Source of the DNA: Ancylobacter aquaticus | GTDB lineage: Bacteria > Pseudomonadota > Alphaproteobacteria > Rhizobiales > Xanthobacteraceae | Direction: 5' to 3' | Assembly (NCBI RefSeq): GCF_004339465.1 | Contig: NZ_SMFY01000003.1 | Location: 310,001-374,000 of the forward strand | Length of the DNA stretch: 64,000 bases | Part shown: positions 1-64,000 of the stretch, piece after piece | Layout: every line of letters begins with the position of its first letter | Position numbering within the stretch: the first letter of the stretch is position 1 | Made by a program: the position numbers and the translations under genes | The notes under the pieces: model-generated | Database searches by the model: none | What the model was told of the DNA's origin: nothing | Seen by the model: the letters and a program-made list of their open reading frames with translations, nothing else

Positions 1-2
1 CG

Positions 3-215
3 CTGACCACGGTGCTGGCCGGGCGGGTGCGGCAGGGTTCCACGCCGGCGATCTCGGCGCTGGCGGTGGTGATCGTGGCGGTGACGATTATCGGCGCCAT
101 CGCCTATGAGATCGCCAAGCGGCGCACCGACGCGGCGGCGGCCCGGCGCCAGCGCGCGGCGCTGGAGGCCGAGGAAGCCGAGCTTTCCGGCACGCCGGCG
201 GCGGCGATGGGGTGA
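3..215 (+). CDS. ABC transporter permease, C-terminal fragment (PotC-like)
   Basis: Only the last ~70 codons are in the window; the frame is open to the left edge. A hydrophobic helix (residues about 19-35 of the fragment, AVVIVAVTIIGAIAYEI) is followed by a charged, alanine- and arginine-rich cytoplasmic tail. The stretch 'GSTPAISALAVVIV' before the last helix resembles the C-terminus of spermidine/putrescine-type inner membrane permeases (PotC/PotI family), where the final helix follows a 'xPEINALAT'-like segment. The substrate cannot be told from this fragment. It converges on the hydrolase gene that follows. Confidence 0.6.
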   Translation: MTTVLAGRVRQGSTPAISALAVVIVAVTIIGAIAYEIAKRRTDAAAARRQRAALEAEEAELSGTPAAAMG

Positions 216-306
216 GGCGCGCCGGCCCTCGCGGAATTGCGGGCGGCACCAAACGGAACGGCCGCCCCGCGAGGGACGGCCGCAGCGTTGAGGGCGATAT
301 GCCTGC

Positions 307-1143
307 TCAGCCCTTGATGAAGGCGAGAATGTCCGGGTTGACGATGTCGGCATGGGTGGTGAGCATGCCGTGCGGGAGGCCCGGATAGACCTTCAGCGTG
401 GCGTCCGGCAGCAGCTTCGCCTGCAGCGCGCTGGCGTTTGCGTGCGGCACGATCTGGTCGTCATCGCCCTGCAGCACGAGGGTCGGGACGGTCATCGCCT
501 TGAGGTCTTCGGTCTGGTCGGTCTCGGAGAAGGCCTTGATGCCCTCGTAATGCGCCTTGGCGCTGCCGACCATGCCCTGGCGCCACCAATTGTCGATCAC
601 GCCCTGCGAGACCTTGGCACCGTCGCGGTTGAAGCCGTAGAACGGGCCCGAGGCGACATCGATGTAGAACTGGGCGCGGTTGGCGGCCAGCGCGGCGCGG
701 AAGCCGTCGAACACCTCGATCGGCAGGCCGCCGGGATAAGCTTCTGTCTTCAGCATGATCGGCGGCACGGCGGCCACCAGAACGGCCTTGGCGACGCGGC
801 CCTGCGGCACGCCGAATTTGGCGACATAGCGCGCCACCTGGCCACCGCCGGTGGAGTGGCCGATATGCACGGCGTTCTTCAGGTCGAGATGCTCGACCAC
901 GGCCGAGACGTCAGCGGCGTAATGGTCCATGTCATGACCCTCGCTCACCTGCGCGGAAAGGCCATGGCCGCGGCGGTCGCTGGCGACGACGCGAAAGCCC
1001 TGGCCGAGGAAGTACAGCATCTGGGTGTCCCAGTCGTCGGAGGACAGCGGCCAGCCATGATGGAAGACGATGGGCTGGGCGTCCTTCGGACCCCAATCCT
1101 TGAAGAAGATCTCGACGCCGTCCTTGGTGGTGACGTAACCCAT
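307..1143 (-). CDS. alpha/beta hydrolase, non-haem chloroperoxidase-like
   Basis: A 278-residue alpha/beta hydrolase. The oxyanion segment HHGWPLSSDDWD (28-39), nucleophile elbow GHSTGG with Ser97, acid near Asp228 in QGDDDQ and His258 in GLPHGM form a full triad. The pattern and length match the cofactor-free haloperoxidase / aryl esterase (Cpo) family, whose halogenating activity in vitro usually reflects perhydrolase chemistry; the natural substrate is unknown. The frame stays open upstream, but the ATG giving MGYVTTKDG is the family-typical start. It has no signal peptide, so it should be cytosolic. It stands alone, about 300 bp downstream of the cupin gene on the same strand. Confidence 0.85.
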   Translation of the reverse strand: MGYVTTKDGVEIFFKDWGPKDAQPIVFHHGWPLSSDDWDTQMLYFLGQGFRVVASDRRGHGLSAQVSEGHDMDHYAADVSAVVEHLDLKNAVHIGHSTGGGQVARYVAKFGVPQGRVAKAVLVAAVPPIMLKTEAYPGGLPIEVFDGFRAALAANRAQFYIDVASGPFYGFNRDGAKVSQGVIDNWWRQGMVGSAKAHYEGIKAFSETDQTEDLKAMTVPTLVLQGDDDQIVPHANASALQAKLLPDATLKVYPGLPHGMLTTHADIVNPDILAFIKG

Positions 1144-1446
1144 GGTTCCGATCCTTTTGCTGAAGCAGGCGAGTGGGAAAAAGCGGTTTCGTTCGATGTC
1201 CGGCCTGAAGGCGCGGGGGAGCGCGCCTGCTAGGATGGGGCCTTTACGCGGCACCTGTGAGACGCCGCGCGAGGGGCGCGGGGAGCGCTCTCCAGATAGG
1301 GCCGAAGCGGGAAGGAGGGCGTTTCCCGCCGCCTGCGCCAGCCATGACCAGCACGTTAACCCAGGGGCCGGCAGGCGCAATCAAGACAAAAGTGTCGGCC
1401 CCCATTACCTTGGAGTGGTGCTTTAATACCGAAGTATGGGTTCGGC

Positions 1447-2706
1447 TTAGCGCGGCGGAATGCCGGGCTGGAGGCCGACCTGCCCGCGCGGGAAGCGGGC
1501 AATGATCGCGGGGTCGATGTTGAGGTGCTGGGCGACGAGTTCCGGTGGCGCGTGGGCCAGCCAGTCGGCGAGGTCGACCTCCTGATATTCGGGCGCGCGG
1601 AACACGGCGAGCACCTGCACGTCCTCGTCGCCGGTGTTCTCGATATAGTGACCCTGGCTTTTGGGCACGACGCCGAGATCGCCGGCCTGGAAGTCGATGG
1701 TCTGGGCGCGCGGGCCGGTGTTGAACACCGTCATGCGGCCGCGTCCCTTGATCCAGTACTGCCACTCATCGGCGTTGGGGTGCCAGTGCATGCGCCTGAG
1801 GCCGCCGGGCCGGATGGTCTCGATGGCGGCGGCGATGGTGGTGGAGGCCTTGAAGGTGCGGCTGTCGGCGAGGTGAACTTCACCCGCCTCGTTCTTCTTC
1901 ACCGGGGTGGTGGCGGTGAGCGAGAAGGTGAAAGGCTCGGCGGGCGAGCGGCCGGTGGCGACGGCGGCCTGGTCAATGGCGAGCGGCGGCGGCTCCTTGC
2001 CCTGGAAGATCCACAGATCCTGCAGCGGGATATTCTTGAAGGTATCCGCCGGCACGCCGAAATTCTGCGCCAGTATGTTGGGCGGGGTGTGGGCGAACCA
2101 GTCGGTCAGCAGCAGCGTGTTGTATTCAGACTGAAAGGCGTCGTCGAAGACCAGAACGAATTCGGCGCCGTCGGGACCCAGGCCCTGCAGCGAGTGCGGG
2201 TAGCCGGCGGGGAAGAACCACAGGTCGCCGGCGCCGACATCGCGCACATAGGGGGTGCCGTCCTTGTCCAGCACGGTGATGCGGCAGCGTCCATTGGTCA
2301 TCAGCGCCCATTCGCCGGCGAGGTGCCAGTGCATCTCGCGGATGCCACCGGGGCCGAGGCGCATGTTGACGCCGGAGACTTCCTTGGCGGCGGGGAATTC
2401 GGTGGCGGTGATCTGCCGCGCCCAGCCGCCGGCCTGGATGCGCTTGGGCATGATGTTGAAGGAGGACCACATCATCGGCATGTTGCCGACATCGGTGGCG
2501 GGCGGGTTCTGGAAGGACGGGATCTGCGCCTCCAGCGCCGGGCTCTGCGGGCCGGGGCTGGACAGAGCGCCGGGCGTCGCATTGATCGCCCCTTCCGCCG
2601 GCTGGTCCGGGTTGCCGAACGTGGCGGCCTGCGCCGCGCCGCCGGCGACGGCGGCACCGCCGAGGGCGCTGAGCGCGAGCATCGTGCGCCGGGAAAGATT
2701 CTCCAT
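1447..2706 (-). CDS. oxdC: bicupin oxalate decarboxylase, Tat-exported
   Basis: A 419-residue two-cupin protein that would convert oxalate to formate and CO2 using Mn. Both cupins carry full metal sites: His126, His128, Glu132 and His171 in the first (IREMHWH..GEW), and His307, His309, Glu314 and His353 in the second (LRRMHWHPNADEW). The active-site lid that is SENS in the Bacillus enzyme reads Ser193-Glu194-Tyr195-Asn196 here; the Glu needed for decarboxylation is kept. The N-terminus (LSRRTMLALSALGGAAVAGG) is a Tat-type signal ending near AQA, so the enzyme should act in the periplasm. The chosen ATG places this signal first and has a GGAG-type ribosome site. The gene is on the same strand as the formate dehydrogenase locus just upstream, which could consume the formate. 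An oxalate oxidase activity is the alternative. Confidence 0.88.
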   Translation of the reverse strand: MENLSRRTMLALSALGGAAVAGGAAQAATFGNPDQPAEGAINATPGALSSPGPQSPALEAQIPSFQNPPATDVGNMPMMWSSFNIMPKRIQAGGWARQITATEFPAAKEVSGVNMRLGPGGIREMHWHLAGEWALMTNGRCRITVLDKDGTPYVRDVGAGDLWFFPAGYPHSLQGLGPDGAEFVLVFDDAFQSEYNTLLLTDWFAHTPPNILAQNFGVPADTFKNIPLQDLWIFQGKEPPPLAIDQAAVATGRSPAEPFTFSLTATTPVKKNEAGEVHLADSRTFKASTTIAAAIETIRPGGLRRMHWHPNADEWQYWIKGRGRMTVFNTGPRAQTIDFQAGDLGVVPKSQGHYIENTGDEDVQVLAVFRAPEYQEVDLADWLAHAPPELVAQHLNIDPAIIARFPRGQVGLQPGIPPR

Positions 2707-3043
2707 GTTCCGCTCTCCTTGCTGCATCGGGGTGCAGGTGCGCCCAGTTTGTGGCGGCGTCCTGCGGTGCTGGGACTGTTCTAGGGGACGGCGGCGGGAA
2801 ATCTTGCCCGCACGCACGGCCCGGCCGGGGTGGCGGGCACTTGCGCAAATTCAAACCGAAGGGAGCGGAGGGGCACCCCTCTTGGTATGAGAATTCCCTA
2901 GAGCGTCTGCGACGGGCTCCCTTCGCCAAACAGGCTCAGGCTATCGACGGGAGGGCCGTTTCTTCACGGTCAGGCGAGGTCACCGGATCGGGTCGCGCGC
3001 GGGCACTTTCAGGCGAGGTGAACGCAATTCCGCAGAACACGCT
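2707..3043. other. intergenic region between selB/selC and the oxalate decarboxylase gene
   Basis: About 340 bp with no convincing gene. It holds the 5' flank of the minus-strand cupin gene. An 11-bp direct repeat TCAGGCGAGGT occurs at 2970-2980 and 3009-3019, of unknown meaning. I see no T-tract terminator for selC on the minus strand here. Confidence 0.5.
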
Positions 3044-5176
3044 CTACCGGTGCGGCCCGGAACCGGAAGGCGAAGGAGTTGGCGGAAGAGAGTGGGAGTC
3101 GAACCCACCAGGGACCGGCTCGCGGCCCCTTCCGGATTTGAAGTCCGGATACCTCACCGGAGGTAACGCTCTTCCAGAAGTCACGCCCGCACCCGGCGCG
3201 GGGGTGGCGGGAACGCCTTGCTCGACCGCAGTGTCGTCGATCGCGCCGAACAGGTCCAGCCGGTGGCGGTTGATGCGGCGCAGATCGCCGCGCCGCAGGG
3301 TGACGCCGTGGCGGTCGAGGAATTCCAGGATCTGGATCGCCACCTTGCGCCCGACCGCATGGTCGCCCTCCTCGATGCGATCGCGAAAGGCGCTGGCGGG
3401 AAACTCCCGCCCCGGCGCGGCGGCGGACAGCGCGCCAGCCATCGCCACCATCTCGGCGAGCGTGGGGCGAAGGAAGAAATGGTCGTGGGCCACTTCGTCC
3501 ACCTTGCCCATGCGGGCCAGCAGCTTCATCAGCCGGCGGATGTCGGCTTCGGCCTCGCCGGTCATGGCGGCGAGATCGCGCACCCGCGGGGGACGGAAGC
3601 GGGCGGCGCCGGCGAGGGGCGGTGCGATCCGCGCCCAGAGGATTTCGTCGCCGCTGGTGAGCCGCACCTCATGGCCGGGCAGCCGGACCCAGGCGCCTTC
3701 CAGCACCAGCGCCCGGTCTTCGGCGAGGTGACGCAGCGCCTCGGTGAAGACGGGCCTGGAGAGGCGCGGGGTGAGGGCGAGGCGCAGCTTCTCCGCGCCG
3801 ATGCCCGGCAGGTCCGGATTGGCGTCGTGGAAACGGGCCAGCTCGGCCAGAGCCGCGCCGGCATAGAGCGCCCAGCGCTCCGGCGACAGCGCGGTGAGGG
3901 TGCCGTCAGCGGCGAAGGCTGTGAGGCCGAGCCGGGCCGCGAGGGCCGGCGCCGCGTCGCGTGCCAGCGCCCGGTCGCGGGCGAAGGCGACGAGATCGAC
4001 ATACCAGGGCGCGACCGCCAGCAGCCCCGCGACGGCGGCGTCCGGGTCGGTCTGGCTGAGGGCGTCGAGCTGGGCGAGGCGCTCGGGCGTGCGGCGCTTG
4101 CGGGCGGGGGCGCGCAGGTCGATCAACCGGCCGCCGCCGAGGCTGCGCTGGGCCGAGGTGTCGCGGATCACATAGCGGTCGCCCATTGCGGCGGCGACCG
4201 GGCGCTCCAGCACGATCTGCACGAGGCCTGTCGTGCCGGGGGCGAGGGTGTCGTCCGAGAGCGGGACCAGACGGGCACCGACCTCGCTCGCCCCGTGGTG
4301 AAAGCGCACCGGAAACCACGCGCCGAGCGGCTTCGGCTCGCTTGCCAGCACGGTGAGGGTGGCGTCGAGCCGCTCGGTGGGGGCGTGGAGGGTGGGGTCG
4401 AGCACCATGTCGCCGCGCTGGATCGCGTCGGGCGAGATGGCCTCGCCGGCGAGGTTGAGTGCGCAGCGATCACCGGCGCGGCCCTCCTCCGCCTTGCGGT
4501 TCTGGGCGTGGAGCGAGCGCAGCCGGGCGGGCAGGCCGTCGGGGCCGACCATCAGCGGATCGCCCACCCGCACCCGGCCGGAGAGCACCGTGCCGGTCAC
4601 CACCGTGCCGGCGCCGGCAATCGTGAACGAGCGGTCCACCGCGAGGCGGAAACGGCCTTCCCCTGGACGGGCGGCGAAAACGCGGGCCGCCTCGACGAGG
4701 CGGGCGCGCAGCGCCTCCACCCCCTCGCCGGTGTGGGCGGAGACCGGCACGACGGGCGCGCCCGCCAGCGCCGTGCCATCCAGCAGCGCGGCGATCTCGG
4801 CTGTCACGTCGGCCCGGCGGTTCTCGTCGGCAAGGTCGGCCTTGGTGAGGGCGACAATCCCGCGGGTGATGCCGAGCAGGTCGATGAGGGCGAGATGCTC
4901 GCGGGTCTGCGGCATCACCCCGTCATCGCAGGCGATGACCAGCAGGGCGAAGTCGATGCCGCTGGCCCCCGCCAGCATGGTGTGGATGAATTTCTCATGC
5001 CCCGGCACGTCGATGAAGCCGAGCGTGCCGGCTTCTGTGGGCAGATAGGCGAAGCCGAGGTCGATGGAGATGCCGCGCGCCTTCTCCTCTTTCAGCCGGT
5101 CGGTATCGACGCCGGTGAGCGCGCCGACCAGCGCGGTCTTGCCATGGTCGATATGGCCGGCGGTGCCGATGATCAT
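3044..5176 (-). CDS. selB: selenocysteine-specific elongation factor SelB; frame runs through selC
   Basis: SelB is the EF-Tu-like GTPase that brings Sec-tRNA to UGA codons marked by a SECIS hairpin. The G domain is clear: GHIDHGKT (7-14), DVPGHEKF (57-64) and TKAD. Translation-factor barrels follow, then C-terminal winged-helix repeats that bind the SECIS RNA; the last recognisable homology ends around LFGAIDD (~650). The start ATG overlaps the selA stop (ATGA). The odd point is the end: the frame has no stop until 3044, so residues ~668-699 would be translated from the tRNA-Sec gene (VRYPDFKSG...GFDSHSLPP). Bacterial SelB proteins are usually about 610-660 residues, so about 667 residues precede the tRNA. 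A UGA in another frame lies at 3183-3181, so a small indel could also explain the open frame. Confidence 0.95.
3080..3175 (-). tRNA. selC: tRNA-Sec (UCA anticodon)
   Basis: The minus strand reads GGAAGAGCGTTACCTCCGGT at the 5' end and ends GTTCGACTCCCACTCTCT then TCCGCCA, so CCA is encoded. The 96-nt length, the long extra arm, a six-pair D stem (TACCTC/GAGGTA), an anticodon loop CTTCAAA (anticodon UCA) within a CCGGA/TCCGG stem, and a five-pair T stem (GTGGG/CCCAC) all fit tRNA-Sec and closely track E. coli selC. Seven acceptor pairs are clear; the eighth would be a C·U mismatch. The gene lies entirely inside the selB reading frame. Confidence 0.97.
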
Positions 5177-6594
5177 TCCGGCACCCTTATGTGGGCGAGG
5201 CTGGCGAGGAAGCCGGCCTCGTCCTCCAGGGCGCGCGCATCGAGGATCAGCGCGCCCTCATTGATGCGGCCGATGACCGGGACGGGCAGGGACCGCAGCG
5301 CCGCCGCCAGCGCGTTAAGCCGGCCGCCGGAGGCCTCCGCCGCCGGCCGGATGGCGAAGCCCGCGCTCGGCAGCGTTTCCAGCGGCAGGGCGCCGGAACC
5401 GATCTGGCTGACGCAATCGACGATCTCGATATCGAAATCCTCGCCCAGGGCGCTCGCGAGCGGTTCGGCCAGATCATGGGCGCGGGCGGCGATTTCCGTG
5501 CGGGTGCGCGCCAGCAGCCGCAGGGTCGGCAGCCGGGCGGCCAGCCTTTCCGGATCGCGGTAGAGCCTGAGCGTTGCCTCCAGCGCCGCGAGGCGGATCT
5601 TGTCGACCCTCAGCGCCCGCTTCATCGGGTTCTTGTTGAGGCGGGCGATGAGGTCGGCACGACCGACGATGAAGCCGGTCTGCGGCCCGCCGAGCAACTT
5701 GTCGCCGGAGAAGGTGACGAGGTCCGCCCCTTCCGCCACCGCCTCGCGCACCGTCGGCTCATGGGCGAGGCCGAGGCGGGCGAGATCGAACAGCGTGCCC
5801 GAGCCGAGGTCGTTGACGAGGGGCACGCCGCGCGCATGGGCAATCTCCGCCAGCTCCCGCGCTGGCACCTCCCGGGTGAAGCCCTCGATGCGGTAATTCG
5901 AGGTGTGCACCTTCAGCACCAGCCCGGTCGCATCATTGATGGCGCCGGCATAGTCGTTCGGGTGGGTGCGATTGGTGGTGCCGATCTCGACCAGCGTCGC
6001 CCCGGCGCGGGCCATGATATCGGGCATGCGGAAGGCGCCGCCGATCTCGATCAACTCGCCGCGCGAGACGATCGCTTCGCGTCCCAGGCCCAGCGTGTTC
6101 AGCACCAGCAGCACGGCGGCGGCGTTGTTGTTGACGACGGTGGCGTCCTCCGCGCCCGTCAGCTCGATGAGAAGCGCGCGCACATGGTCGTCGCGCTCGC
6201 CGCGCTTTCCGGTGGCAAGGTCATATTCCAGCGCCACGGCGGACCGCATGGCGGCTGTTGCGGCCGCTACCGCCTCTTCCGCCAGTACGGCCCGGCCGAG
6301 ATTGGTGTGCAGCACCGTGCCGGTGAGGTTGAACACCGAGCGCAGGTTGGCCCGGGCGCCGCGCTCCAGCGCCTCGATTGCGGCAAGCGCCACGTGGTCG
6401 GGTGCGGGCAGGGCGGCGAGCCGGCCCGCCAGCAGGCAGGCGCGCACCTCGTCCAGTGCGGCGCGGATCGCCTGCGTGGCGGGCGCACGGCCGAAACGCT
6501 CCACCGCCTGCTGGCCGGCCGGCGTCGCCAGCACGCGGTCGACCGAGGGCAGGTCGCGCGGCGAGGGGGAAGCGAGGCGGGAGGTCGCGTCCAT
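5173..6594 (-). CDS. selA: L-seryl-tRNA(Sec) selenium transferase
   Basis: SelA is a PLP enzyme that converts seryl-tRNA(Sec) to selenocysteyl-tRNA with selenophosphate. The 473-residue length matches the family (~460). An N-terminal tRNA-binding domain is followed by [16 protein letters not shown] (87-102), VVNNNAAAV (153-161) and the PLP lysine Lys299 in [10 protein letters not shown] (296-305). It sits between fdhE (10-bp gap) and selB (4-bp ATGA overlap), implying coupled translation within one operon. Confidence 0.97.
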
Positions 6595-6604
6595 GGCCCC
6601 GTCC

Positions 6605-7516
6605 TCAATAACCGAGCAGGAAGGGATTGAAGGCGGCGCGGCGATAGGGGCCTTCGCGCATCATCAGGTCGAGACCCAGCGTGCCGATGTCGTCGGCTAC
6701 CGGCTCGATGGTGACGTCCTTGTTCTGGTACATCACCTTCACATAGGTGTGGCACTCGTCGCAGGTTTCCGCCTTCACCGTTCCGGGGCTGCCCTCGATC
6801 TCCTGATAGCCGATGCCCTTGGTGGTGCCGCAGGCGCAGCAGCGTATGCGGACATAGTGCCAGAGGGTGGAGCAGAGCGAGCAGGCGCAGAAGCGGTTGC
6901 CATGGGCGTTCGGCCATTCGACGATGAGCGAAGCCACCGGCGGGCCGCCGCAGGCCGGGCACACGCCATCGCCCACCGGCACCAGCTTTTTTGCGTCGAG
7001 CGTGGCGGCGAGGCGGGCGAAATGCACCTGCAGCGCGGCCGCGACATAGACATGCTCGGCCAGTCTTTCCACCGGCAGATCATGGGCCAGCACGTCGCGC
7101 ACCATCTGCGCGCGCCCCGCACCCTCGGCGAGACGGACACGGGTCAGCGCCTGTGCCGCCTCGTCGGGCATCGGCACGCCGGCGGCGGCGTCGAACAACT
7201 GGTCGAGCGTTGCCTCCAGCGTGTCGTCGAGCGTGGTGGTGGCGCGCTCCAGCGCCGGCATCTCGAAGGCGCGGGCACGCTCCAGCCTTTCCGGATCGTG
7301 CGGCTCCACCGGCGGCAGGGCGGGGATAATGGCCTGCTGCGCCTCGATGAGGCCGGCGATGAAGTCGAGATAGGGTTTTAGCGGGCTGACCGCCGCATAG
7401 GTGCGCAGCCGCTTCGCCCGCACACCGAAAAGGGTCGACGGATCGGGCAGTACCGCGAAGGGCGGGATGGAGACGGCACCGATCACGGTGGGGTCGGGCT
7501 TAAGGTCTTGGGACAT
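6605..7516 (-). CDS. fdhE: formate dehydrogenase accessory protein FdhE
   Basis: FdhE is a cytosolic rubredoxin-like factor needed to mature respiratory formate dehydrogenases. The 303-residue protein has the expected C-terminal metal-binding cysteine pairs: CPACGG, CSLC, CCACGTTKG and CDECHTYVK. Two adjacent ATGs are possible; the second (7516-7514) is better spaced from the GAGG ribosome site. It lies between fdoI and selA in the operon, an arrangement typical of fdo/fdn loci. Confidence 0.95.
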   Translation of the reverse strand: MSQDLKPDPTVIGAVSIPPFAVLPDPSTLFGVRAKRLRTYAAVSPLKPYLDFIAGLIEAQQAIIPALPPVEPHDPERLERARAFEMPALERATTTLDDTLEATLDQLFDAAAGVPMPDEAAQALTRVRLAEGAGRAQMVRDVLAHDLPVERLAEHVYVAAALQVHFARLAATLDAKKLVPVGDGVCPACGGPPVASLIVEWPNAHGNRFCACSLCSTLWHYVRIRCCACGTTKGIGYQEIEGSPGTVKAETCDECHTYVKVMYQNKDVTIEPVADDIGTLGLDLMMREGPYRRAAFNPFLLGY

Positions 7517-7638
7517 CATCACCTCACGAACCGCACGGGCCACGTGTTACATCTGGGGCGCCGCGCGCTTTTCGACGTCGCCCTGCTGCGCCCTCCCGGA
7601 CGGCCGAGGGCCGTTCCGGGAAGGCGGTCGCCGCCCGC

Positions 7639-8364
7639 CTATTCCGCCGGCGTGCCGGGCCGCGGGACGGGGCGGCGCGGCTTGCCGACCAGTTCGCGCA
7701 GCCATTTGCGGTGGTGCCGCCAGGCCCAGCCGCCTGTCACCTTGCCTCGCGTCATGGCGCCGATGGTGCCCTTGACCCAGATGGCGGCATAGACGTGGAT
7801 GATCCACACGCAGATGATGCAGACCGCCGCCACCGCATGGACGAGGACGGCGACACGCTTCTGCTCGATGGTGGTGAAGGCGTAGAAATACTGGTCCCAC
7901 ATCGCGATGCCGCTGGCGATCAGCACGATGATGAGGCCCGACATGCCCCAGAAGACGAATTTCTGGCCGGCATTGTACTTGCCGATTTCCGGTAGCCTCT
8001 CCTCCCGCCCGCGAAGCACGTCGCTGATGCGGGCGAGCCAGGTGCCGTCCTCCCGCGCGGGGAGATTCGCCCGCCAGAAGCGCAGGAACAGTCCGGCAAA
8101 GGAGAAGAACAGCACCACGCCGATCCAGGGATGCAGCACCCGCGTCCACTGCCCGCCGCCGAACAGGCCGGTGAGGAAGAACAGCTTCGGCGTGAACAGC
8201 GCCATGCCCGACAGCGCCAGCAGGACGAGGCTGAGGGCGGTGATCCAGTGATTGATGCGGGCGGGCAGCGTATAGCGCGACACCTGCACCGGGTGGCCCG
8301 GGCGAACGGAATCGCCCGGTTCCACATCATTCGGCGTATCGGTCTTGAGGTTGTCGGCGCTCAT
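7639..8364 (-). CDS. fdoI: formate dehydrogenase cytochrome b556 (gamma) subunit
   Basis: A 241-residue inner membrane dihaem cytochrome b that passes electrons from FdoH to quinone. Four hydrophobic helices are visible (about 40-60, 79-95, 134-153, 176-197). Candidate haem-ligating histidines are in [26 protein letters not shown] and [13 protein letters not shown], matching FdnI/FdoI. The start overlaps the fdoH stop by 4 bp (ATGA). A charged Arg/Pro C-terminal tail follows the last helix. Confidence 0.95.
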
Positions 8365-9347
8365 GGCGTCCTCCCCTCGTGCAGGCCGGCGGGCGGTGCC
8401 GGCGGCGGCGTGCCGTCGGCGAGCCTCTCGGCGTTCTCCTCGTCCTCCTCCGAGACCTTGTTCGGCCCGGCGACGACATAGTGCAGGAAGCCGGCGGCGG
8501 CCGCGAAGCCCATCACCGCGAGGCCGACATATTTGGTCATGCCCTTCCAGGCGTCGACGAGGGGCGAGATGCGCGGATTATCCGGCAGGCCGGCATAGAT
8601 GGACGGCGTGTCGGCATGGTGCAGCACATACATGACATGGGTGCCGCCCACGCCCGGCGGGTCATAGAGGCCCGCATTCTCGAAGCCGCGCGACTTGAGG
8701 TCGGTAATGCGCAGCTCGGCCCAGTCCTTCATCTCGTCCTTGGTGCCGAAGACGATGGCCTGGGTCGGGCACGCCTTCTGGCAGGCCGGGCCCTGGCCGA
8801 CCGCGACGCGGTCGGAGCACAGCGTGCATTTGTAGGCGGTGTGATCGACCTTGGAGATGCGCGGAATGTTGAACGGGCAGCCCTTGATGCAGTAGCCGCA
8901 GCCGATGCAGTTGTCGTGCTGGAAGTCCACGATGCCGTTGGAGTACTGCACGATGGCGCCGGGCGCCGGGCAGGCCTTGAGGCAGCCCGGATCCTCGCAA
9001 TGCATGCAGCCATCCTTGCGGATGAGCCATTCGAGATTTTCGGTCTCGGGGTTCACCCATTCGGTGAAGCGCATCAGGGTGAAGGTGTCCGGCGTCAGGT
9101 CCATGGGATTGGTGTAGGTCCCGTGGTTGAAGCCGATCTCCTCGGTCAGGTTATTCCATTCCAGGCACGCGGCCTGGCAGGCCTTGCAGCCGATGCATTT
9201 CGACACGTCGATCAGCTTGGCGACCTCGGTCAGCCGCTGGGCAGGCGGCGTGACCTCGGAGGCCGAGCGGCGCATCACATCCTTCTCGCCGAAACGCGGG
9301 GTGGCGGCGTCGGAGGCGACGGAGGGGTTGGGGATGGGTGGGAACAT
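8361..9347 (-). CDS. fdoH: formate dehydrogenase iron-sulfur (beta) subunit
   Basis: A 328-residue electron-transfer subunit with four ferredoxin-type [4Fe-4S] cysteine sets: [35 protein letters not shown] and CTLCSDRV...CQKAC. A single C-terminal membrane anchor ([21 protein letters not shown]) holds it to the membrane facing the periplasm, as in FdnH/FdoH. It follows fdoG by about 12 bp and overlaps fdoI. Confidence 0.96.
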
Positions 9348-9359
9348 GCTGCCGCCTCC

Positions 9360-12300
9360 CTATGCCACCACCGGCCCGGTGGAGGGCTCGATGTTGACCA
9401 TGAACGCCTTGAACTCCGGGGTCTCGATATTGGCGTCGCCCACGAAGGGGGTCAGCGTGTTCGCCGTGAAGCCCTTGCGGGCGGCGCCGACAAAGCCCCA
9501 GTGGATGGGCACGCCGACGATGTGGACGATCTTGCCGTCGACGGTCATCGGCTTGATGCGCTTGGTGACGACCGCCTTGGCGTAGAGTTCGCCGCGCTTC
9601 GACCACACCCGCACCCAGCCGCCGAGCTCGATGCCCTTGTCCTTCGCCAGTTCCTCGGAAATCTCCACGAACTGTTCCGGCTGCAGGACCGAGTTCACAT
9701 GGTTGTTCTTGGTCCAGTAGTGGAAATGCTCGGTGAGACGGTAGGAGGTGCCGGCATAGGGGAAGGCCGGATCGCCGATGTCGGCGAAGGTCTTCCAGTC
9801 GTCCGGGAACACGCGCGCCACCGGGTTGCCGCGTATCTTCGGGGCGATGACATTGGCGACCGGGCTCTCGAACGGCTCGTAATGCACCGGGAACGGCCCG
9901 TCCCGCATCATCTTGCGCACCCAAAGGCGGGAGGTGCCCTCGGGGTTCATGATGAAGGGGCCGACATCCCTCGGCTTGGCGGTGGGCGCGATGTCCGGCA
10001 CGTCGTAGCCGGTCCACTTGGCGCCGTCCCACTCGATCAGCTTGCGCGAGGGGTCCCACGGCTTGCCGTCGACGTCGCAGGAGGCGCGGTTGTAGAGGAT
10101 GCGCCGGTTCGCCGGCCAGGAGAACGACCATTTGAGGAACATGCCGGCGTCGCCCGGGTCGGAATTGTCCCGTCGCGCCATCATGTTGCCGGCCTCGGTC
10201 CAGCAGCCGGAGAAGATCCAGCAGCCGCCCGCCGTGGTGCCGTCGTCGCGCAGTTGGCCGAAGCCGGAAAGCTGCTTGCCGGCTTCCAGCACCTTCTTGG
10301 TCGGGTCGACGGGGTCGTACACGTCGGCCAGTACCGAGCCGTTCATCTCCCGCGCCAGTTCCTCCGCCGTCGGCTCGCCGGGGTCCTTGTAGGTCCAGTT
10401 GAGGTTGACGATCGGGTCGGGGAAGGCGCCGCCTTCCTTCTGGTACAGTTCCTTCAGCCGCAGGTGGATCTGCGCCATGATCCAGATGTCGGTCTTGGCC
10501 TCGCCCGGAGGCGAGCCACCCGGCCAGTGCCATTGCAGCCAGCGGCCGGAATTGACCAGCGAGCCCTCATCCTCGGCGAAGCAGGTGGTGGGAAGCTGGA
10601 TCACCTCGGTCTGGATATCCGCCGGGCTCACCTTGTTGAAGGTGCCGTGATCCTCCCAGAAGCGGGCGGTCTCGGTCTGCAACGGGTCCATGATGACGAG
10701 CATTTTCAGCTTGGCGAGACCCGCCGCCAGCTTGCCCTTGTCCGGGAAAGCCTGAAGCGGGTTGAACCCCTGGCAGAAATAGAGGTTCACCTTGCCATTC
10801 TTCATCATGTCGAAGATGCGCAGCACGTCGTAGCTGGCGACATCGAGCTTGGGCAAATAGTTGTAGCCCCAGTCGTTCTCGGCTGTCGCGGCGGGCCCGT
10901 ACATCGACTTCATGAAGCTGACGAAGAACTTGCGGTAGTTCTGCCAGTAGCTCGTCTGGTTCGGCCGCAGCGGCTTGAAGGCCCGGGTCGACATATAGGT
11001 GGTGAAGTCCGGTTCCTTCTGGGTGGGGATGTTGAGATAGCCCGGGATGAGGTTGCTCATCAGCCCGAGATCGGTCAGCCCCTGGATGTTGGAATGGCCG
11101 CGCAGGGCATTCATGCCACCGCCGCGCACGCCAATATTGCCCAGGATGAGCTGCAGCATCGCCATGCCGCGAATGTTCTGCGAGCCCTTGGAGTGCTGGG
11201 TCCAGCCGAGCGCATACATGCTCGTCATGGTCTTGGTCGGGGTCGAACATTCGCCGACCATCTCTGCCACCTTGAGGAACGCCTCCTTGGGCGTGCCGCA
11301 GATGCGCTCCACCATCTCGGGCGTGTAGATGGCGACGTGCTCTTTCAGCAGGTTCCACACGCAGCGCGGGTTCTGAAGCGTCTCGTCCACAACGGCATAG
11401 CCGTCCGGCCCGATTTCGTACTCCCAGCTGTCGCGGTTGTAGTCGCGCTTTTCCTCGTCATAGCCGGTGAACAGGCCGTCCTGGTAGGCGTAGCCCTCGC
11501 GCACCACGAAGGTGGCGTTGGTGAAGGGCTTCACATATTCCCACTGCACCTTGTCATGGCTGATGCAGTGATTGATCAGCCCCATCAGGAAGGCGATGTC
11601 CGAGCCCTGGCGGATCGGCGCGTAGAAATCCGCCACCGATGCCGAGCGGTTGTAGCGCGGATCGACGACGATGAGCTTGGCGCCCCGGTTGGCTTTCGCC
11701 TCGGTGACCCATTTGAAGCCGCACGGATGGGCTTCGGCGGCATTGCCGCCCATGATGATCACAAGGTCGGTGTTCTTGATGTCCGTCCAGGCGTTGGTCA
11801 TGGCGCCACGGCCAAATGTTGGGGCGAGACTCGCCACCGTCGGGCCGTGTCAGACGCGCGCTTGGTTATCGAATGCCAATATGCCGGTTGAGCGCACGAC
11901 CTTGTAGGTCGCGAACGCGGTTTCGTTGGTGGTCGCGGAGGCCGCGAGGAAGCCGGTGGTGAGCCAGCGATTGACTGTCACGCCGTCCGAATTGGTAGCG
12001 ACGAAATTGGCGTCGCGGTCGTCCTTCATGGCGCGGGCGATCTTGTCGAGCGCCACATCCCAGGAGACGGCCTCGAAGGCGTTTGAGCCGGCCTTGCGCA
12101 GCATCGGCTGGGTAAGCCGGGTCTGCGACTTCACGATGTCGCGCAGGGCCGAGCCCTTGGGGCAGAGCGTGCCGCGATTGGTCGGGTGGTCGGAATCGCC
12201 CTCGATATGGACGATGTCGGCCTTCTCGCCTTTGCGCAGATCACCCTTGGAATAAATGATGATGCCGCAGGCGACCGAGCAGTAGGTGCAGGTGTTTCGC

Positions 12301-12449
12301 GCTTCCGTGGTGTTCACCAGGTGGAACGGCTTCACGGCAGAGGCGACGGCTGCCTCCGCCTCGCTGAAGCCGAAGGCACCCAACGTGGTACCGGCAATGC
12401 CGGCTCCCGACGTCTTGAGGAACGTACGGCGCGAGAGCTCCATATTCAT
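9360..12449 (-). CDS. fdoG: formate dehydrogenase-O/N major subunit, selenoprotein
   Basis: Catalytic Mo/W-bisMGD subunit that oxidises formate in the periplasm and feeds quinone through FdoH and FdoI. It must be read through an in-frame UGA at 11852-11850 as selenocysteine 200, giving 1029 residues (E. coli FdnG/FdoG ~1015). The context QARV-Sec-HGPTVASLAPTFGRGA is the family's active-site sequence. The N-terminus MELSRRTFLKTSGAG is a Tat signal with the twin-arginine motif. CTYCSVACG...CPKGSAL binds the first [4Fe-4S] cluster. The ribosome site GGGAGGG precedes the start. All Sec machinery genes (selA, selB, selC, selD) are within 10 kb. A standard gene caller would split this into 199- and 825-residue pieces. 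Confidence 0.97.
11821..11838 (-). promoter_or_regulatory. bacterial SECIS hairpin in fdoG
   Basis: Starting 11 nt after the UGA, the minus strand folds as GG-U(bulged)-GGCGA-GUC-UCGCC-CC. The lower GG/CC pairs, single bulged U, five-pair upper stem and GU-containing apical loop match the SelB-binding mini-helix of E. coli fdnG and fdhF in both layout and distance from UGA. This would direct Sec insertion while encoding VASLAP. Confidence 0.9.
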
Positions 12450-12508
12450 CGTGGCCCTCCCGTGTTCTCGTCATGAAGCCCATCGGGCGATAGGCTTTGC
12501 CAATCGCA

Positions 12509-12537
12509 AGGCTATTTTTTAGCTTCTCCAATGTCAA
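12509..12537 (-). promoter_or_regulatory. candidate sigma70-type promoter for the fdo-sel operon
   Basis: On the minus strand a perfect TTGACA (12537-12532) is followed after 17 bp by TAGCCT (12514-12509), about 60 bp upstream of the fdoG start. The -35 is consensus; the -10 is weak, so an activator may be needed. The assignment is from sequence only. Confidence 0.5.
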
Positions 12538-12688
12538 ACAGACAAAGGGCTAAAGACGAGTCAAAAACCCGTGCAATTTCAAATCCTTCCCATGTTGCCG
12601 TGCGGTTTTGAAATGCTGCGCTGCGGTAACGACGATTTCGCCAGGCAGCCAATTGACGATTTGCCAACCACGGCGCAGCATTACTGCC

Positions 12689-13318
12689 GTGCTCGCATCT
12701 ACGGCTCCCGCGTGTCGGGGCGAGAAGAACCGGAGTCTGTTGCTCGTCGTATCTTCCCTTGCGTCATTGACGCTTGGCGGAGCGGGGATGGCCTGTGCCG
12801 CCTCGCCTTTGCCGATCGGGGCCGGGGCGCCGGCGCTGTCGCTTCCCTCGCTCGATCACGGCCGGCAGGATCTCGCGGCGCTCAAGGGGCGCCCGGTGCT
12901 GGTTCACTTCTTTGCGACATGGTGCGCGCCCTGCCGTGAGGAAATGGCGGGGCTTTCACGGCTCGCCGAACGCGGGACAAGCGGCGTGGCGATTCTCGCG
13001 GTCGATGTGGGCGAGGTGCCGGTGCGGGTGCGCCGCTTTTTCGATGCCCGTCCCGTGCCGTTTCCCGTGCTGCTGGACGAGGATCGCGCCGCGCTAAAGG
13101 CGTGGAAGGTCGCCGGCCTGCCGGCAAGCTTCGTGCTCGACGGCACCCACGCCCTGCGCCTCTTCGCCGATGGTCCCGTCGACTGGGACGACCCGGCCGC
13201 CGAGCGCCAACTCACCGCCCTGATGACGGACATGCCTGCCGATTCGGCCGTCGCGCCTGAAGGCGCGGGGCTGCCACCCCTCGACCAACAAGAACCGACC
13301 CGGGAGAACTCGCCATGA
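12689..13318 (+). CDS. exported TlpA-like thioredoxin-fold protein
   Basis: A ~209-residue protein with a hydrophobic signal (RSLLLVVSSLASLTLGGAGM then ACA) followed by an AhpC/TSA-Redoxin-type thioredoxin domain. The active site WCAPC sits in HFFATWCAPCREEM, and the cis-Pro loop VAGLPASFVLDG is present. It should be a periplasmic reductant or disulfide-exchange protein. The start is uncertain: GTG at 12689 gives a charged n-region (EKNR) before the hydrophobic core, while TTG at 12740 has GGAG nearby. The stop overlaps the next start (ATGA), so it is coupled to the transglutaminase-like gene. It is divergent from fdoG. Confidence 0.8.
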   Translation: MLASTAPACRGEKNRSLLLVVSSLASLTLGGAGMACAASPLPIGAGAPALSLPSLDHGRQDLAALKGRPVLVHFFATWCAPCREEMAGLSRLAERGTSGVAILAVDVGEVPVRVRRFFDARPVPFPVLLDEDRAALKAWKVAGLPASFVLDGTHALRLFADGPVDWDDPAAERQLTALMTDMPADSAVAPEGAGLPPLDQQEPTRENSP

Positions 13319-14490
13319 CAAGGCCCGCCACGATCCGCCGTCGCGACATCCTCAAGGCCGGGGCGGGGCTTGCCGCCTTCGCCGCCTTGCCTTCCGCCCT
13401 GCTCTCATCCGCGCTGTTCTCCTCCCCAGCCCTCGCACAGGCCGCCGGTCCGGCGGCGGCGGCCGCCTTCGCCCCCAAGCCCGGCAAGTGGCGCGACTTT
13501 GAGGTGGTGACGGTGCTCGACGTGAAGCCTGTGGAGGGCAAGGGCGGACCCGCTCAAGCCTGGGTGCCGCTGCCCTCCTACAGCGCGGCGGACTGGTTCA
13601 GGCCCGGCGAGAGCACCTGGAAAACCAATGCCGCCACCGCGCAGGTGGTGAAGGACCCGCATTACGGCGCGCAGATGCTGCATTTGACCTGGGCCGAGGG
13701 CGAGGCCAAGCCGAGCGTCGAGATCACCTCGCGCTTTTCCACCCGCGACCGCGCCACTGATTTCTCGGCGCCGGGCAACGCCGCGCCGCTTTCGGCGCAG
13801 GAGCGCACGCTGTTCCTCGCGCCCACCGACCTCATCCCCACCGACGGTATCGTGAAGGCGACCGCCGACACGATCACCGCCGGCAAGACGAGCGATGTCG
13901 AGAAGTCGCGGGCCATTTATGAATGGGTGGTCGAGAACACCTATCGCAATGCCGCGACGCGCGGCTGCGGCACGGGCGATGTCGGCTCGCTGCTCGCCAG
14001 CGGCAATCTCGGCGGCAAATGCGCCGATCTCAACGCGCTGTTTGTCGGGCTGAACCGCGCCGCCGGCATTCCCGCGCGCGACCTCTACGGCATCCGCGTG
14101 GCGCCTTCCGCCTTCGGCTACAAGAGCCTGGGCGCCAATTCGCCGACCATTTCCAAGGCGCAGCATTGCCGCGCCGAAGTGTGGCTCGACGGCTTCGGCT
14201 GGGTCGCCACCGACCCGGCGGATGTGCGCAAGGTCGTGCTGGAGGAACCCCCGGGCAAGAACGCCATGGACGACGCCAAGGTGCTGGCTGCGCGCAAGGC
14301 GCTGTTCGGTTCCTGGGAGGGCAACTGGCTGGCCTATAATGACGGCCACGACATCGCCCTGCCGGGATCCAGCGGGCCCAAGCTTGGCTTCCTCATGTAC
14401 CCGCAGGCGGAAGTGGCGAGCCTGCGCCATGACTGCCTCGACCCCGACGCTTTCGCCTATGCGATCACCGCCAGCGAGGTGGCGGCCTGA
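13315..14490 (+). CDS. Tat-exported transglutaminase-like domain protein
   Basis: A 391-residue protein. The N-terminus (TIRRRDILKAGAGLAAFAAL) is a Tat signal with cleavage near ALAQA. The C-terminal half is a transglutaminase/cysteine-protease fold: catalytic Cys in LGGKCADLNALF, His in QHCRAEVWLDG and Asp in WVATDPADV, in the usual order. The family often cleaves or remodels periplasmic peptides; the substrate here is unknown. Translation is coupled to the TlpA-like protein by ATGA. Tat export implies folding in the cytosol before transport. Confidence 0.85.
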   Translation: MTRPATIRRRDILKAGAGLAAFAALPSALLSSALFSSPALAQAAGPAAAAAFAPKPGKWRDFEVVTVLDVKPVEGKGGPAQAWVPLPSYSAADWFRPGESTWKTNAATAQVVKDPHYGAQMLHLTWAEGEAKPSVEITSRFSTRDRATDFSAPGNAAPLSAQERTLFLAPTDLIPTDGIVKATADTITAGKTSDVEKSRAIYEWVVENTYRNAATRGCGTGDVGSLLASGNLGGKCADLNALFVGLNRAAGIPARDLYGIRVAPSAFGYKSLGANSPTISKAQHCRAEVWLDGFGWVATDPADVRKVVLEEPPGKNAMDDAKVLAARKALFGSWEGNWLAYNDGHDIALPGSSGPKLGFLMYPQAEVASLRHDCLDPDAFAYAITASEVAA

Positions 14491-14501
14491 GGGGCCTCAA
14501 T

Positions 14502-14590
14502 CGTCATCCCGGCCGAAGCGTAGCGCAGAGCCGGGATCGCCCGCCCCTTTCACGCGATCCCGGATCGGCCTTCGGCCGGCCGGGATGACG
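14502..14590. repeat. intergenic palindromic element, family A
   Basis: An 89-bp element bounded by an 11-bp inverted repeat CGTCATCCCGG / CCGGGATGACG, with internal hairpin-forming segments (GATCCCGGATC; CGGCCTTCGGCCG). It shares its ends and internal 'agcgcagagcc' with the element at 44276. It lies between two same-strand genes and could attenuate transcription into selD. Confidence 0.8.
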
Positions 14591-14609
14591 CCTGACGAAA
14601 GCGCATCCC

Positions 14610-15668
14610 ATGCTCGACACCCCGGCCGCCGCCCCGTTCCGCCTCACCAGCCTCGCCCATGGCGGGGGCTGTGGCTGCAAGCTGGCGCCTTCGGTGCTGC
14701 GCGAATTGCTGGCGGAACAGCCTTCCAGCGCGGGTTTCGAGCGGCTGCTGGTCGGCACCGAGACCGGCGACGACGCGGCGGTCTACCTCCTCGACGACGA
14801 GACCTGCCTGATCGCCACCACCGACTTCTTCATGCCGATGGTCGACGACCCCTACGCATTCGGCCGCATCGCCGCCACCAACGCGATTTCCGACGTCTAT
14901 GCGATGGGCGGCAAGCCGCTGCTGGCGCTGGCGATCCTCGGCATGCCGCTGGGCAAGCTGGACCCCTCTTTGGTGCGCGAGATCCTGAAGGGTGGCGCCT
15001 CCATCGCCAGCGAGGCCGGCATTCCGGTGGCGGGCGGGCATTCGATCGACGCGCCGGAGCCGATCTACGGCCTCGCGGTGATCGGCACGGCGCGGCCCGA
15101 GCAGATCCGCAAGAACAGCACCGCCTTTGCCGGCGATGCGCTGATCCTCACCAAGGCGCTGGGCGTCGGCGTCTATTCCGCCGCGTTCAAAAAGGAGAAG
15201 CTGTCGCCCGCCGCCTATGACGAGATGATCGCCTCGATGACTCAGCTCAACCGCGTCGGCACCGCGCTCGGCCGGGACGCGCAGGTGCATGCCGTGACCG
15301 ATGTCACCGGCTTCGGCATTCTCGGCCATGGGCTGGAAATGGCGCGCGGCTCGGGCGTGGCGCTGGAGATCGAGGCGGGGGCGCTGCCGTTCCTCGCCGA
15401 GGCGCAAGCGCTGGCGCAGGCGGGCTTCATTACCGGCGCCTCGCACCGCAACTGGGCGAGCTATGGCGAGGGGGTGCGCCTGCCGGAGGGGCTGCCGGAC
15501 TGGAGCCGGCACCTGCTCACCGACCCGCAGACCTCGGGCGGGCTCTTGGTGGCGGTGGCGCCGGAAGCGGCGGAACGGGTACTGGCGGACATCCGCGCCG
15601 CCGGCTTTTCGCGCGCCGCCATGATCGGGCGGGTGGTGGAAGGCGCGCCGTCGGTCACGGTGGTTTAG
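14610..15668 (+). CDS. selD: selenide, water dikinase (selenophosphate synthetase)
   Basis: SelD makes selenophosphate from selenide and ATP, the donor used by SelA. The 352-residue protein has the glycine-rich N-terminus [11 protein letters not shown] with catalytic Cys21 and Lys24; the position that is Sec in some species is Cys here. AIR-synthase-type ATP-binding features follow: [30 protein letters not shown] and [16 protein letters not shown]. It completes the selenocysteine pathway in this window. It sits between the transglutaminase-like gene and larA, separated from the former by a palindromic repeat. Confidence 0.96.
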
Positions 15669-15802
15669 CACCCTGCACGCGTGCGTGACCGGCGGGCCCG
15701 CGTCACAGGTTTATGCGCCGGCAGCAAGCGTCTATCATGGGGGCCATCCTGCTCGTTCGCGCGGTGCTCTGCGCGTCCGGGCGTCACGCCCAAGGAATGA
15801 CC

Positions 15803-17128
15803 ATGCACGAGGGATCGCCCCCGCCTGAGACCGCCCTTGAACTCGCCTTCGGTCGCGGCGCGCTGCACCTCACCTTGCCGCCGGGGGCGAAGCCGACCGT
15901 GCTGCGCAAGGCGGCGCTGCCCAAGCTGCCGGACAATCTGGCCGGCATCCGCCACGCTTTCGAGCACCCCGTGGGCTCGGCGCCGCTCAAGGAGCTGGCG
16001 AAGGGGTGCGCGAGCGCCTGCATCCTGATCTGCGACATTACCCGCCCGGTGCCGAACGGCGTGTTCCTGCGGCCGATGATCGAGACGCTGATCGCCGCCG
16101 GCATTCCCGCCGGCGCCATCACCGTGCTGGTGGCGACCGGGCTGCACCGGCCCAATGAGGGCGAGGAACTCGCCGAGCTCGTCGGCGACCCCTGGGTGCT
16201 GGAGAACGTGCGGGTGGAGAACCATTTCGCCCGCGACGAGGCCGCCCATGTCGACCTCGGCCCGACGTCGACGCGCGGCACGCCCGTGTTCATCGACCGG
16301 CGATTTGCACAGGCGGAACTGCGCATCGCCACCGGGCTGGTGGAGCCGCATTTCATGGCCGGCTGGTCCGGCGGGCGCAAAGTGGTGGCGCCGGGCGTCG
16401 CCGGGCACCAGACCATCCGCACCTTCCATTCCGCCCGCTTCATGGAAGACCCGCTGGCGGTGCAGTGCAACCTTGTCGGCAACCCGCTGCATGAGGAGCA
16501 ATTGGAGATCGTGCGCAAGCTGGGCGATGTCTACGCGCTGAACACGGTGCTGGACGAGGAGCGCGATCTTGTCTTCGTTTCCTTCGGCGAGATCATCGCC
16601 AGCCACCTTGCCGCCGTGGCGTTCGTGGAGAGCTCGACCGTCATCGAGGCGCCGCGCCGCTACCACACGGTGGTGACATCTTCAGCCGGCTATCCACTCG
16701 ACAAGACCTACTATCAGACCGTGAAGGGCATGGTGACGCCGCTCGACATTCTGGAGCCCGGCGGCACGCTGATCATCGCCTCGGAATGTTCGGAAGGCTT
16801 CGGCAGCGAGGAGTTCCGCGCGGCGCAGGAACGGCTGGTGGAACTGGGGCCGGAGCGCTTCCTCGCCACGCTCACCGCCAAGACGCTGGCCGATGTCGAC
16901 GAGTGGCAGACCGAGATGCAGCTCAAGCCCATGCGGGTCGGGCGCATCCAGCTTCACACGACAGGACTGACGCCGGAGGAGCGGCGCATCACCGCAGTGG
17001 AGATCGTGCCCGATCTCAATGAGGCGATTGCCGCGAGCCTCGCGCGCTCGGGTGACAACGCGCTCGCCATCATTCCCGAGGGGCCTTATGTGATTCCGGT
17101 CTGCCGGGACCGGCAGGCAGCGGCGTGA
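15803..17128 (+). CDS. larA: LarA-family nickel-pincer-nucleotide racemase/epimerase
   Basis: A 441-residue LarA-family protein. Lactobacillus LarA interconverts D- and L-lactate with a Ni-pincer cofactor covalently bound to Lys184. The equivalents are visible: His115 (ATGLHRPN), His183 (EPHFMAG) and Lys193 (SGGRKVVAPG), keeping the 10-residue His-Lys spacing. LarA homologues act on several 2-hydroxy acids, so the substrate should not be assumed to be lactate. ATG at 15803 is preferred because AAGGA lies 6 nt upstream; longer in-frame starts exist. The stop overlaps larC (GTGA). Confidence 0.88.
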   Translation: MHEGSPPPETALELAFGRGALHLTLPPGAKPTVLRKAALPKLPDNLAGIRHAFEHPVGSAPLKELAKGCASACILICDITRPVPNGVFLRPMIETLIAAGIPAGAITVLVATGLHRPNEGEELAELVGDPWVLENVRVENHFARDEAAHVDLGPTSTRGTPVFIDRRFAQAELRIATGLVEPHFMAGWSGGRKVVAPGVAGHQTIRTFHSARFMEDPLAVQCNLVGNPLHEEQLEIVRKLGDVYALNTVLDEERDLVFVSFGEIIASHLAAVAFVESSTVIEAPRRYHTVVTSSAGYPLDKTYYQTVKGMVTPLDILEPGGTLIIASECSEGFGSEEFRAAQERLVELGPERFLATLTAKTLADVDEWQTEMQLKPMRVGRIQLHTTGLTPEERRITAVEIVPDLNEAIAASLARSGDNALAIIPEGPYVIPVCRDRQAAA

Positions 17129-18447
17129 ACCTCGGCGGCACCAACTCCAGCGGCGCGAACTCCAGCGTCGTGACTTCAGGTAGTGTGAGGCGCATCCATC
17201 TCGACGCGGTGGGCGGGGTTGCCGGGGACATGTTCGTGGCGGCGCTTCTGGATGCCTTTCCTCATCTTGTCGCGCGGGTTCTGGCGGACGCGGCCGCCGT
17301 GCTCCCCGAAGGCGCTGGCGTGCCTTTTTTCTGCGAGGGGCTGAGCGGGGCTGTCGCGGCGCGCCGCTTCGGGCTGGAGGGCGCTCACCCCCATGAACCT
17401 GTTTGCCCGCCTGTCGACGCGCACCACCACCACGCGGTCGGCGCGGTGCCGGACAATAATAAGCCGGCTCATGAACATGGGCATTCACACGATGCCGGCA
17501 CCTATCTGGACATGCGGGCGCGGATCGGGCGGGCGCCGCTGAGCATGGGGACGGCCGGACACGCCTGCGCCATCCTCGCCATTCTGGCCGAGGCGGAGGC
17601 CGCCATTCACCGGGTGAAGGTGGAGGATGTGCATTTCCATGAGATCGCCGACTGGGATTCGCTGCTCGACGTGGTCGCGGCCGGCAGCCTCGCGGCTGCG
17701 CTGGAGGGGGCCGACTGGACCGTCTCGCCGCTGCCGCTGGGCGGAGGGCTGGTGAAGACGCAGCACGGGCTTCTCCCCGTGCCGGCACCTGCCACCGCCG
17801 CCATCCTCTCCGGTTTCGACTGGCGCGACGACGGGGTTTCCGGCGAGCGCGTGACGCCGACCGGGGCGGCGATCCTCAAGCACCTGGCGCGGCCCGGCCG
17901 GCCCATGGGCGGGCGGCTGGTGGCGTCCGGCACCGGGGCGGGAACGCGCAGCCTGCCGGGGCTGCCCAATGTGCTGCGCGCTCTCGTCTTCGAGGAGGCG
18001 CGGGTGGAGGACGCTCTGCTGGGGGACGTCGTGGCGGTCATCGCATGCGAGATCGACGACATGACGGGCGAGGAAATCGGCACCGCCACCGAGCTGCTAC
18101 GGGCGCAGGCCGGCGTGCTCGATGTCAGCGTCGGTCAGCGCCTGGGCAAGAAGGGGCGGCCGGTGATCTCCTTGCGGCTGCTGGTGCGGCCGGACAGCAT
18201 GGAGGCTGTGGCGCGCGCCTGTTTCGCCCAGACCTCGACGCTAGGGCTGCGCCTGCGCGAGGAGCGGCGCCTTACCCTTAAGCGCGCGGCGGGCGAGAGC
18301 GCCGGGGTGGCGGTGAAGCGCGCGGCGCGGCCGGGTGGCGACACGGTGAAGGCGGAAAGCGATGCGCTGGCCGGCGACACGCTGGCGGCGCGGCGGGCGC
18401 TGAAGCAACGGGCGGAGCGTGGCGATGCGGAGCTTGGCGATGCGTGA
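17125..18447 (+). CDS. larC: nickel-pincer cofactor biosynthesis protein LarC (nickel insertion)
   Basis: LarC is the CTP-dependent cyclometallase that inserts nickel into the pincer nucleotide. The 440-residue protein begins with IHLDAVGGVAGDMFVAALLD, the DUF111 signature, and has a His-rich metal-binding loop at about residues 94-120 (AHHHH...HEHGHSHD). It is one continuous frame; in Lactobacillus the two halves are separated by a programmed frameshift. VHFHEIADWDSLLDVV and CEIDDMTGEEIGTA are further family motifs. The GTG start overlaps the larA stop, and its end overlaps larE. Confidence 0.92.
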   Translation: MNLGGTNSSGANSSVVTSGSVRRIHLDAVGGVAGDMFVAALLDAFPHLVARVLADAAAVLPEGAGVPFFCEGLSGAVAARRFGLEGAHPHEPVCPPVDAHHHHAVGAVPDNNKPAHEHGHSHDAGTYLDMRARIGRAPLSMGTAGHACAILAILAEAEAAIHRVKVEDVHFHEIADWDSLLDVVAAGSLAAALEGADWTVSPLPLGGGLVKTQHGLLPVPAPATAAILSGFDWRDDGVSGERVTPTGAAILKHLARPGRPMGGRLVASGTGAGTRSLPGLPNVLRALVFEEARVEDALLGDVVAVIACEIDDMTGEEIGTATELLRAQAGVLDVSVGQRLGKKGRPVISLRLLVRPDSMEAVARACFAQTSTLGLRLREERRLTLKRAAGESAGVAVKRAARPGGDTVKAESDALAGDTLAARRALKQRAERGDAELGDA

Positions 18448-19273
18448 GGCCCAGCCCGACATGCCGCCCGTTTTGCCGCCCGATTTGCCGCCCGCCCTGC
18501 GGCTGGCGCGCGTGCTCGACCGCTTCCCGGCGCTGGCGGTGGCGGTGAGCGGTGGGGTGGATTCACTCACGCTGGCCAGCTTCGCCTTTGCCCACGGCGT
18601 GCCGCTCTCCGTGATCCACGCGGTTTCCCCGGCGGTGCCGGCGGACGCCACGGAGCGGGTGCGGCGCGTGGCGGCGGCGCAGGGCTGGGAACTGACCGTG
18701 ACCGGCACCGGCGAGTTCGACGATCCGCGCTACCGCGACAACCCGGTGGACCGCTGCTATTTCTGCAAGACCAATCTGTATGACCGCATCGCCGGCCTGA
18801 CCGAGCGGCCGATCGCTTCCGGCGCCAATCTCGACGATCTCGGCGACTACCGGCCGGGCCTGATCGCCGCCGCCGAGCGGCGGGTGGTGCATCCCCTTAT
18901 CGAGGCGGAGATGACCAAGGCCGATGTGCGCGCGCTGGCCCGCACGCTGGGGCTCGGCGAGGTCGCCGAACTGCCGGCGCAGCCCTGCCTCGCCAGCCGG
19001 GTCGAGACGGGCATCGCCATCGACGCGGACGACCTCGCCTTTGTCGAGAGGGCCGAGCGCCGCCTCGCCGCGCTGACCGGCGGCGGTACGCTGCGCTGCC
19101 GGATCACCCGGGAGGGCGTGTCGGTGGAACTGGGCGAGGAGGCGATGGGGCATGCGGGTGCGGTGGATGCGCTGATGGTGGGGCTGTCCGCACGCGCCGG
19201 GCGAACCTATGCCGGCTCCCGCGCCTATCGCCGCGGCGCCATGTTTGTCGGCGTCAACTCCGTCGGGGCCTAG
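18440..19273 (+). CDS. larE: ATP-dependent sacrificial sulfur transferase LarE
   Basis: LarE donates its own cysteine sulfur to the pincer precursor. The 277-residue protein has the PP-loop AVSGGVDSLTLA (35-46), DRCYFCKTNLYD, and the sacrificial Cys183 in AQPCLASR, equivalent to Cys176 of Lactobacillus LarE. It therefore looks like the cysteine-sacrificing form rather than the [4Fe-4S] three-cysteine form. ATG 18440 is chosen because GGAG lies 7 nt upstream; it overlaps the larC stop by 8 bp. Confidence 0.92.
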   Translation: MREAQPDMPPVLPPDLPPALRLARVLDRFPALAVAVSGGVDSLTLASFAFAHGVPLSVIHAVSPAVPADATERVRRVAAAQGWELTVTGTGEFDDPRYRDNPVDRCYFCKTNLYDRIAGLTERPIASGANLDDLGDYRPGLIAAAERRVVHPLIEAEMTKADVRALARTLGLGEVAELPAQPCLASRVETGIAIDADDLAFVERAERRLAALTGGGTLRCRITREGVSVELGEEAMGHAGAVDALMVGLSARAGRTYAGSRAYRRGAMFVGVNSVGA

Positions 19274-19276
19274 GCG

Positions 19277-19942
19277 ATGGACTTCACCTTCGACTGGGCG
19301 CGCGCGACGCGCACCGGCCTTCCCGAGGCGGTGCTGTGCGGCGCCAAGTCGGCCGGCCAGCTCGCGGACATCGTTGCGGCCGCCCGTGCGCGCGGGGCGC
19401 GGCTGTTGCTGACGCGACTGGAGCCGGCGAGCTTTGCCGCGCTTGATGAGACGGCGCGCGCCGGTCTCGCCTATGACCCGCTTTCGCGCACCGCAGTGCT
19501 CGGCGGGGAGGTGGCGCTGGCGGAGGCCCATGTGGCGGTGGTGGCGGCCGGCACCTCCGACCTGCCGGTGGCGCGCGAGGCGGTGCAGACGCTCGCCTTC
19601 AACGGGCAGGACGCACGTCTCATAGCCGATGTCGGCGTGGCGGGGCTGTGGCGGTTGATGGAGCGGATCGAGGAGATCCGCGCCTGCCGGGTGGTGATCG
19701 CCGTGGCGGGCATGGAAGGCGCGCTGTTCAGCGTGCTCGGCGGGCTGGTGAGCGCGCCTGTCATCGCCGTGCCGACCTCGGTCGGCTATGGCGTGGCGGA
19801 GGGGGGGCGTGCGGCGCTCACCTCGGCGCTGGCGAGCTGCGCGCCGGGGGTGGTGGCGGTGAACATCGACAATGGATACGGCGCCGCCTGCGCCGCCCTC
19901 AAGATGCTGGGCGTTGCCGCGCCGGGCGATCGGGGGGCGTGA
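19277..19942 (+). CDS. larB: pyridinium-3,5-biscarboxylic acid mononucleotide synthase LarB
   Basis: LarB carboxylates and hydrolyses nicotinic acid adenine dinucleotide in the first step of the Ni-pincer cofactor pathway. The 221-residue protein has the PurE-like (AIR carboxylase) core: VVAAGTSDLPVAREA, VVIAVAGMEGALFSVLGGL, APVIAVPTSVGYG and VNIDNGYGAA. It starts 3 bp after larE and its TGA overlaps the next ATG (TGATG). With larA, larC and larE the full cofactor set is present. Confidence 0.95.
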   Translation: MDFTFDWARATRTGLPEAVLCGAKSAGQLADIVAAARARGARLLLTRLEPASFAALDETARAGLAYDPLSRTAVLGGEVALAEAHVAVVAAGTSDLPVAREAVQTLAFNGQDARLIADVGVAGLWRLMERIEEIRACRVVIAVAGMEGALFSVLGGLVSAPVIAVPTSVGYGVAEGGRAALTSALASCAPGVVAVNIDNGYGAACAALKMLGVAAPGDRGA

Positions 19943-20970
19943 TGGCGCGTGTTCTCGTCACCGGCGGTTCGGGCTTCATCGCGGCCCATGTGATCCTTGC
20001 TCTGCTGCGCGCCGGCCATGAGGTGCGCGCGACGCTGCGCGACATGGGGCGGGAGGGCGAGGCACGCGCCCAGCTCGCGGCCGGCGGGGCGCAGGAGGGG
20101 GCGGCGCTCGGCTTCCACCACGCCGACCTGCTCGACGATGACGGCTGGGACGCCGCCATGGCGGGCTGCGACTACGCGCTGCATGTCGCCTCGCCGGTGC
20201 CGGCGGGCCTCGCGGCGGGCGATGAGGCAGGGCTGATCAGGGTCGCCCGCGAGGGCACGCTGCGGGTGCTGAAGGCGGCGCGGGCGGCGGGGGTGCGGCG
20301 GGTGGTGGTCACCTCGTCCTTCGCGGCGGTCGGCTATGGCCACGCGCCGCGCGCGGGTCGCTATGACGAGCGCGACTGGACGGACCCCGATGGCCCTGAC
20401 GTCGACGCCTATACGCGCTCCAAGACGCTGGCGGAGCGGGCGGCGTGGGATTTCATCGCTGCCGAGGGCGGCATGGAGCTGGCGACCATCAACCCGGTCG
20501 TGGTGCTCGGCCCGGCGCTGGGGGCCGACATGTCGGCCTCGCTGGACCTGATCCGGGCGCTGCTGGACGGTGCGGTGCCGGCGACGCCGCGCATCTATCT
20601 CGGCCTTGTCGACGTGCGCGACGTCGCCGATCTGCATCTGAAGGCGATGACGGCACCGGAGGCGGCGGGCGAGCGCTTTCTCGCCACCGCCGGCGACGCG
20701 GTGTCGCTGCATGAGATGGCGCGGACACTGCGTGCGGGGCTCGGGCCGGCGGGGCGGCGGGTGCCGCGCTTCCAGCTGCCGGACCTCGCGGTGCGCCTTG
20801 CCGCCCTCGCTCTGCCGATGGCGCGGATGGCGGTGCCTCGGCTCGGCATCCGCTGCAGCGCGTCGAACGCGAAGGCGCGGGACGTGCTGGGCTGGTCGCC
20901 GCGTCCGGCGCAGGAGGCGATCCTCGCCACGGCGGAAAGCCTGATCCGGCTCGGTCTGGTGAAGGGGTGA
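19942..20970 (+). CDS. NAD(P)-dependent epimerase / dihydroflavonol-4-reductase-like
   Basis: A 342-residue extended short-chain dehydrogenase. It has the nucleotide-binding motif VTGGSGFIAAHV (6-17), the active-site pair YTRSK, Ser of VVVTSSFAAVGYG, and NPVVVLGPAL typical of the dihydroflavonol-4-reductase-like group. It probably reduces or epimerises a small carbonyl or hydroxy compound; the substrate is unknown. It is translationally coupled to larB (TGATG overlap), so it may act on the product of the LarA-family enzyme. That link is inference from position. Confidence 0.85.
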   Translation: MARVLVTGGSGFIAAHVILALLRAGHEVRATLRDMGREGEARAQLAAGGAQEGAALGFHHADLLDDDGWDAAMAGCDYALHVASPVPAGLAAGDEAGLIRVAREGTLRVLKAARAAGVRRVVVTSSFAAVGYGHAPRAGRYDERDWTDPDGPDVDAYTRSKTLAERAAWDFIAAEGGMELATINPVVVLGPALGADMSASLDLIRALLDGAVPATPRIYLGLVDVRDVADLHLKAMTAPEAAGERFLATAGDAVSLHEMARTLRAGLGPAGRRVPRFQLPDLAVRLAALALPMARMAVPRLGIRCSASNAKARDVLGWSPRPAQEAILATAESLIRLGLVKG

Positions 20971-20973
20971 GTG

Positions 20974-22065
20974 TCAGCCCGGCGTGCCGAGCGGCTGCTG
21001 CTGGGTGATGCAGTGGATGTTGCCGCCGCCGAGGATGATCTCATGGGTGGGCACGCCCACCACCTCGCGCTCCGGGAACAGGCGGGAGAGGATGGCGCGG
21101 GCCGCCTCGTCCTGCGCCGGGTCGAGCAGCGGCATCAGCACGAAGCCGTTGCCGAGGTAGAAATTGGCATAGGAGGCGCCGAGCCGCTCGCCCGGACGGC
21201 GCGACATGGTGCCGGGCTCGGTGCCAAGGTCCAGCGCTTCCGCGCCGCTGCGGAACAGCGGGCCGGGCAGCGGCAGCGTGACGACTTCAAGCGCCCGCCC
21301 GCGTGCGTCGGTCATCCGCGACAGGCGCTCATGCGCGTCTTTCGAGATGGGGTATTGCGGGTCGAGTGGATCGTCGCAGCCGGTCAGCGCCACCACGCCG
21401 GGCCGGATGAAGCAGGCGAGATTGTCGATATGGCCTGACGTTTCATCGTCGACGAGCCCGGCGCCGAGCCAGAGCACCTTGGTGACGCCGAGATAATCCT
21501 TCAGATGCTGCTCGATCTCCTCGCGGGAGAGGCCGGGGTTGCGGTTGGGGTTGAGCAGGCACTCCTCGGTGGTGAGCACCGTGCCCTCGCCATCGACATG
21601 GATCGAGCCGCCTTCCAGAATCAGCGGCGCGTCGTAGCGCGGGGCACGCTCGATCTCCAGCATCTTGGCGGCGATCAGCTCGTCCTGGTCGCTGGGGCTG
21701 TAGAGCCCGCCCCAGGCATTGAAGCCCCAGTCGACGCCGCGCAGCCGGCCGCGCGCATCGGTGAGGAAGGTGGCGCCGCAGTCGCGGCACCAGGAATCGT
21801 CGGAGGTGGCCTCCACCACGCGCACGGCGGGCGGCAGGGCGGCGCGGGCATGGCGCCACTGGCGCGGGCTGGCGAGCATGGTGACGGGCTCGAAGCGGGC
21901 GATGGCGCTCGCCACGGCCGCAAAAGCGTCCTGCGCGGGTTCGGCGTCGGCGCGCCAATTGTCCGGCCGCTCCGGCCAGATCATCCAGGTGCCGGCATGC
22001 GGCTCCCATTCCGCCGGCATGCGGAAGCCGTCGGCGGCGGGGAGGGTAGCGAGGGTTTCGCTCAT
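20974..22065 (-). CDS. aguA: agmatine deiminase
   Basis: Converts agmatine to N-carbamoylputrescine and ammonia. The 363-residue protein has family motifs PAEWEPHAGTWMIWP (17-31), DDSWCRDCGATF, LEGGSIHVDG, ETSGHIDNLACF and the catalytic Cys in GGGNIHCITQQQP near the C-terminus. It follows aguB by ~30 bp on the same strand and converges on the reductase gene. Confidence 0.96.
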   Translation of the reverse strand: MSETLATLPAADGFRMPAEWEPHAGTWMIWPERPDNWRADAEPAQDAFAAVASAIARFEPVTMLASPRQWRHARAALPPAVRVVEATSDDSWCRDCGATFLTDARGRLRGVDWGFNAWGGLYSPSDQDELIAAKMLEIERAPRYDAPLILEGGSIHVDGEGTVLTTEECLLNPNRNPGLSREEIEQHLKDYLGVTKVLWLGAGLVDDETSGHIDNLACFIRPGVVALTGCDDPLDPQYPISKDAHERLSRMTDARGRALEVVTLPLPGPLFRSGAEALDLGTEPGTMSRRPGERLGASYANFYLGNGFVLMPLLDPAQDEAARAILSRLFPEREVVGVPTHEIILGGGNIHCITQQQPLGTPG

Positions 22066-22097
22066 CGTGTGTCGCTCATCGTGTCTCGCTCATGATG

Positions 22098-22988
22098 TCA
22101 TCCAATCGCGCGCGTCGGCGCCCGCCCGTCGAGCGAGAGCAGCGGGCCATAGAGGTCCGGCCGGCGGTCGCGGAAGACGCCCCAGCTCTGGCGCTGGCGG
22201 GCGATGCCGTCGAGGTCGAAGGTGGCGGTGAGCACCGTTTCCGCGTCACGCCCGGCCTCCGCGACCTTCTCGCCGGTGGGGCCGGCGATGAAGGAAGAAC
22301 CGTAGAAGGTGAGGGACGTGCCGTTGCGCCCCTCTTCACGGCCGATGCGGTTGGAGGCGATGAGCGGCATGAGGTTGGCGCCCGCATGGCCCTGCATCAC
22401 CCGCTGCCAGTGGCCGGCCGAATCGAGGCTCGCATCCTGCGGCTCGGAGCCGATGGCGGTGGGGTAGAGCAGCACTTCGGCGCCGAGCAGCGCCATGGCC
22501 CGCGCACATTCCGGGAACCACTGGTCCCAGCAGATGCCGACCCCGATGCGCCCGACCGCCGTGTTCCAGACGCGGAAGCCGGTGTCGCCGGGGGAGAAAT
22601 AGAACTTCTCGGTGTAGCCCGGCCCGTCCGGAATGTGGCTCTTGCGGTAGAGGCCGAGCACCTGGCCGTCCGCGTCCACCATGGCGAGGCTGTTGAAGGT
22701 GGCCTGGCCGGCGCGCTCGAAGAAGGAGACGGGCAGCACGACGCCCAGTTCCCTGGCGAGTGCGGAAAAATGAGCGATCAGCCGGTTGCCCTCGAAGGGC
22801 TTTGCGAGGTCGAGGAATTCGTGCAGCTGGTCCTGGCAGAAATAGGGGGTCTCGAACAGCTCCTGCAGCAGGATGAGCGTGGCGCCGCGCGACGCCGCCT
22901 CGCGCACCAGCGCCTCGGCGCGGGCGATGTTGCCCTCGATGTTCCAGTCGCAGCGCATCTGGGTGGCGGCAACGGTCAGGCTGCGCAT
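22098..22988 (-). CDS. aguB: N-carbamoylputrescine amidase
   Basis: A nitrilase-superfamily amidase that hydrolyses N-carbamoylputrescine to putrescine, CO2 and ammonia. At 296 residues it has the Glu-Lys-Cys triad: Glu43 (LILLQELFE), Lys116 (LYRKSHIPDG) and Cys153 (GICWDQWFPE). With aguA it completes the agmatine route to putrescine. Confidence 0.96.
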   Translation of the reverse strand: MRSLTVAATQMRCDWNIEGNIARAEALVREAASRGATLILLQELFETPYFCQDQLHEFLDLAKPFEGNRLIAHFSALARELGVVLPVSFFERAGQATFNSLAMVDADGQVLGLYRKSHIPDGPGYTEKFYFSPGDTGFRVWNTAVGRIGVGICWDQWFPECARAMALLGAEVLLYPTAIGSEPQDASLDSAGHWQRVMQGHAGANLMPLIASNRIGREEGRNGTSLTFYGSSFIAGPTGEKVAEAGRDAETVLTATFDLDGIARQRQSWGVFRDRRPDLYGPLLSLDGRAPTRAIG

Positions 22989-23015
22989 GGAACTCTCCGA
23001 ATCAGGCGGGAAACG

Positions 23016-23357
23016 TCAGTTGACGGCGCGCAGCGGCTTTTCCAGCACGGCGATCACCCGCGCAAGCTCGTGCCCGCGCTTGAGGATGAGGCCGGTCTGC
23101 GACACCACCGTGTAGGCGCCCTGCTTGCGCGCAAGGCGCGGGTCCTTCTCGATGCGATAGATCGGCACCTCGGTGGCGCGGCGGAAAATCGAGAAGATGG
23201 CCTTGTTGCGGGTGAAGTCGATGGCGTAGTCGCGCCACTCGCCCTGCGCGACCATGCGGCCATAGAGATCGAGGATGCGGTCGAGTTCGCGCCGGTCGAA
23301 AGTGACGCGGTCGGTGCGGGTGCCGACCGGCAAGGCTATGGGGTCGATTTCCGCCAC
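23016..23357 (-). CDS. DUF2794 family protein
   Basis: A 113-residue cytosolic protein resembling the small alphaproteobacterial DUF2794 family (FDRRELDRILDLYGRMVAQG...EWRDYAIDF). Function is not known. The GTG at 23357 is chosen because GGGAGG lies 8-9 nt upstream. It precedes aguB on the same strand with a ~27-bp gap and may be cotranscribed. Confidence 0.75.
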   Translation of the reverse strand: MAEIDPIALPVGTRTDRVTFDRRELDRILDLYGRMVAQGEWRDYAIDFTRNKAIFSIFRRATEVPIYRIEKDPRLARKQGAYTVVSQTGLILKRGHELARVIAVLEKPLRAVN

Positions 23358-23508
23358 GCGGCGCCTCCCGCTTCTGAGGCCCGGCGCGCGAGGGCCTGCG
23401 GATTGAAGCATGTCATGTCGGCGTCATGATCCACCGGGTGGCGCGCCGCTTCAAGCGCCTTTCGCGCCGGGACGCCCGCGCAGGCCGAAGGGCGCGGCCG
23501 CCGGACAC

Positions 23509-23536
23509 AAAAAAGGGCCGGCGACATGGCCGGCCC
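23509..23536 (-). terminator. intrinsic terminator, minus strand
   Basis: On the minus strand GGGCCGGC, a 6-nt loop, GCCGGCCC, then TTTTTT. It is about 330 bp downstream of the end of the DUF1223 gene, far for a simple gene end, so it may belong to a separate short transcript. Confidence 0.85.
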
Positions 23537-23629
23537 TGAAGGGCAATTCGGGGATTGAATCGAGTGGTCCGACCGCGACATTCGCATTTTGAATGTGGCG
23601 ACCAAGTCAGCCCACAACGCATTGAAATG

Positions 23630-23676
23630 GTGGAGCGACCGAAACGGATGGAAACGATCCGCTTCGGTCGCTCCAC
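23630..23676. repeat. 20-bp near-perfect inverted repeat (hairpin)
   Basis: Left arm GTGGAGCGACCGAAACGGAT (23630-23649) and right arm at 23657-23676 are reverse complements with one mismatch (19/20), separated by a 7-nt loop GGAAACG. No T-tract follows on either strand. Confidence 0.85.
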
Positions 23677-23862
23677 TGGAGATAACGTCAGGCCGGTCCA
23701 CAAGCACCGCGGGGGGCTGGGGGGCTGGGAAACCGATGCACTCGCGAACCGGCCCAACGCTATGAAGAGGAGATTGGCTGCCACAAGGGGCATCGCAACG
23801 GCTGAAATCGGGCAGCCTTGTGTTTTCGGTTAACGAGGGCGTGATTCGAGTTTCCGAAGATG

Positions 23863-24669
23863 TCAGTCGAGCGGGTGCAGGGCGGCGCCGAGGATGGTGC
23901 CCGGCTCGGTGGACGAGCCGGACTGGACGAAGACCGCCACGGCGTCGACGGAATCGCCCGGCTGGCGATGCACCGGGACCTCGAAGCTGGCTTCCGTGCC
24001 TTCCCAGGTGCCGAGCCGTACCCAGCCGCGCACCACATTGTGGTAGACCACCTTGGCGCCCTCGTTCTCGCCTCGGCCGATCTCGACATCCATGCGGCTG
24101 GCCACCGGGCAGAGCCAGACCTCGCCCTTCGCCGCGCCGGGGACGGCACCGATGCGGACCTTGACCGTGCGGCCGCTGCTCTCCACCGAGACCGGAACGG
24201 GGGGCGGGGTGGTGGACGCCAGCGTGCGCTCCAGCGCCGCCTGATCCGAGCCGATCATCATGGCGCGGCCGTTGACCACGGCTTGCGGGGTGAACATCTT
24301 GCCGTCGCCGCGCATATGGGCATAGGCCTTCTGGCGCAGCGAATGGCCGTGCTTGGCCAGCGTGTCCTTCCAGCCGAGATAATCCCAATAGTCCACCGCC
24401 AGGGTGAGCGCGATCACGTCAGAACGGGCGGCAAGCTCGCCCATCAACTTGTCGGCGGGCGGGCAGGAAGAGCACCCTTGGCTGGTGAACAGCTCGATCA
24501 CCGCCTTCGGCGCCGTGACCGGCTTCACCGGCGCGGCCTTGACCGCTGGCACCGAAACGTCTTCCGCCCGGGCGGCGCCCGGAAGCGCGAGGGTAAAGGC
24601 GAGCAGCGCCAGCGCCGCCGCACGGACACGAGGAACAGGCAGGTGCAAAGCGAAGGCGGTCACGGACAT
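23863..24669 (-). CDS. DUF1223 family exported thioredoxin-fold protein
   Basis: A 268-residue protein with a signal peptide (PRVRAAALALLAFTLALPGA then ARA) and the DUF1223 signature VIELFTSQGCSSCPPADKL (58-76), with CSSC at 66-69. AVDYWDYLGWKDTLA and FTPQAVVNGR are also typical. It should be a secreted protein with a possible redox CxxC; the exact function is unestablished. The longer open frame upstream is ignored because the signal peptide starts at MSVTAFAL. Confidence 0.88.
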   Translation of the reverse strand: MSVTAFALHLPVPRVRAAALALLAFTLALPGAARAEDVSVPAVKAAPVKPVTAPKAVIELFTSQGCSSCPPADKLMGELAARSDVIALTLAVDYWDYLGWKDTLAKHGHSLRQKAYAHMRGDGKMFTPQAVVNGRAMMIGSDQAALERTLASTTPPPVPVSVESSGRTVKVRIGAVPGAAKGEVWLCPVASRMDVEIGRGENEGAKVVYHNVVRGWVRLGTWEGTEASFEVPVHRQPGDSVDAVAVFVQSGSSTEPGTILGAALHPLD

Positions 24670-24910
24670 GTCGGGCGGGGGTCCTTGGGCGTGGACGTCT
24701 CGGTTGCATAGCGGGCCAGTCCGCAGGGATGGCGCGGGGCTCGGAGGCGGAGCCGTCGCCGGGCCATGCCGGCCGGTCCGCTCCCAAGGGAATAAGGCGG
24801 CCGGCGCGCGCCGACCAGTCACATTCGGGTGTCGCCGCGCACGCCGGCGTGACAGCTTGTGGCACGAGGCCGGGCACGGCGGAAGTGCGGGCGCGGGGCG
24901 CCCGAATGTG

Positions 24911-24948
24911 GAAAAGCCGGCGCGGGTGGAGGCCCGCGCCGGCTTTTC
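24911..24948. terminator. bidirectional intrinsic terminator after aconitase
   Basis: GAAAAGCCGGCGCGGG, a 6-nt loop, and CCCGCGCCGGCTTTTC form a perfect 16-bp inverted repeat with a T-rich end on both strands. On the minus strand it lies ~20 bp after the acnA stop. It is the main landmark in the ~300-bp gap before the DUF1223 start. Confidence 0.9.
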
Positions 24949-24968
24949 ACGCAGGCGAAGCCGCCGGC

Positions 24969-27653
<2,685 letters not shown>

Positions 27654-27873
27654 GGCTGGCAGGTCCCCGCTAACAAAGTGACAGGATGCGCTGGGCCTTG
27701 GAGGGAAGCGGGCGCGCGGGCTATAGCTCAGCTCGGGCAGGCCCTGGCACGGCACGGGGCGCATCGTTCAGATTTCTATATAGAGCCATTTCAAACTCCG
27801 ATCCTAGAGGGCATGACGCGATGCGTCGGAAAATTGTGCGGCGCGTCGGCTGCGGCAGGGGGCGGAGCGGGTG

Positions 27874-28512
27874 ATGCAGCTCGTGGTGGAGAATCTGGCC
27901 TGCCGGCGCGGCGTGCGCCTGCTTTTCCAGGGACTCGGCTTCACGCTGGAGGCCGGGCGGGCGCTGATCGTCACCGGGCCGAACGGCACGGGGAAATCCT
28001 CGCTTCTGCGCATCCTCGCCGGGCTGGCGCGGCCGGAAGCCGGGGCGATGCGGATGGACGGGACGCCCGAGCCGGACGATTTCACCGAGGAAACGCATTA
28101 TCTCGGCCATCTCGACGCCCATAAGGGTGCGCTGAGCGCACAGGAGAACCTCGCCTTCTGGCGCGACATGCTCGGGCGCCCGGCGCTTTCCGTCGGCGAG
28201 GCGATGGACGCGGTCGGTCTCGGCGGGCTGGAGCGCCTGCCGGTGGCAGTGCTCTCGGCCGGGCAGAAGCGCCGGCTGGCGCTGGCCCGCCTGCTGGTGG
28301 CGCGGCGTCCGCTCTGGCTGCTCGACGAGCCGACTACGGCGCTCGACGTGGCGGCGCAGGCGCGCTTCGGCGAACTGGCGCGGGCGCATGTGGCGGCGGG
28401 CGGGCTGATCGTCGCCGCCACCCATGCCCCGCTCGATTTCGGCCCCTGCGACGGGCTCGATCTCGGCGCCTGGCGGCCCGCACGGCCGGTTGTCGAGGGG
28501 GTGGACGCATGA
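27874..28512 (+). CDS. ccmA: haem exporter ATP-binding protein CcmA
   Basis: ATPase of the CcmABCD system that drives release of holo-CcmE during cytochrome c maturation. The 212-residue protein has Walker A GPNGTGKSS (35-43), the signature LSAGQKRRLALARLL, Walker B WLLDEPTTALD and the switch His in AATHAPLD. ATG 27874 is preferred over the adjacent GTG. It overlaps ccmB by 4 bp (ATGA). Confidence 0.93.
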   Translation: MQLVVENLACRRGVRLLFQGLGFTLEAGRALIVTGPNGTGKSSLLRILAGLARPEAGAMRMDGTPEPDDFTEETHYLGHLDAHKGALSAQENLAFWRDMLGRPALSVGEAMDAVGLGGLERLPVAVLSAGQKRRLALARLLVARRPLWLLDEPTTALDVAAQARFGELARAHVAAGGLIVAATHAPLDFGPCDGLDLGAWRPARPVVEGVDA

Positions 28513-29180
28513 GGCGGGCGTTTGGGGCACTGCTCGTCCGCGATTTGCGGCTTGCCCTGCGCGCCGGCGGGGGGGCGGGGCTCGGCGTCGTGTTCTTCCT
28601 CGCCGTTGTGGTGGTGACGCCCTTCGCCATCGGGCCGGACCTTGCTTTGCTGGCCCGCATCGGCCCGGCGATCTTGTGGATCGGCGCGCTGCTGGCATCG
28701 CTGATCGGCCTTGACCGGCTGTTCGCCGCCGACGCCGAGGACGGCTCGCTCGACGTGCTGTCCATGGGCGCACTGCCGCTGGAGCTGGTGGCGGCGGCCA
28801 AGGGGCTGGCGCACTGGATCGCCACCGGCCTGCCGCTGGTGGTGGCGGCGCCGGTGCTGGCGCTGCTGCTGAACCTCGCGCCCGCTTCCATCGGTGCGCT
28901 GACGCTGACCCTGCTGGTCGGCACGCCGGCTATTACCTTTCTCGGCCTGATCGGCGCCGCCTTCGCCGCCGTGTTCCGGCGCGGCGGGCTGCTGGTGGCG
29001 GTGCTGGTGATGCCGCTGACGATTCCCGTGCTGATCTTCGCCGTCGCCGCCACCTCCACCGCGCTCGGCGGCACGGTGCCGTTCGGCACGCCGTTCCGCA
29101 TTCTGCTTGGCCTCTCGCTGGCCGCGATGGTGTTGGGGCCGATCGCGGCGGCGGCGGCGCTCCGGGTGGCCCGCGACTGA
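28509..29180 (+). CDS. ccmB: haem exporter membrane protein CcmB
   Basis: A 223-residue inner membrane protein with about six hydrophobic helices and the CcmB landmarks [26 protein letters not shown] and GTPFRILLGLSLA. It partners CcmA in cytochrome c maturation. Unusually, ccmC and ccmD do not follow: the next gene is atpH after a ~380-bp gap. Confidence 0.93.
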   Translation: MRRAFGALLVRDLRLALRAGGGAGLGVVFFLAVVVVTPFAIGPDLALLARIGPAILWIGALLASLIGLDRLFAADAEDGSLDVLSMGALPLELVAAAKGLAHWIATGLPLVVAAPVLALLLNLAPASIGALTLTLLVGTPAITFLGLIGAAFAAVFRRGGLLVAVLVMPLTIPVLIFAVAATSTALGGTVPFGTPFRILLGLSLAAMVLGPIAAAAALRVARD

Positions 29181-29562
29181 GCGCGCGCCTCCACGATGGC
29201 GATCCTGTGCGTGCGGGGCGAACTCTGGTATGCCAGAAAGCGCGACATCCTCGCGCAGGCGTGGAAAACCCGTCGGCGGGGTGGGGAAAAGGCGTGGTGC
29301 AGCAATGCGCCGCAGGGCGCGCAAAGCCTTGCGGCGGCGGGAGATGGCGCGTGAGCCGGCATTATCCGGCCGCTACGTCAATTGCCCCGGTTTTTCCCTC
29401 ACGCCCTCGTGTTGCAGCACGCCGAGAGCCGTGTTAGGGAACCGCCGACCTCGCTGCCGGGTATAGGGAAATCCCTGTGCCGCCTTGAGTTCACATCCTT
29501 CCAGTCTGGAAGAGGCGTCCCTGTCGGGTGACGCGCTCCGGACAAGCCCCGAGAGAGGCAAA
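29181..29562. other. 382-bp region upstream of the atp operon
   Basis: No recognisable gene; in particular no trace of ccmC. It should hold the 3' end of the ccmAB transcript and the ATP synthase promoter. A small ATG frame near 29196 gives no family-like peptide. Confidence 0.5.
29412..29439 (+). promoter_or_regulatory. candidate promoter for atpHAGDC
   Basis: TTGCAG (29412-29417), a 16-bp spacer, then TTAGGG (29434-29439), about 125 bp upstream of the atpH start. It is a moderate match to the housekeeping consensus; no experimental support. Confidence 0.3.
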
Positions 29563-31646
<2,084 letters not shown>

Positions 31647-31686
31647 GCGGCAGAGCCGAGCACCGGGGCAGGGGAGTCCAAGTTAG

Positions 31687-32571
31687 ATGGCCAGCCTTAA
31701 GGATCTGCGCAATCGCATCGCTTCGGTGAAGGCGACGCAGAAGATCACCAAGGCCATGCAGATGGTCGCCGCCGCCAAGCTGCGGCGCGCCCAGCAGGCG
31801 GCGGAAGCCGCGCGCCCCTATGCCGTGCGCATGGAGAGCGTGCTCGGCAACATCGCCGGCACGATTTCCGGCGGGCCCGACGCGCCGCTGCTGCTGACCG
31901 GCACCGGCAAGGACCAGACGCATCTGCTGCTCGTGCTGACCGCCGAGCGCGGCCTGTGCGGCGCCTTCAACTCGTCGATCGTCCGCCTCGCCCGCGAGCG
32001 CGCCCTTTCGCTGATGGCGCAGGGCAAGACGGTCAAGATCTTCTGCGTGGGCCGCAAGGGCCACGACGCGCTGCGCCGCCAGTTCGAGAAGCAGATCGTC
32101 GAGGTCGTCGAGCTGCGCACCAGCAAGGGCGGCGTCAGCTTCGCCGACGCCCAGAAGATCGCCGACAAGATCGGCGCGATGTTCGCTGCCGGCGAATTCG
32201 ACGTCGCGACCCAGTTCTTCAGCCGCTTCCAGTCGGTGATCTCGCAGACCCCGACCGCGCAGCAGCTGATTCCGGCGACCTTCGCCGCGCCGTCCGCCGC
32301 CGTCACCGGCGCCGAGGCCGTCTACGAATACGAGCCTGGCGAGGCCGAAATCCTCGCCGACCTGCTGCCGCGCAACCTCGCGGTCCAGGTCTTCAAGGCG
32401 CTGCTCGAAAATGGCGCGTCCGAACAGGGCGCGCGCATGAGCGCGATGGACAACGCCACCCGCAACGCGGGTGACATGATCAAGAAGCAGACTTTGACCT
32501 ACAACCGCACCCGCCAGGCAATGATCACGAAGGAACTCATCGAGATCATTTCCGGCGCCGAGGCGCTCTGA
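31687..32571 (+). CDS. atpG: ATP synthase F1 gamma subunit
   Basis: The 294-residue rotary shaft subunit. The N-terminal coiled coil [20 protein letters not shown] and the C-terminal helix ([17 protein letters not shown]) are both present and are the usual gamma signatures. It lies 40 bp after atpA and 24 bp before atpD. Confidence 0.98.
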
Positions 32572-34029
<1,458 letters not shown>

Positions 34030-34097
34030 TCCGCGCGCCCCGGCCGCTGACGGCACGGGGCGTCGATCATTGACGCTGACGCATCCCTGGAGGATCC

Positions 34098-34514
34098 ATG
34101 GCCACCTTCCCGTTTGAACTCGTCTCTCCCGAGCGCCTCGTCTATTCCGGCGCGGTGACGGAAGTCATCGTCCCCGGCGCTGAGGGCGAGTTCGGCATCC
34201 TTGCCGGTCATGCGCCCTTCGTGTCGACGCTGAAGCCCGGCGTGCTGACGATCAAGGGCGATGGCGCGCCGAAGAAGCTCTTCGTGCGCGGCGGCTTCGC
34301 CGAAGCCAACCCGCAGGGCCTCACCGTGCTGGCCGAGACCGCCATTCCGCTCGCCGAGCTGCGTGCCGAGAACCTCGCCAAGATGATCCGCGACGCCCAG
34401 GAAGACGTCGAGGACGCCCGCGACGAGACCATCCGCGCGAGCCGCCAGCAGTTCCTCGAACAGCTGACATCGGCGGCGGCGGCCATCGAGGCGGATGCGC
34501 GTATCTCGCACTGA
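34098..34514 (+). CDS. atpC: ATP synthase F1 epsilon subunit
   Basis: The 138-residue epsilon subunit, with the beta-sandwich N-terminal domain (FELVSPERLVYSGAVTEV, PGAEGEFGILAGHAPFVS) and a C-terminal helical region that can inhibit ATP hydrolysis. Ribosome site GGAGG upstream. Last gene of the operon before the terminator. Confidence 0.97.
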   Translation: MATFPFELVSPERLVYSGAVTEVIVPGAEGEFGILAGHAPFVSTLKPGVLTIKGDGAPKKLFVRGGFAEANPQGLTVLAETAIPLAELRAENLAKMIRDAQEDVEDARDETIRASRQQFLEQLTSAAAAIEADARISH

Positions 34515-34560
34515 ACGTGACGGGCGCGCGTTGCCGCCCCCCGTGAGACGGTTATGATCC

Positions 34561-34587
34561 GGGCCGCTGTCACCAGCGGCCCTTTTT
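34561..34587 (+). terminator. intrinsic terminator of the atp operon
   Basis: GGGCCGCTG, loop TCAC, CAGCGGCCC, then TTTTT: a perfect nine-pair stem with a U-tract ~50 bp after the atpC stop and ~20 bp before the tenA ATG. Confidence 0.93.
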
Positions 34588-34607
34588 CATGTCAGGAGGA
34601 AACGCCC

Positions 34608-35282
34608 ATGAGCGAAGGCTCCACTTTCAGCGCCCACGCCTGGGGCCGGAACCTGCCGACCTATGAGGCGATCCGCACCATGCCCTTCAACGAGGCGCTG
34701 GCGGATGGAACGCTGTCACTGGAGCGCTTCCGGCATTACATGCTGCAGGACGCGCACTACCTGATCGCCTTCGGCCGGGCGCTGGCAATCGCGGCGGCCA
34801 AGGCGGACGATCCGGACGGGCTGGTGCAGTTCGCGGAAGGGGCCAAGGTCGCGGTCGTGGTGGAGCGCTCGCTGCATGCCGACTTCTTCGAGAGCTTCGG
34901 CGTCGACGCGGCGGAATTCGAGCGCACGCCGATGTCGCCGGTGTGCCACCATTATTCCAGCTTCCTGATCGCGACCGCCTATAGCGAGCCCTACCCGGTG
35001 GTGCTGGCGTCGCTGCTGCCGTGCTTCTGGATCTATGCCGAGGTCGGTCGCGACATTCTCGGCCGGGCGGTGCGGCCCAACCCCTACGACGCCTGGATCG
35101 ACACGTATGCCGGCGAGGAGTTCCACGAGGCGGTGCGGGCGGTAATCGCCACCACTGATCGCGCGGCGACGGGTGCGTCCCCCGCCGTGCTCGCGCGCAT
35201 GCACGCGGCCTACAAGCGGGCCACGGAACTCGAATGGATGTTCTGGGATTCGGCCTGGCGCCTTGCCGACTGGCCGGTCTGA
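34608..35282 (+). CDS. tenA: TenA-family thiaminase II / aminopyrimidine aminohydrolase
   Basis: A 224-residue TenA-fold protein that probably salvages thiamin pyrimidine breakdown products. FRHYMLQDAHYLIAFGRALA, the catalytic-type Cys in LLPCFWIYAEVG, TYAGEEFHEAV and the C-terminal ELEWMFWDSAW (Glu) are the family landmarks. AGGAGGAAA lies 6 nt upstream of the ATG. No thiamin pathway neighbour is present; it stands alone after the atp terminator. Confidence 0.9.
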   Translation: MSEGSTFSAHAWGRNLPTYEAIRTMPFNEALADGTLSLERFRHYMLQDAHYLIAFGRALAIAAAKADDPDGLVQFAEGAKVAVVVERSLHADFFESFGVDAAEFERTPMSPVCHHYSSFLIATAYSEPYPVVLASLLPCFWIYAEVGRDILGRAVRPNPYDAWIDTYAGEEFHEAVRAVIATTDRAATGASPAVLARMHAAYKRATELEWMFWDSAWRLADWPV

Positions 35283-35361
35283 ACCAACCGGGCGCGGCGC
35301 GGACGAACGAGGCATGCCCGCGCGAGGCGGGGAGAGGGGCCGGGCGGCGACGCCCGGCTGC

Positions 35362-35643
35362 TCAGCGCCGACGACCGGGAGGCGGGCGCCGCTGGCCGCT
35401 GCCGATGGGCGGGGTCGGTCCGCCGGTCTTGTGACGGAAATTGATGCGTCCGCGCTCCAGATCATAGGGCGACATCTCGACGACGACTCGGTCGCCGACG
35501 ATGGTGCGGATGCGGTTCTTCTTCATCTTGCCCGCCGCATAGGCGAGAATCTCGTGTTCATTGTCGAGCACGACGCGGAAGTTGCCGTCGGGCAGAACTT
35601 CCGTCACGGTGCCGTCGAACTCGAGCAGTTCCTCTTTCGCCAT
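35362..35643 (-). CDS. infA: translation initiation factor IF-1 with C-terminal tail
   Basis: IF-1 is an S1/OB-fold protein that occupies the ribosomal A site during initiation. The first ~72 residues are canonical ([35 protein letters not shown]). A 21-residue Gly/Pro/Arg tail ([16 protein letters not shown]...) extends it to 93, where E. coli IF-1 is 72. Such basic tails are seen in some alphaproteobacterial IF-1 copies. It is downstream of the RNA helicase gene on the same strand. Confidence 0.93.
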
Positions 35644-35802
35644 TAATGGCTCTCCTCGTAAAGGCTGCTGCCGGCCTTGCCGCTAGGCCAATACCCTGCC
35701 GGCCGGCATTTGTCTTGTCCTGATAGTGCTGCGGTGCCGCAGATGCCAGCCCCCGCGACACCCCGCGCACCCTTTCCGGGCGTGCGGGGCCGCATCAACT
35801 GT

Positions 35803-37215
35803 TCACGGGGCGGCGCGATAGGCCTTGCGGCGGGGCGGCCGGCGGCCTTCCAGCGGCGGGCCATCCCGGCGCACCACCGTGTCGAGCCGGGGCCCTTCAT
35901 GGCGTGGGCCGTCCTTGCGAACGTCGCCTTCGGGGCGCGGGCCACGCGCGAACGGGCGGGCACCACGCGGCGCATCGCTGCGCGGGCCACGGGAGTCCCG
36001 CGTGGGACGGGCGCCCTCGGGGCGGCCTTCCGAACGGAAGCCTTCGAGGCGCGGAGCACCTTCGCGACGGCTTTCGCCACGACGGTCGACCGAGGGGATG
36101 GTGATCTTGATCAGCCGCTCGATGTCACGCAGGAAGGCGCGCTCCTCACCATCGCACAGCGAGATGGCGATGCCCTCACGCCCGGCGCGCGCGGTGCGGC
36201 CGATGCGGTGGACATAGCTCTCCGGCACGTTGGGCAGGTCGTAATTGATGACGTGGCTGACGCCGGGGACGTCGATGCCGCGGGCGGCGATATCGGTCGC
36301 CACCAGCACCTTGACGACGCCCTGGCGGAAGGCGGCCAAAGCGCGTTCGCGCTGCGGCTGCGACTTGTTGCCGTGGATCGCCTCGGCGGCGATACCGGCG
36401 CCGGCCAGACCCTTCACCACACGGTCGGCGCCGTGCTTGGTGCGGGAGAAGACGAGGGCGCGGTCCATGTCCGGGCCGGACAGCAGCTCGACCAGCAGGT
36501 TCGGCTTGCCCGAGCGATCGGTGAACATCACCTTCTGCTCGACACGGTCGGCCGTCTTGGCGACCGGCGTCACCGCGACGCGAACCGGGTCGGTCAGCAG
36601 CGAATCCGCCAGCTTCTCGATCTCGCGCGGCATGGTGGCCGAGAAGAACAGGTTGCGGCGCTTGGCCGGCAGCCGGGCGCAGATGGCACGGATGGCGTGG
36701 ATGAAGCCCATGTCGAGCATCTGGTCGGCTTCGTCGAGGACGAGCACTTCGACCATGTCGAGACGAACGGCGTTGTTCTCAAGCAGGTCGACGAGGCGGC
36801 CGGGGGTCGCCACGAGCACGTCGACGCCATTGGCGAGCGAGCGGGCCTGGCGGCCGATCGGCACGCCGCCGATGGCGAGCGCCGTGGAGGGGCGCACATG
36901 CTTGCCATACAGGCGGAAGCTCTCAAGAATCTGGCCCGAGAGTTCGCGGGTCGGGCTCAGCACCAGCGCGCGGGCGGAGCGGCGCTCGGGGCGGAAACGG
37001 TTGGTGACGAGATGCTGGAGAATCGGCAGCGCGAAGGCGGCCGTCTTGCCCGTGCCCGTCTGGGCGATGCCGATAAGATCGCGCCCGGCCAGCACCTGCG
37101 GCACGGCCTGGATCTGGATCGGGGTGGGGGTGGTGTGGTTCGCTTCCGCGAGGGCTTTCAGGATCGGTTCGGCAAGGCCGAGTTCGGAAAAGGAGTTCAA
37201 GTAAAAATCTTTCAT
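35803..37215 (-). CDS. rhlE: DEAD-box RNA helicase, RhlE-like
   Basis: A 470-residue ATP-dependent RNA helicase. Q motif (PTPIQIQAVP), motif I AQTGTGKT (51-58), PTREL, TPGR, DEAD (VLDEADQM), SAT, and C-terminal HRIGRTARAG are in order. The last ~90 residues form a low-complexity basic tail rich in RP/EG/RGP, probably for RNA binding. MKDFYLNSF is the family start. RhlE-type helicases are often cold-induced; its pairing with infA may reflect this. Confidence 0.95.
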   Translation of the reverse strand: MKDFYLNSFSELGLAEPILKALAEANHTTPTPIQIQAVPQVLAGRDLIGIAQTGTGKTAAFALPILQHLVTNRFRPERRSARALVLSPTRELSGQILESFRLYGKHVRPSTALAIGGVPIGRQARSLANGVDVLVATPGRLVDLLENNAVRLDMVEVLVLDEADQMLDMGFIHAIRAICARLPAKRRNLFFSATMPREIEKLADSLLTDPVRVAVTPVAKTADRVEQKVMFTDRSGKPNLLVELLSGPDMDRALVFSRTKHGADRVVKGLAGAGIAAEAIHGNKSQPQRERALAAFRQGVVKVLVATDIAARGIDVPGVSHVINYDLPNVPESYVHRIGRTARAGREGIAISLCDGEERAFLRDIERLIKITIPSVDRRGESRREGAPRLEGFRSEGRPEGARPTRDSRGPRSDAPRGARPFARGPRPEGDVRKDGPRHEGPRLDTVVRRDGPPLEGRRPPRRKAYRAAP

Positions 37216-37510
37216 GGGCGATTGCGTTCGCGCACACATCGGGCGCAAACCGCGAATCACGGGGGTGGTGAGACACCCCGCGTGGCCTGGGACGTCGGCG
37301 ATTTCAGGTGATGAAGGGCCGAAGACTGCCGCGGCTCAGAAGTGAAGGCGGACATTCGATCAGGAAAACCTGACCGGATCCGGCTCCCAGCCGAAGCGGA
37401 CATCGAGCGACGCGGCCCCGATGCGGACGAAGATCCCGCATGCCCCGCCTATGTGGCCTAAAAGGGTGGTGATTTCAAGGCGTCATTGGTTCAGGCTATA
37501 AGCTTGGGCC
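37216..37510. other. divergent intergenic region (helicase / methyltransferase)
   Basis: About 295 bp between divergent genes with no recognisable coding sequence. It should carry the promoters and 5' leader of the helicase mRNA; cold-shock helicase genes often have long leaders. No clear promoter pair could be picked by eye. Confidence 0.4.
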
Positions 37511-38239
37511 ATGTATCCTGATGTTGTCGGCCTTCGCAGCTTCTATGCCCAGCCCATCGGCGTGGTGACGCGCCGCCTTGTCGGCCGCGCCATCCGCGCG
37601 CGCTCCGGCAATGTGCGCGGCCTGTCGCTGCTGGGCATCGGCTATGCCACGCCCTATCTGGGCATGTTCCGCGAGGAATGCGAGCGGGCGCTCGCCTTCA
37701 TGCCGGGTGCGCAGGGCGTGACGCGCTGGCCTTCGGCCGCGCCGACGCTGGCGGCGCTGGTCGATGAGACCGAGCTGCCGCTGCGCGACGGGATGATCGA
37801 CCGCGTCATCGCCGTGCATCTGCTGGAGATGACCCCCGAGGCCAGGGAGGTACTGCGCGAGGTCTGGCGCGTGCTGGCGCCGGGCGGTCGGCTCATCTGC
37901 GTGGTGCCGAGCCGGCGCGGCATCTGGGCCCGCACCGAGAACAACCCGTTCGGCCATGGACGGCCGTTTTCGCGCACCCAGATCACCGATCTCCTGCGCC
38001 AGGCGCTGTTCACGCCGGTGGGCTGGGACGAGGCACTGTACATGCCCCCCGTGCCGCGCAACTGGTTCCTGCGCTCGGCGGTGGCGTGGGAACGGGCGGG
38101 GTCCACGCTGGCGCTGCCCTTCGCCGGGGTGCACATCGTCGAGGCCACCAAGCAGGTCTACAAGCCGGTGCCCACCAAGCGCCGCGCCCGCCTGCGGGTG
38201 TTCGAGCCGGTGCTGGCGCCGCAGCCGATGGGGGGGTGA
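37511..38239 (+). CDS. SAM-dependent methyltransferase, class I
   Basis: A 242-residue protein. The glycine-rich SAM motif is degenerate (LSLLGIGYATPYLG), followed by the post-I/motif II region DRVIAVHLLEMTPEAREVL and REVWRVLAPGGRLICVVPSR, typical of the ubiE/type-11 methyltransferase fold. Family members in Rhizobiales are commonly next to the glyoxalase II gene, absent here. Substrate unknown. Confidence 0.8.
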   Translation: MYPDVVGLRSFYAQPIGVVTRRLVGRAIRARSGNVRGLSLLGIGYATPYLGMFREECERALAFMPGAQGVTRWPSAAPTLAALVDETELPLRDGMIDRVIAVHLLEMTPEAREVLREVWRVLAPGGRLICVVPSRRGIWARTENNPFGHGRPFSRTQITDLLRQALFTPVGWDEALYMPPVPRNWFLRSAVAWERAGSTLALPFAGVHIVEATKQVYKPVPTKRRARLRVFEPVLAPQPMGG

Positions 38240-38382
38240 GGGGGCGAGCCTTTGATGAGCAGATGCAGGAGGCGACCGCGTTGATGCGGATCGTCCAGAT
38301 GGGGCAGAAGGACATTCGGGACGGGAACGTTCTCCCGGCAGAAGAGGCCTTCAAGCGCGTCCGCGAAGGCTCCATCGTATGA
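38236..38382 (+). pseudogene. truncated Phd-type antitoxin remnant
   Basis: The frame starting with GTG overlapping the methyltransferase stop encodes ~48 residues ending MGQKDIRDGNVLPAEEAF then KRVREGSIV. This matches the C-terminal toxin-wrapping helix of Phd/YefM- or RHH-type antitoxins (pattern 'lGxxdIexGxxxPxdEvfxxlR'). The N-terminal DNA-binding domain is missing. Its stop overlaps the ATG of the toxin remnant (ATGA), the usual TA operon overlap, supporting the reading. Confidence 0.55.
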
Positions 38383-38699
38383 CCTCGGATGCGGCATGCC
38401 GTTGAAATGACCGTCCATGCCGCGCGTTGTCTCGCCGAGACACGCCGTTTCTTATCGAGGCCGAATCTGCCGAACGCGTGGCACGGGCGTTGGATGCGTC
38501 GCAGGAACTGACCGCAACGCTGGCCGAGATGCCGCATCAAGGGAATGTCCCGAAGGAACTGTCCCTCTTTGCCTCAGCCGAGTGCCGCGAGCTTCACTGC
38601 CAGTGCCATCGCCTTGTCGACACGGTCGATGCAGCTACCGTGACAATCGGTGCCATCGCCGATGGCCCGCACGACATGCCGTCGTTTTTGCTGCGCTGA
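38379..38699 (+). pseudogene. frameshifted ParE/RelE-type toxin remnant
   Basis: Two frames together resemble a ParE toxin. From ATG 38407 one frame reads MTVHAARCLAETRRFL; the continuation is in a different frame from about 38450, reading LIEAESAERVARALDAS, TLAEMPHQGNVPKEL, RELHCQCHRLVD and AIADGPHDMPSFLLR. These fit the ParE order (LAeiRrF, aErv, LaemPxrGrxvPEl, yREL..yRliY, vldgrrDm..lL). An in-frame UGA and one frameshift break it. The core residues are also degraded (Tyr positions lost), so it is inactive. Confidence 0.6.
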
Positions 38700-38710
38700 C
38701 GGCGCCCCGG

Positions 38711-39361
38711 TCACCCCTTGCGCGAGAGCAGGAACACGGCCTGCTCGCCGAGCAGGTTCCATACCGCCCAGGGCAGGTTGACGCGGACCGGGTGGCCATA
38801 GCCGTTGAGCGCCGCCGCGCGGTCGATGCGGGCGCCGACTTCCTCCACCAGCGCGACGAAATCGCGGATGGTGCAGAAATGGATGTTCGGCGTGTCGTGC
38901 CAGCTATAGGGCAGGTTTTCCGTGCTCGGCATGCGGCCATTGACCAATAGGTCGAGCCGCATGCGCCAGAAGCCGAAATTGGGGAAGGAGACGATGGCGT
39001 GGCTGCCCACGCGCAGCATCTGTTCCAGCACCCATTTCGGCCGGCGCGTCGCCTGGATGGTCTGCGAGAGGATGACGTAGTCGAAGGAATTGTCGGGGTA
39101 GTCGGCCAGATCGATATCGGCGTCGCCCTGGATGATCGGCAGGCCGCGCGCCACGCCGGCATTGACGCCCTCGCGCGACAATTCGATGCCGCGCGCGTCG
39201 CAGCCGCGCGTGGTGGCGAGCAGTTCCAGCAATTCGCCGTCGCCCGAGCCGACATCGAGCACCCGCGAGCCGGGCCGCACCATCTCGGCAATGAGCAGCA
39301 GATCGACCCGCGCGCCCGCGACGCGGGCGGCCTCGCTCATGGTGAGGTCGCGCGCGGCCAT
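38711..39361 (-). CDS. metW: methionine biosynthesis protein MetW
   Basis: A 216-residue class I methyltransferase-like protein that partners MetX in many proteobacteria. SAM motif VLDVGSGDGELLELL (34-48), then IILSQTIQ-type motif VILSQTIQATRRP, FPNFGFWRMRLDLLVNGRMP and the MetW-typical PNIHFCTIRDF. Its ATG overlaps the metX stop, so metX-metW are coupled. Confidence 0.94.
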   Translation of the reverse strand: MAARDLTMSEAARVAGARVDLLLIAEMVRPGSRVLDVGSGDGELLELLATTRGCDARGIELSREGVNAGVARGLPIIQGDADIDLADYPDNSFDYVILSQTIQATRRPKWVLEQMLRVGSHAIVSFPNFGFWRMRLDLLVNGRMPSTENLPYSWHDTPNIHFCTIRDFVALVEEVGARIDRAAALNGYGHPVRVNLPWAVWNLLGEQAVFLLSRKG

Positions 39362-40560
39362 CAGAGAGCTCCCACGGCACGCGCGGCGGCATCGATGAAC
39401 CCCCGCGTGATGGCGAAGAATTCCGGCTCGTCGAGCAGGAACGAATCGTGGCCCTTGTCGCTCTCGATCTCGGCGAAGGAGACCTGCGCCCCGGAGGCGT
39501 TGAGCGCGTGCACGATGGCGCGCGAATCCGCCGTGGTGAACAGCCAGTCGGAGGTGAAAGAGACCAGGCAGAAGCGCGTCTTCACACCCTTGAAGGCATT
39601 GGCCAGCACGCCCTCATACTCCCCCGCGAGGTCGAAATAATCCATGGCGCGGGTGACGTAGAGATAGGAATTGGCGTCGAAGCGGTCGACGAACGACTCG
39701 CCCTGGTGGCGCAGATAGCTCTCCACCTGGAAGTCGGCGTCGAACGAGAATGTGTGCCCGTCGCGATCCTGCAGCCGCCGGCCGAATTTCCGGTGCAGCG
39801 AGGAATCCGACATATAGGTGATGTGGGCGGCCATGCGCGCGACCGAGAGGCCGCGTCGCGGGCTGGTGCCCTCATGCAGATAACGCCCGCCGCGCCAGTC
39901 GGGATCGGCCATCACCGCCTGCCGGCCGACCTCGTGAAAGGCGATGTTCTGGGCCGAGTGCCGGGCCGCCGTGGCGATGGGCATGGCGGCGAAAACGCGC
40001 TCGGGATAGCTCGCCGCCCATTGCAGAACCTGCATGCCACCCATGGAGCCGCCGACCACGGCGAGCAGTTTCTCGATGCCGAGATGGTCGATGAGCATCG
40101 CCTGCGCCCGCACCATGTCGCGGATCGTCACCACGGGCAGGTCGAGGCCATAGGGCTGACCGGTGGACGGGTTGGTCGAGGAGGGGCCCGTCGTGCCGAG
40201 GCATCCGCCCAGCACATTCGAGGCGATGACGAAGAAGCGCTCGGTGTCGATGGGCTTGCCCGGGCCGACCAGCGTTTCCCACCAGCCCGGCTTGCCGGTG
40301 ACGGGATGGACATTCGCCGCGTGCTGGTCGCCGGAGAGGGCGTGGCACAGAAGGATGGCGTTGGAGCGCGCCGCGTTCAGCGTGCCATAGGTCTGGTAGG
40401 CGATCTGGAACGGGGTCAGCACACCGCCAGCATCGAGCTGGAGCGGCGCCTCGGCGCCGAAGCGCACCACGGCGGAATGCGGGTGGTCCGCTTCGGCGCG
40501 GGCCGCCTCATAAGCCGAAAGATCGCGCTGGACCGTGTTGTCGGACATGGGAACCGTCAT
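39361..40560 (-). CDS. metX: homoserine O-acetyltransferase
   Basis: MetX acylates homoserine, the committed step to methionine. The ~399-residue alpha/beta hydrolase-fold protein has [39 protein letters not shown], nucleophile [14 protein letters not shown], and C-terminal His in SDKGHDSFL. Two starts are possible, 40560 (MTVPMSDN) and 40548 (MSDN); neither has a good ribosome site. The longer is given. The start codon lies inside a direct repeat (see separate entry). Divergent from the chorismate mutase gene. Confidence 0.94.
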
Positions 40561-40590
40561 ACCGGACGAAGAGTTCTTTATACCGGACGA
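40558..40590. repeat. direct repeat at the metX start, candidate operator
   Basis: ATACCGGACGA occurs at 40559-40569 and 40580-40590, a 21-bp (two-turn) period. One copy covers the ATG at 40560, the other lies just downstream of the candidate -10. No methionine regulator or SAM riboswitch consensus was recognised. Confidence 0.5.
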
Positions 40591-40591
40591 T

Positions 40592-40620
40592 CGGATGATC
40601 CCACAGCCGCCACTTGTCAA
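40592..40620 (-). promoter_or_regulatory. candidate metX promoter
   Basis: On the minus strand a consensus TTGACA (40620-40615) is followed after 17 bp by CATCCG (40597-40592). The -10 is poor. The repeat ATACCGGACGA immediately follows, suggesting a regulated promoter. Confidence 0.4.
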
Positions 40621-40681
40621 TAGAGGCGGGCCCCCGATTTTCTTTTGCGCGCGGCGCGCGCGAGGGGTACGACATCCCCCG

Positions 40682-41584
40682 ATGGACATGAAAGCCGATA
40701 GGCCCGAAGGGCCGCAAGCCGCCCTTTCGCCGGTCTGTGCGCCTGCCGCGCCGGACCTCGGGACCTTGCGCGCGGAGATCGACCGCATCGACGCCTCGAT
40801 GCACGCGCTTTTGATCGAGCGCAGCCAGATCATCGACCGGCTGGTGGCAGTGAAACGGGCGCAGGGCACCGAGAGCGGTTCGGCCTTCCGCCCGGCGCGC
40901 GAGGCCTCGATGATGCGCCAGATCGTCGACCGGCACCGCGGCATCCTTCCCCTCGACACGGTGGAAGGCATCTGGCGCGTCATCATCTCCACTTTCACCT
41001 ATGTGCAGGCGCCTTACGCCGTGCATGCCGACCTCGCCTCGGGCGAGGCGGCGATGCGCGACGCTTCGCGCTTCCATTTCGGTTTCACCGTGCCGTTCAT
41101 CGGCCATATGGGCGCGGCCGGCGTGGTGGCGGCGGTGGCGCGTTCGCGCGGTGATCTCGGCCTGGTGCCGGCCTTCGCCTCGCCCTCCGCCGGGGCCTGG
41201 TGGACGGCGCTGGAGGGCGCCCATGCGCCCAAGATCATCGCCCGCCTGCCCTTCGTCGAGCGGGCCGACCACCCCGCCGGCCTGCCGGTGTTCTGCATCG
41301 CCCATCCGGTGACGGACGGGGCGGTGACGGAGGTGGAAACCTGGAGCCTGCATATATCGGGCTGGAACGCGCAGGCGGCCCGCGCGCTGGCGCCGCTGGC
41401 CGACGTGATCGCGGTGCCCGATCGCGGGCTCGACGGCGCGGCGCTGCTGGCCTCGATCCCGGTCGGCGGCGCGGTCAATCTCGACACGGTGCTGGCGGCA
41501 CTGCGCGAAGGCGGTGCTTCGGTGCGCGCGGCGGCCCTCGTCGGGAGCCATGCGAGCCGCTATACCCACTCGCCGCAGGGCTGA
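40682..41584 (+). CDS. chorismate mutase with C-terminal domain
   Basis: A 300-residue protein. Residues ~28-105 form an AroQ-type chorismate mutase ([50 protein letters not shown]), converting chorismate to prephenate. The ~190-residue C-terminal part ([20 protein letters not shown] onward) is not a classical prephenate dehydratase or dehydrogenase; I do not recognise it, though similar-length mutases occur in Rhizobiales. First gene of an operon with hisC and tyrC, i.e. tyrosine/phenylalanine synthesis. ATG at 40682 is close to another at 40688. Confidence 0.88.
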
Positions 41585-41662
41585 CGCCCCGCGCCGGTCC
41601 CGCCCGCCCTCCATCACCTGACCTTTCCTCTTTCGAGAACCGCCGCCCTTCGGAGCCCCCTC

Positions 41663-42793
41663 ATGTCGACCGCCGCGTCCCGCCCCACCCGTCCCGTCCC
41701 GCGCGCCAGCGTGCTGGAGATCGAGGCCTATGTGCCGGGGAAATCGCATGCCGGTCCGGGCGTGAAGGTGCACAAGCTCTCGGCCAATGAGAACCCGCTC
41801 GGCCCCAGCCCGAAGGCCATCGCCGCCTTCCAGTCGGCCACCGCGCTGGAGCTCTATCCCGACGGCTCGTCGACGAAGCTGCGCGAGGCGATTGCCGCGA
41901 CCTATGGGCTCGACCCGGCGCGCATCGTCTGCGGCACCGGCTCGGACGAACTGCTGATGCTGACCGCCGCCGCCTTTGCCGGGCCGGGCGACGAGGTGCT
42001 CTATTCCCAGCACGGCTTCCTCGTCTACCGCATCGCCGCGCTGGCGGCCGGGGCGGCCCCGGTGGTGGCGCCGGAAAAGGACTACCGTTCCGACGTCGAT
42101 GCGCTGCTGGCGGCGGTGACGGAGAAGACCCGCGTGGTGTTCCTGGCCAATCCGAACAACCCGACCGGCACCTACATCCCCTTCGACGAGGTGAAGCGGC
42201 TGCAGCGCGGCCTGCCGCCCCATGTGCTGCTCGCGCTCGACGCGGCCTATGCCGAATATGTCCGCCGCAACGACTATGAGGCCGGCATCGAATTGGTGGC
42301 GACCTGCCCGAACGTCGTGATGCTGCGGACCTTCTCGAAGATCCACGGCCTTGCCGCGCTGCGGGTCGGCTGGCTCTACGGGCCGGCGGAGGTGGTGGAC
42401 GCGGTCAACCGCATTCGCGGGGCGTTCAACGTCTCGGCGCCCGGCCTCGCCGCCGCCGTCGCCGCGATCGAGGATACCGGCCATGTCGACGCCGCCATCG
42501 CCCATAACGAGACGTGGCTGCCCTGGCTTTCGCAGGAACTAACCGCGCTGGGCCTCACCGTGACGCCGAGCGTGACCAACTTCCTGCTGGTGCATTTTCC
42601 CGATGTGCCCGGCCGCACGGCGAAGGAGGCCGACGCTTACCTCAGCCAGCGCGGGCTGATCCTGCGGCGGGTGGATTCCTACGGCCTGCCGGGCGCGCTG
42701 CGCGTGACCATCGGCACGCAGGAGGCCAACCGGCTGCTGGTCGAGGTGCTGAAGGCGTTCATGGCCGGCAGGGAGACGGGCGATGGTGCTTGA
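41663..42793 (+). CDS. hisC: histidinol-phosphate / aromatic aminotransferase
   Basis: A 376-residue class II PLP aminotransferase of the HisC group. [11 protein letters not shown] (39-49), [21 protein letters not shown] and the PLP lysine in [16 protein letters not shown]. In this operon it probably also transaminates prephenate or phenylpyruvates. It overlaps tyrC by 11 bp. Confidence 0.93.
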
Positions 42794-43718
42794 TCCGCCT
42801 CTGGCGCATCCGCTCATCGGCCGGCTCACCGTCATCGGCGTCGGGCTCATCGGCTCGTCCATCCTGCGCGCTGCCAGGGCGCGCGGGCTGGCCGGCACGC
42901 TGGTCGCCTATGACGGGTCCGAGGCCGTGCGCGCGCGTGTTCTGGCGCTTGATATCGCCGATTGCGTCGCCGAGACCCCGGCGCAGGCGGTGGACGGTGC
43001 CGACATCATCATCCTCTGCGTGCCGGTCGGCGCCATGGGCGCGGTGGCGCAGGCCATCGCCCCCCATGTGAAAGCCGGCGCCATCGTCTCGGATGTCGGC
43101 TCGGTGAAAGGCGCGGTCGTGAGCGCGCTGCGCGCCCACCTGCCGGCCAATGTGCACATCGTCCCCGGCCATCCGGTGGCGGGCACGGAATATTCCGGCC
43201 CGGATGCCGGCTTCGCCACGCTGTTCAAGAATCGCTGGTCGATCCTCACCCCGCCCGAGGGGGCGGACGAGGGCGCGGTGTCGAGGCTTTCCGCGCTGTG
43301 GAGCGCGATGGGCGCCAATGTGGAGACCATGACGCCCGAGCACCACGACCTGGTGCTGGCCATCACCTCGCATGTGCCGCACCTCATCGCCTACAACATC
43401 GTCGGCACGGCGGCGGATCTGGAGGCGGTGACGCAGTCCGAGGTCATCAAGTATTCCGCCGGCGGCTTCCGCGACTTCACCCGCATCGCCGCCTCCGACC
43501 CGACCATGTGGCGCGACGTGTTCCTCAACAATCGCGAGGCGGTGATCGAGGTGCTCGGGCGCTTCACCGAGGATCTGATCGCGCTGCAGCGGGCGATACG
43601 CTGGGCCGAGGGCGACAAATTGTTCGACCTGTTCACCCGCACCCGCGCCATCCGCCGCTCGATCATCGAGATCGGCCAGGAGACGGCCGCGCCGGACTTC
43701 GGCCGCTCGCACGACTGA
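42783..43718 (+). CDS. tyrC: prephenate/arogenate dehydrogenase
   Basis: A 311-residue NAD(P)-dependent dehydrogenase for tyrosine synthesis. Rossmann motif [16 protein letters not shown] (17-32), [33 protein letters not shown] (catalytic His) and SHVPHLIAY. Coupled to hisC by overlap. It is probably a cyclohexadienyl dehydrogenase, as in Rhizobiales. Confidence 0.94.
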
Positions 43719-43746
43719 GGTGGGAGGGGCTTCAGGGGCGTTACCG

Positions 43747-44274
43747 ATGGAGCATCTGTCGAGCGATGAACGCATGATGGGGGAGGCGCTGGCGGAGGCG
43801 GCCTCAGCCTTGGAAGCGGGTGTGTTTCCCGTGGGCGCGGTGCTGGCGCGGGGAGCGCAGGTTCTCGGCCGCGCGCACAAGTCCATGGCGTCCAATCATC
43901 TCAGCCATGCCGAGATGAACCTGTTTCACCGGGTTTTCATGGGCGACTATCGCTTTTCCCGTGCGGACGGCCTGACCCTCTACACCACGCTGGAGCCCTG
44001 CGTGATGTGCTTCGGCACGCTGCTGCATTTGCCGATCGCACGACTGGTCTACGCGATGGAGGACGCCTATGGCGGCTGCGCCTCGGTGACGCTCACAGGC
44101 GCGCCGCTACGCCACCAGCACCGGCCGGTGGAGATTGTCGCAGGCGTGCGTCGCAGCGAGGCGAAGGCGCTTTTCGCCACCTTCCTTGACACGACATCGG
44201 AGCTGTTCTGGCGGGAGGGCGGCGCCCCGCCCTTCCAGGCGGCGGTGCGGGGAACAGGCCGGGCCGACGTCTAG
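43747..44274 (+). CDS. nucleoside/cytidine deaminase family protein
   Basis: A 175-residue zinc deaminase. The HAE signature is in LSHAEMNLF and the PCxxC in LEPCVMCFGTLLH. It belongs to the tRNA adenosine/guanine deaminase-like fold, but the sequence around the site is not standard TadA, so the substrate is uncertain. MEHLSSDERM is taken as the start. A palindromic element follows it. Confidence 0.8.
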   Translation: MEHLSSDERMMGEALAEAASALEAGVFPVGAVLARGAQVLGRAHKSMASNHLSHAEMNLFHRVFMGDYRFSRADGLTLYTTLEPCVMCFGTLLHLPIARLVYAMEDAYGGCASVTLTGAPLRHQHRPVEIVAGVRRSEAKALFATFLDTTSELFWREGGAPPFQAAVRGTGRADV

Positions 44275-44275
44275 T

Positions 44276-44372
44276 CGTCATCCCGGCCGACGCGGAGCGC
44301 AGAGCCGTGATCCATGCGCGGGAGCAAGAGACGCTGGCATCCCGGATCGGCCTCTGGCCGTCCGGGATGACG
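44276..44372. repeat. intergenic palindromic element, family A
   Basis: A 97-bp element with the same 11-bp ends CGTCATCCCGG / CCGGGATGACG as the copy at 14502, plus the shared internal 'gcgcagagcc' segment. It sits between the convergent deaminase and mmsA genes. Confidence 0.8.
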
Positions 44373-44392
44373 CTTTGGCGAGGCGGATGACC

Positions 44393-45883
<1,491 letters not shown>

Positions 45884-45963
45884 GACGATCTCCCCTCTGT
45901 TCTTCCTGCCTGCGGTTGTGCTTGTCGAAAGTCGTCACTTCAACGACGATGTTTTCGCATCCG

Positions 45964-45981
45964 TTGTGCGGCTGCGCACAA
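45964..45981. promoter_or_regulatory. candidate LysR-type operator between mmsA and lysR
   Basis: TTGTGC-GGCTGC-GCACAA is an 18-bp inverted repeat ~20 bp upstream of the LysR start. A partial copy TTGTGCTTGTC lies at about 45914-45924. Position and T-rich/A-rich half-sites fit a LysR box autoregulating this divergent pair. Confidence 0.55.
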
Positions 45982-45999
45982 TTGGCTAGTGATGGTCCC

Positions 46000-46923
46000 A
46001 TGGATTGGGATCATCTGCGCATCTTTCTCGCGGTCGCCCGCGCCGGCCAGATGCTGGCGGCGGCGCGCCAGCTCGGGCTCGACCACGCCACCGTCGGCCG
46101 CCGGCTTGGCGCGCTGGAAGCGAGCCTCGGCTCGAAGCTGCTGGAGCGGCGCACCACCGGCAGCGAGCTGACGCCCGCCGGCGAGCGGCTGCTCGCCCAT
46201 GCCGAGCGCATCGAGACCGAGATGCTGCAGGCGCAGGCGGCGCTGGGCAATGTCGATCTCGCGCTCGCCGGCACGGTGCGGATCGGCGCGCCGGACGGTT
46301 TCGGCACCTATTTCCTCGCCCCGCGCCTCGGCCGGCTGGCCGAGGAACATCCCGGCCTCTCCATCCAGCTGGCGCCGCTACCGCGCAGCTTTTCGCTGCC
46401 CAAGCGCGAGGTGGATATCGCGGTGACGCTGCAACGGCCCAGCGAGGGGCGGCTGGTGGCGCGCAAGCTCACCGACTACACGCTCGGCGTCTATGCCTCC
46501 CGGGACTATCTCGCCCGCACCGGCCCGGTCGACGACCTGCGCGATGTCACCGGCCGGCTGCTGGTGACCTATGTGCCCGATCTCGTCTATTCGCCGGCGC
46601 TGGACTATTTCGAGGTGTTTCGCGAGGTGGAGGCGCGCCGGCTGGAATGCGCCAGCGTGGTCGGCCAGATGGAGGCGGTGCGCGCGGGCGGGGGCATCGG
46701 CATCCTGCACGACTACGCCGCGCTGGAGCATCCCGAACTGGTGCGGGTGCTGCCGGAGCTGAGCTTCCGCCGCGCCTACTGGCTGGTGACGCATGCCGAT
46801 ATCCGCGACCTCCGGCGCATCCGCACGGTGGAGGATTTCATCGCCGCAGCGGTGCGCGAGGCGCGGGCGGGCTTCACGCAGGAGCCGGCCGGGCGGGACG
46901 AGGCGCGACTGGCGCAGGCCTGA
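46000..46923 (+). CDS. LysR-family transcriptional regulator
   Basis: A 307-residue regulator. The N-terminal winged helix is clear (MDWDHLRIFLAVARAGQMLA; ARQLGLDHATVGRRLGALEA), followed by a periplasmic-binding-fold effector domain (VRIGAPDGFGTYFLAPRL). ATG 46000 begins the helix-turn-helix domain. It is divergent from mmsA, which it probably controls. Confidence 0.9.
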   Translation: MDWDHLRIFLAVARAGQMLAAARQLGLDHATVGRRLGALEASLGSKLLERRTTGSELTPAGERLLAHAERIETEMLQAQAALGNVDLALAGTVRIGAPDGFGTYFLAPRLGRLAEEHPGLSIQLAPLPRSFSLPKREVDIAVTLQRPSEGRLVARKLTDYTLGVYASRDYLARTGPVDDLRDVTGRLLVTYVPDLVYSPALDYFEVFREVEARRLECASVVGQMEAVRAGGGIGILHDYAALEHPELVRVLPELSFRRAYWLVTHADIRDLRRIRTVEDFIAAAVREARAGFTQEPAGRDEARLAQA

Positions 46924-46938
46924 GCGGCGCCCGTGCGG

Positions 46939-47373
46939 TCAGGCCCGCCCGCCCTGATGATGCGCGCATTCGCCATGGTCGGCGAGGATCTCGATCACCC
47001 GGCAGCTGGCGACATGGCCGTGCGAGCAGCCCTCGACCATGCGCTGCAATTCCGCACGCAACGCCGTGAGGCTGGCGATGCGCCGCTCGACGCCGGCCAG
47101 ATGATCGCGGGCAATGGCATCGGCAGCGGCGCAGGACTGGTCGGGCTCGTCCTGCAGTTTCAGCAGGGTGCGGATGGCGTCGATCTCGAAGCCCAGCTCG
47201 CGCGCATGGCGGATGAAGGCCAGCCGGCGCAGATCGGTCGCGCCATAGGCGCGGCGCCCGCCCTCGGTGCGCGGTGGGGAAGGCAGCAGGCCGATTTCCT
47301 CGTAATAGCGGATGGTCGGCACTTTCACGCCGCTTTCGCGGGCGGCGTCGCCAATGGTGAAGATGCCTGTCAT
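46939..47373 (-). CDS. MerR-family heavy-metal-responsive regulator
   Basis: A 144-residue MerR protein. The DNA-binding part (FTIGDAARESGVKVPTIRYY; EEIGLLPSPPRTEGGRRAYG) precedes a dimerisation helix and a Cys/His-rich C-terminus (CSHGHVASCRVIEIL...HGECAHH), resembling ZntR/CadR/PbrR. It is divergent from the P-type ATPase gene and probably senses Zn, Cd or Pb. Confidence 0.9.
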   Translation of the reverse strand: MTGIFTIGDAARESGVKVPTIRYYEEIGLLPSPPRTEGGRRAYGATDLRRLAFIRHARELGFEIDAIRTLLKLQDEPDQSCAAADAIARDHLAGVERRIASLTALRAELQRMVEGCSHGHVASCRVIEILADHGECAHHQGGRA

Positions 47374-47380
47374 TTCCCGC

Positions 47381-47411
47381 TTGCTCCTCTAGTCGCTAGA
47401 GGAACTAGGGT
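47381..47411 (+). promoter_or_regulatory. MerR-type promoter of the metal ATPase
   Basis: TTGCTC (47381-47386), a 19-bp spacer and TAGGGT (47406-47411). The spacer contains the perfect inverted repeat CCTCTAG-TCG-CTAGAGG. An over-long 19-bp spacer with a centred palindrome is the hallmark of MerR-activated promoters. Confidence 0.85.
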
Positions 47412-47452
47412 CTGTCTGCCGCCGAAGCAAGGCCCGGTGCAGGAGAGACGAC

Positions 47453-49726
47453 ATGTCAGCCGCAAAGACCCGCTATCGTATCGAGGGCATGGACTGCGCG
47501 TCCTGCGCCATGAAGATCGAGACAGCGGTGCGGCGCCTCGATGGCGTCGCAGACGTGTCGGTTGCGGTGGCGGCGGGCACGATGACGGTGTCCCACGAGG
47601 GCGCCGACCTGATGCTGCTGGAGCGGCGCGTCACCGGGCTTGGCTACGCCATCTCGCCCTTGCCGGCCACGGCGAAGGCGGCGCCCGGTCGCGACCCCCA
47701 CTGCGGGCACGACCATGGCCCAGGCTGCGGCCATGGTCATGCTCATTCGCATGATGAGCACGACCATGCGGGGCACGACCATACCGGACACGACCACGCT
47801 GCCCCGGCCGGCGCGGCGGCGACCCCGGCCCCGGCACCCGGCGGCCATTCCCATCTGCCCGACGACATGCCGTGGTGGAAGACCGGCAAGGCGCGGCTGA
47901 CCCTTATCTGCGGCGCGGCGCTGGCGGGTGCCTATGGGCTCGGCCATTTCTACCCCGGGCTCGACCCCTGGATCTTCATCGCAGCCCTGTCGCTCGGGCT
48001 GGTACCGATCGCCCGGCGGGCGCTGATGGCGGCGCTGTCGGGAACGCCCTTTTCCATCGAGATGCTGATGACCATCGCGGCGGTCGGGGCGGTCATCATC
48101 GGCGCCTCGGAGGAGGCGGCAGCCGTGGTGTTCCTGTTCCTCGTCGGCGAACTGCTGGAAGGCGTCGCCGCCGGGCGGGCGCGCTCCTCCATCCGCGCGC
48201 TCACCGCCCTCGTGCCGAAGACCGCCCGGCGGGTGGAGGGCGCCACCACGCGCGAGGTGCCGGCGGAGAGCCTCGCCATTGGCGACGTGATCCTCGTGCG
48301 CCCCGGCGAGCGCATCCCCTGCGATGGCGAAGTGCTGGACGGCGTTGGATCGGTGAACGAGGCGCCGGTGACGGGCGAGAGCGTGCCGGTGGGCAAGCAG
48401 GCGGGCGATGGCGTGTTCGCCGGCACGGTGAACGGCGAGGCCGCGCTCACCCTGCGCGCCACCACGGCGCCCTCCGACAACACCATCGCCCGCGTGGTGC
48501 GGCTGGTGGAGGAGGCGCAGGAGAGCAAGGCGCCGACCGAGCGCTTCATCGACCGTTTCGCACGCTGGTACACCCCTTTCGTCGTCGTTCTCGCAGCACT
48601 GGTAGCCGTGGTGCCGCCGCTGCTGTTCGGCGCCGGGTGGGATGAATGGGTCTATAAGGGCCTCGCCTTGCTGCTCATCGGCTGCCCCTGCGCGCTGGTG
48701 ATCTCCACCCCGGCCGCCATCGCCGCCGGGCTGGCCGTGGGGGCACGTCGCGGCTTGCTGATCAAGGGCGGCGCGGTGCTGGAGGCGCTGCGCACCATCG
48801 ACGCGGTGGCCTTCGACAAGACCGGCACGCTGACGCAGGGCCGGCCCGACGTGACGGATATCGTGGCCTTCGAGGGCAACGAGGACGAACTGCTTTCCCG
48901 TGCCGCCGCGCTCGAATCCGGCTCCACCCATCCGCTCGCCAACGCCATACTCGCGGAAGCGGCTGCGCGCAGGCTCAGCGTGCCGACTGTACGCGAGGCG
49001 GGCGCGCTGGGCGGCGAAGGGGTGAGCGGCACGGTGGACGGCGCGGCGCTGTTCCTCGGCTCGCCCAAGGCCGCCGCCGCCCGCGCGCCGCTGAGCGAGG
49101 CGCAGAGCGCCGCCATTGCCGCCCTCAACGAGGCCGGCAAGACGGTGGCGGTGCTGCTGGCCGATGGGCGCGCCCAGGGACTGATCGCCCTGCGCGACGA
49201 GCCGCGCGCGGACGCGCGGGCTGGGCTCGATGCGCTGAAGGCCGCCGGCATCCGCACGATCATGCTGACCGGCGACAATGAGCGCACCGCGCAGGCGATC
49301 GGCGCCGCTCTCGGCATCGAGGTGCGGGCCGGGCTTATGCCGGCGGACAAGCAGCGCATTATCAACGAGTTGCAGCGCGAGGGGCTGAAGGTCGCCAAGG
49401 TCGGCGACGGCATCAACGACGCACCTGCGCTGGCGGCGGCCAATGTCGGCATCGCCATGGGCGGGGGCACCGACGTGGCGCTGGAGACGGCGGACGCCGC
49501 CGTGCTGCACGGGCGGGTGGGGGATGTCGCGGCGATGATCGGGCTGTCGCAGGCCACCATGCGCAACATCCACCAGAACATAACGCTGGCGCTGGGGCTG
49601 AAGGCGGTGTTCCTCGTCACCACCATCGCCGGCATCACGGGTCTATGGCCGGCCATCCTTGCCGACACCGGCGCGACCGTACTGGTGACGGCGAACGCCT
49701 TGAGACTGCTGGGGCGGAAGGGGTAG
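47453..49726 (+). CDS. zntA: Zn/Cd/Pb-exporting P-type ATPase
   Basis: A 757-residue P1B ATPase. An N-terminal metal-binding domain (GMDCASC, 12-18) is followed by a His-rich linker (~82-113, including GHDHGPGCGHGHAHSHDEHD), membrane helices, actuator TGES (PVTGESVPVG), the metal-site CPC in IGCPCALV, the phosphorylation site DKTGTLT, HP (STHPLANAI) and hinge GDGINDAPALAAA. CPC and the MerR partner suggest Zn/Cd/Pb rather than Cu. Driven by the MerR-type promoter just upstream. Confidence 0.94.
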   Translation: MSAAKTRYRIEGMDCASCAMKIETAVRRLDGVADVSVAVAAGTMTVSHEGADLMLLERRVTGLGYAISPLPATAKAAPGRDPHCGHDHGPGCGHGHAHSHDEHDHAGHDHTGHDHAAPAGAAATPAPAPGGHSHLPDDMPWWKTGKARLTLICGAALAGAYGLGHFYPGLDPWIFIAALSLGLVPIARRALMAALSGTPFSIEMLMTIAAVGAVIIGASEEAAAVVFLFLVGELLEGVAAGRARSSIRALTALVPKTARRVEGATTREVPAESLAIGDVILVRPGERIPCDGEVLDGVGSVNEAPVTGESVPVGKQAGDGVFAGTVNGEAALTLRATTAPSDNTIARVVRLVEEAQESKAPTERFIDRFARWYTPFVVVLAALVAVVPPLLFGAGWDEWVYKGLALLLIGCPCALVISTPAAIAAGLAVGARRGLLIKGGAVLEALRTIDAVAFDKTGTLTQGRPDVTDIVAFEGNEDELLSRAAALESGSTHPLANAILAEAAARRLSVPTVREAGALGGEGVSGTVDGAALFLGSPKAAAARAPLSEAQSAAIAALNEAGKTVAVLLADGRAQGLIALRDEPRADARAGLDALKAAGIRTIMLTGDNERTAQAIGAALGIEVRAGLMPADKQRIINELQREGLKVAKVGDGINDAPALAAANVGIAMGGGTDVALETADAAVLHGRVGDVAAMIGLSQATMRNIHQNITLALGLKAVFLVTTIAGITGLWPAILADTGATVLVTANALRLLGRKG

Positions 49727-49740
49727 GGCGCCGCCCCGTC

Positions 49741-49786
49741 CGTCATCCCGGAACGGCCAGCGGCCGTATCCGGTCGTCCGGGATGA
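49741..49786. repeat. short intergenic palindrome, family A-like
   Basis: TCATCCCGGA (49743-49752) and TCCGGGATGA (49777-49786) are a perfect 10-bp inverted repeat with a GC-rich interior, sharing the CGTCATCCCGG end of the longer elements. It sits between the convergent ATPase and argH genes and may act as a terminator for both. Confidence 0.75.
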
Positions 49787-49796
49787 AGCTGCGTGG

Positions 49797-51185
49797 CTAC
49801 GCCGGCTTCGCCAGCAGCTTCATCCAGCGCTTGGCCTGCGCGCGGACATTCTTCGGCGCGGTGCCGCCATAGGAAACGCGGCTGGCCACTGATTTCGAGA
49901 CGGAGAGCACGCCAAACACCTTCTGGGTGATGCGCGGCTCCACCGACTGCATTTCGGCGAGGCTGAGCTTGTGCAGCGGCACGTCCTTGGCCGAGGCGAG
50001 GCCGACGATGCGGCCGGTGACGTGATGCGCCTCGCGGAAAGGCAGGCCGAGCACCCGCACCAGCCAGTCGGCGAGATCGGTGGCGGTGGAATAACCCGAG
50101 CCGGCCGCCGCCTTCATGCGTTTTTCGTCCGGCACCATGTCGCGCACCATGCCGCTGGTGGCCGCGATCATCAGCGAGAGCGTGGAGAGCGCATCGAAGG
50201 TGCCTTCCTTGTCCTCCTGCATGTCCTTGGCATAGGCCAGAGCGAGACCCTTCATCACCATCAGCAGGCCTGAGAACGCGCCGGCGATCCGCCCGATCTT
50301 GGCGCGCACCAGCTCGGCGGCGTCCGGGTTGCGCTTCTGCGGCATGATCGAGGAGCCGGAGGTGAAGCGGTCGGATAGCTTCATCAGCCCCACCAGCGGC
50401 GAGGTCCAGATGACGATCTCCTCGGCGAAGCGTGAGAGGTGCATGGCGCAGATCGAGGCGTGCGCCAGCGTCTCCAGCACGAAATCGCGGTCGGAGACGG
50501 AATCGAGCGAATTCGCCGTCGGCCGGTCGAAGCCGAGCGTGCGCGCGGTGGCGAAGCGGTCGATCGGGAACGAGGTGCCGGCCAGCGCGGCGGCGCCGAG
50601 CGGGCACTCGTTGAGCCGCGCGCGGGCATCGCGAAAGCGGCTGCGGTCGCGCCCCAGCATCTCGACATAGGCCAGCAGATGGTGGCCGAAGGTCACGGGC
50701 TGGGCGGTCTGCAGATGGGTGAAACCGGGCATCACGGTGCCGGAATGCAGCAGCGCCTTCTCGGCAAGCGCCTGCTGCAGATCGCGGAGCTGCGCGTCGA
50801 GCGTGTCGATGGTGTCGCGCACATAGAGCCGGAAATCGGTCGCTACCTGGTCGTTGCGGGAGCGGGCGGTGTGGAGGCGGCCGGCCGCCGGGCCGAGCAG
50901 GGTGGCGAGGCGGGATTCCACATTCATGTGGATGTCCTCCAACGCGCGCTGGAAGACGAAATCGCCGGACTCGATCTCTGACAGGATCGTGTCTAGACCG
51001 GCAGCGATCTTTTCGGCATCAGCCTTGTCGATGATCCCCTGCGCCGCCAGCATCGAGGCATGCGCCTTCGATCCCGCAATGTCCTGCGCAAACAGCCGCT
51101 GGTCGAAACCGATGGAGGCGTTTATCTCCTCCATGATCGCATCGGGCCCGGTCTCGAAGCGGCCACCCCACATCTTGTTGCTCAT
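49797..51185 (-). CDS. argH: argininosuccinate lyase
   Basis: Last step of arginine synthesis: argininosuccinate to arginine and fumarate. The 462-residue protein has [36 protein letters not shown] and the fumarase-superfamily signature [13 protein letters not shown] with the flexible catalytic Ser loop. [10 protein letters not shown] is the family start. Divergent from tlpA, a common Rhizobiales arrangement. Confidence 0.97.
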
Positions 51186-51212
51186 GTTAGACTTTTCTCC
51201 GCGAGGACGGCC

Positions 51213-51992
51213 ATGACCGAACAACCTGAGGCGGCGAGGGAACCGGCAAGCGAGGTTCCGCCGCGCCGCACCGGCCGCTTCGCCCTGCTTCTGGCGGCCG
51301 CTGTGGTGGCGGGCGCCGTCGCCGGGCTGGCAGGCGTATACGGGATAGGGGGCGGGCCGCGCAACGTCGTTGCCACCGGACCGGCGGCGCCGGCGCCTGT
51401 CGGCGCGGCCGATGAGGCCGGTGCGGCGGACGATCAGTGCCGTGCGGCCAGCGCGACCGGCAAGCGCCTCGCCGCCCTGGCCACCGGGGAACTCGCCGCC
51501 TTCGCGCCGACGGAAAAGCCGACCCGGATTCCCGACCTCGCCTTCCTCGCTCCAGACGGCCAGCCGACCCGGCTGTCGCAGGTCGGCGGCGACGGGCTGA
51601 AGCTCGTCAACATCTGGGCCACCTGGTGCGTGCCCTGCCGCAAGGAAATGCCGGCGCTGGACGAACTGCAGGCGACGCTCGGGCGCGCGGGCGGTGCCGA
51701 TGCGCCGGGCTTCGAGGTGATCACGGTCAATATCGACACCCGCGACCCTGCCAAGCCGAAGACCTTCTTCGAGGAGACGGGGCTGAAGCACCTCGCCCTC
51801 TACACCGACCCGAAGGCGCAGGCCTTCCAGGACCTGCGCGTGGTCGGGCGCGGCTTCGGCCTGCCCACCACCATGCTGATCGACGCGCAGGGTTGCGAGC
51901 TCGGGCACATCGCCGGGCCGGCGGAATGGGCGAGCCCGGATGCGGTGGCGCTGGTGAAGGCCGCACTGGCGGAGACGAAGGCGACGCCGTAG
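51213..51992 (+). CDS. tlpA: membrane-anchored thiol:disulfide interchange protein TlpA
   Basis: A 259-residue protein with one N-terminal anchor ([20 protein letters not shown]) and a periplasmic thioredoxin domain with active site WCVPC in [20 protein letters not shown]. Length, anchor and the position next to argH fit TlpA of Bradyrhizobium, needed for cytochrome aa3 copper-site assembly. The extra Cys pair of TlpA is possible (DDQCRAAS near 71 and DAQGCELG near the end). Confidence 0.9.
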
Positions 51993-52059
51993 GTCCGTAA
52001 GGCCGGCCTCGGAGCACGCAGGCGCGCGCCACCGCTTCCACACGTCCCGTGCGGGCAGG

Positions 52060-52106
52060 TTCTGCGTCCTTCGAGGCCCGGCGGTGCCGGGCACCCCAGG
52101 TGGACG
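52060..52106. repeat. intergenic repeat, family B, copy 1
   Basis: A ~47-bp GC-rich sequence (TTCTGCGTCCTTCGAGGCCC at its start) that forms a small hairpin, GCCCGGCGGTGCCGGGC. It is almost identical to the copy at 53211; the two flank the EamA transporter gene as direct repeats. Confidence 0.8.
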
Positions 52107-52185
52107 AAGGCGCTGCTCGACGGAATCGGGTGGCGCGGTGCCCCGGGAAGGACTAGAACGCCGCTCCATCCTGCAGGAGCGTGCC

Positions 52186-53148
52186 ATGTCCGCGTCGAGC
52201 CCCGTCCACCGCACCGGGCTTGCCACGGCGCTCGCCGGGCCGCTGCCCATGGCCCCGTCCGACTGGGCGGCGCTGGCGCTGCTGGGCGTGATCTGGGGCG
52301 GGTCCTTTTTCTTTGGCAAGGTGGCGATCGCGGAGATTCCCCCGCTGACCATGGTGCTGACGCGCGTCGCCATCGGGGCCCTGGCGCTCTGGATCATCGC
52401 CCGGGCGCGCGGCGTCCACATGCCGCTGAACCGGCGGCTGGCGGCCGAGTTCATGGTGCTGGCGGTCATCGCCAACATCATTCCGTTCGGGCTCATCGCC
52501 TGGTCGCAGCAGCATCTGCCGAGTGGGCTGTCCTCCATCCTCAACGCGGCGACGCCGCTGTTCACCGTGCTGGTGGCGCAGGCCTTCACCCATGACGAGA
52601 AGTTCACCGCCGGCAAGCTGGTTGGGGTGAGCCTGGGTTTTCTCGGCGTGGCCGTCATGATGGGGCCGGCGCTGCTCGGCCAGCTCGGCGGGCACGAACT
52701 GCCGGCGCAGCTCGCTGCCATCGGCGCCACCGTTTCCTATGGCTTCGCCGCGGTCTATTCCCGGCGCTTCCGCCATTTGCCGCCGCTCGGCATCGCCATG
52801 GCGCAGCTGGCGACGTCGAGCCTGCTGCTGCTGCCGCTGGTGGCGCTGATCGAACAGCCCTGGCACCTGCCGGCGCCCTCGCTGCCGGTGGTCGGTGCGC
52901 TGCTCGGGCTCGGCGTGCTCTCCACCGGGCTGGCCTATATCCTGTATTTCCGCATTGTCGGCCGCAACGGCGCGACCAACATCTCGCTGGTGACGTTCCT
53001 GGTGCCGGTGAGCGCCATCCTGCTCGGCGCGCTGGTGCTGGGCGAGGCGCTGGAGCCGCGCGAATTCGCCGGCTTCGCCATCATCGCGCTGGGGCTGGCG
53101 GCGATTGACGGGCGGCCGGCGCGGTGGGTGAGGGGGAAGATGGGGTAG
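52186..53148 (+). CDS. EamA/DMT-superfamily transporter
   Basis: A 320-residue inner membrane protein with about ten helices in two EamA repeats ([17 protein letters not shown] in the first; [19 protein letters not shown] and [19 protein letters not shown] in the second). This drug/metabolite family exports small metabolites; the substrate is unknown. The ATG at 52186 has CAGGAG upstream. It is bracketed by family B repeats. Confidence 0.88.
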
Positions 53149-53210
53149 GGGGCGATCGGAGGAGGACGTGGATGGCCGGTCACGCCCGGCCATGAGGTGT
53201 AAGGGCACCC

Positions 53211-53257
53211 TTCTGCGTCCTTCGAGGCCCGGCGGTAACGGGCACCTCAGGATGACG
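53211..53257. repeat. intergenic repeat, family B, copy 2
   Basis: The second copy of the 47-bp element, differing at about five positions from 52060-52106 and in the same orientation. The ending CACCTCAGGATGACG resembles the 'CTTCGAGG...CACCTCAGGATGA' intergenic repeats abundant in Rhizobiales genomes (recalled from general knowledge). Confidence 0.8.
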
Positions 53258-53293
53258 GGAACGACCTTCTCAGCGTGCCGGCGTGCCCCGCCT

Positions 53294-54175
53294 CTACCGC
53301 GTCGGCACCGGCTTTTCGCCGCGGTAATCGTAGAAGCCGCGCTGGGTCTTGCGCCCTAACCAGCCGGCTTCGACATATTTCACCAGCAGCGGGCAGGGGC
53401 GGTACTTGGAATCGGCCAACCCCTCATGCAGCACCTGCATGATGGAGAGGCAGGTATCAAGTCCGATGAAATCCGCAAGCTGGAGCGGCCCCATCGGGTG
53501 GTTGGCGCCCAGGCGCATGGCGGTATCGATGGAGTCCACCGAGCCGACGCCCTCATAGAGCGTGTAGATCGCCTCGTTGATCATCGGCAGCAGGATGCGG
53601 TTGACCATGAAGGCGGGGAAATCCTCCGCCACCGCATAGGTCTTGCCCAGCCTTGTGATGAAACCCTTGGACAGCTCGAAGGTCTCGTCCTCGGTGGCGA
53701 TGCCGCGCACCAGTTCCACCAGCTGCATCAGTGGCACCGGATTCATGAAGTGAATGCCGATGAAGCGCTCCGGCCGGTCGGTGGAGGCGGCGAGGCGGGT
53801 GATGGAGATGGACGAGGTGTTGGTGGCGAGGATCGCCTCCGGCTTCAGGAACGGGCAGATGGAGTTGAAGATGCGGCGCTTGATCTCTTCCTTCTCCACC
53901 GCCGCCTCGATGAGGAGGTCGACATCGGAGAGGTCGGAAGGCTGGTCAGTGCCGTGGATGCGGGAGAGCGCGGCCTTCTTCTCGTCCTCGGCGTAGAGCC
54001 CCTTGGAGACCTGCCGCGACATGTTGCCGTTGATGGTGGCAAGGCCGGATTTGATGCGGTCGGCTTCGAGGTCGTTCAGCACCACGTCATAGCCGGCGAG
54101 CGCGCACACATGCGCGATCCCGTTGCCCATCTGGCCGGCACCGATGATGCCGATGCGCTTGATCTCGAAAGCCAT
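53294..54175 (-). CDS. hbdA: 3-hydroxybutyryl-CoA dehydrogenase
   Basis: NAD(P)-dependent oxidation of 3-hydroxybutyryl-CoA in butyrate/PHB or fatty-acid metabolism. The 293-residue protein has IGIIGAGQMGNGIAHVCALA, TNTSSISITRLA, the catalytic-type His in IGIHFMNPVPLMQLVELV, and the C-terminal substrate part (GANHPMGPLQLADFIGLDT). It follows etfBA on the same strand; ETF and the dehydrogenase act in the same acyl-CoA pathways. Confidence 0.96.
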   Translation of the reverse strand: MAFEIKRIGIIGAGQMGNGIAHVCALAGYDVVLNDLEADRIKSGLATINGNMSRQVSKGLYAEDEKKAALSRIHGTDQPSDLSDVDLLIEAAVEKEEIKRRIFNSICPFLKPEAILATNTSSISITRLAASTDRPERFIGIHFMNPVPLMQLVELVRGIATEDETFELSKGFITRLGKTYAVAEDFPAFMVNRILLPMINEAIYTLYEGVGSVDSIDTAMRLGANHPMGPLQLADFIGLDTCLSIMQVLHEGLADSKYRPCPLLVKYVEAGWLGRKTQRGFYDYRGEKPVPTR

Positions 54176-54222
54176 TGCCACGTCCGTTCTGCCCCTGCGG
54201 AGGGCGGCAGTATAGTGTCCCG

Positions 54223-55179
54223 TCAGGCTTTTGCCTTAGCTATTTCGGCCTGAAGCGCCGGCACGATCTCGAACAGGTCGCCGACCAGCCCGTAATCCGC
54301 AACCTGGAAGATTGGCGCGTCCTCGTCCTTGTTGATCGCGACGATGACCTTCGAATCCTTCATGCCGGCAAGGTGCTGGATGGCGCCGGAAATGCCGAGC
54401 GCGACATAAAGGTCCGGCGCCACCACCTTGCCGGTCTGGCCGACCTGCCAGTCGTTCGGGGCGTAGCCGGCATCGACCGCGGCGCGCGAGGCACCCACCG
54501 CCGCGCCCAGCGCGTCGGCGAGCGGCTCGACAATGGCGTGGAAGTTTTCCGCCGAACCGAGCGCCCTTCCGCCGGAGACGATGATGCGGGCGGCGGAAAG
54601 GTCCGGGCGGGCGCTGGCGGCGATCTCCTCGCTGACGAAGCTGGCGCCGCTTGTAGGCGCGGCAGCGTCGAGGGCGCGGATCGGTGCCGCGTTGCCCTCG
54701 CCGGCGGCGGCGAAGGAGGCCGTGCGGATGGTGAGCACGCGGGTGGCGTCGGTGGCGCGCACCCGCTGGATGGCGTTGCCGGCATAGATCGGCCGGTCGA
54801 AAATATCCGGAGCGACGACGGCGATGACGTCGGACACCTGCATCGCGTCGAGGAGGGCGGCGATGCGTGGCATCACGCTCTTGCCGGTGGCGGTGGACGG
54901 GGCGACGAGCGCGCCATAGCCCGATGCCAGCGCGACGGCGAGGGCTGCCACCGGCTCGGCAAGGCGGTGGGCGAGGGCGGGACTGTCGGCGAGCAGGACT
55001 TCCGCGACGCCGTCGAGCTTCGCGGCGGCTTCGGCCGCCGCGCGGGCGTTTTCTCCCGCGACCAGCACATGCACCGGGGCGCCGAGGGCGAGCGCGGCGG
55101 TGAGCGCCCTCGCGGTGACAGGGTTGAGGCTCACATCGTCATGTTCGGCAAGCAGCAGGGTGGGAAGGGTGTCGGCCAT
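54223..55179 (-). CDS. etfA: electron transfer flavoprotein alpha subunit
   Basis: The 318-residue FAD-binding subunit that passes electrons from acyl-CoA dehydrogenases to ETF:quinone oxidoreductase. The C-terminal FAD motif is clear: [40 protein letters not shown] then [11 protein letters not shown]. It lies 2 bp after etfB. Confidence 0.97.
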
Positions 55180-55181
55180 CG

Positions 55182-55931
55182 TCAGAGCACTCCCGCCGTC
55201 TTGAGGTGAGCGACCAGCTCGGCCGCCGAGGCCACCTTGATGCCGCCGGTGCGGCCCGAGGGCTCGGAGGTGGAGAGGATTTCCAGCCGGGGCGCGAGGT
55301 CGACGCCGAGCGCGGCGGCGGTCTTTTCCTCGATCGGCTTCTTCTTCGCCTTCATGATGTTGGGCAGCGAGGCATAGCGCGGCTCGTTGAGGCGCAGATC
55401 GGTGGTCAGCACCGCCGGCAGCGCCAGACGCAGCGTCTGCAGGCCGCCGTCGATCTCGCGGGTCACGTCCACCGTGCCCTCGCCGACCACCACCTTCGAG
55501 GCGAAGGTCGCCTGCGGCCAGCCGAGCAGGGCGGCGAGCATCTGGCCGGTCTGGTTGCAATCGTCGTCGATGGCCTGCTTGCCGAGGATGACGAGGGAAG
55601 GACCCTCGGCGGCGATGATGGCCTTGAGCAGCTTGGCGACGGTGAGCGGCTCGATGCCGGCCTCGTCGGTCTTCACCCAGATGCCGCGATCGGCGCCCAT
55701 GGCGAGCGCGGTGCGGATGGTCTCGTCGGTCTTCACCGGGCCAATGGAGACGGCGATGACCTCGCTGGCGACGCCGGCCTCGCGCAGGCGCAACGCTTCC
55801 TCGACGGCGATCTCGTCGAACGGGTTCATCGACATCTTGATATTGGCCAATTCGACTCCGGAGCCGTCGGCCTTGACCCGGATCTTGACGTTGTAGTCGA
55901 CCACCCGCTTCACGGGCACGAGGATCTTCAT
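55182..55931 (-). CDS. etfB: electron transfer flavoprotein beta subunit
   Basis: The 249-residue partner of EtfA, which carries AMP structurally. [37 protein letters not shown], and [20 protein letters not shown] with [15 protein letters not shown], the recognition-loop region, are all present. First gene of etfB-etfA-hbdA. Confidence 0.97.
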
Positions 55932-56153
55932 CACCTGTCTCCCCCTCGGGCAAGGTGCGAGACCTTGCCTCTGGCAGCCGCGTTGAGGCAGGCGGCGCCG
56001 CTGCGCAGGGCCGCGCAAGAAGCCGGAGAGGGGCGCTTGAGGGCGGAGCGTGGAGGGCGGGAGCGGCCTGCGAAAATCGCCGGCAAACTATGGTCCGGCC
56101 CCGGCACTGTCAACGCTCACCACGGCGTGCACGACGCCCGATCACACCGGCGA

Positions 56154-56873
56154 TCACACGGGCGGGCGCCCGTCCGGCGTGCCGTCGCGGGTCATCACCC
56201 ACAGCGGCACGCCCGGCCGCCGCAGGAACACGATGAGCACAGCGCCGGCCAGAAGCCCGACGATATGGGCCCACCACGCGGTTTCCTCGTCGCCGGACAT
56301 GAACAGGCTCCAAAGCTGGACGCCGATCCATGCGCCGAGCGGCAGGATGGCAGGCACCCGCAGCGGCACGCGCAAAAACATCAGCACCCAGATCCGCACA
56401 TTGGGGTGCAGCATGAGATAGGCGCCGACCAGCCCGGAAATTCCCGCCGAGGCGCCGACCAGCGGCGAGGCCGAATCGGGCACGGCAAGCGCATGGGCAA
56501 GGCCCCCGGCGACACCGCACAGCACATAAAACAGCAGGAAGCGGGCATGGCCGAGCGCGTCCTCTACATTGTCGCCGAACACCCAGAGGAAGGCCATGTT
56601 GCCGGCCAGATGCAGCCAGCCGCCATGCAGGAACATGTAGGTAACCAGCGTCAGCTCGGCCGGCAGGCGGACATATTCATCCGGCAGCACGGCCGCATGC
56701 GTGACCACGGCGGGAATGGCGCCGAAGCCGAAGGCGGAAGGAATGTCGATCTCGGCGCGGTAGCCATGCTGCACCAGCAGGAACACCAGCACGTTCACCG
56801 CGATCAGCGCCCAGGTGACATAGGCATGGGTGATCCCCTCCAGCGGGTTGTCGTCGTTGAAGGGGATGAGCAT
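56154..56873 (-). CDS. rhomboid-family intramembrane serine protease
   Basis: A 239-residue protein with six helices. MLIPFNDDNPLEGITHAYVT is followed by the L1-loop MFLHGGWLHLAGNMAFLWVF, the nucleophile region VGASAGISGLVGAYL, and the His helix AWWAHIVGLLAGA. The Ser-His dyad appears intact, though GASA replaces the usual GASG, so activity is likely but not certain. MLIPF is the start. Confidence 0.88.
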   Translation of the reverse strand: MLIPFNDDNPLEGITHAYVTWALIAVNVLVFLLVQHGYRAEIDIPSAFGFGAIPAVVTHAAVLPDEYVRLPAELTLVTYMFLHGGWLHLAGNMAFLWVFGDNVEDALGHARFLLFYVLCGVAGGLAHALAVPDSASPLVGASAGISGLVGAYLMLHPNVRIWVLMFLRVPLRVPAILPLGAWIGVQLWSLFMSGDEETAWWAHIVGLLAGAVLIVFLRRPGVPLWVMTRDGTPDGRPPV

Positions 56874-56960
56874 GGGGAACAGCGAATCTCGGAAGCGATG
56901 CGGCGCGCGACGCGGCGCCACATTGCCGCTTCGCGGACGAAAACGCCACCGCGCCGGCGC

Positions 56961-57626
56961 TTAACGCGCGGCGAGACCGAGCTGTTGCAGCGACGGCCGG
57001 GCCGCCATGTGGGCCCACCACGCGGCGAGCCCGGGATGCGCTGCCAGCAACGCGGCGCCTTCCGGCGCCTGCCTGACATAGTCGATCATCGGCGCGAGAT
57101 GGAGATCGGCAAGGCTGAGCTGGGGGCCGGCAAGGAACGGCGCCCCGGCCATGAGGGCCTCGATGGCGGCCAGACACAGCCGGGCCTCGTCAAGCGCGCC
57201 GACGAGGCGGGCCTCGTCGCTCGGCTCGCCGTGCGCGGGTTTCTCCACCCGCTCGACATAGACGCCCCAGACCAGCGCCCGATAGGCGTAGGAATCGGCG
57301 ATGCTGATGATCTGGTTGGCGCGCGCCCGTGCCCTCGCGTCGTCGGGCAAGAGAGGAGGGCCCGCTAAGGCCTCATTGACATAGCGGGTGATGGCGCCGG
57401 TCTCATAGAGACGGAAGCCGTCATGCTCGAACGCCGGAATCCGGCCGAAGGGGTGGCGCTCGCGATAACCGGGCGGCAGGCCCTCCGGCGCGAAAGGATC
57501 GACCGGCACCAATTCGTGGTCGACGCCCTTCTCGATCAGCGTCAGGCGGACGATGCGGACATAGACGCTGTCCGGCGTGCCGAAGACACGGGGCCGCGCG
57601 GCCGGCGCGTCGTCCGGGGCGGTCAC
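56961..57626 (-). CDS. glutathione S-transferase family protein
   Basis: A 221-residue protein with an N-terminal thioredoxin-like GST domain (VFGTPDSVYVRIVRLTLIEK; RIPAFEHDGFRLYETGAITR, where 'YETGAI' replaces the usual 'ESxAI' GSH site) and an alpha-helical C-terminal domain (LSLADLHLAPMIDYV). Substrate unknown. It overlaps the cobalamin adenosyltransferase gene by 4 bp (ATGA). Confidence 0.9.
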   Translation of the reverse strand: MTAPDDAPAARPRVFGTPDSVYVRIVRLTLIEKGVDHELVPVDPFAPEGLPPGYRERHPFGRIPAFEHDGFRLYETGAITRYVNEALAGPPLLPDDARARARANQIISIADSYAYRALVWGVYVERVEKPAHGEPSDEARLVGALDEARLCLAAIEALMAGAPFLAGPQLSLADLHLAPMIDYVRQAPEGAALLAAHPGLAAWWAHMAARPSLQQLGLAAR

Positions 57627-58243
57627 TCCCGCCCCGCCGCCGGCACCCAGAGCACGTCGCCGGTGTTCTCCCCGCCGGACTCGCCCTCGGCCGCCGCGCG
57701 GGCATTGGCGACGCGGCTCATGACGAAGAGCAGGTCGGAGAGCCGGTTGAGATATTTCACCGCTTCCGCGGTGACGAATTCGCCCAGCGTCGTGGAAAGC
57801 TCGACCGTCATCCGCTCGGCGCGGCGGCAGACGGTGCGGGCGACGTGCAGATGCGCCGCCGCCGGGGTGCCGGCCGGCAGCACGAAGGAGCGCAGCGGCT
57901 TGAGGCTTGAATTGAGCGTGTCGATGTCGCGCTCCAGCCGGTCGACCTGCGAGGCGACGATGCGCAGCGGGATGTAGCCGAGATCCTCGCCGGTTTCCGG
58001 CGTGGCGAGGTCGGCGCCGAGATCGAACAGGTCGTTCTGGATGCGCGCCAGTATCGCCTCCATGTCCGCCAGCGCCGGCTCGGCGCGCGTGTGCAGCCGG
58101 GCGACGCCGATCGTCGCGTTGGTCTCGTCCACCGTGCCATAGGCGGCCACGCGCAGATCATATTTCGGCCGCCGCTCGCCGGTGCCGAGCGCCGTGGTGC
58201 CGTCGTCGCCGGTGCGGGTGTAGATGCGGTTCAGCACGACCAT
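57623..58243 (-). CDS. PduO-type corrinoid adenosyltransferase
   Basis: Makes adenosylcobalamin from cob(I)alamin and ATP. The 206-residue protein has the ATP-binding N-terminus IYTRTGDDGTTALGTGERRP, then RVAAYGTVDETNATIGVAR, FVLPAGTPAAAHLHVARTVC and the C-terminal YLNRLSDLLFVMSR. It is the PduO/ATR family, not CobA. It precedes the GST and follows the HIG1-like gene. Confidence 0.95.
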   Translation of the reverse strand: MVVLNRIYTRTGDDGTTALGTGERRPKYDLRVAAYGTVDETNATIGVARLHTRAEPALADMEAILARIQNDLFDLGADLATPETGEDLGYIPLRIVASQVDRLERDIDTLNSSLKPLRSFVLPAGTPAAAHLHVARTVCRRAERMTVELSTTLGEFVTAEAVKYLNRLSDLLFVMSRVANARAAAEGESGGENTGDVLWVPAAGRE

Positions 58244-58253
58244 GGAAACCCTC

Positions 58254-58457
58254 TCAGCCCTGATTCATCAGGATGATGGTGAGCAGCACGAAGCACAGCG
58301 CCACGGCCTGCAGCAGAACGCGCCACTGCATCAGCTTCTGCGAGCGCTCGGGCGGGCCGCCGCGTGCCATGTTGGCAAGGCCGAGCACCAGCACCAGCGC
58401 CACCGAGCCGAGGGCGATGGGCAGGACGATGAATTTGGCGATGGTGACGAGGTCCAT
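58254..58457 (-). CDS. HIG1-like twin transmembrane protein
   Basis: A 67-residue protein with two helices (IAKFIVLPIALGSVALVLVL; LLQAVALCFVLLTIILM) joined by a basic loop GGPPERSQKLMQWRVLLQ, a HIG1-domain-like pattern found in Rhizobiales beside etfBA and the adenosyltransferase. HIG1 proteins in mitochondria attach to respiratory complexes; the bacterial role is not settled. Confidence 0.85.
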   Translation of the reverse strand: MDLVTIAKFIVLPIALGSVALVLVLGLANMARGGPPERSQKLMQWRVLLQAVALCFVLLTIILMNQG

Positions 58458-58501
58458 CGGGGTCTCCGGCAGCGCCCTGGGAACGCTGGATGGGCGAATT
58501 C

Positions 58502-58978
58502 TCAATTCAGGACGACAATGGCAGCGTTCAGGGCGGTGGCATAGGACACCCACGCCAGATAGGGAACCAGCAACCACGCGGCGATGCGGTCGATGCGCGT
58601 GCAGGCCCAGATCGTGGCCGCAATGGCGAGCCAAAGCGCCATCACCACGATGAGGGCCGCGCCCGGCGCCTCCAGCCCGAAGAACAGCGGCGACCACAGG
58701 GCGTTGAGCGCCAGCTGCGCCAGCCACAGGCCGATGGCCAGCCGGCGCGCCGGGGCAGGCGCGTGCAATTGCCACAGCCGCCAGAGCGCCACCGCCATCA
58801 GCACGTAGAGAATCGTCCAGGCGATGGGGAACGCCGAATCGGGCGGGGTCCAGGAGGGTTTGGCGAGCCCGGCATACCAAGTGGGAATCTGCGGCGCGGT
58901 GACGAGCGATCCGACCGCGCCGACGGCGAGGCAGAGGCCGACGGCGAGGACGAGGCGGAAGAAGGACAGGGTCTTCAT
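58502..58978 (-). CDS. tspO: TspO/MBR family protein
   Basis: A 158-residue five-helix membrane protein. SWTPPDSAFPIAWTILYVLM and WLAQLALNALWSPLFFGLEA are the TspO signatures. Bacterial TspO binds porphyrins and is linked to tetrapyrrole and stress control. It is upstream of the HIG1-like gene on the same strand. Confidence 0.93.
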   Translation of the reverse strand: MKTLSFFRLVLAVGLCLAVGAVGSLVTAPQIPTWYAGLAKPSWTPPDSAFPIAWTILYVLMAVALWRLWQLHAPAPARRLAIGLWLAQLALNALWSPLFFGLEAPGAALIVVMALWLAIAATIWACTRIDRIAAWLLVPYLAWVSYATALNAAIVVLN

Positions 58979-59086
58979 GGGGCACCTTCCAGGCTCGTGG
59001 CCGGCGTCAAATCGGTGTCAGGCAGGCGGCACGCGCGGACAGGCGCGCGGTCCGTGTTCGGCAATACGCGCGGAACGGCCATCGGT

Positions 59087-60058
59087 TCACCCGGGCTGGC
59101 CGGCGGCGTGGGTGGGGCCCGGGTGCGGGCGCGGCGCCCGGTCGGCCAGATTGCGGAAGGCGGCAGAGGCGCCGTCCAGCCGGGCGGTCCATTCCGGGTC
59201 CGGGCGCTGGCCGGCGATGGCGATGTCATAGGCCTGCAACAGCGCGGCGATCGACAGTGGCTCTATCAGCGCCGCCTTCAGCGCCCAGGCGGCAACGAGG
59301 GCGAAGACGACGCCGAAGCCGGTGAGCCCGCCCGGCAGCGCATAGGCGAGGCCGATCGCCGGGCCGAGCAGGAACAGGAAGAGGACCGCCGCCGCCGCAT
59401 ATTCAAACAGCGCGATCCAGATGGCGTTGCGGAGCATGGGGCCGGCATTCTGGGCGTAGAGCACAAGCCCGTCGCGTGCCGCCGCGGCGGGGGACGCTTC
59501 GCCATGGCGGATGATGTAGGCGAGGATGATCTCGTCGACGAGGCCGAGCGCCACCTTCAGCACTCCATTGACGAAGGCGTTCAGCGAGCGGAAGCCGGGT
59601 ATCCAGCCGGTGAGCAGGTTGAGCAGGCCGACAAGGGCCCGCACCACGCCGCGAATGAGCAGGTCGAGGGCGAAGAGCAGGTTCACCTCAAGAAAGCGCG
59701 CCCGCACCGTGGCGAGCGCATAGGCGATCTGCGCCCGCCCGCCCGGCAGTGCGCGGCCCTGCAGCAGCGCATCCATCGCGGCGACATGGCCGGCCTTTAC
59801 GAGATAGACGAGATATTGCCGCACCCACCACAGCACGCCGCAGACGAGGCAGAGGCCGGCGACCGCGCCGATCAGTGCCCCCGTGAGCGGCCCGTCGCCG
59901 GCGAAGGCGAGGCCGATTGTGAAGCCCGTGCCCGCGCCCAGTCCGGTGCCGAGCACGAAGCCGGAGGCGATGGCGGCATAGACGACGAGGCGCAGCAGCA
60001 CGAACGGCCAGGTGCGCAGCACCAGCGAGAGCGTGGTCGCAATCGAGAAATCCCACAT
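59087..60058 (-). CDS. conserved multi-pass membrane protein of unknown function
   Basis: A 323-residue protein with about six to seven hydrophobic helices and an amphipathic middle (AMDALLQGRALPGGRAQIAY). No catalytic motif was recognised. The N-terminal MWDFSIATTLSLVLRTWPFV leads into the first helix. The tail after ~290 is hydrophilic and Pro/Ala-rich. It is probably a single-gene unit. Confidence 0.75.
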   Translation of the reverse strand: MWDFSIATTLSLVLRTWPFVLLRLVVYAAIASGFVLGTGLGAGTGFTIGLAFAGDGPLTGALIGAVAGLCLVCGVLWWVRQYLVYLVKAGHVAAMDALLQGRALPGGRAQIAYALATVRARFLEVNLLFALDLLIRGVVRALVGLLNLLTGWIPGFRSLNAFVNGVLKVALGLVDEIILAYIIRHGEASPAAAARDGLVLYAQNAGPMLRNAIWIALFEYAAAAVLFLFLLGPAIGLAYALPGGLTGFGVVFALVAAWALKAALIEPLSIAALLQAYDIAIAGQRPDPEWTARLDGASAAFRNLADRAPRPHPGPTHAAGQPG

Positions 60059-60153
60059 GCCCGCCCCCCGGCGTCCGGCAAAACCCCGCCGCCGGGGGTG
60101 CCGGCGGCGGGGCAGGGTAGTCCGCTTTTACCTCAAGGGAAATCGGGGCCCGC

Positions 60154-60612
60154 TCAGGCCGCCAGATGCTTCTCGATCTCGTGGATCGGCAGCTTGACCA
60201 TGTCGCGGTCAACTTCGGCGGCGACGATGTCCTGCACGCCCTTGGACAGATGCGGGCGCAGCGCGCCAAGCGCGCGCGGGGCGGCGACGATGACCATCGA
60301 CTTGACCTCGCCGGCCGTCACGGCGGCATCGAGGCGGGCGGCAAGCTGGCGCATGAAGGCGCGCTCGCCCTCTTCCTGCCAGTCGGTCGGCTCCACCGAG
60401 GAGCGCGCCGAGCCCACCGACTGATGCACCCGGCCCGGCTGGTCGGTGCCCTGCTCGCGGGTCGGCGGGTTGTCCTGCTCATGCACCTCATGGGAACGGA
60501 GATTGGGGAAAAGGGCGTCTCCCTTGTTGCACAGGATCAGTGCCTTGCGCCCGTCGCACACGACGACCCACGCGCCTTCCTCGATCTTCATCTTGTCGTA
60601 GCTGGTGCTCAT
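60154..60612 (-). CDS. host attachment family protein
   Basis: A 152-residue protein of the 'host attachment protein' family (release-factor-1-like fold). WVVVCDGRKALILCNKGDAL near the start and MVIVAAPRALGALRPHL, then IHEIEKHLAA at the end, are the landmarks. The name comes from an Agrobacterium protein; the molecular role is unclear, perhaps RNA- or ribosome-related. Start at AGGAGG-spaced ATG 60612. Confidence 0.88.
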   Translation of the reverse strand: MSTSYDKMKIEEGAWVVVCDGRKALILCNKGDALFPNLRSHEVHEQDNPPTREQGTDQPGRVHQSVGSARSSVEPTDWQEEGERAFMRQLAARLDAAVTAGEVKSMVIVAAPRALGALRPHLSKGVQDIVAAEVDRDMVKLPIHEIEKHLAA

Positions 60613-60757
60613 GCGAGCCTCCTTGCCGTCTCGAACCCACTGCGCCAATAGGCGCCCGAAACGCGCCCGGGCGCCTTGACCAAGGTCAAGCCGCGGGAGA
60701 GGGGGAGGTTCCGCCGGGAGCACGTGCCGATCGGCGTGCGATGCGAAGGAATCGCGC

Positions 60758-61645
60758 TCAGAAGCGCCCTTCCCGGGCGCGGCGGATCGAGGCGTTGAGT
60801 TCGCCGCCATACACGAAGATCGAGGCGGTGGTGTAGAGAAAGACCAGCGCGATCATCACCGACGCGAGGCCCGCATAGGTGGTGACATAATTGCCGGCGA
60901 ATTCGGAGAGGTAGCGGCCGAAGGCGGCGCCGGCGGCCAGCCATAGGCCGAGCGTCACCAAGATGCCCGGCGCGACCTCGGCCATGGTACGTCGGCCGGC
61001 CGGCAGCCACATATGCGCCACCACCAGCGCCACGATCAGGATGACCGAGGTCGCGGCGTAGCGCAGGAAGGTGATGACCCAGCCGAACGGCTCCAGCGCC
61101 GGCACGTAGCGCACGGCGGCGAGCCACAGCACCGGGCCCAGCACGACGAGGAAGGACAGCGCCAGCAGGCCGGCGGCGCCGACGACGACATAGCCGATGG
61201 ATTCGAGGCGCAGCCAGTACCAGGAGCGCGCCTCGCGCATGCCATAGGCGCGGTTGAGGCCGATGCGCAGGCTTTCGATGCCGTTCGAGGAGAAATAGAT
61301 CGCCAGCACCACACCGATGGTCAGCACGTCGGTGCGGACCTGGGTGAGCACGTTGCGGATTTCGCGGCCGATGGGGTCGGCCACCTGCGCCGGCCAGGCC
61401 TCCAGCATCAGCTGTACCGTCTCATCCGCAAGGTTCTTGAAATCGAAGAACGCGGCGAGGGCGGTGACGAAGATGAGGAACGGGAACAGCGACATGAGCG
61501 CGGAAAGCGCGATGTGGCTGGCAATCGCCCAGCCATCATCCTCGACGAAGCGCCAGAAGGCGTCCCAGGCAATGTCGAAGGCGCGAAACAAGAGCGGCGG
61601 TCTCCTCGCGGATGCGGCTCGGCGGCGGGATTGTCGCCGTGACAT
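60758..61645 (-). CDS. YihY/BrkB-family membrane protein
   Basis: A 295-residue, about six-helix inner membrane protein. AIASHIALSALMSLFPFLIF and FSSNGIESLRIGLNRAYG with the C-terminal FLYTTASIFVYGGELNASIR are YihY/BrkB signatures. Its function is unsettled (it was once called RNase BN, wrongly). The ATG giving MSRRQSRRRA is preferred to the longer open frame. Confidence 0.9.
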   Translation of the reverse strand: MSRRQSRRRAASARRPPLLFRAFDIAWDAFWRFVEDDGWAIASHIALSALMSLFPFLIFVTALAAFFDFKNLADETVQLMLEAWPAQVADPIGREIRNVLTQVRTDVLTIGVVLAIYFSSNGIESLRIGLNRAYGMREARSWYWLRLESIGYVVVGAAGLLALSFLVVLGPVLWLAAVRYVPALEPFGWVITFLRYAATSVILIVALVVAHMWLPAGRRTMAEVAPGILVTLGLWLAAGAAFGRYLSEFAGNYVTTYAGLASVMIALVFLYTTASIFVYGGELNASIRRAREGRF

Positions 61646-61806
61646 CGGATGCTTGGGGGCAAATGGCAAGTCGCAAATGCGAATCCCGCCGGCGCAATAT
61701 GGTAAAGAGCGCGGCACTTACCATTTCGCTTTGGTGCCCGGATGCCCGCCTGTGCTAGACAGGGCGCCCGCTTTCACCACCCCCGACCAACTTGATGGGT
61801 GACGCC

Positions 61807-63153
61807 ATGACCGCCTCCTCCGCCCTGCGCGACGCTTCCGCCACCGAGACCCGCCTCGGTGCCCCGGCGCCGCGTGAGCAGGCGGAAGTGGCAGAGGATG
61901 TGGCGGCGCTGATGGCCGCGATCGGCACGCGTGCCCGCGCCGCCGCCCGCGTGCTGGCGCTCGCCCCGGCCGCGACCAAGGCCGCCGGGCTGATGGAAGC
62001 TGCGCGCGCGATCCGCGCCCACGCCGCAGCCATCCTCGCCGCCAACGCGCAGGACGTGGCGGCTGCGCAGGCCGCCGGCATCAGCCCGTCCATGCTCGAC
62101 CGCCTGACCCTCAATGCCGCGCGGCTGGAGGGCACCGCCCGCGCGGTGGAGGAGATCGCCGAACTGGCCGATCCCGTCGGCAAGGTGACGGAAAGCTGGG
62201 AACGACCCAACGGGCTGCGGCTGGAGCGCGTACGCACGCCGCTCGGCGTGATCGGCGTGATCTATGAGAGCCGGCCCAACGTAACCGCCGATGCCGGCGC
62301 CCTGTGCCTCAAGGCGGGCAATGCGGTGATCCTGCGCGGCGGCTCCGACAGCTTCAATTCCTCGCGCGCGATCCATGCCGCCATGGTGGAGGGGCTCGCC
62401 AGCGCGGGCCTGCCGCCCGACGCTATCCAGTTAGTGCCGACCCGCGACCGCGCGGCGGTGGGCGAACTGCTCGCCGGGCTCGGCGGCACTGTCGACGTGA
62501 TCGTGCCGCGCGGGGGAAAAAGCCTCGTCGCCCGGGTGCAGGCGGAGGCGCGGGTGCCTGTCTTCGCGCATCTGGAAGGGCTGGTGCACATCTATGTCGA
62601 CAAGGGCGCCGACCTTGGCAAGGCACTCGCCATCGTGAAGAACGCCAAGCTGCGGCGCACCAGCGTGTGCGGGGCGGCGGAGACGCTGCTGGTTGACCGC
62701 GCCGATGCCAGCCGCCTGCTGGCCCCGCTCGTCGCCATGCTGCTCGATGAGGGCTGCGCCGTGCGCGGCGACGCCGACACACAGGCCGCCGATGCGCGGG
62801 TGACGCCGGCCACCGACGAGGACTGGCGCACCGAATATCTCGATGCCGTCATCTCGGTGAAGCTGGTGGACGGTGTGGGCGCGGCCATCGACCATATCGA
62901 GTCCCATGGCTCGCACCACACCGACGCCATCCTCACCGAGGATGCGGACGTGGCCGAGCGGTTCCTCAACGAGGTCGATTCCGCCATCGTGGTGCACAAC
63001 GCCTCGACCCAGTTCGCCGATGGCGGCGAATTCGGCTTCGGCGGCGAGATCGGCATCGCCACGGGCCGCATGCACGCACGCGGGCCGGTGGGCGCCGAAC
63101 AGCTGACCTCGTTCAAATACCGCGTGCGCGGCACCGGCCAGATCCGGCCGTGA
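61807..63153 (+). CDS. proA: glutamate-5-semialdehyde dehydrogenase
   Basis: Reduces gamma-glutamyl phosphate in proline synthesis. The 448-residue aldehyde dehydrogenase-fold protein has [35 protein letters not shown], the catalytic Cys in [15 protein letters not shown], and the C-terminal [20 protein letters not shown] signature. Two ATGs are possible (61795, 61807); the second has a weak GGGTG 6 nt upstream. In Rhizobiales proA often precedes nadD, as here. Confidence 0.95.
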
Positions 63154-63183
63154 CATGCCCTCTTTGAGCTGCCGCGCTTTTGC

Positions 63184-63222
63184 TCCCTCTCCCCGACGGG
63201 GCGAGGGCCGGGGTGAGGGGGC
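63184..63222. repeat. GC-rich intergenic repeat (CCCTCTCCCC type)
   Basis: CCCTCTCCCCGACGGGGCGA, then GGGCCGGGGTGAGGGGG, forms overlapping hairpins. It resembles the 'ccctctccccg...ggtgagggg' intergenic repeats widespread in high-GC proteobacteria. Located between proA and nadD. Confidence 0.6.
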
Positions 63223-63309
63223 GTTGGGGCCGGGATGACGGATCGCCGTTTACCCCCACCCGGCGGGTTCCGCGCCAACCTCTCCGAGGCGGAGAGGGGC
63301 GAGGCGGCG

Positions 63310-63918
63310 ATGCCGCCGCCCTTCACCCGCATGCCGCCGCTGGCGCCCGGCATGCGGATCGGGCTCTATGGAGGCAGCTTCAACCCGGCGCATGAGGCAC
63401 ACCGCGCCGCCAGCCTGCTGGCGCTGAAAAAGCTGCGGCTCGACCGCGTGTGGTGGCTGGTGACGCCCGGCAACCCGCTGAAGGACAATCGCGCGCTACC
63501 CCCGCTGGACCGGCGGCTGCAACAGGCTCGCGCCGTCGCCGCCCATCCCGCGCTGCTGCCGACCGGGCTGGAGGCGGGGCTTGGCACCCGCTTCAGCCAC
63601 GACACGGTGGCCGCGCTGGTGCGGCGCTATCCCTCTGTGCATTTCGTCTGGCTGATGGGGGCGGACAACCTCGCCTCGTTCCACCGCTGGCAGCACTGGC
63701 GCGCCATTGCCGGGCTCGTGCCGATGGCCATTATCGACCGCCCCGGCTGCACCTTCCCCGCCATGGCCAGCCCCGCCGCCACCGCGCTCGCCCGCTGGCG
63801 GCTGCCGGAGCGCGAGGCCGGGGCGCTCCCGCTGATGCGCCCCCCGGCCTGGGTGTTCCTGCACGGGCTCAAATCGCCGGTGTCGTCGACGCGAATCCGG
63901 GAGGCGGGCGAGGGGTGA
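63310..63918 (+). CDS. nadD: nicotinate-nucleotide adenylyltransferase
   Basis: Joins nicotinate mononucleotide to AMP in NAD synthesis. The ~202-residue protein has the nucleotidyltransferase motif [43 protein letters not shown] and the second site SSTRIREAG. The start is uncertain: the frame is open back to 63235 (inside the repeat zone), with ATG at 63310 (GAGGCGGCG upstream), 63331 and 63352 also possible. 63310 is used for its ribosome site. Confidence 0.9.
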
Positions 63919-64000
63919 GCGCGGGAGGGCGGTGCTGCGCCCCGCCTCGACCTTTCCCGAATCGTCTCACGCCGAAGCGCCGCCCGCCGGCAGCACCACG

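Follow-up and report, generated by a model that had tools for sequence, protein, structure and literature searches.

The window, a 64,000-nucleotide stretch of the Ancylobacter aquaticus genome, carries a selB reading frame that runs through the entire tRNA-Sec gene (selC) and terminates just behind it. It is a further member of an arrangement already described in Alphaproteobacteria, without the downstream overlap. Comparison with related loci indicated that the overlap is apparently kept by selection, the apparent target of which is the passage of ribosomes and their termination rather than the peptide encoded beyond SelB.

Organization of the selB-selC segment in the window

The selB open reading frame (ORF) starts with ATG, and its first stop codon is the TAG at 3046-3044. 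ARAGORN placed a tRNA-Sec with the anticodon tca at 3175-3080 on the minus strand, the sole tRNA in the window, and the Rfam RF01852 match at 3175-3084 (82 bits against a cut-off of 47) agrees with it. Arithmetic from these coordinates puts all 96 nt of selC in the selB frame as codons 668-699, which read GGA AGA at the start and CCG CCA at the end, with the encoded CCA at 3082-3080. The original prediction, that selB stays open to 3044 and holds selC wholly inside as residues ~668-699, was thus correct to the base, and the TGA that it pointed out at 3183-3181 is present in a different frame from selB. The window protein matches the NCBIfam selB model TIGR00475 with 392 bits (cut-off 242), and the last winged-helix domain detected, Pfam SelB-wing_3, ends at residue 634; from this score and this domain end, SelB looks complete upstream of the tRNA. 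The features of the segment and its surroundings are as follows.

3044-5176, minus strand: selB ORF, 710 codons, through selC to the TAG at 3046-3044
3176-3238, minus strand: linker of 63 nt, from SelB residue 646 to selC; relatives keep its frame, not its sequence
3080-3175, minus strand: selC, tRNA-Sec, 96 nt including the encoded CCA; ARAGORN and Rfam
3044-3079, minus strand: tail after selC, 36 nt, 11 codons plus the TAG stop
5173-6594, minus strand: selA; TIGR00474, 591 bits, cut-off 268; 4-nt overlap with the selB start (5173-5176)
6605-7543, minus strand: fdhE, formate dehydrogenase accessory protein; TIGR01562, 304 bits, cut-off 188
7639-8364, minus strand: formate dehydrogenase gamma (cytochrome) subunit; TIGR01583, 186 bits, cut-off 116
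8361-9347, minus strand: formate dehydrogenase beta subunit; TIGR01582, 479 bits, cut-off 335
11797-11855, minus strand: SECIS element; Rfam RF01989, 86.7 bits; located at UGA 11852-11850, which is in frame in the upstream gene for formate dehydrogenase alpha
1447-2817, minus strand: bicupin, oxalate decarboxylase family; TIGR03404, 514 bits, cut-off 254; next same-strand gene after selB
14640-15569, plus strand: selD; TIGR00476, 430 bits; strand opposite to selB, whose start lies about 9.5 kb away

The selB-selC segment closes a co-directional set consisting, in order, of a formate dehydrogenase gene with an in-frame UGA and a SECIS element, the beta and gamma subunit genes, fdhE, selA, and selB. 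The first of these genes is named alpha from its position and from a reading of the sequence rather than from a family search, and its frame is open on both sides of the UGA once the TGA is read as selenocysteine (U). A simple scan with one consensus revealed no sigma-70-like promoter site in 2600-5500, which is weak evidence against a promoter of selC's own and for cotranscription. A stable fold of the region was rejected, with the predicted 200-nt fold being no better than those of shuffled sequences (z -0.51). In that single-sequence prediction, the 5' strand of the tRNA pairs partly with the tail.

The bicupin gene follows selBC directly in the same direction, and its ORF starts 229 nt past the first base of the selB stop codon, without overlapping selB. 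Decarboxylation of oxalate yields formate, on which the enzyme encoded upstream of selBC acts. Elsewhere in the window, an Rfam match to the Bradyrhizobiaceae sRNA BjrC174 lies at 23651-23845 on the minus strand (61.7 bits, cut-off 45). In four other loci (L116, L112, L110, and L127), selBC is followed by a 348-aa ORF on the opposite strand, the start of which, in L116 and L112, resembles SelD on a reading of the sequence rather than by a family search.

The frame through selC is shared by relatives

A SelB search of genome contigs, from which the best 80 of 173 loci were used, revealed a same-strand tRNA-Sec downstream of selB in 79 of the 80, and the SelB frame runs through selC in 67 of the 79 named loci that reach selC. 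The named loci closest to the window's selB are from Ancylobacter, and several further genomes of the genus are identical to named Ancylobacter loci in the part compared. Within the genus Ancylobacter (30 genomes, including the window's), 18 are open through selC and 12 have a stop before or inside it. In the SelB tree, the window belongs to a clade of eight species, the other seven of which share the frame in their own assemblies. In the alignment of this clade, the gaps in linker and tail are all multiples of three, and alignability falls past the selB stop codon. The original prediction had staked a real overlap on whether relatives carry a stop upstream of selC, and the answer is divided: the overlap itself is borne out by the 67 of 79 loci and the 18 genus genomes, and it is lost in a minority, including the other 12. 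Since these 12 genomes have lost the open frame, the overlap is a trait that is maintained but dispensable. In one of the genus members, L044, selB ends in a tRNA-Sec-like fragment, and the intact selC is found about 1 kb downstream of it.

The set was extended with further relatives. From a tRNA-Sec search, one match per genome, with an E of at most 5.5e-12, was used in 45 genomes, among them that of the window. Loci with identical 900 nt upstream were merged. Four rows were dropped, one because the contig ends at selB (L075) and three because a SelB match is absent near the tRNA (L031, L046, and L051). After merging, the extended set comprises 102 distinct loci, 81 with the frame open through selC (through loci) and 21 without (broken loci). 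A separate search matched 35 genomes and gave 30 loci, 28 of them new.

Linker length and stop position suggest selection on the frame

Analysis of the 96-nt stretch that starts 3 nt before the tRNA showed that the SelB frame is open in 81 of 81 through loci, which were chosen for this property, and that the other two frames are open in 64 and 79 of the 81. That the tRNA is open in one frame therefore says little by itself about selection. In the linkers of the same loci, the other two frames contain 21 and 54 stops, whereas the SelB frame, by which the rows were chosen, contains 0.

Changes of linker length were counted by parsimony on a quick SelB tree in which 27 of 99 inner branches have less than 80% support. 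The count used 96 of the 101 tree rows, broken and unbroken, with linkers of up to 140 nt; L052 was left out of the tree counts for its very long branch. It yielded 48 length changes and 9 frame changes, so that 39 of the 48 were taken as in frame (p 1e-11 against one third; all such p-values treat the parsimony-inferred changes as independent). Many loci carry a further gene behind selC, labelled ORF2 here, which denotes one protein family and is not equated with the ORF1/ORF2 of Mukai. Among rows without ORF2, 17 of 25 changes are in frame (p 4e-4 against one third), compared with 24 of 25 among rows with it (Fisher p 0.02); L111 was counted here as bearing ORF2, as its close kin do, and was left out of the stop and ORF2 comparisons.

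A second regularity lies in where each frame first stops behind the tRNA, with distances measured from the initial base of CCA. The median distance of this stop is 27 nt for the SelB frame versus 145 and 471.5 nt for the remaining two, and it falls within 36 nt in 73 of 80 loci in the SelB frame versus 4 of 80 in each other frame. Through loci without ORF2 show the same pattern (35 of 36, versus 2 of 36 in each other frame), and those 35 keep the early stop across at least 17 changes of tail length. In the broken loci, excluding L027 and L028, in which one frame ran off the locus, the SelB frame has a median of 90 nt and a stop within 36 nt in 5 of 19 cases, and the three frames score 5, 4, and 3 of 19. 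Among genus rows without ORF2, the stop lies within 36 nt in 16 of 17 through loci versus 2 of 12 broken ones. In a phylum-wide sample of 27 loci, which includes a few relatives and two genomes already used, the figure is 9 of 27 in each frame. Because neither the broken loci nor the phylum-wide sample shows a frame preference, the early stop tracks the frame that is joined to selB. Chance thus does not account for the open linker or for the stop behind the tRNA.

Substitutions in the extension were compared in 23 close pairs of through loci. The differences at codon positions 1/2/3 are 52/39/56 for the linker together with the four preceding codons, and 14/12/15 for the tail, where counts are few, versus 206/123/933 for the SelB body; the pairs share members, so the counts are not independent. 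The linker differences look alike without ORF2 (23/24/28) and with it (25/15/23). With no clear codon-position bias in linker or tail, a conserved C-terminal peptide was rejected as a candidate, and the amino acids of the extension appear to be under no clear constraint. The in-frame length changes, the early stop in one frame, and this lack of bias together suggest that selection sees passage and prompt termination rather than the peptide.

A dual-use RNA model for selB-selC

Based on these comparisons, the selB-selC segment may act as a single dual-use RNA. selC would be transcribed within the formate dehydrogenase-sel operon, and a ribosome finishing SelB would have to pass through selC and end just past it. 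Once RNase P and the enzymes of 3' processing cut at a folded tRNA, the transcript would lose the selB stop; each transcript would yield either SelB or tRNA-Sec, and ribosomes trapped on the cut message would be freed by trans-translation. A tmRNA is encoded in the genome, and tmRNA rescues ribosomes stuck on nonstop messages. The outcome would be that SelB is kept low relative to the tRNA it binds. Taken as a whole, this model, in which ribosome and tRNA processing compete for one RNA, is in our judgement evenly poised between right and wrong. We put forward more tentatively, and on the doubtful side of even, the stronger proposal that ribosome transit through selC is a selected trait independent of the downstream gene, acting as a one-shot switch between SelB and tRNA-Sec in which the balance would be set by ribosome versus RNase P and the peptide would be a by-product free to vary.

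The downstream gene and alternative explanations

The ORF2 family was found in L131, L090, L101, and 41 other through loci, with a start that mostly overlaps the selB stop. Its matches cover 143-174 residues (about 155 aa), 10 of 17 inspected copies end in ETPxVDF, and the one member scanned has no match above cut-off in Pfam or NCBIfam. In 44 of the 81 through loci, the ORF2 match starts no more than 162 nt past selC; of the 21 broken loci, one has ORF2 beside selC. Of the 44, 39 have a start codon that overlaps the selB stop, and in 37 this codon is open in frame into the ORF2 match. A Shine-Dalgarno-like word lies upstream of the overlapping start in 20 of the 39 (control rate 12%), which means that cutting at the 3' end of the tRNA would not make ORF2 leaderless in every locus, contrary to how the model is worded in print. 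ORF2 was scored as absent when the 1500 nt behind selC held no match at 1e-3; nine ORF2-negative distinct rows cover 1496 nt of this span, and L111 only 80. By this definition ORF2 is absent from the window, in which no start codon lies at the selB stop, and a single query of the genome, run without a positive control, found none.

These observations bear on the most serious alternative, in which the overlap is a relic of translational coupling: the frame would have been kept for the overlap of the selB stop with the ORF2 start, ORF2 would then have been lost in most Ancylobacter, the frame would be decaying, and it would have no present function in the window. Besides the association of ORF2 with unbroken frames and its stop/start overlap, this explanation draws on L039, the one genus member of 30 that has ORF2 with the overlap. 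Since L039 has both, ORF2 may once have been present in the genus and then have disappeared from most of it, although L039 may also have gained it later. It also draws on the lower share of in-frame linker changes in rows without ORF2, and on the losses of frame, of which a loss-only count places 12 on branches without ORF2 and 1 on branches with it (p 6e-4). Three of the 12 share a branch with the loss of ORF2: dropping them leaves 1 of 10 on ORF2-bearing branches (p 0.005), and reassigning them to ORF2-bearing branches gives 4 of 13 (p 0.08). Unconstrained parsimony places 6 losses on branches without ORF2 and 0 on branches with it (p 0.006), but at the price of six regains, which we consider unlikely. 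A test of ORF2 against frame loss on independent pairs, of which there are 3, was not significant.

Because the losses concentrate on branches without ORF2, coupling to ORF2 is probably one force keeping the frame. The frame losses where ORF2 is gone fit ordinary translational coupling as a main force, with the window as a remnant. Against the relic explanation, the linkers of loci without ORF2 still change in frame more often than one third of the time, and the early stop persists in these loci across the tail changes given above. The 17 of 25 in-frame changes and the 35 of 36 early stops without ORF2 thus suggest that coupling may not be the sole force, and part of the conservation in such loci may come from recent descent from ORF2-bearing ancestors. 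On balance, we regard the relic explanation as possible but rather unlikely.

A further explanation places the benefit in transcription: translation up to and through selC would keep Rho from terminating the operon transcript and so allow the tRNA to be made, and SelB would be unregulated. This would account for selection on passage without selection on the peptide, and the scan showed no promoter-like site near selC. It is improbable in view of genus relatives that stop before selC, among which linkers of 86, 90, and 238 nt exist. That an open frame in G+C-rich DNA merely happened to cross a mostly open tRNA is more improbable still. Of 28 loci sampled across the phylum, some relatives among them, 25 have a tRNA that is open in the SelB frame, from which it follows that the overlap is easy to acquire, and the G+C content after the tRNA is 67%; however, such neutrality is contradicted by the in-frame length bias, by the early stop in one frame only, and by the loss of this pattern in broken loci. 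An indel introduced by sequencing or assembly close to the selB 3' end, which the original prediction had offered as the simpler reading, is excluded for practical purposes by the frame shared among the seven other species of the clade and by the in-frame gaps of their alignment.

The dual-use RNA model may be approached within the genus itself. Some Ancylobacter species keep the overlap and their sisters have lost it, as in L058 and L044, and this contrast makes the genus well suited by nature to testing whether SelB and tRNA-Sec are balanced in this way.

Comparison with known systems

An entire selC inside selB has been described in diverse Alphaproteobacteria, where the selB stop often overlaps the next ORF (Mukai 2021, PMC8124441). 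By its own account, that study was the first to report a complete tRNA inside a bacterial coding region, and it hypothesizes that tRNA processing converts selB mRNA into a nonstop message, with SelB and tRNA-Sec as alternative products (PMC8124441). The nonstop message proposed in the original prediction corresponds to this published model. Two reviews repeat Mukai's account (PMC13188914, PMC9312934). The name Ancylobacter is absent from the running text of Mukai 2021 (PMC8124441), whose species list stands in its figures. Among titles and abstract openings in the open-access literature, we found no experimental test of the function of a selB-nested selC, and a search of that literature for Ancylobacter together with selenocysteine found no paper on the subject. 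The dual-product model is Mukai's; the quantitative selection tests on the linker frame, the early stop, and the peptide are new here.

In both the window and Mukai's systems, a whole tRNA-Sec lies in direct orientation inside a selB ORF without a stop, the frame is shared with relatives, and the cluster includes a selenocysteine-containing formate dehydrogenase and selA upstream. The tRNA of Mukai's systems is 96 or 93 nt long and reads from GGA (Gly) to CCA/CCN (Pro), and that of the window is 96 nt long, from GGA to CCA. They differ downstream: in many, although not all, of Mukai's cases the selB stop shares nucleotides with the start of the ORF that follows, whereas the window has neither the overlap nor ORF2. 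Two other cases are recounted in the same paper (PMC8124441). The mitochondrial cox1 of Armadillidium vulgare resembles the window in holding a whole tRNA-Lys in direct orientation, but it belongs to a compact mitochondrial genome, whereas the window carries a bacterial operon. On pSymA of Sinorhizobium meliloti, the selB frame continues into tRNA-Sec sequence as it does in the window; there, however, the tRNA in the overlap is broken and selC is located separately, a remnant that the selB end of L044 resembles, whereas the tRNA of the window is intact.
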